NCBI GenBank assembly: GCA_003136415.1
Contig: PLEI01000076.1
Span: 1-34,972 of the forward strand
Direction: 5' to 3'
Length of the DNA stretch: 34,972 bases
DNA from: Acidimicrobiaceae bacterium
GTDB taxonomy: Bacteria; Actinomycetota; Acidimicrobiia; Acidimicrobiales; RAAP-2
The notes beneath the pieces are model-generated. The model was not told the DNA's origin. It did no database searches and saw only the letters and a program-made list of their open reading frames with translations. Shown piece by piece: positions 1-34,972 of this stretch (the stretch's first letter is position 1; every line of letters begins with the position of its first letter). The translations under genes and the position numbers were made by a program.

Positions 1-19
1 ACACAAGATTCCCGCATAG

Positions 20-247
20 CTCGGCGTGAACCCTGTTTTGGGTGAACGTATTGGCGAAGCCATTCGAGAGCTCAAGCGCGCGGGCAGCACCGTGGTGGTC
101 GTCGAACACAACCTCCCCTTCATCGAAAAGACCTGCGACGAAGTGGTGGTGATGGACTTGGGCTCGGTCATCGCACAGGGCCAATTCAGCGATCTTCGCG
201 ACAACGAGCGCGTTGTGGACGCTTACCTCGGAAATGACGACGAATGA
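20..247 (+). pseudogene. 3' fragment of a LivG-type ABC transporter ATPase
   Basis: This is the C-terminal piece of a branched-chain amino acid ABC transporter ATPase. It begins at the GVNP segment that normally follows the Walker B/D-loop, and includes the H-loop region (VVVVEHN) and the usual tail (VVVMDLGSVIAQG). The frame is closed by a TAG at 17-19, directly before LGVNP, and none of the three forward frames upstream encodes the expected LLLDEP motif. Homology therefore stops abruptly at about base 20. Either the gene is truly truncated or the first ~20 bases are a contig-edge artefact. The GTG at 26 is the ORF-track start but is not a natural start for this family. The 3' end overlaps livF by 4 nt (ATGA), as in normal liv operons, so the downstream half is in its original context. 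Confidence 0.8.
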
Positions 248-978
248 GTGAGACCATGTCCGATGCCACCGTCGTCCTGCGCGTCGCCAATCTGACCGCC
301 GGTTATGGTGGTGCGCCCATCATTGACAATGTTTCCCTGGAGGTCAAGAAAAGTAAGATCACGGCGATTGTCGGCCCTAACGGCGCCGGAAAATCTACCC
401 TGCTCAAGGCCATCATGGGCGTCATCAAGTCGACGAGCGGCCAAGTGTCTCTCTTAGGCAAAGAATGCACCAACATGGCGCCCGAGAAACTCGTGAGATT
501 GAAGTTGGCCTACGTCCCCCAGGTCGCCAATACTTTCCCGGACCTCACCGTGCGCGAGAACCTCGAAATGGGGGGCTACCTCCGACGACACGGCGTGAGC
601 GAACGTATCGAGGAATTGTGCGTTCTCTTTCCCGATCTGCGCAAGTCCCTTCGTCGCAAGGCCGGCGCGCTCAGCGGCGGCCAACGCAGCATGCTCGCCA
701 TGGCGAGAGGGCTGATGCTCGACCCCGAAGTCATGTTGCTCGACGAGCCCAGCGCAGGGCTCTCCCCCATCCTGCAAAAGGCCCTGTGGGAACAGATCGA
801 GGCCGTTGCCGCCACTGGTGTGGGCGTGTGTGTCGTCGAACAGAACACCCGCCGATCCCTTCGTCACGCCGACTGGGGATACGTGTTGGTACAGGGCAAG
901 AACCGTCTCGATGGTCCGGCGCACGAGTTGCTGCACGACCAAGAGGTCATCGACCTCTACGTCGGGCGAATGTCGTAG
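244..978 (+). CDS. livF: Branched-chain amino acid type ABC transporter ATP-binding protein (LivF)
   Basis: Cytoplasmic ATPase subunit of a HAAT-type uptake transporter that drives import of branched-chain amino acids or related carboxylates. Visible motifs are Walker A GPNGAGKST at about residues 44-52, a Q-loop (YVPQ), the ABC signature LSGGQ, Walker B VMLLDEPSAG, and the H-loop region VVEQN typical of LivF. Length 244 aa is normal for the family. The ATG at 244 overlaps the stop of the preceding livG fragment (ATGA), indicating translational coupling; an internal ATG at 256 is an alternative start. A substrate-binding protein gene follows 50 nt downstream, and CoA-transferase and crotonase genes come next. 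The substrate may therefore be a carboxylate that is then activated as a CoA thioester (inference). Confidence 0.93.
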   Translation: MSETMSDATVVLRVANLTAGYGGAPIIDNVSLEVKKSKITAIVGPNGAGKSTLLKAIMGVIKSTSGQVSLLGKECTNMAPEKLVRLKLAYVPQVANTFPDLTVRENLEMGGYLRRHGVSERIEELCVLFPDLRKSLRRKAGALSGGQRSMLAMARGLMLDPEVMLLDEPSAGLSPILQKALWEQIEAVAATGVGVCVVEQNTRRSLRHADWGYVLVQGKNRLDGPAHELLHDQEVIDLYVGRMS

Positions 979-1028
979 TAGATCGAAAAATCTCATAAGA
1001 GAGAGGCATCAAACTAAGGGGGAATGAA

Positions 1029-2354
1029 GTGACAAAAAGAAACAGATTTGTCTCAGTTCGAACCATCACGAGTGCGATGGCATTCACGACGGTGCTCGGC
1101 ACTGGTATGACATTTGGATTCAACGCCGACGCGGGGGCCACGTCGGGCACCGTATCCTACGGGGTGCTGTCGTGCTTCACCGGACCGCTAGCCAGCTTGG
1201 GAGAAGGAATATACCAAGGTGCTCAGATTGCTCAGGCGCAAGTAAATGCCGCGGGCGGCGTACTGGGCAAAAAGTTGCAGATCCCTCAAGGTGACACTGG
1301 TTGTGACCCGGTGGAAGGAAAGACCGCGCTGCTGAAGTTGCTCTCGGGCGGTGGAATCGCTGGCATCATCGGGCCGACCACCCAGGAAATCAATGCCGTC
1401 GAGCCGGTGCTGAAGGCGAACAAGATGATTGACGAGTTCCAGGGTGGCGACACTGGTCGCGACCACCAGACGGACCCGTACTTGTTCCGCGATAGCCCAT
1501 CGGACTCTCAGCTCGGTGTGGCCATGGCCACGTACGCGCACATCAAGGGGTACAAGAAGGCGGACTTGCTCTTCTATTCCGACGCTGCCGCGCAGACCAT
1601 TGTCGCCCCGGTGAAGTCAACCTTCATCAAGTTCGGTGGCACCGTCATCCACACGTACATCATCACCGCGGACCAGTCGTCCTACACCAACACGGTGGCC
1701 CAAGTGATCTCGGACAAACCTCAAGTGATCTTCTCTCAGACGGACGCACCCACGGTGGCGGTGCTGTCGACTGAGTTCAGCCAGTTGGGTTCAAAGATTC
1801 CCTGGATCGGCACCGACGTGACGACAAGCAGCGATTACATCAAGGCCTTCGGGGTCACGAGAGCTCATTCGACCCTGACGTCGGTGATGGGAACCTCGGT
1901 CACCGGACAGGCCAACAACGTCTTCATGGCCGGATTCAAGAAGATGTTCCCGACGAAGGCTGCGGCAGGTCCCCTTTCGGGCTCCAACTACGCCTACGAC
2001 GCGGTTATCACCCTGGCCCTCGCGGACTCGTACGCCAAGACCACGAACGGCACAACGGTTGCGGGGGCCATGACCAAAGTCACCAACGCTCCGGGCACGG
2101 CGTGCTACTCGTATTCGAGTTGCCTGAAGCTGCTGAAGGCCGGCAAGAAGATCAATTACGAGGGAGCGAGTGGCAGCATCGACTACAACAAGTACCACAA
2201 CACCTTTGGGCCCTACGCGCCGTTCATTGCGAACGCCCACACGGGGAATGAAGCACAGGGTTCGCCCCTGTCAGCCAAGGTGCTGGGCGACGTGACGAAC
2301 TGCACCACCACGTCAAAGTGCCTGGCGGTCTTGACAGCCGACGGCATCAAGTAG
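1029..2354 (+). CDS. ABC transporter substrate-binding protein, Leu/Ile/Val-type (Peripla_BP_6)
   Basis: Secreted or lipid-exposed receptor of the same uptake system. The first ~37 residues form a signal peptide: a KR-rich start, then a hydrophobic stretch ending near DAGA. The mature part has the type I periplasmic fold pattern, including GVLSCFTGPLASLGEGIYQG near the N-terminus (the ligand-site strand and helix), VNAAGGVLGKK, and GIIGPTTQE for the second strand-loop. Length 441 aa is slightly long for LivK-like proteins. The GTG at 1029 is chosen because AAGGGGGAA sits about 5-8 nt upstream. There is no lipobox cysteine after the signal peptide, so release or wall association is possible. 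The ligand cannot be read from sequence. Confidence 0.9.
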   Translation: MTKRNRFVSVRTITSAMAFTTVLGTGMTFGFNADAGATSGTVSYGVLSCFTGPLASLGEGIYQGAQIAQAQVNAAGGVLGKKLQIPQGDTGCDPVEGKTALLKLLSGGGIAGIIGPTTQEINAVEPVLKANKMIDEFQGGDTGRDHQTDPYLFRDSPSDSQLGVAMATYAHIKGYKKADLLFYSDAAAQTIVAPVKSTFIKFGGTVIHTYIITADQSSYTNTVAQVISDKPQVIFSQTDAPTVAVLSTEFSQLGSKIPWIGTDVTTSSDYIKAFGVTRAHSTLTSVMGTSVTGQANNVFMAGFKKMFPTKAAAGPLSGSNYAYDAVITLALADSYAKTTNGTTVAGAMTKVTNAPGTACYSYSSCLKLLKAGKKINYEGASGSIDYNKYHNTFGPYAPFIANAHTGNEAQGSPLSAKVLGDVTNCTTTSKCLAVLTADGIK

Positions 2355-2360
2355 GAACTT

Positions 2361-2416
2361 CACTCCAAGGGAAACGCCATGGGCGGATTTCTCACCACGG
2401 CGTTTCCCTTGGAGTG
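2361..2416 (+). terminator. Perfect 18-bp inverted repeat hairpin after the SBP gene
   Basis: CACTCCAAGGGAAACGCC (2361-2378) is the exact reverse complement of GGCGTTTCCCTTGGAGTG (2399-2416), with a 20-nt loop. It lies 7 nt after the stop codon of the binding-protein gene. No T-run follows, so it is not a classical intrinsic terminator. It may act as a T-less terminator, or as a 3' stabiliser that keeps the binding-protein mRNA abundant relative to the downstream enzymes. Confidence 0.75.
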
Positions 2417-2450
2417 GCCCGGTAGCAATGAAGTACGCCAGCGAGCGAAC

Positions 2451-3662
2451 ATGATCGGACCGACACAATTGAGTTTTGAACCGAATCCACCCGGCTCTGA
2501 CGGCGCGAGCGGTCCGCTCGCGGGTATTCACGTTCTCGACCTCTCGCGAGTGCTCGCTGGTCCGTACGCCGCGATGATCCTCGGGGACCTAGGCGCCGAA
2601 GTCATCAAGGTGGAGCAGCCGGGGGGCGGTGACGACACCCGAAGATGGGGTCCGCCCTTCATTGATACTCCTGACGGGCCCGAGAGCACGTATTTTCTCT
2701 CGGCGAATCGCAACAAGAGAAGCGTGACCGTAGATTTGAAGGATCCCGACGAGCGCTCGTTCATCGAGAAGATGGTCAACTGGGCCGACGTCATCATCGA
2801 AAACTTCCGTCCCGGGGTAATGGACCGTCTGGGGCTCGGCGACGCGGTCCTCGAAGCACTGAATCCGTCACTGGTGCGCCTCTCCATTAGCGGCTTCGGC
2901 GACGACGGACCCGAGAGTCGACGAGTGGGCTACGACCACATTCTCCAGGCCGAGGGCGGTCTCATGTCGATCACCGGTGCGCCCGAAGGCCCCATGGTGA
3001 AGGTCGGTGTTCCCATCGCGGACATCACGGCCGCGCTCTACGGGGTCATCGGCATCTTGGCGGGGCTCCTCGAGCGCGGCTCGAGCGGTCGGGGCCAGCG
3101 AGTCTCCACCTCCTTATTGGCCGGACAGATCGGACTGCACACCTTCCAAGGGACTCGCTACCTCGTCGCGGGCGAAGTCCCCCCGCCCTCGGGGAATCAG
3201 CACCCTACGGTCTGTCCCTACGGAGTGTTCAGCGCGAGTGACGCGCCCATCGTCATCGCCGTAGGCAATGACGCGATTTGGAGACGCTTCGCACCCCTCG
3301 TAGGAATCGATCCCTCGCTGGAGATCTTTTCAACGAATGCCCAGCGAATCGCGAACCAGCGCGAACTCAATGAACTGATGGCACCGGGACTGATCGCGCG
3401 CACCGTGGCGCAGTGGCTGGTGCTCTTCGACGAGGCGGGAGTTCCCGCGGGGCAAGTCAAGACTATTGATCAGGTCTACGACACCGAGCAGGTGCGCCAG
3501 CAAGGCCTCGTCTGGACCGGCGAACACTCGACCCTGGGAAAAATTGAACTGCCCGGTAGCCCACTTCGCTATGGGAGAAGTACGGTTTCGATGCGCTTGG
3601 CGCCCCCCACGCTCGGCGAGCATTCAACCCGGATACGCGAAGAATTGGGCGGCGATGTATAG
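2451..3662 (+). CDS. CaiB/BaiF family CoA-transferase
   Basis: Class III CoA-transferase that moves CoA between acyl-CoA and free carboxylic acids in the cytoplasm. The N-terminal signature PLAGIHVLDLSRVLAGPYAA followed by DLGAEVIKVE is diagnostic, and NRNKRSVTVDLK and ADVIIENFRPG further on are family landmarks. A VGYDHILQAEGG segment carries the Asp expected at the catalytic position in formyl-CoA transferase-like enzymes. The ORF track starts at 2379, but that ATG lies in the loop of the hairpin. The ATG at 2451 gives 403 aa, puts PLAG at the usual distance from the start, and is preferred, although its ribosome site is weak. The neighbouring transporter and crotonase suggest catabolism of an imported acid. 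Confidence 0.9.
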   Translation: MIGPTQLSFEPNPPGSDGASGPLAGIHVLDLSRVLAGPYAAMILGDLGAEVIKVEQPGGGDDTRRWGPPFIDTPDGPESTYFLSANRNKRSVTVDLKDPDERSFIEKMVNWADVIIENFRPGVMDRLGLGDAVLEALNPSLVRLSISGFGDDGPESRRVGYDHILQAEGGLMSITGAPEGPMVKVGVPIADITAALYGVIGILAGLLERGSSGRGQRVSTSLLAGQIGLHTFQGTRYLVAGEVPPPSGNQHPTVCPYGVFSASDAPIVIAVGNDAIWRRFAPLVGIDPSLEIFSTNAQRIANQRELNELMAPGLIARTVAQWLVLFDEAGVPAGQVKTIDQVYDTEQVRQQGLVWTGEHSTLGKIELPGSPLRYGRSTVSMRLAPPTLGEHSTRIREELGGDV

Positions 3663-3734
3663 GACTTTTTCCATGAGACCGTCACGAAACGCCACGTTGC
3701 TGACTCGACTTTGCGTAGCGCAGATGAGGCTCCC

Positions 3735-4616
3735 GTGACCACGAAGACTCGATTCGGTCGATCAATTTCGCTCACGCGCACGCGCCTTGATAAACGGTGG
3801 CGGAGATCAACCAAGTGGTTACGCGCCCGACGCCACCCTCGATTGGCGGTACCTCCCGCGACATCCGTCATTGCGGAGAAAGTCGACGGCGGCGTCTTCG
3901 AGATTCGTCTCAATGGTGGCCAGCGCCGCAACGTTCTGGGTCGTTCCACCATTGACCGCATCGAGGAACTCGTCGCCACCCCGCCCCACGGGACCAAGGT
4001 GATCGTGATTACCGCGGAACCGCCCGATTTTTGCGCGGGGTACGACTTAGTGGAAGCCTCCCTAGGTCGAGCCGAAGAGTTGATCGCGCACGAGAGTAAC
4101 TTCGCGGCGTTGCGCACATCCGTCTACCCGATCGTCGTGGCGTTGCTGGGCAACGTCATTGGTGGTGGACTCGAACTCGCACTGTCGGGCGACATCCGCC
4201 TCGCGTCTCCCGAAACCAGATTCGCTATTCCGGCGGCCAAGTTGGGCCTCGTCTATTCCGAAGCAGGAATTCGTCTCGTGGTTGATACTCTCGGAGAAAG
4301 TCTGGCCCGGGCAATGTTCCTTGGCGGACGCGACGTCTCGGCGGAAACGGCACTCTCGATTGGCCTCGTGAGCGAAATCGTGGGTCGCGAGCAATTGCGC
4401 TCACGCGCGCTCGAGTACGGGGCCGCCATCGGGTCGTGGTCGGCGACGGCAGCCAGCGGGAATCGCCAGATTCTCGACGCCATCGCGGGTCGGGTCGTGG
4501 TGGACACGACTGAGTTGCGCCTCGGGAGCTTTGCGGCTAACGGCGACCTCGCCCACAGCATTTCAAATTTCGTGAAGCGTCGCGCACAAGCTCCCGGCGG
4601 CCTCGTCGAGAAATAA
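3735..4616 (+). CDS. Crotonase-family (enoyl-CoA hydratase-related) protein
   Basis: Crotonase-fold enzyme acting on acyl-CoA thioesters. The oxyanion-hole motif FCAGYDL and the helix NVIGGGLELALSGDIRLAS are clear; the latter holds the first catalytic Glu (GGGLE). The position of the second hydratase Glu (usually PE..LG) reads IPAAKLGL, so Ala replaces Glu. This resembles the enoyl-CoA hydratase-related subgroup rather than true hydratases, and the reaction is uncertain. The crotonase core begins around VIAEKVDGG, about 44 residues after the chosen start. The Arg-rich N-terminal extension is unusual. GTG 3735 is chosen because GAGG lies 5 nt upstream; the track start (TTG 3711) and TTG 3843, which gives a more family-like 257 aa, are alternatives. 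Confidence 0.82.
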   Translation: MTTKTRFGRSISLTRTRLDKRWRRSTKWLRARRHPRLAVPPATSVIAEKVDGGVFEIRLNGGQRRNVLGRSTIDRIEELVATPPHGTKVIVITAEPPDFCAGYDLVEASLGRAEELIAHESNFAALRTSVYPIVVALLGNVIGGGLELALSGDIRLASPETRFAIPAAKLGLVYSEAGIRLVVDTLGESLARAMFLGGRDVSAETALSIGLVSEIVGREQLRSRALEYGAAIGSWSATAASGNRQILDAIAGRVVVDTTELRLGSFAANGDLAHSISNFVKRRAQAPGGLVEK

Positions 4617-4688
4617 CGTCGGCCAAGGAAGGCCAGTCCATTGGCTTTCACCGCGACATTCACTCCGTGGAGATCTCCATGGACGGAT

Positions 4689-5612
4689 TCAATCAACGAG
4701 AGCGCGGTCCGCCGTGAATTCCACGGTCAGCCACAGATCGTGCGGAATCGTCTTGAGCATGCGAAAGAGCACGTGGCGCACCTGGTCGGACTGGGCCACC
4801 GTCCAACTGGGATCGACGACGAAGTCGATCTCGACGTAGAACTTGCGACCGATCTTGGTCATACGCATGTGCCGGTCGGTGAGGGCGAACTGAAAGGCGA
4901 CGTGGTCCAGGGCCAACTTTGCGGCCTCTTGGAGTTCGATATCGGGAACACCTTCGATGAGTTCGATGAACGTGGTTCGCACCATGCCGGCGGGTGGAAT
5001 GACGAAGAGGCAACACGCGCCTATCACGAGCGACGGGTCAATGTACTTAGCGCCCACCGCCCAACTGGTGCCCGCAATGATGCCCGCGGCAATGAACGCG
5101 AGGAGAATTGCCAAGCCCAGTCCCGCGCCCGCGAGCCACTGCGTCGCCTCGGCGCGCACGAGCTCAGACTTTTGGGCCACCCGACGCAGGCGCCACCAGA
5201 TGAAGAGAGGAATAGCCAGAGCGGTCACCGCGTAGCTGAAGCTCCAGCCATTGGGTACTTTGGTGCCACCGCTGATGATTGAAAGAATGGCGTTGAACGA
5301 GGCGTAGGCACAGGTCGCGAGGAGCGCTACGCCCTCGATACCAATAATGAGGGGCACCAGTGCTTCACGCCCGTAGGGGTAGCGAATCGTGGGGCCCTCC
5401 TCCACCAAGTGAGAAACCCTCATGGCCATCCACGTCAGTCCGATGCCCAGAAAAGTATAGAAACCATCAAAGAGCACGATCTGTGAGCCACCAATGATGC
5501 CGATGGTTATACCGACGATCGCCAACGCCATCCCCATCACGATGGACAGGCTGAGGGCGCGGCGTTCTTGTCGAAATTCTCTTGATTTCGCAGATTTCTT
5601 CGATGAACTCAC
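4689..5612 (-). CDS. Cation diffusion facilitator-like membrane transporter with altered metal-site residues
   Basis: Integral membrane protein of 307 aa with about six transmembrane segments and a C-terminal cytoplasmic domain of roughly 90 residues, the layout of the CDF (cation efflux) family. Family landmarks are LFDGFYTFLGIG in TM2, RYPYGREALVPLIIGIEG before and in TM3, and a C-terminal domain containing KIGRKFYVEIDFVVDPSW. In characterised CDF exporters TM2 carries DxxxD and TM5 carries HxxxD. Here TM2 has only one Asp of the pair, and the TM5 region reads EATQWLAGAG without His or Asp. Metal export is therefore doubtful or uses a different site. It stands alone on the minus strand, convergent with the crotonase gene. 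Confidence 0.8.
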   Translation of the reverse strand: MSSSKKSAKSREFRQERRALSLSIVMGMALAIVGITIGIIGGSQIVLFDGFYTFLGIGLTWMAMRVSHLVEEGPTIRYPYGREALVPLIIGIEGVALLATCAYASFNAILSIISGGTKVPNGWSFSYAVTALAIPLFIWWRLRRVAQKSELVRAEATQWLAGAGLGLAILLAFIAAGIIAGTSWAVGAKYIDPSLVIGACCLFVIPPAGMVRTTFIELIEGVPDIELQEAAKLALDHVAFQFALTDRHMRMTKIGRKFYVEIDFVVDPSWTVAQSDQVRHVLFRMLKTIPHDLWLTVEFTADRALVD

Positions 5613-5832
5613 CGCTCTACCACTCCTAAATTTGCGTTGTTCCTACCAGTCTCCTTCAGGGCCACGCATCAATCGCCGATACCCCTTTGACCCCCTGGCG
5701 AGGCCTACTGAATCGACAACGTCGTTTTAGGTGCACGAATTCGGCCGCTCCACCAGCCCCGCAGCGGTGCCGGTACAACTTCTCTCGAGCCGTCAATTCC
5801 AATCGAAAGCCCTGGGCGAGATAGCGCCGTCG

Positions 5833-8097
5833 CTACGAAATGGTGAGCGCCACAGATTTGGACGTCGACAATCGATTCGACCTCGAGGAAGCGAACTTCG
5901 CGACAATCAGGTGACGACCCTTCGCTAGTGCGTGGTGAGTGCTGCAACTTCCCTTGCTTCGAGCTGAAATGGCGATGGTGCAGAGAGTGACCGAGCCCGA
6001 CATCACGTGCACGCTGCCCTGGGGTACGTCGGGCGAGCCATTGGTCATCACGTGCACGCTGAAGACCACCAAATGAGCACGAGTATGAGACACCTTGGTT
6101 TTGGAAATCTTCAGTGACGTCGACGTGGATGCCGGGGAGATTGTCACTCTTGCGTAGTTCGAAGCGACTGACGAACCGCCGCTGTCGATCGCGATCACGT
6201 GGGCGTAATAGGTCCTGCCACCCCGCAAGTGAAGTGCCTTAAATGACGTTCCCGTCACCGCGACTCCACCGGGGTAGAGTTGCTTCGCCGCAGCGCCGGA
6301 GTTCAAACTGACGTAGACCCGATAGCCAGTGACGCTGAGACCTACAGGCAACGCGGGTGCGCTCCACGTAATCGAAGCCGAGTCCACGTCCGCCTTGGCC
6401 ACCACCTTGGTCGGTGGCAACGGAGCGAGCGGCTTCCATTGGGCGTAGAGCGTCACGTTCCCCGGAGTACTGTACGTGGCCGCATTGGGGTAGGACACGC
6501 CACTTCCATTGGGACTCGTGTTCCAGTCCACGAATGAGTACCCAGTGCGCGAGAATGTATCGACGGGAAGGTTGGCTGGCGAATTCGCGTCGACCCAGTT
6601 CATCGAGCCGATGCCGCCATTGGCGCTGAAGGTAACCTTGAACAGGGCCCATTGGGCAAAGAGGCTCGCCGAGGACTTGATCGTGACGTTCTCGCCCTCA
6701 TTAAAGGCAGTGCCACCACTGCCCGTTGAAGTTGAGTTCCAATCGATGAAAACCTTGCCCGGGTCGGTGAAGGCGTTGGGCGCCAAGCTCAACGCAGTGC
6801 CGACCGCGGCGGTCTGTGGAGTCATCTGACCCGTTCCCCCATTGGGGTCGTAGAGGACTGTCTGTTGCGAATTCAGCGCGCACGAGTAGTTCGAATTGAC
6901 GTTTTGAAATTCGTTTTGACTGAATTCTTCTTGGATGAAGTAGTGATCACCGTTGATCGTCTGGTTGTATTCAGCGCCCGATGTGCCCCGATAATTCAAC
7001 GAGTCGCCGTAGATGTAAGCGCAGTCGTCACCCACTTCACTATGAACAGCGTCCGTCCAACTCGACGGTGAGCCACCCGGATACGGATCAGTGATTGATT
7101 CGCTAATCTCGTGACTCATCACGCTGACTTCGGTATCCGCGTCGAAGTTGCCATTCGGCGCCTGATTTCCGACGGGTGAGGTGTCCAGAAACGAACCCCC
7201 GTCCGAACTACAAGTGTCCCCGGTGGGACCGTCGACGAGGGCGTAGGGCAGCGCCGCGTAGATGGTGCTGCCTCCGTAGCTGTGATATCCGCAGAAACCA
7301 GACGAGTTCGTTCCTCCCACGTTGCACGTCCCGCCCTGGCTGACGTTTCTACCATCATAAAAACACGACTCAACCCCCTTGGGGAGAAAGACGATGTAGA
7401 GGTGATTCAAATCGCTGAGGAGACCGCGTCCCGTCAGCACCGTCGCCAACTCGGCTTGAATCTGTGAGTCAGTTACACAAGCACTGTCCGTCGATTGGTC
7501 TGAAAAGACCGCACCCCCGTCCACGGCACATCCAGTGGAGACGGTGTGTGACGGGAATACGGTGGTGTCGGTAATGGCGGGTCCCGCGGTGAATTGGTCG
7601 AGAAAAGGATGGAGACTGCCGTCACTGTATTGCGTGAGGACCGAGAAGACATTGTTGGTAGATCCACTGTCGTGAGCGATGTCAGCGATGAACTTCGACG
7701 TAATTCCCGTGTACGTCGAGTCAAAGTTGTAGCCAGACGGTACCCAGTAAATCGGTGTGATGGTGACGGCAGTAGTCGTTCCCATGACCGGGCCGCCTCC
7801 CGTCGTAAACGGCGGCGAGCCCGAGTAGATGTAATAGGGCGGTTCCGTGTTGACGCTACTGGCGGTTTTGGCGGCACAGTTGACCTGGACGATGGGCGAC
7901 GACGAGTGGGGGATCTGAAGTCCCGCTATCTTGCCGACGTGAGTCGTCGGCGCGGCACCACACGTGCTGGCCAACGCGTTCGTCGTCGCCAGCGCGGCGG
8001 TACCACCCACCAGTCCGAGTGATACCAATGACCAAGCAATAACCAACACAACCGACGTTCGCCAGGTCTTCACTCGTTTCCCCGTTCTTCGAGTCAA
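5833..8097 (-). CDS. Large secreted multidomain protein: EXORDIUM-like region, Listeria-type repeats, Fn3, Ig-like
   Basis: Secreted protein of 754 aa. Residues 1-43 form a signal peptide with a basic start and hydrophobic core. Residues ~100-410 resemble the bacterial relatives of the plant phosphate-induced/EXORDIUM family: TPIYWVPSG, LYIVFLPKGV, FCGYHSYG and VMSHEISESITDP, the last with a possible metal-binding HExxE at about 329-333. Residues ~414-483 and ~486-556 are two Listeria/Bacteroides-type (Flg_new) repeats, each with an N/DWN core and an AQW end. Residues ~558-655 form a fibronectin type III domain, and ~658-754 an Ig-like repeat ending without an anchor. Many cysteines in the first half suggest disulphides. 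It is probably a cell-surface or matrix protein; enzymatic activity is not established. Confidence 0.75.
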   Translation of the reverse strand: MTRRTGKRVKTWRTSVVLVIAWSLVSLGLVGGTAALATTNALASTCGAAPTTHVGKIAGLQIPHSSSPIVQVNCAAKTASSVNTEPPYYIYSGSPPFTTGGGPVMGTTTAVTITPIYWVPSGYNFDSTYTGITSKFIADIAHDSGSTNNVFSVLTQYSDGSLHPFLDQFTAGPAITDTTVFPSHTVSTGCAVDGGAVFSDQSTDSACVTDSQIQAELATVLTGRGLLSDLNHLYIVFLPKGVESCFYDGRNVSQGGTCNVGGTNSSGFCGYHSYGGSTIYAALPYALVDGPTGDTCSSDGGSFLDTSPVGNQAPNGNFDADTEVSVMSHEISESITDPYPGGSPSSWTDAVHSEVGDDCAYIYGDSLNYRGTSGAEYNQTINGDHYFIQEEFSQNEFQNVNSNYSCALNSQQTVLYDPNGGTGQMTPQTAAVGTALSLAPNAFTDPGKVFIDWNSTSTGSGGTAFNEGENVTIKSSASLFAQWALFKVTFSANGGIGSMNWVDANSPANLPVDTFSRTGYSFVDWNTSPNGSGVSYPNAATYSTPGNVTLYAQWKPLAPLPPTKVVAKADVDSASITWSAPALPVGLSVTGYRVYVSLNSGAAAKQLYPGGVAVTGTSFKALHLRGGRTYYAHVIAIDSGGSSVASNYARVTISPASTSTSLKISKTKVSHTRAHLVVFSVHVMTNGSPDVPQGSVHVMSGSVTLCTIAISARSKGSCSTHHALAKGRHLIVAKFASSRSNRLSTSKSVALTIS

Positions 8098-8222
8098 TCA
8101 ACCGCGGCCATCAGGGGCGGAAGGCTCCCCATGTCTATCACTGGGCGCCATTTCACAAACTGAAACGACGTTATGGTTTTTGACTCTCTCGACGACGATG
8201 TGCTGAGTCGGTCAAGCCACAC

Positions 8223-9167
8223 TCAGCCGGCGGCGATCAGATCGTGTCGCGACATCAGTGCCCGCCGGGTACCCCAAGACGCCGCCGCGAGACCCACCAG
8301 CATCATGAGACCACACCCAATCATTGGCGCGGGTGCGATCGCGCGCGCCGATCCCATAATTCCCGAGGCGAAGAACCAGCCAGCGTGCCGAGCCATTTGC
8401 ACCCACCAGACCAACAATGACGCAAAGATCGTGAACATCGAGCCGGTAGTCCCCAAGGCCAGCCATGAAAGCACTCGAAACTCGTGAACTGAGTACTCAA
8501 GACGAAGCGCAACTCGTCCTAGCGTGATGGTCCCCACTGCGAGACAGACGACCACAATCGCGAACCACGCCAGTCCCACCCACCGGTACAGCCAGAGACC
8601 ACCGTTTCTCTGCGACGACGTCAGGTGATGCGCCATCACCACGATGGCGCTCGTGGTGACAACCGCAATCAGTGTCGCGTAGAAAGCCGGGCGCACCAGC
8701 CGAAGAGTCGCGCTCACACCGTTCTCTCGAAAGAACCGCAAGAAGCTTCTGCCCGATAGCACCGCGGCCACGAGACACAAGGCGCCGCCGACGAACGCCG
8801 CGATCTGCAAAACAGTCATTGCCGTGGCCGGTATGGCGCGACTGGCCCGAGGTGTCACCACGTCCCAGTGCTCGCTGTATTTGGCGAAACCGGCGCCCGC
8901 CACGACGAAGAGGGACCACGCCGCGAGCACCGTCAACGCGCCGGCACGCAATTGATCCGCCCGTCGCGACGTGCGACCGACAAAGCCGGTCGCACGGCAG
9001 TACTCGTTCGTGCCCGCTCTCGCAATGGCCAACCAGGCCCGCGCGGGAAGCCGACGCTGGGGGTAGGTCTCGAGGAGTAAATCAACGAGTTCATTGCCGT
9101 AACTCTCTCGCCACGCGACGGGATACCAGCGAAGGACCCGGCGCGCGACATCATCGCGCCGGTTCAT
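8223..9167 (-). CDS. Polytopic membrane protein coupled to PadR
   Basis: Protein of 314 aa with a cytoplasmic N-terminal segment (about 75 residues, beginning RRVLRWYPVAWRESYG) followed by five or six hydrophobic spans. The N-terminal region resembles the permease-prefix-like segment often encoded beside PadR regulators, where the membrane protein is the regulated partner. Its ATG overlaps the padR stop by 4 nt (ATGA), so the two are co-translated. No catalytic motif or ATPase partner is visible. It could be an effector of cell-envelope stress or part of a drug response. The specific function is not recognised. Confidence 0.75.
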   Translation of the reverse strand: MNRRDDVARRVLRWYPVAWRESYGNELVDLLLETYPQRRLPARAWLAIARAGTNEYCRATGFVGRTSRRADQLRAGALTVLAAWSLFVVAGAGFAKYSEHWDVVTPRASRAIPATAMTVLQIAAFVGGALCLVAAVLSGRSFLRFFRENGVSATLRLVRPAFYATLIAVVTTSAIVVMAHHLTSSQRNGGLWLYRWVGLAWFAIVVVCLAVGTITLGRVALRLEYSVHEFRVLSWLALGTTGSMFTIFASLLVWWVQMARHAGWFFASGIMGSARAIAPAPMIGCGLMMLVGLAAASWGTRRALMSRHDLIAAG

Positions 9168-9502
9168 GCTGGCCTCCAGGCGACGGTGCCCAAACGCCGC
9201 GAGCCCACCGAGGCCAGACGAGCCATATCCGCCACGACGTCGGCCAAGGCGACCGACCCCGCCGCAGTGATCCGGTAAGGGCGACGACGATCCACTTCTG
9301 GTTCGGGCGCAATCAGCCCACTCTCTTCGAGTCGGGTGATCGCGCCATAAAGAGTGCCCGGGCTCAACGTCACCCCCGCGAACTCCGCGATGTCCTTCGC
9401 GAGAGCGTATCCGTGCTTGGCACCGTCGGCCAAACTCGTCAAGATCAGCATCCAGGGATCATTCGGCCGTCGTAGACCCGCGTTCGATGTTTTCTGGGGC
9501 AT
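9164..9502 (-). CDS. PadR family transcriptional regulator
   Basis: Small winged-helix repressor of 112 aa. The PadR signature is clear: ILTSLADGAKHGYALAKDI, then LSPGTLYGAITRLEESGLI (recognition helix and following helix), and the wing RRRPYRITAAG. The C-terminal dimerisation helix is short, as in the small PadR subfamily. The gene lies upstream of and overlaps a membrane protein gene, the usual PadR arrangement in which ligand binding relieves repression of the operon. A perfect dyad lies 10-30 nt before its start codon and probably is its autoregulatory site. A divergent serine hydrolase gene starts 99 nt away and may share the control region. Confidence 0.92.
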   Translation of the reverse strand: MPQKTSNAGLRRPNDPWMLILTSLADGAKHGYALAKDIAEFAGVTLSPGTLYGAITRLEESGLIAPEPEVDRRRPYRITAAGSVALADVVADMARLASVGSRRLGTVAWRPA

Positions 9503-9511
9503 CTCCAGATG

Positions 9512-9532
9512 CTACTACGTATCGCGTAGTAG
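9512..9532. promoter_or_regulatory. Probable PadR operator
   Basis: CTACTACG-TATCG-CGTAGTAG is a perfect 8-bp inverted repeat with a 5-nt centre. It sits between padR (start 9502) and the divergent hydrolase gene (start 9601). Position and symmetry fit an autoregulatory operator; protein binding is inferred. Confidence 0.6.
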
Positions 9533-9600
9533 TTTCACTACCCGCGATCCAGTGCGGCAATCCTCAGGATCGCTCCGGGACGGTGGCCATACTTGTACCT

Positions 9601-10752
9601 ATGGCGAAGTCGCACGACTACATCCTTGACGTCGCCCGCGCGCAGGTCGGCCCCTCGCTCATCCCGGGGCTCTCCCTCCTCGCTGCCCACGGCAATGACG
9701 TCTTCGCCACGGGCCTCGGTCAGCTCGGCCACGGCCGTGGTCCGGTCCGGCGCGACAGCATCTTTCGCATCGCCTCCACCACCAAGCCCATCACCGCGTC
9801 GGTCATCTTGTCGTTAATCACCGAGGGACGCCTCGCTCTCAACGACGACGTCACGACGTGGCTGCCGGAACTGTCGTCACTTCGGGTTCTTCGCCGTCCC
9901 AATGGCGCACTCGACGACACCGTCGCGTCGAATCGCGCCATCACGGTCCGTGACCTCTTGACCTTCACCAACGGATTCGGCATGGCCACGCAAATGTTCA
10001 CGGACCCCACGCCGTGGCCAATCTTCGTGGCCTCCGAAGTCGACCTCTCACTCGCCACCCTCGGGCCGCCCAATCCGAACGTGCAGCCCGACCCCGACAC
10101 GTGGATTGCCCGATTGGGCACGCTGCCACTCATCGCCCAGCCCGGTGCGCGCTTCCTCTACAACACCGGCGCCGCCATCTTGGGCGTGCTCGCGGCGAGA
10201 ATTACCGGCTCGTCGTTCTCCGACGCGTTGAGGACTCGCATCTTCGCACCCGCGGGCATGACCGACACGGGCTTCTTCACGAGGGCGACCGACCGTTTAG
10301 CGACCGCCTACCGATCCTCGCCCGACGGCCTCGTGGTCTACGACGAGGCCGTCGGCGTCTACAGCCGACCGCCGACCTTCGAAGACGGCGGCGCAGGACT
10401 GGTGTCCACGGTCGACGACCTCTACTCCTTCTCTCGGTTCCTACGCCAGTACGGAAGGGGCACTATTGATCCCGCACTGATTGCCCAGATGACGAGTGAT
10501 CAGTTGACGCCCGCCCAGAAGGTCGACGGTGCATTCGGCGATGCGTTCTTCTTTGAGCGTTCCTGGGGATACTGCGTCGCTGTGGGCAACGACGGATCCT
10601 GGGGCTGGGATGGTGGCCTCGGATCGTCCTTCTGGGTTCAGCCCGCGAGCGATGTGACGGTCATCGTGCTGACCCAACGCGTGTGGGACTCGCCCGACCT
10701 GCCGCGTGCCCACCAGGAAATTCGCGAGGCGGCGATGGAGGTCTTTTCCTAA
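9601..10752 (+). CDS. Serine beta-lactamase-like hydrolase (class C / family S12 fold)
   Basis: Serine hydrolase of the beta-lactamase, DD-peptidase and esterase superfamily, 383 aa. The nucleophile motif SxxK appears as S59-T-T-K62 in FRIASTTKPITA. A Tyr at about 187 in FLYNTGA occupies the second conserved site, but as YNT rather than the YxN of true AmpC enzymes. A WGWDGGLGSSF segment near the end replaces KTG, resembling the HxG or WGG of family VIII esterases. No signal peptide is visible, so it is probably cytoplasmic and an esterase or peptidase rather than a resistance enzyme. The ATG at 9601 is chosen because the upstream 38 codons of the track ORF run through the padR control region. 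Confidence 0.85.
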   Translation: MAKSHDYILDVARAQVGPSLIPGLSLLAAHGNDVFATGLGQLGHGRGPVRRDSIFRIASTTKPITASVILSLITEGRLALNDDVTTWLPELSSLRVLRRPNGALDDTVASNRAITVRDLLTFTNGFGMATQMFTDPTPWPIFVASEVDLSLATLGPPNPNVQPDPDTWIARLGTLPLIAQPGARFLYNTGAAILGVLAARITGSSFSDALRTRIFAPAGMTDTGFFTRATDRLATAYRSSPDGLVVYDEAVGVYSRPPTFEDGGAGLVSTVDDLYSFSRFLRQYGRGTIDPALIAQMTSDQLTPAQKVDGAFGDAFFFERSWGYCVAVGNDGSWGWDGGLGSSFWVQPASDVTVIVLTQRVWDSPDLPRAHQEIREAAMEVFS

Positions 10753-10809
10753 TCGCCGGCGGTGGCGCGATGCAATAGCGAGGACGTTAGTTTGGGGTGC
10801 GGAGGTCAC

Positions 10810-11703
10810 ATGGACGAACCGAACGACGACATGCTAGAGGTCCTGAGTTCACACCACGCGCAGGTGGGTTCATTGACGGTTCGTCGCGCACTTCCCCAGC
10901 GGCGCCGGCGAACCGTGGGAGCGTGGTGCTTCGCGGACCACATGGGACCCGCCGACGTGACCGAAGGCAGCGGCCTCGACATTGGACCGCACCCCCACGC
11001 CGGTCTCCAGACCGTGACGTGGCTCATCGACGGACAGGCGCTCCACCGAGATTCTCTCGGATCCGAGCAGGTGATCAGCAGTGGCGAGCTCAACTTGATG
11101 ACGGCGGGGCGCGGCGTGAGCCACGCCGAAGAGGCCACTGGCCACTACCGGGGCACCTTGCAGGGCATCCAACTCTGGATCGCGCAGGACGACGCATCGC
11201 GCGTCGGTTCGCCGGGATTCGAGCACCACGGAGATCTGCCCCGCGTCGATCTGGGCGAGGCGTCCGCGACGGTACTGATGGGAGACTTCAATGGCGCGCG
11301 CAGCCCGGCACGTCGCGACTCAGAACTCGTCGGCGTCGACGTCCGGGTCATGGGCATCAGTCAAATGGCTCTCGAGCCCACCTTCGAATACGGCGTCATC
11401 GTGCTTGAGGGACTGATCGAGCTCGAGGGCCAGGACCTCGGACCCGGGACGATGGGTTACTTGGGACCCGGGCGCGACGAGTTGCTGCTACGTGCTCGCC
11501 AACCTTCAACGGTCATCGTCTTAGGTGGCGTGCCGCTCGAGCACGAGATCTTCATGTGGTGGAACTTCGTCGCGCGCACCCACGCCGAGATTGACGCGGC
11601 CTACGACTCCTGGCGCGACAATGACGGGCGCTTTGGCCAGGTGGACTCGCCCCTGGCGCGCATTGAAACCGTCGCGCCCTACTGGCAGTCGCGCGAGAGC
11701 TAA
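10810..11703 (+). CDS. Pirin family protein
   Basis: Bicupin metalloprotein of 297 aa. The pirin signature GPHPHAGLQTVTWLIDG provides two His ligands, and TAGRGVSHAEE provides the third His and the Glu ligand of the N-terminal cupin, so the iron site is intact. Family members act as quercetinase-like dioxygenases or as redox-sensitive regulators; which applies here cannot be told. The ATG at 10810 has GGAGG 4 nt upstream and removes a 16-residue non-conserved extension from the track ORF. The stop codon overlaps the stop of the convergent acetyltransferase gene. Confidence 0.92.
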   Translation: MDEPNDDMLEVLSSHHAQVGSLTVRRALPQRRRRTVGAWCFADHMGPADVTEGSGLDIGPHPHAGLQTVTWLIDGQALHRDSLGSEQVISSGELNLMTAGRGVSHAEEATGHYRGTLQGIQLWIAQDDASRVGSPGFEHHGDLPRVDLGEASATVLMGDFNGARSPARRDSELVGVDVRVMGISQMALEPTFEYGVIVLEGLIELEGQDLGPGTMGYLGPGRDELLLRARQPSTVIVLGGVPLEHEIFMWWNFVARTHAEIDAAYDSWRDNDGRFGQVDSPLARIETVAPYWQSRES

Positions 11704-12263
11704 TCCACTGCGGGTGAGATAATCCACTCGTCCTCGAGGACGGCGAAGATCAATTCGTCGCTCCATTCCCCCTTGACGAATTCGTTCTTGACGAGGTGAG
11801 CTTCGAGTCGCATCCCGAGGCGCTCGAGCAGGTGGCGCGACGACTCGTTGCGCGCATCGAGACGAGCAATGACCCGGTGCGCCTTCAGGTCGCGAAAGGC
11901 GGCGTCGATCATCGCCCGAGTGGCCTCGGTGGCGAAGCCCAGGCCCTGATACTCAGGCGAGAACACGTAACCCACCTCGTAGCAGCGGTGCGCCAGGCTC
12001 GTCACGCCGAGTCCGACCTCGCCGACGAAGACGCCCTCGTGATCGACCGCCAAGTTGCACCACGCACCCTCGGCCGGGAGGCCGCGCCAGAGACGCCGCT
12101 CGAAGTGCGCGCGCAATTGCTCGAGGCCCATCTGCGTGTCGTACAGGTAGCGCACGACTTCAGGATTGGAGAAAAGTCGTACGTGGTCCTCCACATCGCT
12201 CTCACCGATCTCGCGAAGAACCAGTCGAGCAGTCGTGATTGGCGGCGCAAAGGCGGTGTCCAC
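11700..12263 (-). CDS. GNAT acetyltransferase, RimJ/RimL-like
   Basis: Acetyl-CoA dependent N-acetyltransferase of 187 aa. It opens with TARLVLREIGESDVEDH, the usual start of the RimJ/RimL group that acetylates protein N-termini or small amines. The acetyl-CoA site region EVGYVFSPEYQGLGFATEA contains the Q/RxxGxG/A-type motif, and NESSRHLLERLGM is the typical distal helix. Two unrelated genes flank it: the pirin gene is convergent, with 4 nt of stop-codon overlap, and arsR lies upstream on the same strand. The substrate is unknown. Confidence 0.9.
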   Translation of the reverse strand: MDTAFAPPITTARLVLREIGESDVEDHVRLFSNPEVVRYLYDTQMGLEQLRAHFERRLWRGLPAEGAWCNLAVDHEGVFVGEVGLGVTSLAHRCYEVGYVFSPEYQGLGFATEATRAMIDAAFRDLKAHRVIARLDARNESSRHLLERLGMRLEAHLVKNEFVKGEWSDELIFAVLEDEWIISPAVD

Positions 12264-12314
12264 TGCCCGACAGTCTGTCAGGTGTCGGACCTTCGTGGGG
12301 CTGTCGCGGCGCGA

Positions 12315-12659
12315 CTAGCCACGTAGCAAATTCGCCACGAGGTCGAGACGACCGGGCACCACGTGCCAGTACGTCCAGCGACCGCGCTTTTCACCGCTAA
12401 TGAGACCGGCCCCGGCCAGGATGCGGGTGTGATGCGACACGGTGGGCTGGCTCTTGCCCACGGGAGCTTCGAGGTTGCAACTGCAGGCCTCCTTCTCCGA
12501 GGCGATGATCGAAAAGATGCGCAACCGCACCGGATCGCTGAGCGCGTCAAAAATAAGGGCAACGTCGCGCGCCTCGTCCTCGCTCATCATCTGGGTCGTC
12601 ACCGGACAGCAATTATCCAGCGACGATTCAATTCTGGCTTCGATTAAACGGCGGACCAC
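12315..12659 (-). CDS. arsR: ArsR-family arsenic-responsive repressor
   Basis: Winged-helix metalloregulator that leaves its operator when it binds arsenite or antimonite. The chosen GTG at 12659 has GAGG 5 nt upstream and gives 114 aa. The longer track ORF (start 12788) would run through the promoter region. The helix-turn-helix reads VGKSQPTVSHHTRILAGAGL. Cysteines lie at positions 17 and 18 (NCCP) and 59 and 61 (ACSCNL). This spacing matches the N-terminal Cys pair plus alpha-3 Cys described for the Corynebacterium glutamicum ArsR sensor, with an extra Cys giving the CxC of classical ArsR. It is divergent from acr3-arsC and presumably regulates both directions. Confidence 0.92.
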   Translation of the reverse strand: MVRRLIEARIESSLDNCCPVTTQMMSEDEARDVALIFDALSDPVRLRIFSIIASEKEACSCNLEAPVGKSQPTVSHHTRILAGAGLISGEKRGRWTYWHVVPGRLDLVANLLRG

Positions 12660-12671
12660 TCTGACCTCACA

Positions 12672-12700
12672 TTGACACTTATCGATAAGTTTGCCATACT
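12672..12700 (+). promoter_or_regulatory. Candidate promoter for acr3-arsC
   Basis: TTGACA (12672-12677), a 17-nt spacer and CATACT (12695-12700) make a good sigma-70-type promoter pointing towards acr3. The spacer holds the palindrome ACTTATCGATAAGT (12677-12690). Transcription would start near 12707, inside the adjacent operator. Confidence 0.55.
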
Positions 12701-12701
12701 G

Positions 12702-12717
12702 ATTGACATACATCAAT
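12702..12717. promoter_or_regulatory. Probable ArsR operator
   Basis: ATTGA-CATACA-TCAAT is a perfect 5-6-5 inverted repeat of the kind bound by ArsR/SmtB repressors. It lies at the predicted transcription start of acr3, where a bound repressor would block initiation. Binding is inferred. Confidence 0.6.
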
Positions 12718-12750
12718 GTTAGGGGTTCCGTGTCGTGCTCAGTCGTCGGG

Positions 12751-12773
12751 CCGCCGAGCGAATTTCTCGGCGG
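12751..12773 (+). promoter_or_regulatory. Hairpin in the acr3 leader
   Basis: CCGCCGAG-CGAATTT-CTCGGCGG forms a perfect 8-bp stem with a 7-nt loop in the ~180-nt leader of acr3. It is followed by a 13-nt palindrome GAGGCACTGCCTC (12807-12819). No T-run follows, so it is more likely an mRNA 5' structure than a terminator. Confidence 0.45.
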
Positions 12774-12884
12774 TCGAAACAGCGTCATTCATCGCATTGC
12801 GGGGTTGAGGCACTGCCTCGTTGGTCCACGCGGGCGCTGGCCGTCGGGAACCTCGTCGCCCATCCTCGAAGGGAGTAATCCATC

Positions 12885-13985
12885 GTGAGCGAGATTGAGA
12901 ACGTCACCGAATCGGTCGAGCACGTGACGGTTATTGCCCGTCTCTCCTTTCTCGACCGCTTCCTACCCCTCTGGCTGGGTCTGGCCATGGCGAGTGGCAT
13001 CGGTCTGGGTCGCGCCATCCCGAGTCTGGCGTCGCACCTCAACTCGGTGCAGGTGACGTCGGGGACGTCGCTGCCCATTTTTCTGGGCCTGCTCATCATG
13101 ATGTACCCGGTACTCGCCAAGGTCCGATACGACCGCATCACCACGGTAACGAGTGACCGACGTCTGCTGGTCTCCTCGCTCGTGCTCAACTGGATCGTCG
13201 GCCCGGCGGTGATGTTCGCGTTGGCCTGGCTGCTCTTGCCGGACTTGCCGACGTACCGCACGGGACTCATCATCGTGGGGCTGGCGCGATGCATCGCGAT
13301 GGTGCTCATCTGGAACGACCTCTCGGGAGGCAACCGTGAAGCGGGAGCCGTCCTGGTCGCTCTCAACTCGTTGTTCCAAATTGTCGCCTTCGCCCTCCTC
13401 GGCTACTTCTACCTGGAGTTACTGCCGCGCTGGCTCGGACTCAGCACCCAGGGTCTGCACCTGTCGATCGCCAAGATTGCCGAGACGGTGGCGATCTTCC
13501 TCGGAATACCGCTCGTGGCGGGTTATCTCACCCGTACGTGGGGTGAACGCCTGAAGGGTCGCACCTGGTACGAGACCAAGTTTCTACCCCGACTGGGACC
13601 GTTCGCCCTCTACGGCCTTCTCTACACGGTCGTCATTCTTTTCGCTCTGCAGGGTCACACCATCACGTCGCGCCCCGGTGACGTCGCGCGTATCGCGCTA
13701 CCACTGCTGTGCTACTTCGCCATCATGTGGACTGGCTCCTTCGCCCTCGGCCGCGCCATTGGACTCCCCTACGACCGCACCGCCACCCTGGCCTTCACCG
13801 CGGCGGGCAACAACTTCGAACTGGCCATCGCCGTGGCCATCGGTGTCTTCGGGGTGACGAGCGGCGAAGCGCTGGCCGGAGTAGTGGGGCCACTCATTGA
13901 AGTACCCGTGCTCGTCGCCCTGGTGTACGTCTCACTCTGGGCGAGGGGCCGGTACTTCCCCGCCGCGATGAAGGAGAACCAGTGA
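12885..13985 (+). CDS. arsB: ACR3-family arsenite efflux permease
   Basis: Inner-membrane arsenite/H+ antiporter of 366 aa with about ten transmembrane helices. The ACR3 hallmark VGLARCIAMVLIWNDLS in the fourth helix carries the conserved Cys needed for arsenite transport. TAAGNNFELAIAVAIGVFG in the ninth holds the conserved Glu, and PLIEVPVLVALVYVSL is the usual final helix. The GTG start at 12885 is preceded by AAGGGAG. The gene belongs to a two-gene operon with arsC (GTGA overlap) under the divergent arsR. It exports the arsenite produced by ArsC. The gene is commonly named arsB or acr3 although it is not of the E. coli ArsB family. Confidence 0.95.
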   Translation: MSEIENVTESVEHVTVIARLSFLDRFLPLWLGLAMASGIGLGRAIPSLASHLNSVQVTSGTSLPIFLGLLIMMYPVLAKVRYDRITTVTSDRRLLVSSLVLNWIVGPAVMFALAWLLLPDLPTYRTGLIIVGLARCIAMVLIWNDLSGGNREAGAVLVALNSLFQIVAFALLGYFYLELLPRWLGLSTQGLHLSIAKIAETVAIFLGIPLVAGYLTRTWGERLKGRTWYETKFLPRLGPFALYGLLYTVVILFALQGHTITSRPGDVARIALPLLCYFAIMWTGSFALGRAIGLPYDRTATLAFTAAGNNFELAIAVAIGVFGVTSGEALAGVVGPLIEVPVLVALVYVSLWARGRYFPAAMKENQ

Positions 13986-14392
13986 GTGACCGTCCGCACA
14001 TCCTGTTCTTGTGCGTCCACAACGCCGGACGCAGCCAGATGGGCGCCGCCTTCGCTCGCGAGCTCGGAACGAACCGCGTGGTCGTCTACTCCGCGGGCTC
14101 CGCGCCCGGCGAGACGCTCAATCGCGCCGTGGTGGCGGCGATGGACGAAGTCGGCATCGACATCACGGACGAAAGCCCGAAGAAGCTCACCGACCAGATG
14201 GCGCGCGACGCTGACGTCATCATCACGATGGGCTGTGGCGACGAATGCCCGTACTACCCCGGCAAGCGCTACGACGACTGGGAACTCACCGACCCCGCGG
14301 GACAGCCCCTCGAGGTCGTGCGCGGTGTTCGCGATGACATCAAGCGCCGGGTGAGTGAATTATTGCACGAGCTCGGCGCGCTAGCGCAGTAG
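13982..14392 (+). CDS. arsC: Arsenate reductase, LMW-phosphatase fold
   Basis: Cytoplasmic reductase converting arsenate to arsenite, 136 aa. The P-loop LCVHNAGRSQM gives the Cx5R nucleophile site (C11 and R17). MGCGDECPYYPG supplies two more cysteines, at 85 and 89, in the redox helix region. The C85/C89 spacing differs from the C82/C89 pair of the staphylococcal thioredoxin-coupled enzyme, so the electron donor may be thioredoxin or mycothiol. It is translationally coupled to acr3 through a 4-nt overlap. The last 12 nt overlap the end of a convergent truncated hydrolase gene. Confidence 0.94.
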   Translation: MSDRPHILFLCVHNAGRSQMGAAFARELGTNRVVVYSAGSAPGETLNRAVVAAMDEVGIDITDESPKKLTDQMARDADVIITMGCGDECPYYPGKRYDDWELTDPAGQPLEVVRGVRDDIKRRVSELLHELGALAQ

Positions 14393-14785
14393 TTGTCGAA
14401 TTGCCGCCGCGATGTCGTCGCGGTGCAAGAACACGAGTGACAGGTGGCCCTCGCCCGGGTAGAGGCGCAGCTGGGACCCGGCGATGTGGCGTGCCAGCCA
14501 CTTGGCGTGACCCAGCGGCACGTTCTCGTCGAGGTCGCCCTGAAAGATCACGACGGGGACCGAAATGGCCTCGACGTCAAAGCCCCAGGGCGACAGATAC
14601 GAGCTGTAGTCGTCGACGAGGCAGCGGTGCCCGAAGGAGACGGTGTGCGCCATGGACGCCGTGACCTCGTCCATGGCCGGCGTCGCCATTGCGGCGACGT
14701 CAGCGAGTCGCGCGCGGGCGTGCAGAACCCTACGTCGACGCACCTCCCAGTGTTCGGAATCACAGAACTCCATTCGCCAATTCAA
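14381..14785 (-). pseudogene. C-terminal remnant of an alpha/beta-hydrolase
   Basis: The 134-residue frame matches only the distal half of alpha/beta-hydrolases. WGFDVEAISVPVVIFQGDLDENVP holds the acid residue and LYPGEGHLSL the catalytic His. The proximal half, with the nucleophile elbow GxSxG and the oxyanion loop, is absent. An in-frame TGA lies a few codons upstream of the TTG at 14785, and the next gene (IclR) is on the other strand. The fragment cannot be catalytic. It probably marks a deletion or rearrangement at the downstream edge of the arsenic locus, and its 3' end overlaps arsC by 12 nt. Confidence 0.75.
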
Positions 14786-14863
14786 AACGACGTCTCAGCA
14801 GTGAAACTGCTCTACGCCGTTGACTCCCGACATTTAATTGAAAGATTGTTACTATGTTCGCTG

Positions 14864-15649
14864 ATGCCGAACAAATCACTACCCAAGGACTACCCCGTCA
14901 AGAGCGTGGGTCGTGCGCTCGAAATCCTCGAAACCGTCGCCGAGGCTGGTGAGGGCGGTCTTTCTCTCACCGAATTGGCGCACGCCGTGAAGATGGCCAA
15001 GAGTTCGACGAGTTCTGCCGCGCGCACCCTCGCGCACTTCGGCCTCTTGCACATCGAACAACCTGGTCCGCGCTATCACCTGGGCTTCGCCCTGCTGCGC
15101 TTTGGCGACCTGGTCTCGCAGCACACTTCGCTCTCGAAGATCGCGCTGCCGCTACTGTACGAACTCACCGCACAAACGGGGCTCACCGCGCTCCTCGCCA
15201 TGAATGACGACGGCTATCCAGTATTCATCGAGCGCGTGGATGGACGCGGTGCGGTGCGCTTTCACGCCACCCTGGGCCAGCGCGAGTCGCCCCACGCGAC
15301 GGGCGCCGGCAAAGTGATCCTGGCGCAAATGGACAGCGACGACGTGCAGCGGGTGCTGAGTGAAGCGGGACTCCCACGTCACACCGCCTCGACCATTACG
15401 TCGATCGAGGAATTCAATCAAGAGCTCAACCGTGTTCGCCTGGTCGGATTCGGTGTCGACAACGAAGAGGAATCTGAAGGCATCGTCTGCGTGGGCGCGC
15501 CGATCTTCGACCACCAGCACCACTGCGCCGGCGCCATCTCGCTGACGGGACTCAAGGCCGATATGTCCGACGGCGACGTGGGGCGCTTGGGCACGTTGGT
15601 ACGCGAGCACGCCGAGCGAATCACCAAGATCTTGAGCGGAGGTCGCTGA
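14864..15649 (+). CDS. IclR-family transcriptional regulator
   Basis: Regulator of 261 aa that usually controls sugar, sugar-acid or aromatic catabolism. The N-terminal winged helix reads VKSVGRALEILETVAE ... GLSLTELAHAVKMAKSSTSSAARTL, and the C-terminal GAF-like effector domain includes SPHATGAGKVILAQM, GFGVDNEEESEGIVCVGAPIFD and AISLTGL, all IclR landmarks. The ATG at 14864 is chosen because the track ORF's first 140 codons are antisense to the hydrolase remnant. Its stop overlaps the start of the dehydrogenase gene (TGATG), so the pair is an operon and the dehydrogenase is the likely target. Confidence 0.93.
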   Translation: MPNKSLPKDYPVKSVGRALEILETVAEAGEGGLSLTELAHAVKMAKSSTSSAARTLAHFGLLHIEQPGPRYHLGFALLRFGDLVSQHTSLSKIALPLLYELTAQTGLTALLAMNDDGYPVFIERVDGRGAVRFHATLGQRESPHATGAGKVILAQMDSDDVQRVLSEAGLPRHTASTITSIEEFNQELNRVRLVGFGVDNEEESEGIVCVGAPIFDHQHHCAGAISLTGLKADMSDGDVGRLGTLVREHAERITKILSGGR

Positions 15650-16641
15650 TGAAAGCGCTAATAGTGCGCGGGCCGAACGACGTCGTCCTCGACGACATCG
15701 ACATGCCCGTCGTCGATGTCGACCACGTGCTCGTAGAGCCCCTCGTGTCGGGGCTATGCGGTACTGACTTGGAGATCATCGCTGGCACCATTGACGCCGC
15801 GTACGTGCACTACCCCGTCGTCCTGGGACACGAATGGGTCGGACGACTCGCCGAGCACCCCGACAACGGCGCCCTGGTCGTCGTCGAGGGCATCGTGCCC
15901 TGCGGCGTCTGCGACGAATGCGAGCGCGGCGCTACGAATCGCTGTCGCACCTACGACGAGATTGGCTTCACGCGAAACGGCGCCCTGTCTGAGTTCATCG
16001 CCGTGCCCTCGCACCTGGTACACGAGTTGAGCACCGAGGTGAGCGCCCTCGACGCAGTTCTCACCGAACCAATGGCGGTCGTGTGGCGCGCGCTCACTCG
16101 CGCCCAGGTCAGGGCGGGCTCGCGCTGTCTGGTGATTGGTGACGGCACCGTGGCGCTGCTCGGCGCCCTGCTACTGCAACGTTTCTCACCCGCCAGCGTC
16201 ACGATGCTCGGACTGCGGCCTGCTCAGGCGAGCCTCGCCCAACAGGCGGGAGTGAGCGATTTCGTAACTGACATTGCCGACCGACGCTTCGATTACGTCA
16301 TTGAGGCCGCCGGCCAGGGCCCGGCAATTGCCACTGCTCTCGCGGCGGCCGATCGCGGCGGGTTCGTCGTCTTGCTCGGCTTGCCCGCTCACGGCACCGC
16401 CGTCAACTTCTACCCCGACGACGTGGTCAACAACGACGTGATCATTCAAGGCGGTTTGTCCTACACCCGACAATCCTGGGCCGAGGTGGTTAGTCTCCTC
16501 AACGACCGGGTGATTCACCCCTCTTTTCTCGTGACGCACCATTTTGATCTCTCGCAGTGGCGCGAAGCCCTCGACACTCTCGCCCACGCCCCGCGCGACC
16601 AGCCCCGCGGCAAAGTCATCATCACCCTGAACAATGACTAG
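15649..16641 (+). CDS. Zinc-dependent medium-chain dehydrogenase, polyol/threonine type
   Basis: NAD(P)-dependent alcohol dehydrogenase of 330 aa. Catalytic zinc ligands are visible in SGLCGTDLEI (Cys) and LGHEWVG (His-Glu). The structural zinc lobe CGVCDECERGATNRC has the Cx2Cx2Cx7C pattern. The Rossmann region is shortened (CLVIGDGTVALLGALLLQRF), with GDG in place of the classical GxGxxG. The closest general types are sorbitol, threonine and glucose dehydrogenases. Coupling to an IclR regulator supports a sugar or polyol catabolic role. The substrate is not identifiable from the sequence. Confidence 0.88.
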   Translation: MKALIVRGPNDVVLDDIDMPVVDVDHVLVEPLVSGLCGTDLEIIAGTIDAAYVHYPVVLGHEWVGRLAEHPDNGALVVVEGIVPCGVCDECERGATNRCRTYDEIGFTRNGALSEFIAVPSHLVHELSTEVSALDAVLTEPMAVVWRALTRAQVRAGSRCLVIGDGTVALLGALLLQRFSPASVTMLGLRPAQASLAQQAGVSDFVTDIADRRFDYVIEAAGQGPAIATALAAADRGGFVVLLGLPAHGTAVNFYPDDVVNNDVIIQGGLSYTRQSWAEVVSLLNDRVIHPSFLVTHHFDLSQWREALDTLAHAPRDQPRGKVIITLNND

Positions 16642-16753
16642 CCGAAATACCACCCGTATCGATGAACAACGATGGCTACACTGCGCTAAAAGTTACGACG
16701 CGAGCGTCATTTCGCGCGCTCACGCAATGACGACATCACACCCTAGGACGAAC

Positions 16754-18061
16754 TCAATTCTGCGATATCACTAGACCTTTGCATAGATTGACGCAAGGTA
16801 TACGAGGCAACGAGAAATGACGATGGCGCACGGAGGAGCTCCATACCCAGGTGGGCCAACCACTCCATGGTGTCGGGTTGTGGTGGATGTCGTCGAACGC
16901 GAAGAGGACGAGAGCGAGCCAACAGCCCGTGGCCCGCGACAGTGGAGAGTCGGCGATATCGCGCAGGACCAAGGTGGCACCGGTAGCCTGGCAGTAGTAA
17001 CCAAACAAGTTCTCCTCAAAAACCAAGCGCAGTGACCAACAGGTGGCGAGAAGACCTACGACAATGACGGGGTCGCTGCGCATATCTGGCCGACGCGACA
17101 AACGCCAGAGTGAGGTGAGAACCGCGGCTAATGGCGGACCAACGCGTGAGAGTGCGAGACCGACGCCCGAACTCACGTGAAGTTCGGCCATTCAGGTACC
17201 GGAGTGGATTGTGGTATCGCCGGTTCCCAAGAAAATCGCCGTCAGGGCGCCTCGTCCCGCAACGTCGTACATCGTCAGCGCCACAACAAGCGTAGTGATG
17301 GCACCACCCAAAATAAGCCTTCGTCGGTCGCGAGAGTTCGAGACAATAATCAGGACAATGACCGCCAAGATGGCGTATTGCAGGCTCATGACTGCGAAGG
17401 CGACGAAGGCGCCAGCCGCATACGGATGACGCCGCAACCACAGGGCAACGGTCCCCAGAATCATCGCCAGCGCCCACTGATCCTGTGGGTGATAGGCCTC
17501 TCGTACCGCCATAATTACCGGAGGAATGACGGCGAAAGTGATGGGCACCAGCCACGTGAATCGTGTTCCTCGTAACTTCGTCGAACCCACGAGAGCAGTG
17601 CCCGCAATGCAGAGGGCGAACCACGCGACCAGTGCGGTCGGTAGGACCGAAAGCAGGATCCCTGAACTGCTCGCCCACGCGGTAAAACCAGCGAAAGCAT
17701 CATAACAATTGGCTCAAATTTGCGCCGATGAGAGAAATGGTGTCGAGAATCCGGCACGAGTCAACCATTGCACGAATGCTGACGCCAAGGGATAGATCGG
17801 ACCACTCAACGGAACTGACGAGCCCCATGGCGGATAGGAGCACGACCAGTGCCCGTGAGCCATCATGAGCGAGCTATACATCGACACTTCAACGTCCCCC
17901 GGTTAGTACCCGCGGGTCACATTGATCAACAACCCGTACAGGGCGCCTCCCGCACCAACGACGATTGTGGTGTGCCACCAACGGGTGGGCCGAAAAAGCC
18001 ACCGCCTCAACCGAGAATCAGAGTCAGCTAAGTTCCGTGGCTTACGCTCCATTGTCCTCAT
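16754..18061 (-). pseudogene. Multi-TM membrane protein gene with three in-frame stops, homologous to 20553-21899
   Basis: One minus-strand frame from ATG 18061 reads through homologous sequence almost to 16754. It is broken by TAA at 17905-17903, TGA at 17716-17714 and TGA at 17194-17192. All three stops are in the same frame, so no frameshift separates the pieces. Segments line up with the intact paralogue: SMYSSLMMAHGHWSCSYPPW, YHPQD, GTGD and LRLVFEENLFGYY correspond to STYFAWTVSHAHFACAYVNP, FHPQD, GTGG and WRLVFEINVWGYY. Near the 3' end (about 16840) another frame looks more membrane-like (CAIVISRCLVYLASIYAKV), so a late frameshift is also likely. It is probably a dead gene copy. The ORF track shows only pieces (17903-18214, 17192-17590, 16754-17191). 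Confidence 0.8.
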
Positions 18062-18075
18062 CGCGACGCTAGCGC

Positions 18076-18105
18076 TCGACTGTCCCCCACTTGGGGGATG
18101 GTCGA
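18076..18105 (-). other. Hairpin upstream of the membrane pseudogene
   Basis: TCGAC...GTCGA encloses CCCCC-ACTT-GGGGG, giving a two-tier stem with a 4-nt loop just before the pseudogene start. It could be a leader structure or an old terminator; no T-run follows on either strand. Confidence 0.4.
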
Positions 18106-18709
18106 GATGGTACGCCTCCGGCAACGTGCAAAACAACGCGGTTTTCTTGGTCGCCCGCGAGATCTGATTGATGCCGCTTGGTGGTGATCTGAGGTTCGAA
18201 ATTAGATGCGGCAAAAGACGCGAATTGTCGAAGTGTGAGAGGACGAGGCGACAATTAATCTTGCTCTGGATCGCTGTCGTTACAACCGTCGCACTGACAC
18301 CACTGGGAAGGCTCAGACTCTCGTCAAAACGATGTGCTGGACGTTGAGGACTTCGGCGTTTACCTCGGGTTGGTCAGAGGTCACGGTTGACCGCCGCTCG
18401 ACACTTCATTGGACTGAGAAAGGCCCCACCATCATGCGTCGCGTCAGAGACGTACTTGCAGAAGAACAGACAACCTGTTGAACTCTTGCCGTTGATATTG
18501 TCCAACGTAACAAAGAACTGCACGAATCTGAAGTTAACTTGCCTGCATCGACAAATGGGAGTCAGCAATCACTAGGAGAATTGTTTGTTCCTGACCGCTG
18601 CCAATCATTCCATTGCCGAAATCTAAGGACGTTTTATGAAAGTGTTCAACTTGTTGCCGAAGAGTAAGCGGGTTGATGCAAGATTCTCGCCCAGAGTCAA
18701 TCCTGTCTC
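18106..18709. other. Gene-poor stretch of about 600 nt
   Basis: No convincing coding sequence was seen on either strand. The small track ORFs here (18387-18575 and 18374-18568) lack recognisable motifs and lie antisense to each other. The base composition is more AT-rich than elsewhere in the window. It may hold promoters for the divergent membrane genes or decayed sequence. Confidence 0.4.
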
Positions 18710-20032
18710 GTGATTACTGAATCTGAAGGCGCAGTACAGAGGGAGCGATTTAGTCGTATTCGCCTGAACGGTTGGCCCCTTGGATTTCTTCTCCTCCTCG
18801 TCGCAACTGGGATGGCGTTCTCTTGTTATTGGAACCAACTTTTCTACCACCATTCAATTTGGATGACCCCGCCCGATCTCTGGGGCACCTTTCGTGCGTC
18901 GCAATACGTCGTCTGGGGAGGCGAAGGTCAGATCTACAACAACCAGGCCGCCTTCCAGACGTTTCCGGGCATCGCAATCATCCTTGCCCCAATTGCGAAG
19001 ATTTCGAGCATCTTCCGCTTGTCCGCCAGTTTTCCGGTCAATTTGCCGAGGCCTTCGGCATGGTTGCTGCTTGGGCCCACCAACTTCATTTTGGGCGCTC
19101 TACTCCTTTTTCCCCTGGACCGACTCGCGAGACGTCTCCTAATCACCGCACGGCGCCGAATCTTCTTCCTGATTGTCGAATCAGCACTCATCTGGCCCTC
19201 AGTCGCATTATGGGGCCACCCTGAAGACGCTCTATCACTCGCACTCGGGATCTACGGAATGCTGGCAGCGTTTGACAGCGCATGGTTTCGGGTTGGTGCG
19301 TTCTTCGGACTCGCGATTGCCGTTCAGCCACTCATCCTTTTGATTGTGCCGATAGCTCTGGCTTTCGTCCCAATTCGACGATGGCCACTTGTGACAATCG
19401 AAGCCGTCGTTCCCTCACTTGTGCTCCTGCTCTCACCCTTAATCCAAGAATGGGGGCCAACTACCCAGAGGCTCTTGCGACAACCAAATTTTGTCCTTTA
19501 CAATCATCCGACACCGTGGATCTCGTTGGCGCCAGTCCTAACTCCTAGCCACTTCACCACTATTCATTCCGTGAGGTACGTGACACTGAGCGACGGACAT
19601 CGCCAAGTAGTCGAGGTCACCAAAAGAGTGTTCCTACCAGCCGTGGTCTCCGCGGGACCGGGTCGAATCATCGCTGTCCTTATTGCCTGCCTAGTCGGCG
19701 TCCTAGCGAAACTCCTCAAGCCATCACTAACCCAAGTCGTGTGGCTCACGGCACTCGTGCTCTCGCTTCGTTGCTTGTTTGAACCAGTGATGGTCCCCTA
19801 CTACCTACTACCGGGTCTCGCGCTCGCAGTCGTGATTGTTTCGACGAGCAGCCACTCGCGATTTACACTGGCGGTCGTTTCGGCATCAGTATGCACTTTT
19901 CTCAGCTATCAACATCTGAGCCCATGGGTCTACTACTTCGCGATGGCTTTCCCCCTTCTAGTGGTTCTTGCCGTCTCAGTGCCCCCATCATGGCGACGAC
20001 CGAAAGAGTCCGTAGAGCAAATGTTTGGGTAA
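18710..20032 (+). CDS. Polytopic membrane protein with WGHPED motif
   Basis: Protein of 440 aa with about ten to twelve predicted transmembrane segments and a short cytoplasmic N-terminus. The family is not recognised with certainty; the layout (long first extracellular loop, many helices) is compatible with GT-C-like glycosyltransferases. It shares two features with the gene at 20553 and the pseudogene at 16754: HP[EQ]D after a helix (ALWGHPEDALSLALGIYG) followed by two more helices, and a distal LRCLFEPVMVPYY resembling LVFE...GYY. Overall it is more diverged than the other two. GTG 18710 has no strong ribosome site, so the start is uncertain. Confidence 0.65.
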   Translation: MITESEGAVQRERFSRIRLNGWPLGFLLLLVATGMAFSCYWNQLFYHHSIWMTPPDLWGTFRASQYVVWGGEGQIYNNQAAFQTFPGIAIILAPIAKISSIFRLSASFPVNLPRPSAWLLLGPTNFILGALLLFPLDRLARRLLITARRRIFFLIVESALIWPSVALWGHPEDALSLALGIYGMLAAFDSAWFRVGAFFGLAIAVQPLILLIVPIALAFVPIRRWPLVTIEAVVPSLVLLLSPLIQEWGPTTQRLLRQPNFVLYNHPTPWISLAPVLTPSHFTTIHSVRYVTLSDGHRQVVEVTKRVFLPAVVSAGPGRIIAVLIACLVGVLAKLLKPSLTQVVWLTALVLSLRCLFEPVMVPYYLLPGLALAVVIVSTSSHSRFTLAVVSASVCTFLSYQHLSPWVYYFAMAFPLLVVLAVSVPPSWRRPKESVEQMFG

Positions 20033-20552
20033 TCAATTGCCAAGGGCAATGCCCGAATCGTCGGCTACATTGACCATCAACCTACGGGTTCCCAACGTCG
20101 TACGTGAAGACACCAAGCACTCGGAGTACGGACCGACATTGCCTTTAATTCGTGCGCGTCGAGAATCCGTAGTCAACAGAGGATCGCAGTTCTGATTACG
20201 CGCACTCGTTTGCGAATTTGAGATCAGCACGCATGTCGGTACCATTTGATGAGTGGCGGCGAACGACAACGTGCTCATCGGGTCGCGACACTCGTTCTAC
20301 CAGATGTTTTTCCTCAACTCTCGATGTCGGGAGGCTCGTGCGGAACTATCGTTCACGATCGTCACCTGGTCAGATTAGAAATACCCGCGCGAGCGTCACC
20401 AACACCATTTCAATGAATCTTCACGGTTCGAGTGTGACGGCCGGCCCCACGCAGGGCCATCAGTCCGCAGCGCGTTCCAGTATCTCTCGGATGGGCTACC
20501 ACGTCGAGACCTCACTATTGTCGTGTCCACCCAAATGCTTCACGAGGTAACT
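20033..20552. other. Intergenic stretch of about 520 nt with a small hairpin
   Basis: A short hairpin ATTGCC-AAG-GGCAAT (20036-20050) follows 4 nt after the stop of the upstream gene. The rest has no supported gene. The track ORF 20218-20550 is rich in Ser, Arg and Thr, has no motif, and looks like a shadow or noise. Confidence 0.4.
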
Positions 20553-21899
20553 ATGGTGGGCCGGGATAAGAAGGTACCCAGCGAAGGGCCACGTGACATC
20601 TTTCAAGTGGAGCGCCCTGTGAAGAAATTGCAACCTCGCGGAGCCGTTGCCGCCATCTGGCTTCGATCGCCCCTGTCGGCCGGCCCCGCAATCGCTGTTG
20701 CGCTCGGCGCTGTGGCGATATTTGTAGTGCTGAGCGTCACAGTAGGCGGTCCCAACGCCGCTGATTCGAATGTCTCGACCTACTTCGCTTGGACCGTCTC
20801 GCACGCTCATTTCGCGTGTGCCTATGTGAATCCACGAAACCAAGGCGGAACCGCAGCTCCCCTGTATCCGCTCATCTCCTCGGGATTTGCCGCTGTGCTG
20901 AGAATTGGCCATGGTGTGCCCTTCCCTAATTCCGCTGTCCTTGGGCGACACTGCGCGAGCGCAATTCCTGCGATTTACAAGTGGTCAGTCACATCGAAGG
21001 CTCTGACCACGACATTGTGGATTGGTTACGTGGGTTGGCTCGTCCTGGCTTTCGGTGTGCTGCGTCTCATTCGCACGGTATCGAGAAGACCCAGGCGAGG
21101 AGAGGCCATAACACTCCTCCTAGTTTCGTGGGCACCCCCGGTGATGATGTGCCTAGTGGATTTTTTTCATCCCCAAGATCTCCTCGCATTCGGACTAGTC
21201 CTACTTTCGCTCAGCTTCGTCACGCGCCAGCGTTGGATGGTGGCGGGCCTCTTGCTGGGACTAGCGGTACTAGCCCAGCAATTCGCCTGGCTCGCGGTCG
21301 TGGCCCTAGTCATTGTTACAAAGAAAACCGCCAGATCGCAATTGGTGGCCGGTCTCGCCATTTCAATTGGCGTGGTCGCGGCTCCACTTCTCTGGCTCAC
21401 CTCAGGTCGCGCGTGGGAATCAATTGTTTATGGCACAGGTGGTTCGTCATGGTCACAGTCGCTCCTCGTCCAAACGGGTCTGCGCGGGAATAGTCTCTAC
21501 TTGGTCGCGCGACTGACCCCACTATTGATGACTGCCATCACCGCGTCCTGGATGCGTTCTCGCTACCGAGATGAGATTCTCCGACCGGTACCACTGATTT
21601 CACTCATTGCCGTATCGATGCTATGGCGACTGGTTTTTGAGATCAATGTATGGGGCTACTATTTCATGGCGGTTACCGTGATGCTCTTAGTACTCGCAGC
21701 AGTGAGCGGTCGGTTGCGACTTGGAATTGTCGCATGGGTAATCGTCGTATCACTGGCAAGTGCCGATGCCGAGATGGTTCAGCGCCCTTGGTATGACCCA
21801 ATACCCATGTGGGTTTGGCAGGGAATTATGCTGATATGGGCATTTGCGCTCGTGATTAACGCATTGCGAGCGACACCGGCTGGGGAGAGCACCCGTTGA
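20553..21899 (+). CDS. Polytopic membrane protein with FHPQD motif
   Basis: Protein of 448 aa with a ~55-residue cytoplasmic N-terminus and about ten transmembrane helices. The ATG at 20553 has GAGG 5 nt upstream and is preferred over GTG 20523. The first extracellular loop contains DSNVSTYFAWTVSHAHFACAY. FFHPQDLLAFGLVLLS follows mid-protein, and MLWRLVFEINVWGYYFMAV lies in a late helix. These segments are conserved in the minus-strand pseudogene at 16754-18061 and partly in the gene at 18710. The charged His-Pro-x-Asp and Glu at helix ends are plausible active or transport-site residues. A GT-C-type glycosyltransferase or a lipid-linked substrate enzyme is possible but unproven. Confidence 0.7.
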   Translation: MVGRDKKVPSEGPRDIFQVERPVKKLQPRGAVAAIWLRSPLSAGPAIAVALGAVAIFVVLSVTVGGPNAADSNVSTYFAWTVSHAHFACAYVNPRNQGGTAAPLYPLISSGFAAVLRIGHGVPFPNSAVLGRHCASAIPAIYKWSVTSKALTTTLWIGYVGWLVLAFGVLRLIRTVSRRPRRGEAITLLLVSWAPPVMMCLVDFFHPQDLLAFGLVLLSLSFVTRQRWMVAGLLLGLAVLAQQFAWLAVVALVIVTKKTARSQLVAGLAISIGVVAAPLLWLTSGRAWESIVYGTGGSSWSQSLLVQTGLRGNSLYLVARLTPLLMTAITASWMRSRYRDEILRPVPLISLIAVSMLWRLVFEINVWGYYFMAVTVMLLVLAAVSGRLRLGIVAWVIVVSLASADAEMVQRPWYDPIPMWVWQGIMLIWAFALVINALRATPAGESTR

Positions 21900-22050
21900 T
21901 GCTGAGTCGAGCACCCTTCCGGCAGGCGCATCATCACATGAATCTCAACGATTGTCACGAACACTCGGGTCGAGGCAACAACTATCGATTGTCAGTTACG
22001 GCCTCGATGATTCTCATTTCCGACGACGCGATTCGAGGGCGAAAACCTAA

Positions 22051-22806
22051 CTATTGACTGTGGTCACCGCGTGGTGCCCGGACCTCGTGGTGACCACGGT
22101 GAATCCGACCTCGCCAGCCTTTCCAGCGAAAGCCGTCGACCGCTTCGAGACCTTCGTCAAGCACTCGGCGAGCGACGACGCCCTTGACCGCTTTGGCATC
22201 ATGACCAGCAATGCCTTCTCCACCATGACGTAGAAATGACACTGTGAGTATTCGCTCCTGTTGCAGTGTTGCCAGGCGCATGGCGCCGTCGTGCTCCTTG
22301 GGTAGCAAGTTCACGAATGTGGCACCATCAATTCCCTCGAGTGCGCGCGCGAGGGTCGGGCGCCAGAAGGAAGCCACGTTGCCGAGATCACCAAGATTCA
22401 CCTTCATAGTGAGGCGGTAGTCGGCGATCTCGTCGGTACCCGTGGAGAGTCCGTAAAGACCCGACGGAATGAGTACCCGTGACCGCTGCTCCTCTGACAG
22501 CGTTAAGGGCTCAAGGTGCGACCAAACGACGCCGCTGTAGCGCTGCCAGGCCGGCAACGTCGGCGCTACTCCCTCAACAATCAACCGCGACGACGCAACG
22601 GCCCGCTCGAGCAACGCACCGCGGACCTTGAGGACCCGACTCACTTCCTCGGGTGACGCGTCTCTCAGCAGTGACGCCAGAGCGGCGCGCACCTGCTCGC
22701 GCGCCGTGGCGAGGGACTCATCAAAGTAGCCCGTCGCGGTCGGGAGACGGCCACCGGATACTTTGGACTCAGAAGGTGGAAGAAGAACGAAGGCCGGTCT
22801 GCTCAC
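22051..22806 (-). CDS. yaaA: YaaA/UPF0246 family peroxide stress protein
   Basis: Cytoplasmic protein of 251 aa. The N-terminus FVLLPPSESKV is the family signature, and YSGVVWSHL, IPSGLYGLSTGTDEIADYRLTMKVNLG and FVNLLPKEH follow in the expected order. E. coli YaaA lowers intracellular free iron during peroxide stress and binds DNA with unusual structures; the role here is inferred by family. The C-terminus is Arg/His rich (GWRGRIHRGHHEVRAPRG). It lies 19 nt downstream of a small HicA-like gene on the same strand. Confidence 0.9.
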   Translation of the reverse strand: MSRPAFVLLPPSESKVSGGRLPTATGYFDESLATAREQVRAALASLLRDASPEEVSRVLKVRGALLERAVASSRLIVEGVAPTLPAWQRYSGVVWSHLEPLTLSEEQRSRVLIPSGLYGLSTGTDEIADYRLTMKVNLGDLGNVASFWRPTLARALEGIDGATFVNLLPKEHDGAMRLATLQQERILTVSFLRHGGEGIAGHDAKAVKGVVARRVLDEGLEAVDGFRWKGWRGRIHRGHHEVRAPRGDHSQ

Positions 22807-22825
22807 GCCACCCAGAGTAACGGCG

Positions 22826-23101
22826 TTATGCGGCGAGCACCCCCGACTTCACGCCGCACGATGCGAGGAAGTGGCGAACCTTGATGACCTGGTCTTCGGT
22901 CAGGTCGCGAGTTCTGGTGGAGCCGAACGAGATGGTCTCACCATCCACGCTCACGGCCCAGTTGCTGCGGTGCGTTTCGTAGACTTCTCCGAAACGGCCG
23001 AGGAGCGAACATACGTCAATCCATTGAATATTGTGGTTGAGAGGGTGTCCGAATAATTTCTGGGCGGTGATGCGGTGCTGGTGATCCAACTTGATCGACA
23101 T
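22826..23101 (-). CDS. Small HicA-like protein
   Basis: Protein of 91 aa with the pattern of actinobacterial HicA-like small proteins: HRITAQKLFGHPLNHNIQWIDVCSLLGRFG at the start, a central beta region, then a helix with VIKVRHFLASCGV. The family resembles the double-stranded RNA-binding fold of HicA toxins, but no hicB-type antitoxin gene is adjacent and the catalytic His of HicA toxins cannot be placed with confidence. It may be a domesticated RNA-binding protein rather than a toxin. It is in line with the upstream RNA methyltransferase gene (58 nt gap). Confidence 0.6.
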   Translation of the reverse strand: MSIKLDHQHRITAQKLFGHPLNHNIQWIDVCSLLGRFGEVYETHRSNWAVSVDGETISFGSTRTRDLTEDQVIKVRHFLASCGVKSGVLAA

Positions 23102-23159
23102 TTGTCAACCCCCTTCGCAGGTTCGAAACGATTCCGTCCCCACCTGCACTTTCCACCTT

Positions 23160-24374
23160 CTAGGCCATGAAGTCAAGGACGCCGACCAATTCCACGTGTT
23201 CGGTCATGGGAAACAAGTCATAAACCCGCAGGTCACTCAGGGTGTAGCCACCCGCGACCAGCAAAGCCAGGTCGCGGGCGAAGGTAGCGGCGTCGCAACT
23301 GACGTACACCAGGCGCCGGGGAGAACGACGAATCAGGGCCTCAGCCACCCCCTTGGACAGTCCGCTGCGCGGCGGGTCGAGCACGACGACGTCACCCGCG
23401 GCCACCGAGTCGTTAATAGCCCGCGGTGTCACCGACCACTCACGTACGCGCATCTGGCGAAGCCCGTCACCATTGGTGCGCGCGTCGCGCACGGCGTAGG
23501 GCGAGGCCTCCACGGCGACCACTTTGCCACCGGGGCCCACGCGCTGGGCGAGGGGCACCGAAAACAGTCCCACACCGCTGAAGAGATCAACCACGTGGTC
23601 GCCCGCGGACACGTTGGCAAATTCGAGCACCGCCCGCAGGAGCGTCGCGGGAGCGTCGCGGTGTGATTGCCAGAACGATCGGGGCGAGATCGAGAAGTAG
23701 TGACCGTCGACGGCGACGCGCGAATGGGTCGAGGGGTCGAGGGGCTCTCCCAAGAGTGAGCAGAGCTCGAAAATCGTGCCGCGCTCGGTGATACGACGAA
23801 CTAACGCGAACGGCTGCCCCTCGCCTATGGCGCGCAATTCGACTTCTTCGGCGTAGTGCCACGGAGTCTCGAAGGCGTCGGCGAATCGCTGGTCAGCGAC
23901 CTGGCACGACGAAATCGTGACGAGCTCGTTGCTGCGAGCCGGGCGAAGCGCCAATGCCCCATCCTCGTCCACGGCGCAGCGCAGGCGGGTACGAGTATGG
24001 GCGTCTCGCGAGAGAGTGATTACTTCGACATCGCGGGTGATGCCAGCAATACGGCGAAGGTGCTCCTCCACCAGCGCCGCCTTCCAGGAGAGTTGAGCGT
24101 CCAAGGTCGCGTGCTGCAAGTCACAGCCTCCGCATCCGCCGGGGTGAGCGTACGGGCACGCGGGCGTCACACGCTCGGAGCTGGCTTCGAGCACTTGCAC
24201 CGCGTCACCACGAACGAATTTCGATGTCTCTTCGGTCAGGACCACGCGAACCAGCTCACCCGGGAGGCAGTGTCGCACGAAAACGACGCGACCATCACTG
24301 AGATGGCTCACGCCACCGCCGGTGGCCGGACGTTCGATGCGGACGCTCTCGAGGTCGTCGACGGGGCTACTCAC
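23160..24374 (-). CDS. TrmA/RumA-family RNA (uracil-C5) methyltransferase
   Basis: SAM-dependent RNA methyltransferase of 404 aa. A TRAM-like N-terminal domain is followed by the iron-sulphur motif CPYAHPGGCGGCDLQH (C73, C81, C84) and a later Cys (SSCQVADQRF) completing the RumA-type 4Fe-4S site. SAM-domain motifs are FSISPRSFWQSH and VDLFSGVGLFSVPLA, then LDPPRSGL. The catalytic Cys lies in LVYVSCDAATFARDL. It probably modifies 23S rRNA or tRNA at uridine C5; the exact site cannot be read. It is a solo minus-strand gene or heads a short operon with the HicA-like gene and yaaA. Confidence 0.93.
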   Translation of the reverse strand: MSSPVDDLESVRIERPATGGGVSHLSDGRVVFVRHCLPGELVRVVLTEETSKFVRGDAVQVLEASSERVTPACPYAHPGGCGGCDLQHATLDAQLSWKAALVEEHLRRIAGITRDVEVITLSRDAHTRTRLRCAVDEDGALALRPARSNELVTISSCQVADQRFADAFETPWHYAEEVELRAIGEGQPFALVRRITERGTIFELCSLLGEPLDPSTHSRVAVDGHYFSISPRSFWQSHRDAPATLLRAVLEFANVSAGDHVVDLFSGVGLFSVPLAQRVGPGGKVVAVEASPYAVRDARTNGDGLRQMRVREWSVTPRAINDSVAAGDVVVLDPPRSGLSKGVAEALIRRSPRRLVYVSCDAATFARDLALLVAGGYTLSDLRVYDLFPMTEHVELVGVLDFMA

Positions 24375-24411
24375 CCGTCCAGTCTACTGAAGGGACCCCG
24401 TCGACTTAAGG

Positions 24412-25098
24412 TCAGGTGGTCTTCAAGCCGCTATGGCGCAGGAACAGCGCCACCAGTCGACCCGCGCGCCGACGCGCCTCAGAAACTTCGCGCGCGGTTT
24501 CGGCGAGCAACTCCTCGAGGTCGTGGCCGAAGTCTCGGGCGCTTTCGGCCGCCGATTCGAGCCAATCGCGCAACTGCGCATCATCGATCTCGGGGTGGAA
24601 TTGCACGCCGACGTTGCGCCCCACCGCAAAGGCCTGCACCGCACGCGGGGTCGAGGCCCACAATTCGGCGCCGTCGGGCAAGGTGCAGCGGTCGAAATGA
24701 AATTCGAACCACGGACCCGGTTCAATATCAATCCCTGGTTCGGCGTCGAGGCGGTACCAGCCGATTTCTGGTTCGGGGGCGCGTGAGACACTGCCGCCGT
24801 GGAAGAGGCAAAGTGCCTGAGCACCGAAGCAGATGCCAAAGACGGGAACGTCGAGTTCGCCCGCTTGCGCAATAACGCCCAGCTCGCGGCCGAACCACGA
24901 CTTCTCGATCTCGTGATCGTAGACGGCGCTCGACGAGCCCAGAATCAACAATGCGTGGTAGCCAACCACTGAGGGGGTCGGGGTGTTCTCGTTCATCATC
25001 ACGACGTCGAGTTCGAAGCCGTGAGCAATGAAGGCGTCGCCGATCAAACCCGGATGGTCCTCATCGTGGTGACGCAGCACGAGGACGCGTGACATCAC
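24412..25098 (-). CDS. Class I glutamine amidotransferase-like protein
   Basis: Protein of 228 aa with a GATase1 fold, related to GMP-synthase-like stand-alone amidotransferases. The nucleophile elbow PVFGICFGAQAL supplies the catalytic Cys and VGVQFHPEID the catalytic His and Glu. The oxyanion strand LLILGSSSAVYD replaces the usual GGP loop. No synthetase domain or partner gene is adjacent, so it may be a glutamine hydrolase or act on gamma-glutamyl compounds. Starts at 25098 (ATGATG) or 25095 are equally possible. Confidence 0.88.
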   Translation of the reverse strand: MMSRVLVLRHHDEDHPGLIGDAFIAHGFELDVVMMNENTPTPSVVGYHALLILGSSSAVYDHEIEKSWFGRELGVIAQAGELDVPVFGICFGAQALCLFHGGSVSRAPEPEIGWYRLDAEPGIDIEPGPWFEFHFDRCTLPDGAELWASTPRAVQAFAVGRNVGVQFHPEIDDAQLRDWLESAAESARDFGHDLEELLAETAREVSEARRRAGRLVALFLRHSGLKTT

Positions 25099-25245
25099 TT
25101 GATGTGCTCCACGAAGGCGTCCCCGTTCATTTCGGATGCCACCGGGGCACGTCGAGAGCTCAATGAATCTCGATGAGGTGATCCCACCGAGAACAAAATA
25201 GTTGTCATATCATCATCTTACGAGTGCGGCCTCTTTCCACGTGCG

Positions 25246-25530
25246 CTACGCACCCGGCAAGGACCAGCCCATCCCCACCGCGATCTCGCGACAGGTGGGA
25301 CACAGGGGGTACTTCTGAGGATCTCGTCCGGGCACCCAGACCTTGCCGCAGAGAGCGGTCACGGCCGATGAGTTGACGGTGCCCTCAACGACGGAATTGC
25401 CCAGCGGGACGAAATCACCCTTTTTGGGGGTATAGCCCTCGAGGACGATGTGGGTGAATCGCTCGTGGTCGCCCTCGTCAATCTGAGTGACGGAGATGAC
25501 TTCGAGTTCATTGTCCAGTTGTGTGCTCAC
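25246..25530 (-). CDS. DUF3039 domain protein
   Basis: Small actinobacterial protein of 94 aa with no known function. DHERFTHIVLEGY, then ALCGKVWVPGRDPQKYPLCPTCREI, is the typical DUF3039 pattern. The Cys...CPTC arrangement suggests a zinc site. The GTG at 25530 has no clear ribosome site, while a good -10 box ends 7 nt upstream, so the mRNA may be leaderless. A tiny zinc-site protein gene is divergent, with only 36 nt between the start codons. Family members are widespread in Actinobacteria and probably housekeeping. Confidence 0.88.
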   Translation of the reverse strand: MSTQLDNELEVISVTQIDEGDHERFTHIVLEGYTPKKGDFVPLGNSVVEGTVNSSAVTALCGKVWVPGRDPQKYPLCPTCREIAVGMGWSLPGA

Positions 25531-25537
25531 CTCGACA

Positions 25538-25567
25538 ACTTTACCGGGCCATTAGGTTGAAGGTCAA
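25538..25567 (-). promoter_or_regulatory. Candidate leaderless promoter of the DUF3039 gene
   Basis: On the minus strand TTGACC (25567-25562), an 18-nt spacer and TAAAGT (25543-25538) end 7 nt before the GTG at 25530. Transcription would start at the initiation codon. The -35 box overlaps the start codon of the divergent gene. Confidence 0.5.
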
Positions 25568-25788
25568 TGAAACAGCGCCGACGCCGCCCCGCCATTGCCA
25601 CGCGCCCCCTGGGCAGCGTCGCGGGCCACTTCACCAAAGAGGGCGGCGCCAAGAAGGGATATCGCACGCAGGCCGAAGCCCAGAGCGCGGCCCAATTGGC
25701 CTGGACTCTCAACGGCGTGGACCTCTCGAGCTACCGCTGCGATCATTGCCACCTGTGGCATATCGGCAAGCGATTCCGCGAGGATTAG
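25567..25788 (+). CDS. Tiny Cys/His-motif protein
   Basis: Protein of 73 aa with a basic N-terminal third (MKQRRRRPAIATR), a central helix with many Ala and Gln, and the C-terminal motif YRCDHCHLWHIGK. The CxxCxxxH arrangement suggests a single zinc site, seen in other small actinobacterial and phage proteins of the CxxCHxWHIG type. An AAGG ribosome site is upstream. It may bind nucleic acid; the function is not known. It is divergent from DUF3039 and followed by an Lrp/AsnC ligand-domain gene. Confidence 0.72.
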   Translation: MKQRRRRPAIATRPLGSVAGHFTKEGGAKKGYRTQAEAQSAAQLAWTLNGVDLSSYRCDHCHLWHIGKRFRED

Positions 25789-25842
25789 CGCGCCACGCCC
25801 CCACACGGCAAGATAGAGGGAGTCGAAGTGAAAGGTTCTTCC

Positions 25843-26079
25843 ATGTCGGTTCAGGCGTACATCTTGATTCAGTCCGAAATTGGCTCGAGCGAGGCGGTGG
25901 TGCTGGCCACCCGGGCGGTTCCCGGAGTGACCGAGGCCTTTGAAGTCACCGGCCCCTACGACGTGATCGTTCGCTGCGGCGCCGAGAGTGTCGACGACCT
26001 CGGCAAGTTCATTGTGGGTGCAATTCAGAAGGTGCCGGGCATCACCCGCACCCTGACCTGCCCCGTCGTTAACATCTAG
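25843..26079 (+). CDS. Stand-alone Lrp/AsnC ligand-binding domain
   Basis: Protein of 78 aa that is only the RAM/SIAM effector domain of Lrp/AsnC regulators, without a helix-turn-helix. It reads VQAYILIQSEIGSS, VPGVTEAFEVTGPYDVIVRC and VPGITRTLTCPVV, the usual three-strand, two-helix pattern. Such proteins oligomerise and bind amino acids; many Actinobacteria carry one. The GTG at 25828 with GGGAG 5 nt upstream is an alternative start giving 83 aa. Confidence 0.9.
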   Translation: MSVQAYILIQSEIGSSEAVVLATRAVPGVTEAFEVTGPYDVIVRCGAESVDDLGKFIVGAIQKVPGITRTLTCPVVNI

Positions 26080-26098
26080 CGTCGCCCAGCCTTAGGGC

Positions 26099-27277
26099 TC
26101 AGTCCCACCAGAGGTGGTGGGAGATGACGCCGCGCCCGATGAGTCCTAACTGGACCTGCGAAGTCCCTTCGACGATGGTGAGTTGGCGCGCGTCGCGGTA
26201 GTACATCTCGGTCGGGTGTTCCTCCATATAGCCCGCCGCTCCCAGCAGTTGCACGGCGAGTCCCGATGCCTTCACCGCGACTTCGCTCGCGTAGTACTTG
26301 GCCATGGAGAGCTGGGGCACGAACTCCTTGGTGAACTTGCCCTGGTCGGCCAACCACGCCGAACGATAGGTCAAGAGGCGCGCCGCTTCGATCTCCGTCG
26401 CGCACTTGGCGATCTCCCACTGGATGCCCTGGAAATCGGCGATTGTTTGTCCGAAGGCCGAACGACTCTTCACATAGTCCGTCGCGTACATGAGAGCACC
26501 TTCGGCGAGACCGATGCCGCGCGCGGCCACAATGGGGCGCATCGCATTGAGCGACTGCATAATGAGACGAAAGCCGCCACCAATGACCTGATCAGGACCA
26601 ACCTTGACGTTGTCGAAGACGACATCGGCGGTGTCAATACCCTTGACGCCCATCTTGTGGTCGATTCGCGGTCGCGTCAAGCCCGCCTGGTCCGCGTCGA
26701 CGAGGAAACAACCAATGTCGCTGTGGTGTCGCGAAGCGGGGTCCCCAGTCTTGGCGAACACGACGAACCAGTCAGCCTGCATGGCGCCCGAAATCCAACA
26801 CTTGGCACCACTCAGTAGATAGCCGCCCTCGACGTCAGGATCAGGCAGCGCGCGCGTGGTCATACCCGCGACGTCAGATCCCGCCCCGGGCTCCGAGAGG
26901 CAGAATGATGCGCGCGTCTCACCCGAGGCAATGCCGGGCAGGTAGCGACGCTTTTGCTCCTCGGTGCCGGCAATCATCACGGGTCCGGTCGGCAATCGCG
27001 TCAGGAGCAGCATGAGTCCCAGCACGTTGGAGTACTTGGTGACCTCTTCAATGGCCAGGGTGAGACCCAAGATTCCGGCCCCCGAACCGCCGTACTCCTC
27101 GGGAATGCACAAGCCGAGCAACTCGGCCGTGGCAAATTCGTCGAAGATGTCCTGGGGATACTCCCCGCTCAAGTCAATCTCGCGGGCGCGGGGTTTGATC
27201 TTGTCCCGGGCCAGGCGCCGCACCACGCCCTGAAGTCCGGACAGCTCGTCGTTGAGTTCAAAGTCCATGTCATCCAA
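26099..27277 (-). CDS. Acyl-CoA dehydrogenase
   Basis: FAD-dependent acyl-CoA dehydrogenase of 392 aa, acting in beta-oxidation or branched-chain catabolism. Landmarks are IPEEYGGSGAG, the FAD-contact CLSEPGAGSDVAGM, the flavin/adenine region AFGQTIADFQGIQ, LLGAAGYMEEHP, and the catalytic base Glu in YYRDARQLTIVEGTSQVQ. All key residues are present. The chain length cannot be assigned. The gene ends 19 nt after the convergent Lrp-domain gene. An electron-transfer flavoprotein is not in the window. Confidence 0.93.
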   Translation of the reverse strand: MDDMDFELNDELSGLQGVVRRLARDKIKPRAREIDLSGEYPQDIFDEFATAELLGLCIPEEYGGSGAGILGLTLAIEEVTKYSNVLGLMLLLTRLPTGPVMIAGTEEQKRRYLPGIASGETRASFCLSEPGAGSDVAGMTTRALPDPDVEGGYLLSGAKCWISGAMQADWFVVFAKTGDPASRHHSDIGCFLVDADQAGLTRPRIDHKMGVKGIDTADVVFDNVKVGPDQVIGGGFRLIMQSLNAMRPIVAARGIGLAEGALMYATDYVKSRSAFGQTIADFQGIQWEIAKCATEIEAARLLTYRSAWLADQGKFTKEFVPQLSMAKYYASEVAVKASGLAVQLLGAAGYMEEHPTEMYYRDARQLTIVEGTSQVQLGLIGRGVISHHLWWD

Positions 27278-27323
27278 GTTAGCCCCGGGCAGCGAGTGCG
27301 ACCCAGGGCCGAAACTCCTTGTC

Positions 27324-28553
27324 CTACGCGCTGGCGGGTGGCGCCCACGGCGCCGAGGCCAGTGCGTCCTCGAGCGTCGTGGGGCGCACCAACAGAGGCT
27401 TGGAGAGCATCAGTGCGCGCGGCTGACCGAGGGCAATCAGTCCGCTCACGATGCCGTCACGGACGTAGAGCGCCAGCCACAGGTTCTCCCCCGTGTCCTT
27501 CACGCGCACGACGTCATCACTCGGGCGCGGGTGCCCGAGCATCTGAATTTTCTGGCCGTACTGGTCGGACCAGAAGTAGGGAATCAGCGTGGGCGAGTCC
27601 TCGCCGGTCATCCAGTGCCGAGCCAACGCTCCCGCGTGGTCGGTGGCCACCTGCCAGTGCTCGATACGCACGTGCTCGCCATTGGTCCACGGGAAACTCG
27701 CCACGTCGCCCACCGCGGCCACGCGCGCCGCGCAGAGTTGATTCCGATCAACGACGACGCCGTTACTCACTTCGAGCCCCGAGTCGGCCAGCCACTCGAC
27801 GTTGGGCTGGGCCCCCACGCCCACTACGACGGCACGAGCGTGCAGGAGCGATCCGTCGTCGAAAACCACGTTGGCGTCGCCATTGTCGTAACGGTGGTCC
27901 GTCACGGCGACAATCTTCTGTGCGGTACGCAGTTCGATGCCGACGTCGCCAGGCAAATGCTCGAGCCACTTCGAGACGATTTCGCCCAACACGTTGATCA
28001 AGGGACGCTCCGCCGCCTCAAGAATGATGGGGCGCAAACCCCGCGCCGATACCGCCGTTGCCACTTCAGCGCCGATGAAGCCGGCTCCAATGATCGCAAC
28101 GACGTCGCCAGGCGAAAGCTGTTCCAGGCGCGATATCAGCCGCGTCGCGTCGTCTCGACTGCGCACTTCGTTCAGGTACGTCTCGTGCCACACGAGTCTG
28201 CGAGCTCGCGCACCGGTCGCGATGACTACGTGCGTGCCGGCGACAATGCTGTCGTCGCTCAACGTCACCGCGGTGCTCGTCACGTCGAGGTGGGTTGCCG
28301 CAACGCCCACGCGCAAGTCGACCTGGTTCTTCTCCAGTTTCTCCGGGGTCGCCAAGGTCGTATGGTCGAGCGGCCACTTACCCGACATCACCTGCTTGGA
28401 GAGCGGTGGTCGGTCGTACGGGGGGTAGGCTTCGTCCCCGATCAAGGTCAACCCTCCCGCAAAGCCGTGACGGCGCAACTCCTCGCACGTGCGCCAACCC
28501 GCGAGTCCTGCACCGACAATGACGACGCGGTCTGCGCCGGTGAGTGTCATCAT
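27324..28553 (-). CDS. NAD(P)H-dependent FAD oxidoreductase, ferredoxin-reductase type
   Basis: Flavoprotein of about 409 aa resembling rubredoxin/ferredoxin reductases of oxygenase systems. It has an N-terminal FAD dinucleotide fold (VVIVGAGLAGWRTCEELRRHG), PYDRPPLSK, the NAD fold VAIIGAGFIGAEVATA, and the second FAD contact VAAVGDVASFP. The C-terminal domain carries FWSDQYGQKIQMLGHP. ATG 28553 overlaps the stop of the MBL hydrolase gene (ATGA) and is preferred over 28571; 28550 is also possible. No ferredoxin or oxygenase gene is adjacent, so the redox partner is unknown. Confidence 0.9.
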   Translation of the reverse strand: MMTLTGADRVVIVGAGLAGWRTCEELRRHGFAGGLTLIGDEAYPPYDRPPLSKQVMSGKWPLDHTTLATPEKLEKNQVDLRVGVAATHLDVTSTAVTLSDDSIVAGTHVVIATGARARRLVWHETYLNEVRSRDDATRLISRLEQLSPGDVVAIIGAGFIGAEVATAVSARGLRPIILEAAERPLINVLGEIVSKWLEHLPGDVGIELRTAQKIVAVTDHRYDNGDANVVFDDGSLLHARAVVVGVGAQPNVEWLADSGLEVSNGVVVDRNQLCAARVAAVGDVASFPWTNGEHVRIEHWQVATDHAGALARHWMTGEDSPTLIPYFWSDQYGQKIQMLGHPRPSDDVVRVKDTGENLWLALYVRDGIVSGLIALGQPRALMLSKPLLVRPTTLEDALASAPWAPPASA

Positions 28554-29260
28554 CCGAAGAACGCGAGCCACTCGTCCGCGCTGCGCGGAGCCAGCACTGC
28601 GTTGTGCGCTCGCACCTCGCCCAGAGTGGCGAACGGCTCGGGGGAATAGAAGTGCCCAGGGAATAACAACGTCTCGTCGGGCAGGCTCGCGAGACGATCC
28701 TGCAGCGAGACGTACATCTCACGCGGGTCAGAACCCGGCAGATCAGTACGTCCGCACCCACTCAGGAACAACGTGTCCCCGCTCACGAGGCGTCCGGCGA
28801 AGGACAGGCACTGGCTGCCCCGGGTGTGGCCCGGCGTATGAAGAAGCGTGATGTCGATGGCCCCCACCGAGATGATGTCGCCGGGCTCGTGAGGGACAAC
28901 CGGCGGCACGCCCACGCCCGTTCCCTGGGTCACCCAGGTGGTCTCACTCGACTGTACGTGAATGGGCACGTCGCACCGCGCAGCGATCTCGGCGATGCCC
29001 GCGACCGAGTGACCCATCAAGTTCCCACCAATATGATCGGCGTGGTAGTGGGTTCCCACGACGCCGACCAACGTCAGATCGTCGGCGTCGAGGAATGCCA
29101 GTAAGTCATCAGGTGAATAGGCGGGATCGACCAGCAGCGCTTCGCGGGTCTCGACGTCACCGATCACGTAAGTGAAGTTGGACATCTGTCGCGCCAGGAG
29201 GCTCTCCGTGGCGAAATCGCGCCCCGAGAGGAGTTGGCGGAAATAGAGCCGCTCACTCAC
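28550..29260 (-). CDS. Metallo-beta-lactamase fold hydrolase, ETHE1/glyoxalase II-like
   Basis: MBL-fold enzyme of 236 aa with an intact metal site: THYHADH (HxHxDH), then TPGHTRGSQ, LVSGDTLFLSGCGRTDLPGSDP and LLFPGHFYS. The SGDTLF...GCGRTD pattern is typical of persulphide dioxygenases and related hydroxyacyl-thiol hydrolases. A persulphide dioxygenase would use one iron; a glyoxalase II-like enzyme would use two metals. The gene starts within the last 8 nt of xseB and overlaps the next flavoprotein gene, so four genes are co-translated. Sulphide or thiol detoxification is a reasonable inference. Confidence 0.88.
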   Translation of the reverse strand: MSERLYFRQLLSGRDFATESLLARQMSNFTYVIGDVETREALLVDPAYSPDDLLAFLDADDLTLVGVVGTHYHADHIGGNLMGHSVAGIAEIAARCDVPIHVQSSETTWVTQGTGVGVPPVVPHEPGDIISVGAIDITLLHTPGHTRGSQCLSFAGRLVSGDTLFLSGCGRTDLPGSDPREMYVSLQDRLASLPDETLLFPGHFYSPEPFATLGEVRAHNAVLAPRSADEWLAFFG

Positions 29261-29459
29261 CCGTCGCGACCCTGGCGATCCGTGGCGCGAGCTCCTCCAC
29301 CTTGGCCTTGGTCGCGGTCAGGCGCTCCTCCAACGACTCAATGATCTGCGTCGCGCGCTCGAGCTTGACGAAGAGTTCGTCGACCGATACCTCGCCCTGA
29401 TCAAAGGAGGCCACGATGGCATTGAGCTCCTCGGCCGCTTCGTTCCAGTCACCACTCAT
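29253..29459 (-). CDS. xseB: Exodeoxyribonuclease VII small subunit
   Basis: Small subunit of exonuclease VII, 68 aa, mostly helical. WNEAAEELNAIVASFDQGEVSVDELFVKLERA is the family pattern (the F.E.L..IV..LE.G...LDE.L region), followed by a coiled second helix. Its ATG overlaps the xseA stop by 4 nt, so the two subunits are coupled. XseB copies coat XseA and are needed for nuclease activity. Confidence 0.93.
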   Translation of the reverse strand: MSGDWNEAAEELNAIVASFDQGEVSVDELFVKLERATQIIESLEERLTATKAKVEELAPRIARVATGE

Positions 29460-30730
29460 CTACTATCTCCATTCTTCGTAGTAATCGATGCGTCAAAGCT
29501 TCCGTCGCTCACCCGCACGCGCACGTCATCGCCAACCTGCACGTCGCTCACCCGACTCACCGTCGAGCCATCGGTGCGAGTGATGATCGACCACCCTTGG
29601 GCCAGGCGCCGCGTCGGGTCGTACGCCGCGAGCAGTTGACGCGTCGTCGCGAGCGACGTGGACTCCGCATCGAGCAGATGCCGGGTCTGTAGAACCAGTC
29701 GCTCGCGCACCGATCCCAGGTGGCGCTCTTCACTGCGCAGTCGGTCGCGCACCGCGAAGATCATGGTGCGGCGGCGTTCGTTCACGAATTCCGCGGCTTC
29801 CTCGAGCACCGCCTCAACGGCAATGCAGATCCGCTGCGCCGGCACTCGCAGGTAGCGCTGATCCCACGTGCGCACTCGCGACACCAGTTCTTCGCCGAGC
29901 TTGGTGGGCGTAATGGCCCGGGTGTGTGCCACGATGTCCGCCACTGACTCATCACCGGTGTGTCCGATACCGGTCCAGACCGGCGTCGCGGCGGTGGCGA
30001 TGGCCCGCGCCACCCGCTCGTCGTCGAAGCACGCCAGGTCGCCCTTGGAGCCGCCACCACGCACGATGGCAATGACGTCGAGTCCCTCGCCGTCGAGCGC
30101 CGAGATGGCCGCGACAATTTGGGCGGGCGCCTGATCGCCCTGCACCAAGGTATTCACGAGCCGTACGTCAAAGGAGTAACCGCTGGCGAGCAACTGCCCC
30201 GTGAAGTCATTGAATCCTTCGGTCCCGGGACTCGCCACCAATCCCACCCGCAAAGCGACCGCGGACATTGCGACGAGCTGATTAGTCTCGAGCAGCCCCT
30301 CCGCCCCCAGCCGCGCGATGAGTTCGGCGCGCCGACGCGCCACGTCACCGAGGAGCCCTTCGGCGTCGATCGCCGTCACGGTGAAGCCGATCTTGCCCTG
30401 AGGCGCGTAGACGTCGACGTAGCCGAAGAAGTTCACAATGACGCCGGGCTTGATGGCAATGCCGTCATCGGCCAGTTTGCGCTTGAGGGGTCCCCACACC
30501 GAGGTCCAGCAGTGAGCGTTCAGGACCGGCCGCTTGGCGTCGGAGGACGCGGAACCGGCGTCGACCAGATCCACGTAGAGGTGACCCTTTTCGAATACTT
30601 TGGCGATTTCCCCACGCACCCAGCGCGGTTGGCGACGCCCGAACGCCGACTCGAGGTGCGACGTGATCAGCTCATAGAACTGCCCGACTTCCAGTATTGG
30701 TTCGGCCGAGGCGACGTCATCTGCAACCAC
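29456..30730 (-). CDS. xseA: Exodeoxyribonuclease VII large subunit
   Basis: Catalytic subunit of exonuclease VII, 424 aa, which degrades single-stranded DNA bidirectionally in mismatch repair and crosslink metabolism. An N-terminal OB-fold (ITSHLESAFGRRQPRWVRGEIAKV, VNFFGYVDVYAPQGKIGF) leads into the nuclease core with RVGLVASPGTEGFNDF, IAIVRGGGSKGDLACFDDE and TGIGHTGDESVADIVAHTRAITPT. A long coiled-coil (about residues 300-375) and a C-terminal segment complete the protein. All catalytic motifs look intact. It heads an operon with xseB, the MBL hydrolase and the flavoprotein. Confidence 0.95.
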   Translation of the reverse strand: MVADDVASAEPILEVGQFYELITSHLESAFGRRQPRWVRGEIAKVFEKGHLYVDLVDAGSASSDAKRPVLNAHCWTSVWGPLKRKLADDGIAIKPGVIVNFFGYVDVYAPQGKIGFTVTAIDAEGLLGDVARRRAELIARLGAEGLLETNQLVAMSAVALRVGLVASPGTEGFNDFTGQLLASGYSFDVRLVNTLVQGDQAPAQIVAAISALDGEGLDVIAIVRGGGSKGDLACFDDERVARAIATAATPVWTGIGHTGDESVADIVAHTRAITPTKLGEELVSRVRTWDQRYLRVPAQRICIAVEAVLEEAAEFVNERRRTMIFAVRDRLRSEERHLGSVRERLVLQTRHLLDAESTSLATTRQLLAAYDPTRRLAQGWSIITRTDGSTVSRVSDVQVGDDVRVRVSDGSFDASITTKNGDSR

Positions 30731-30769
30731 GATGCGAGGCTAGTGGGCGACTGCACCAGCCCCGGCCAG

Positions 30770-30798
30770 TTGTAACCGAAATTGTCCTGTGTCAGACT
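30770..30798 (+). promoter_or_regulatory. Candidate promoter of rnpB
   Basis: TTGTAA (30770-30775), a 17-nt spacer and CAGACT (30793-30798) place the transcription start about 7 nt later at 30805-30806, exactly where the P1 stem of RNase P RNA begins. The agreement supports both calls. Confidence 0.6.
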
Positions 30799-30804
30799 GT
30801 TGTT

Positions 30805-31166
<362 letters not shown>

Positions 31167-31266
31167 TTGACCGGGCCGCGCGCCGTCGCAAGAATTTCCT
31201 CGCCAACGCGCGACCAGAGAACTACTGTGACCTCAACGGGCGCGACGTCGTGGAACGGAGGAGCGG

Positions 31267-32382
31267 ATGAGCAACGTGCGTGTACTGGTGGGCACCCGCA
31301 AGGGAGCCTTCGTCTTGACCGCCGACGCGTCACGGCGGGACTGGAAGGTCAACGGGCCCTTCTTTGGTGGTTGGGAGATCTATCACGTCAAGGGCTCCCC
31401 CGTCGACCCGAGTCGCATCTACGCCTCGCAGTCCACGGGCTGGTTCGGCCAAATCATGCAGCGTTCCGACGATGGCGGTGCCACGTGGGAACCGGTCGGC
31501 AACGAGTTCGCCTACGACGGCGTGCCCGGAACCCACCAGTGGTACGACGGGACGCCGCACCCCTGGGAGTTCGCGCGCGTCTGGCACCTGGAGCCCTCCC
31601 TCGACGATCCCGACACGGTCTACGCGGGAGTGGAGGACGCGGCCCTGTTTCGTTCGATCGACGCCGGGGCCACCTGGAGTGAGCTCTCGGGGCTTCGCGG
31701 GCACACTACGGGACCGTTCTGGCAGCCCGGCGCCGGAGGCATGTGCTTACACACCATCATCCTCAGTCCCGCTGATTCCCAGCGAATCGTGGTGGCGATA
31801 TCGGCGGCCGGCGCCTTTCGCACCGACGACGGTGGTGCGACGTGGAAGCCCATCAACCAGGGCCTGCGCTCCGAGGGTCTTCCCGACCCGCACGCCGAAG
31901 TTGGCCACTGCGTACACAAAATCGCGATGCATCCCTCCACCCCCGACGTCCTGTTCATGCAAAAGCACTGGGACGTGATGCGTAGCGATGACGCGGGCGA
32001 TTCGTGGCGTGAGGTGAGCGGAAACTTGCCGAGCGACTTCGGTTTCGTCGTCGACGTCCACGCGCACGAGCCCGAGACCGTGTACGTGCTACCCATCACC
32101 AGTGACTCCATGCACTTCCCACCCGAGGGGAAACTGCGGGTCTATCGCAGTCGGGTCGGCGGCCACGAATGGGAGCCCCTCACCGAGGGACTGCCCCAGA
32201 GCAACTGTTACGTCGACGTGCTGCGTGATGCGATGGCGGTCGACTCGCTCGACGAGTGTGGCGTCTACTTCGGTACCACGGGCGGTCAGGTATACGTCTC
32301 GGCCAACGGGGGCGACTCCTGGGAGGCCATCGTGCACGACTTGCCCGCCGTGCTCTCGGTCGAAGTTCAGACTCTGGCGTGA
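31267..32382 (+). CDS. BNR-repeat beta-propeller protein (sialidase/VPS10-like)
   Basis: Protein of 371 aa made of repeated propeller blades. Asp-box (BNR) motifs recur: [44 protein letters not shown] and [10 protein letters not shown], about 60-90 residues apart, giving a six- or seven-bladed propeller. The N-terminus [14 protein letters not shown] shows no signal peptide, so it is cytoplasmic. It lacks the Arg triad of true sialidases; databases often label such proteins exo-alpha-sialidase. GGAGGAG lies 5 nt before ATG 31267. The next gene, MoaD/ThiS-like, overlaps by 4 nt, suggesting a complex or substrate relationship. Confidence 0.85.
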
Positions 32383-32687
32383 CCGGCCACGCCGTTCGCG
32401 TCGTTCTCCCCGCGCATTTGAAGACTTTGGCGCAGGTGAGTGGCGAAGTGATACTCGCCCTCGACGGCGACGTGACCCCCGCGTCCATCATCGACGCGCT
32501 CGAGGATTCGTATCCCGCGCTACGCGGAACAATACGCGACCCGGCGACCGGCCGGCGGCGACCCTTCGTGCGGTTCTTCGCCTGCGAGGAGGATCTGTCT
32601 CATCGTGCACTCGATGAGTCGCTCCCGCCCGCGGTGATCAGTGGGACCGAGGCCTTCTGCATCATCGGAGCGATGGCGGGCGGCTAG
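32379..32687 (+). CDS. MoaD/ThiS-family (ubiquitin-like) protein with C-terminal Gly-Gly
   Basis: Beta-grasp protein of 102 aa. GTG 32379 overlaps the propeller gene's stop (GTGA), which fixes the start; the longer track ORF is a shadow. [14 protein letters not shown], a central helix ([18 protein letters not shown]) and a strand region ([12 protein letters not shown]) follow the MoaD order. The C-terminus [10 protein letters not shown] ends in the Gly-Gly that MoaD, ThiS and ubiquitin-like proteins use for adenylation and thiocarboxylate or isopeptide chemistry. No MoeB/ThiF activating enzyme and no molybdopterin or thiamine genes are nearby. The partner is probably the propeller protein. 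Confidence 0.85.
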
Positions 32688-32699
32688 CCAATCTGGCGA

Positions 32700-33041
32700 C
32701 GTCGATGCTCGGTTGAGCTGAGTGCCGATACGCGTCATGAACTTTTGGATCTGCAGGCTCACTGCCCCAACAGTGGGAGCACCGGGCGGACGTTGGGGAT
32801 CGTGCGTGGCGGACAAGGCATTAATGAGTGACCTGACGCGGGCAACTACGGCGGGGTTGGAGACGACCAGGGAGCCCGATGAAGACTCCTCCGGCTTTTC
32901 ACTCACGGGGCACCAGGTCACTACCTTGAGAGTGGAACTGACGTGGTCGCCCGGCTACGTGGTCACCGAGGTGCTGAGGGTGATTTCGGTCACCTGATCA
33001 ATCGCGAGCACCAGAGCGAACACCATCGTGACGTGACGCAC
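32700..33041 (-). pseudogene. Possible relic of a secreted-protein gene
   Basis: A minus-strand frame starts at GTG 33041 with GAGGAAG just upstream and a signal-peptide-like beginning (MRHVTMVFALVLAI). It meets TAG at 32957-32955 after 28 codons, then continues in the same frame with VVSNPAVVARVRSLINAL and a Pro-rich segment resembling small secreted actinobacterial proteins. The expected CP motif after the Pro-rich part is missing. The frame then runs antisense into the MoaD-like gene. If it is a real relic, it is dead. Otherwise this 415-nt gap holds nothing clear. Confidence 0.35.
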
Positions 33042-33102
33042 CACCTTCCTCAGGGACCCACCTCCTCGGCCTCCGCGTCCGAAGACCGGGCCGACCGTGA
33101 GG

Positions 33103-33708
33103 TCAGGCGAAGTTCTCGAGCTGCGACAAGTAACGGTTGAGGGCGTTCAAAGTCGCCTTGGCCGAGGAGACCAACTCGGTCTCGGCCTGGGCGATGCCGT
33201 GGCGATCAGCCTCATTGGCTCGCGGGCGCAGGGTCACGATGACCGGCCATCCGCGCACGGTCGCGACATTGACCGAACCCACCAGGTAGAACGGCACGTC
33301 GAACTCGAGTTGGCGCAGCGCATCGAGCGTCGCTTCAGCTCCGCCAATCAGCGGTCCATTTTCTGAGCGGCCTACACCCACGCGTCCATTCACGTTGAGG
33401 TGCACCTCGCAGAATCCCTCGTGCGAGTTGAACTCCGCGCGCACCAAGGCGACGCGGCCCGCGTCGCTCGCTGCTCCTCGTGGCGCAGCGGGCACGGGCT
33501 TCATCTCCTCGACGCTCACGGTGGCGTCGGGGTAATAGAGGCTCACAATCTGCTTGGCCACCACCCGCACGGGTCCGGCGTCGTCACCGTTGACCACTAG
33601 TGACACGGCGTCAACGTCCCCCTTGTCGCCGTAGCGGAAACCCACGTTCACGACGCCCGGCAGGGCGCGCAGTTCGAGTTCGAAATCTTCTTCGGTCGGC
33701 GAAATCAT
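33103..33708 (-). CDS. Conserved hypothetical protein coupled to GGDEF gene
   Basis: Protein of 201 aa, not assigned to a named family. Two parts are visible: an N-terminal ~65-residue ACT-like segment (LRALPGVVNVGFRYGD ... VSLYYPDATVSVEEM) and a C-terminal ~115-residue domain (GRVALVRAEFNSHEGFCEVHL, GPLIGGAEATLDALRQL, VRGWPVIVTLRP, ATLNALNRYL). There is no signal peptide and there are no transmembrane spans. Its ATG overlaps the stop of the diguanylate-cyclase gene by 4 nt, so it is the last gene of an EAL-GGDEF operon. A role in nucleotide signalling is possible but unsupported by motifs. Confidence 0.7.
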   Translation of the reverse strand: MISPTEEDFELELRALPGVVNVGFRYGDKGDVDAVSLVVNGDDAGPVRVVAKQIVSLYYPDATVSVEEMKPVPAAPRGAASDAGRVALVRAEFNSHEGFCEVHLNVNGRVGVGRSENGPLIGGAEATLDALRQLEFDVPFYLVGSVNVATVRGWPVIVTLRPRANEADRHGIAQAETELVSSAKATLNALNRYLSQLENFA

Positions 33709-34529
33709 CGGTGAATAATACCCCTCTTAGCGTAGAGACGAGCGTCGGCAATCCTGGTGAGCTCCGTTGGATCGGTCGAGTCACGCGGCGACGTGGCCGT
33801 CCCTGTGGTGAATTCAATAGTCTCGCCCGCCTTGGCGACGTTGTCGCGCAAGCGTTCCACGAAGCCCATGGCTTCGTGTCCTTCAGCGTTGTTCAAGATG
33901 ACGGCGAACTCGTCGCCCCCGATGCGTGCGACCAAGTCGCCCTGGCGTACCGAGAGGCGCAGCGCGAAACCGAAGTGGCGCAGCAAGCGGTCGCCAACGT
34001 CGTGTCCCGAGCGGTCGTTGACGCCCTTGAAGTCCTTGAGGTCGATCATCACCAGCGTGAACGCCCAGCCGTAACGCGCGGAGCGCACGGTCGAGTTGGC
34101 GAGGGCGATGTCGAAGGTCCGGCGATTCGCGATGGTGGTCAGAGCATCGTGGGCGGCCGCGAAGCGCGCCAGGTGCAGCGAGAGGGCGAGTTGACACGCC
34201 GTGCGCACCGCGTCGAGTTCCACTTGGGGCACGATGTCGGGCTCACAGTAGACGCCCGGGGCCGACGAGAGGCGTCCCGCGCGGTCCGCGTGGACGGCGG
34301 CTCCGCCGAGGCGGAACTCCTGAGCGGTGAGCGACCCGTGCTCGAGAACCACGACGACATCGTCCAATTCATAGCGCTTGGCGAGTTGCTCCAACACCGA
34401 ATAGATGAAACCGATCCCCAATTCGTTCGTCGCCAATTCGTCGATCATGGTCTGGAACAACCACGGCTCGTAATTCGCGTCCAGGGGAGATTGGGGCACC
34501 TCGGCGAGGCTCAAGTCGTTATTCAGCAT
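33705..34529 (-). CDS. GGDEF-domain diguanylate cyclase
   Basis: Protein of 274 aa that probably makes cyclic-di-GMP from GTP. The first ~120 residues form a soluble sensory segment with weak GAF-like character. The GGDEF domain follows: ALTTIANRRTFD, FTLVMIDLKDFKGVND, GHDVGDRLLRHF, then ARIGGDEFAVIL at about 204-208. The inhibitory I-site RxxD is present (R195-D198, five residues before GGDEF), so product feedback is expected. The chosen ATG 34529 overlaps the stop of the upstream EAL gene by 1 nt; the longer track ORF (34667) reads antisense through the EAL C-terminus. Confidence 0.88.
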   Translation of the reverse strand: MLNNDLSLAEVPQSPLDANYEPWLFQTMIDELATNELGIGFIYSVLEQLAKRYELDDVVVVLEHGSLTAQEFRLGGAAVHADRAGRLSSAPGVYCEPDIVPQVELDAVRTACQLALSLHLARFAAAHDALTTIANRRTFDIALANSTVRSARYGWAFTLVMIDLKDFKGVNDRSGHDVGDRLLRHFGFALRLSVRQGDLVARIGGDEFAVILNNAEGHEAMGFVERLRDNVAKAGETIEFTTGTATSPRDSTDPTELTRIADARLYAKRGIIHR

Positions 34530-34972
34530 TAGCCGTGGACCACGTGATTGGTGAGGCTCTGCTGGCTGCGAAGCGACTCGATGGGAATCGAACCAGCGCG
34601 CAGAATCCGCTCCAAGTCCTTGGCCGGCACCGGCCGCGAAATCAGGTAGCCCTGACCGCGCTGGCATCCCAGGTCCACCAACTTGTCGGCGATTTCCTTG
34701 GTCTCGATGCCCTCGGCAACTACTTTGAGGCTCAAGGCGCTACCCAGTCGAATAATGGAATCGACGATCGCGCGGTCGTAGATGTCGTGAGTAATGCCCT
34801 GGACGAAGCTGAGGTCGAGCTTCAGGACGTTCACCGGGAGGTTCTTGAGCTCGGTCATCGACGCGAATCCGGTACCGAAATCGTCGAGGGCGACTTCCAC
34901 GCCGAGCGACTGGAAGCCGAGCAGGATCTTGACGGTCTTTTCGGGCTTGTCGAGGACGGTGTACTCGGTGAT
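34529..34972 (-). CDS. EAL-domain protein, C-terminal part (runs off the window)
   Basis: Only the last 147 codons are in the window; the frame stays open to 34972. ITEYTVLDKPEKTVKILLGF, ALDDFGTGFASMTELKNLPVNVLKLD, VVAEGIETKEIADKLVDLGC and QGYLISRPVP match the distal half of an EAL phosphodiesterase, including the DDFGTG metal/loop-6 region and EGIET. The N-terminal EAL motif itself is outside, so activity cannot be judged. It precedes and overlaps the GGDEF gene, an unusual split of two domains often fused in one protein. Confidence 0.88.
   Translation of the reverse strand: MTEYTVLDKPEKTVKILLGFQSLGVEVALDDFGTGFASMTELKNLPVNVLKLDLSFVQGITHDIYDRAIVDSIIRLGSALSLKVVAEGIETKEIADKLVDLGCQRGQGYLISRPVPAKDLERILRAGSIPIESLRSQQSLTNHVVHG

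Follow-up and report, generated by a model that had tools for sequence, protein, structure and literature searches.

Membrane glycosyltransferases of the GT-C superfamily include the glucosyltransferase ALG6, and PIGU shares the fold as a non-glycosyltransferase subunit; TfpY is an accessory protein of pilin. In PimE, a GT87 mannosyltransferase, the catalytic base is proposed to be D58, and the donor phosphate or sugars are bound by Q163, K195, W319, H321 and H322; activity is abolished when D58, Q163, K195 or W319 is mutated and reduced when H321 or H322 is (PMC12041525). A GT-C enzyme can also modify pili, as TfpW is cited as a GT-C pilin glycosyltransferase in PMC11841053, and pilin glycosylation in Pseudomonas guards against pilus-binding phages (PMC11841053). 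The genes of pilin-specific glycosylating enzymes often lie close to their pilin (PMC12645811). GT-C enzymes that fall outside database families are hard to place, and in the present case a conserved motif set combined with a pilus neighborhood suggests both a testable mechanism and an acceptor.

Here we analyze two intact genes, A and B, and a pseudogene from an Acidimicrobiales draft genome of 2.64 Mb. All three lie in a window of 34,972 nucleotides, bases 1-34972 of the 46610-base contig 75. Taken as a whole, our reading, which we hold to be probable rather than secure, is that A and B are polyprenyl-phosphate-sugar-dependent GT-C glycosyltransferases, distantly related to GT87 and PimE, that act on the type IV pilus.

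Three related membrane protein genes

Gene A (18710..20032, plus strand) encodes a 440-aa membrane protein of GT-C fold whose family is linked to the pilus in Acidimicrobiales. Its Asp56 (18875..18877), HPED motif (19217..19228) and FEPVMVPYY motif (19778..19804) are followed throughout this work, and both GHPED and LRCLFEPVMVPYY are found within this open reading frame. Gene B (20523..21899, plus strand) encodes a 458-aa GT87-like GT-C membrane protein with Asp81 at 20763..20765, HPQD at 21168..21179 and FEINVWGYY at 21636..21662; FHPQD and WRLVFEINVWGYY both lie within it.

The third member is a B-family GT-C pseudogene on the minus strand (16754..18040), in which YHPQD and LRLVFEENLFGYY share the same frame. 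Three in-frame stops interrupt it (TAA at 17903-17905, TGA at 17714-17716 and TGA at 17192-17194), with the frame otherwise kept. Counting the stops, it is 28% identical to gene B across residues 33-435 (E=8.5e-39), and the B profile matches its two biggest fragments at 1e-36 and 3e-26. The pseudogene retains the HPQD motif (17480..17491), a FEENLFGYY motif (16994..17020) and a conserved N-terminal Asp codon (17894..17896, in GDVEVS) that aligns with the presumed catalytic Asp. Stop read-through or an altered genetic code is disfavored because two different stop codons occur and the adjacent genes read normally.

A sequence-only reading of this DNA had grouped the three multi-TM genes by their shared HPxD and FE...YY motifs. 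All of the strings that it quoted are present, and profile comparison by hhalign, described below, relates the families. The motifs had also been placed at the same relative positions, which holds closely for just two of the three genes, since the HPxD Asp and the FE Glu lie 155 and 154 codons apart in the pseudogene and in B, respectively, whereas in A, which carries an additional stretch (approximately residues 275-312) between HPED and FE, they are 185 codons apart. Elsewhere in the window, positions 12315-14392 hold what appears, from the sequence alone, to be an arsenic-resistance set of ArsR-like, ACR3-like transporter and ArsC-like genes.

Assignment to the GT-C superfamily

AlphaFold (AF2) models were obtained with mean pLDDT values of 91.9 for A and 85.6 for B. 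In Foldseek searches of the PDB, the top match of the B model was PimE (9dm5; probability 1.00, TM 0.52 by target), with further confident matches to ALG9, ALG12, OST and PIGU, while the A model matched PIGU first, then ALG3, PMT4 and ALG9, and ArnT with less confidence. Although the E-values were weak (7e-3 to 9e-3, approximately 0.01), the top matches had probabilities of 0.9-1.0 and were all proteins of GT-C fold. The models and Foldseek, at this E of about 0.01, thus give both A and B a GT-C fold, and the Asp that follows the first TM helix in GT-C enzymes is present in both families (D56 in 40/41 A sequences, D81 in 29/29 B sequences).

Sequence profiles give a graded picture. Pfam GT87 (PF09594) matches 22 of 30 B-family members, the best at 3e-8; the window copy of B itself scores 17.8 bits, or 19.4 when searched within the genome, and so lies under the curated cut-off of 25 bits and outside the family, and gene A has no Pfam match, GT87 included. 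Against a GT87 alignment built for this analysis, hhalign returned probabilities of 97.0% for B (1.1e-10) and 96.2% for A (2.6e-9). The A profile also matches ALG6 (E=4e-4), with HPED paired with the GHFQYN loop of that enzyme. Searching the PDB by sequence, whether with B itself or with the profile of its family, gave no match, NCBIfam searches with A and B gave nothing convincing, and a genome-collection scan using B found no relative.

We are highly confident that A and B are GT-C-superfamily glycosyltransferases. Because A has no Pfam match, B scores below the cut-off and the essential Lys of PimE is replaced by Gln, they form a divergent branch of the known GT-C superfamily and are not canonical GT87 enzymes. 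The profile check against GT-C and GT87 proposed in the sequence-only reading therefore came out on the GT-C side (hhalign to GT87, the ALG6 match and the 22/30 B members recognized by Pfam), and the proteins, rather than dispersing into unrelated families, all belong to one superfamily. What had been called an unrecognized family is indeed divergent and without proper Pfam placement, but it is a branch of a known superfamily.

Linkage to type IV pilus genes

The strongest functional evidence in this analysis comes from gene neighborhoods outside the genus. Among A loci in other Acidimicrobiales genera and families, 20/22 have a pilin, a PilT/PilB-type ATPase or pilD within approximately 16 kb, compared with 1/20 control loci that carry ordinary GT87 genes of the same class and have equal mean length, although counts across related genomes are not independent. 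Example genes were identified by Pfam and NCBIfam as PilT (above cut-off), a PilB-type ATPase (just below cut-off), PilD and N-methyl pilins.

Within the genus, many relatives share the order pilin, pilT, DUF429, GT-C gene, pilD, followed by an operon of ThiF-nitroreductase, EAL/GGDEF, GGDEF and a protein here called c9. An A gene occupies the pilD-DUF429 slot in four genomes and a B gene in ten; B stands at the distal end of the c9 operon in 12 genomes, and A between the pilin and an adjoining TM protein in 2. In 18 of the 38 genomes examined, A or B lies at most 0.6 kb from pilD, DUF429, pilT, the pilin or the adjoining TM protein, and in 11 more it is found at 6.2-7 kb, directly past the ThiF-EAL-GGDEF operon joined to pilD. 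Likewise, pilD is present in 44/50 genus genomes with A or B versus 19/49 without (related and incomplete drafts, uncorrected for kinship). As those 19 genomes have pilD with neither A nor B detected, allowing for incomplete drafts, the two genes are not required for the pilus.

Linkage to type IV pilin genes of the kind described for TfpW is thus found for A in 20/22 loci outside the genus and for A and B in the slots within it. Since their relatives in kindred soil and mine-water bacteria mostly sit amid type IV pilus genes, A and B probably modify the pilus with sugar, and we rate a role at the pilus as somewhat better than an even prospect. The sequence-only reading had not anticipated this association.

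In the genome studied here, the window enters the end of a type IV pilus region, with the 201-aa c9 protein, GGDEF and EAL/GGDEF genes at 33103..34972 on the minus strand. On this contig the region continues past the window as far as approximately 45.5 kb, with ThiF-nitroreductase, pilD, DUF429, pilT, pilin and TM protein genes. In this locus pilD and DUF429 directly abut, so that the slot between them is closed. A and B lie outside the locus, some 11-13 kb from its c9 end and 18-20 kb from pilD. They adjoin a gene at 22051-22806, as A also does in two other genomes (G224 and G186), in the first of which A is approximately 16 kb from pilD on the same contig. The copies in the window may still act on the pilus.

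The main alternative is that A and B make an envelope polysaccharide or glycolipid, as PimE and other GT87 enzymes do, and merely neighbor pilus genes. This would fit the glycolipid product of the nearest structural relative of B, the position of the window copies outside the pilus operon, and the minority of B copies found apart from the pilus locus, among them a group in a heptose-type sugar-nucleotide cassette (GmhA/GmhB/HddA-like) with a GT2 enzyme. It does not readily explain why linkage to the pilus reaches 20/22 across many families when genuine GT87 genes from the same class reach 1/20, nor why separate GT-C families, A or B, fill the same pilD-DUF429 slot, and we give it roughly one chance in four.

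Several other features of these loci were observed. The cassette of GmhA-like, epimerase, GmhB-like, transaldolase-like, HddA-like and nucleotidyltransferase genes (L097:2675-7302, with the gene set also in L099 and L100) has a GT2 enzyme close by and a B-family GT-C gene adjoining. By its gene content it looks like a heptose-nucleotide pathway supplying a membrane glycosyltransferase, with family scores under equivalog cut-offs, and as it adjoins three B copies it hints at the type of sugar in those species only. In genome G175 the pilD-DUF429 slot contains a possible short B remnant (L100:5690-6346, 44 bits) and two full B copies stand across pilD from it, which points to turnover of genes in the slot. 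Two multi-TM proteins of 628 and 539 aa without Pfam match (L090:12291-14174 and L097:9102-10718), at or near the pilus locus, could be extra GT-C enzymes. The operon of an approximately 200-aa protein without Pfam match, GGDEF, EAL/GGDEF and ThiF-nitroreductase (window 33103-34972 and L113:1-5792) is attached to pilD across much of the genus, which suggests c-di-GMP control of the pilus; in this genome ambiguous bases, probably an assembly gap, break the EAL/GGDEF open reading frame at L113 ~985-1000 (contig 75 ~34985-35000).

Conserved residues and the PimE active site

Homologues of B were sought in 99 genomes of the genus and found in 39, and those of A were sought in the genus and the order, where they occur in many families. 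In the resulting B alignment (n=30), H216, P217 and D219 are conserved in 30/30 sequences, R369 and F372 are also invariant, E373 is conserved in 28/30, and D81, H94, C99, Y101, Q253, R330, E373, Y379 and Y380 are each lost in at most 2 sequences. In the A alignment (n=42), Y76, P86, E358 (42/42) and Y365 are invariant, and D56, HPED (H170 41/42, P171 40/42, D173 40/42), Q206 and R319 are almost so. HPxD and FE-x4/5-YY are therefore near-invariant across both families, and the objection raised in advance, that HPxD might not be conserved in homologues, falls away.

To relate these residues to a characterized enzyme, the GT87 alignment, which matches PimE at 1e-47, gives the columns of D58, Q163, K195, W319, H321 and H322. 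Through it, A D56 falls on D58, the invariant Asp of GT87, GHPED on the GT87 'GQ-x-N' (PimE 162-165 region), Q206 on K195 and FEPVMVPYY on 'SP-x-SW-x-HH' (PimE W319-H322 region). The alignment of B from HPQD through FE-YY is consistent with this mapping, and B Asp81 aligns with A Asp56 and hence with D58. The conserved residues of A and B thus appear to occupy active-site positions, and it would follow from the PimE mapping that they line one cavity. Of the earlier suggestion of an active or transport site, it is the active-site side that gains support, as the motifs align with GT87/PimE active-site positions.

Several of the residues themselves are exchanged, and A and B lack PimE-like equivalents of Lys195, Gln163, Trp319 and His321/322: in the hhalign comparison the K195 column holds Gln (Lys in just 2/42 A members), Q163 His/Pro, W319 Met/Val, H321 Pro/Gly and H322 Tyr. 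As Lys195 is essential in PimE and is Gln here, contact with the donor is likely to differ from that in PimE, and the several exchanges (Gln for Lys, and Tyr or Pro/Gly for His) suggest a branch with its own donor site.

The same exchanges, namely the loss of K195 and H322, could instead point to catalytically inert GT-C-fold proteins that aid pilus assembly in the manner of PIGU or TfpY. PIGU heads the fold matches of A, and there are pilin accessory proteins without a glycosylating role (PMC11841053). We nevertheless consider inert proteins improbable, at about one chance in ten, since the Asp at the position of the catalytic base is conserved in 40/41 sequences of A and 29/29 of B and His, Asp, Gln, Arg, Glu and Tyr residues are near-invariant too.

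Relationship of the A and B families

BLASTP finds no significant similarity between A and B, but hhalign aligns the two families with 99.2% probability (E=1.8e-19) and pairs D81 with D56, HPQD with HPED and FE with FE. The B profile also recovers A-family members among open reading frames of the fetched loci, the best at approximately 1e-14. We take A, B and the pseudogene to have a common origin because the family profiles align together with their motifs and the B profile finds A members. In the B-family tree, the window copy of B is sister to a copy from another genome (support 97/99), and the pseudogene lies on a long branch in a different, distant clade. The lack of BLAST similarity between A and B, the 28% identity of the pseudogene to B and the separate clades rule out a recent triplication; as judged from the sequences, the trio is a set of old paralogues.

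That A and B are instead transporters, or unrelated proteins with many TM helices that share HPxD and FE by coincidence, as the missing BLAST similarity and a composition common among multi-TM proteins might suggest, is very improbable given the alignment of all motifs by hhalign (E=1.8e-19), their conservation in 72 sequences and the GT-C fold of every match at a probability of at least 0.9; profile-profile comparison and conservation refute chance resemblance.

Proposed function and comparison with known systems

Returning to glycosylation of the pilus as the preferred reading, a scheme modeled on three-component GT-C systems (PMC11127046) and, by analogy, on TfpW (cited in PMC11841053) can be proposed. 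A sugar would first be attached to polyprenyl phosphate by a GT2 enzyme in the cytoplasm. After flipping of this lipid-linked sugar to the outside, A or B would pass the sugar on, on the outer side of the membrane, to part of the type IV pilus, with pilin the most likely acceptor. The Asp right after the first TM helix (A D56, B D81), as the likely catalytic base, would activate an acceptor hydroxyl, probably that of a pilin Ser/Thr or of a sugar already on pilin. HPxD, in the loop equivalent to the GT87 'GQ-x-N', may bind acceptor and donor, and FE-x4/5-YY, with an Arg just before it and at the place of 'SP-x-SW-x-HH', may contact the donor phosphate. We put the likelihood that pilin is the direct acceptor close to even. 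No donor pathway linked to the window was found; other parts of the genome carry genes for candidate GtrA-type flippases and for numerous GT2 enzymes, as well as three true GT87 genes, so that supply of the donor is plausible, though unlinked.

More speculatively, and with slightly less than an even chance in our estimation, A and B could represent an undescribed GT-C branch (D...HPxD...Q...R-x2-FE-x4/5-YY) that serves Acidimicrobiales type IV pili as the accessory glycosylating their pilin, with A and B interchangeable and turning over in the same locus slots like the pilin accessory genes of Pseudomonas. One search of an open-access library turned up no paper on pilin glycosylation in Acidimicrobiales. 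If the proposal is true, a GT-C counterpart in uncultured Acidimicrobiales would extend the theme of pilin glycosylation to that lineage.

With PimE and GT87 (PF09594) they share the GT-C fold, the N-terminal Asp and motif loops at equal alignment positions, but GQxN is replaced by HPxD, SPxSWxHH by FE-x4/5-YY and Lys195 by Gln, and the context is the pilus instead of envelope lipid synthesis. The GT-C mannosyl- and glucosyltransferases ALG6, ALG3, ALG9 and ALG12 share the fold, with HPED of A on the ALG6 GHFQYN loop, but are eukaryotic and dolichol-linked, and sequence similarity to them is weak. Among enzymes that modify pilins, the O-oligosaccharyltransferases TfpO/PilO, TfpM, PglL and PglS are of the WaaL/O-antigen-ligase type, unlike the A/B family, although the genes of TfpO, TfpM and PglS are linked to that of the substrate (PMC12645811). 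A parallel in proposed role is TfpW, the GT-C pilin arabinosyltransferase of Pseudomonas aeruginosa; it belongs to another phylum and is likened to A and B by its description in papers rather than by sequence, and it is encoded with type IV pilin genes, A and B being proposed to work in like manner.
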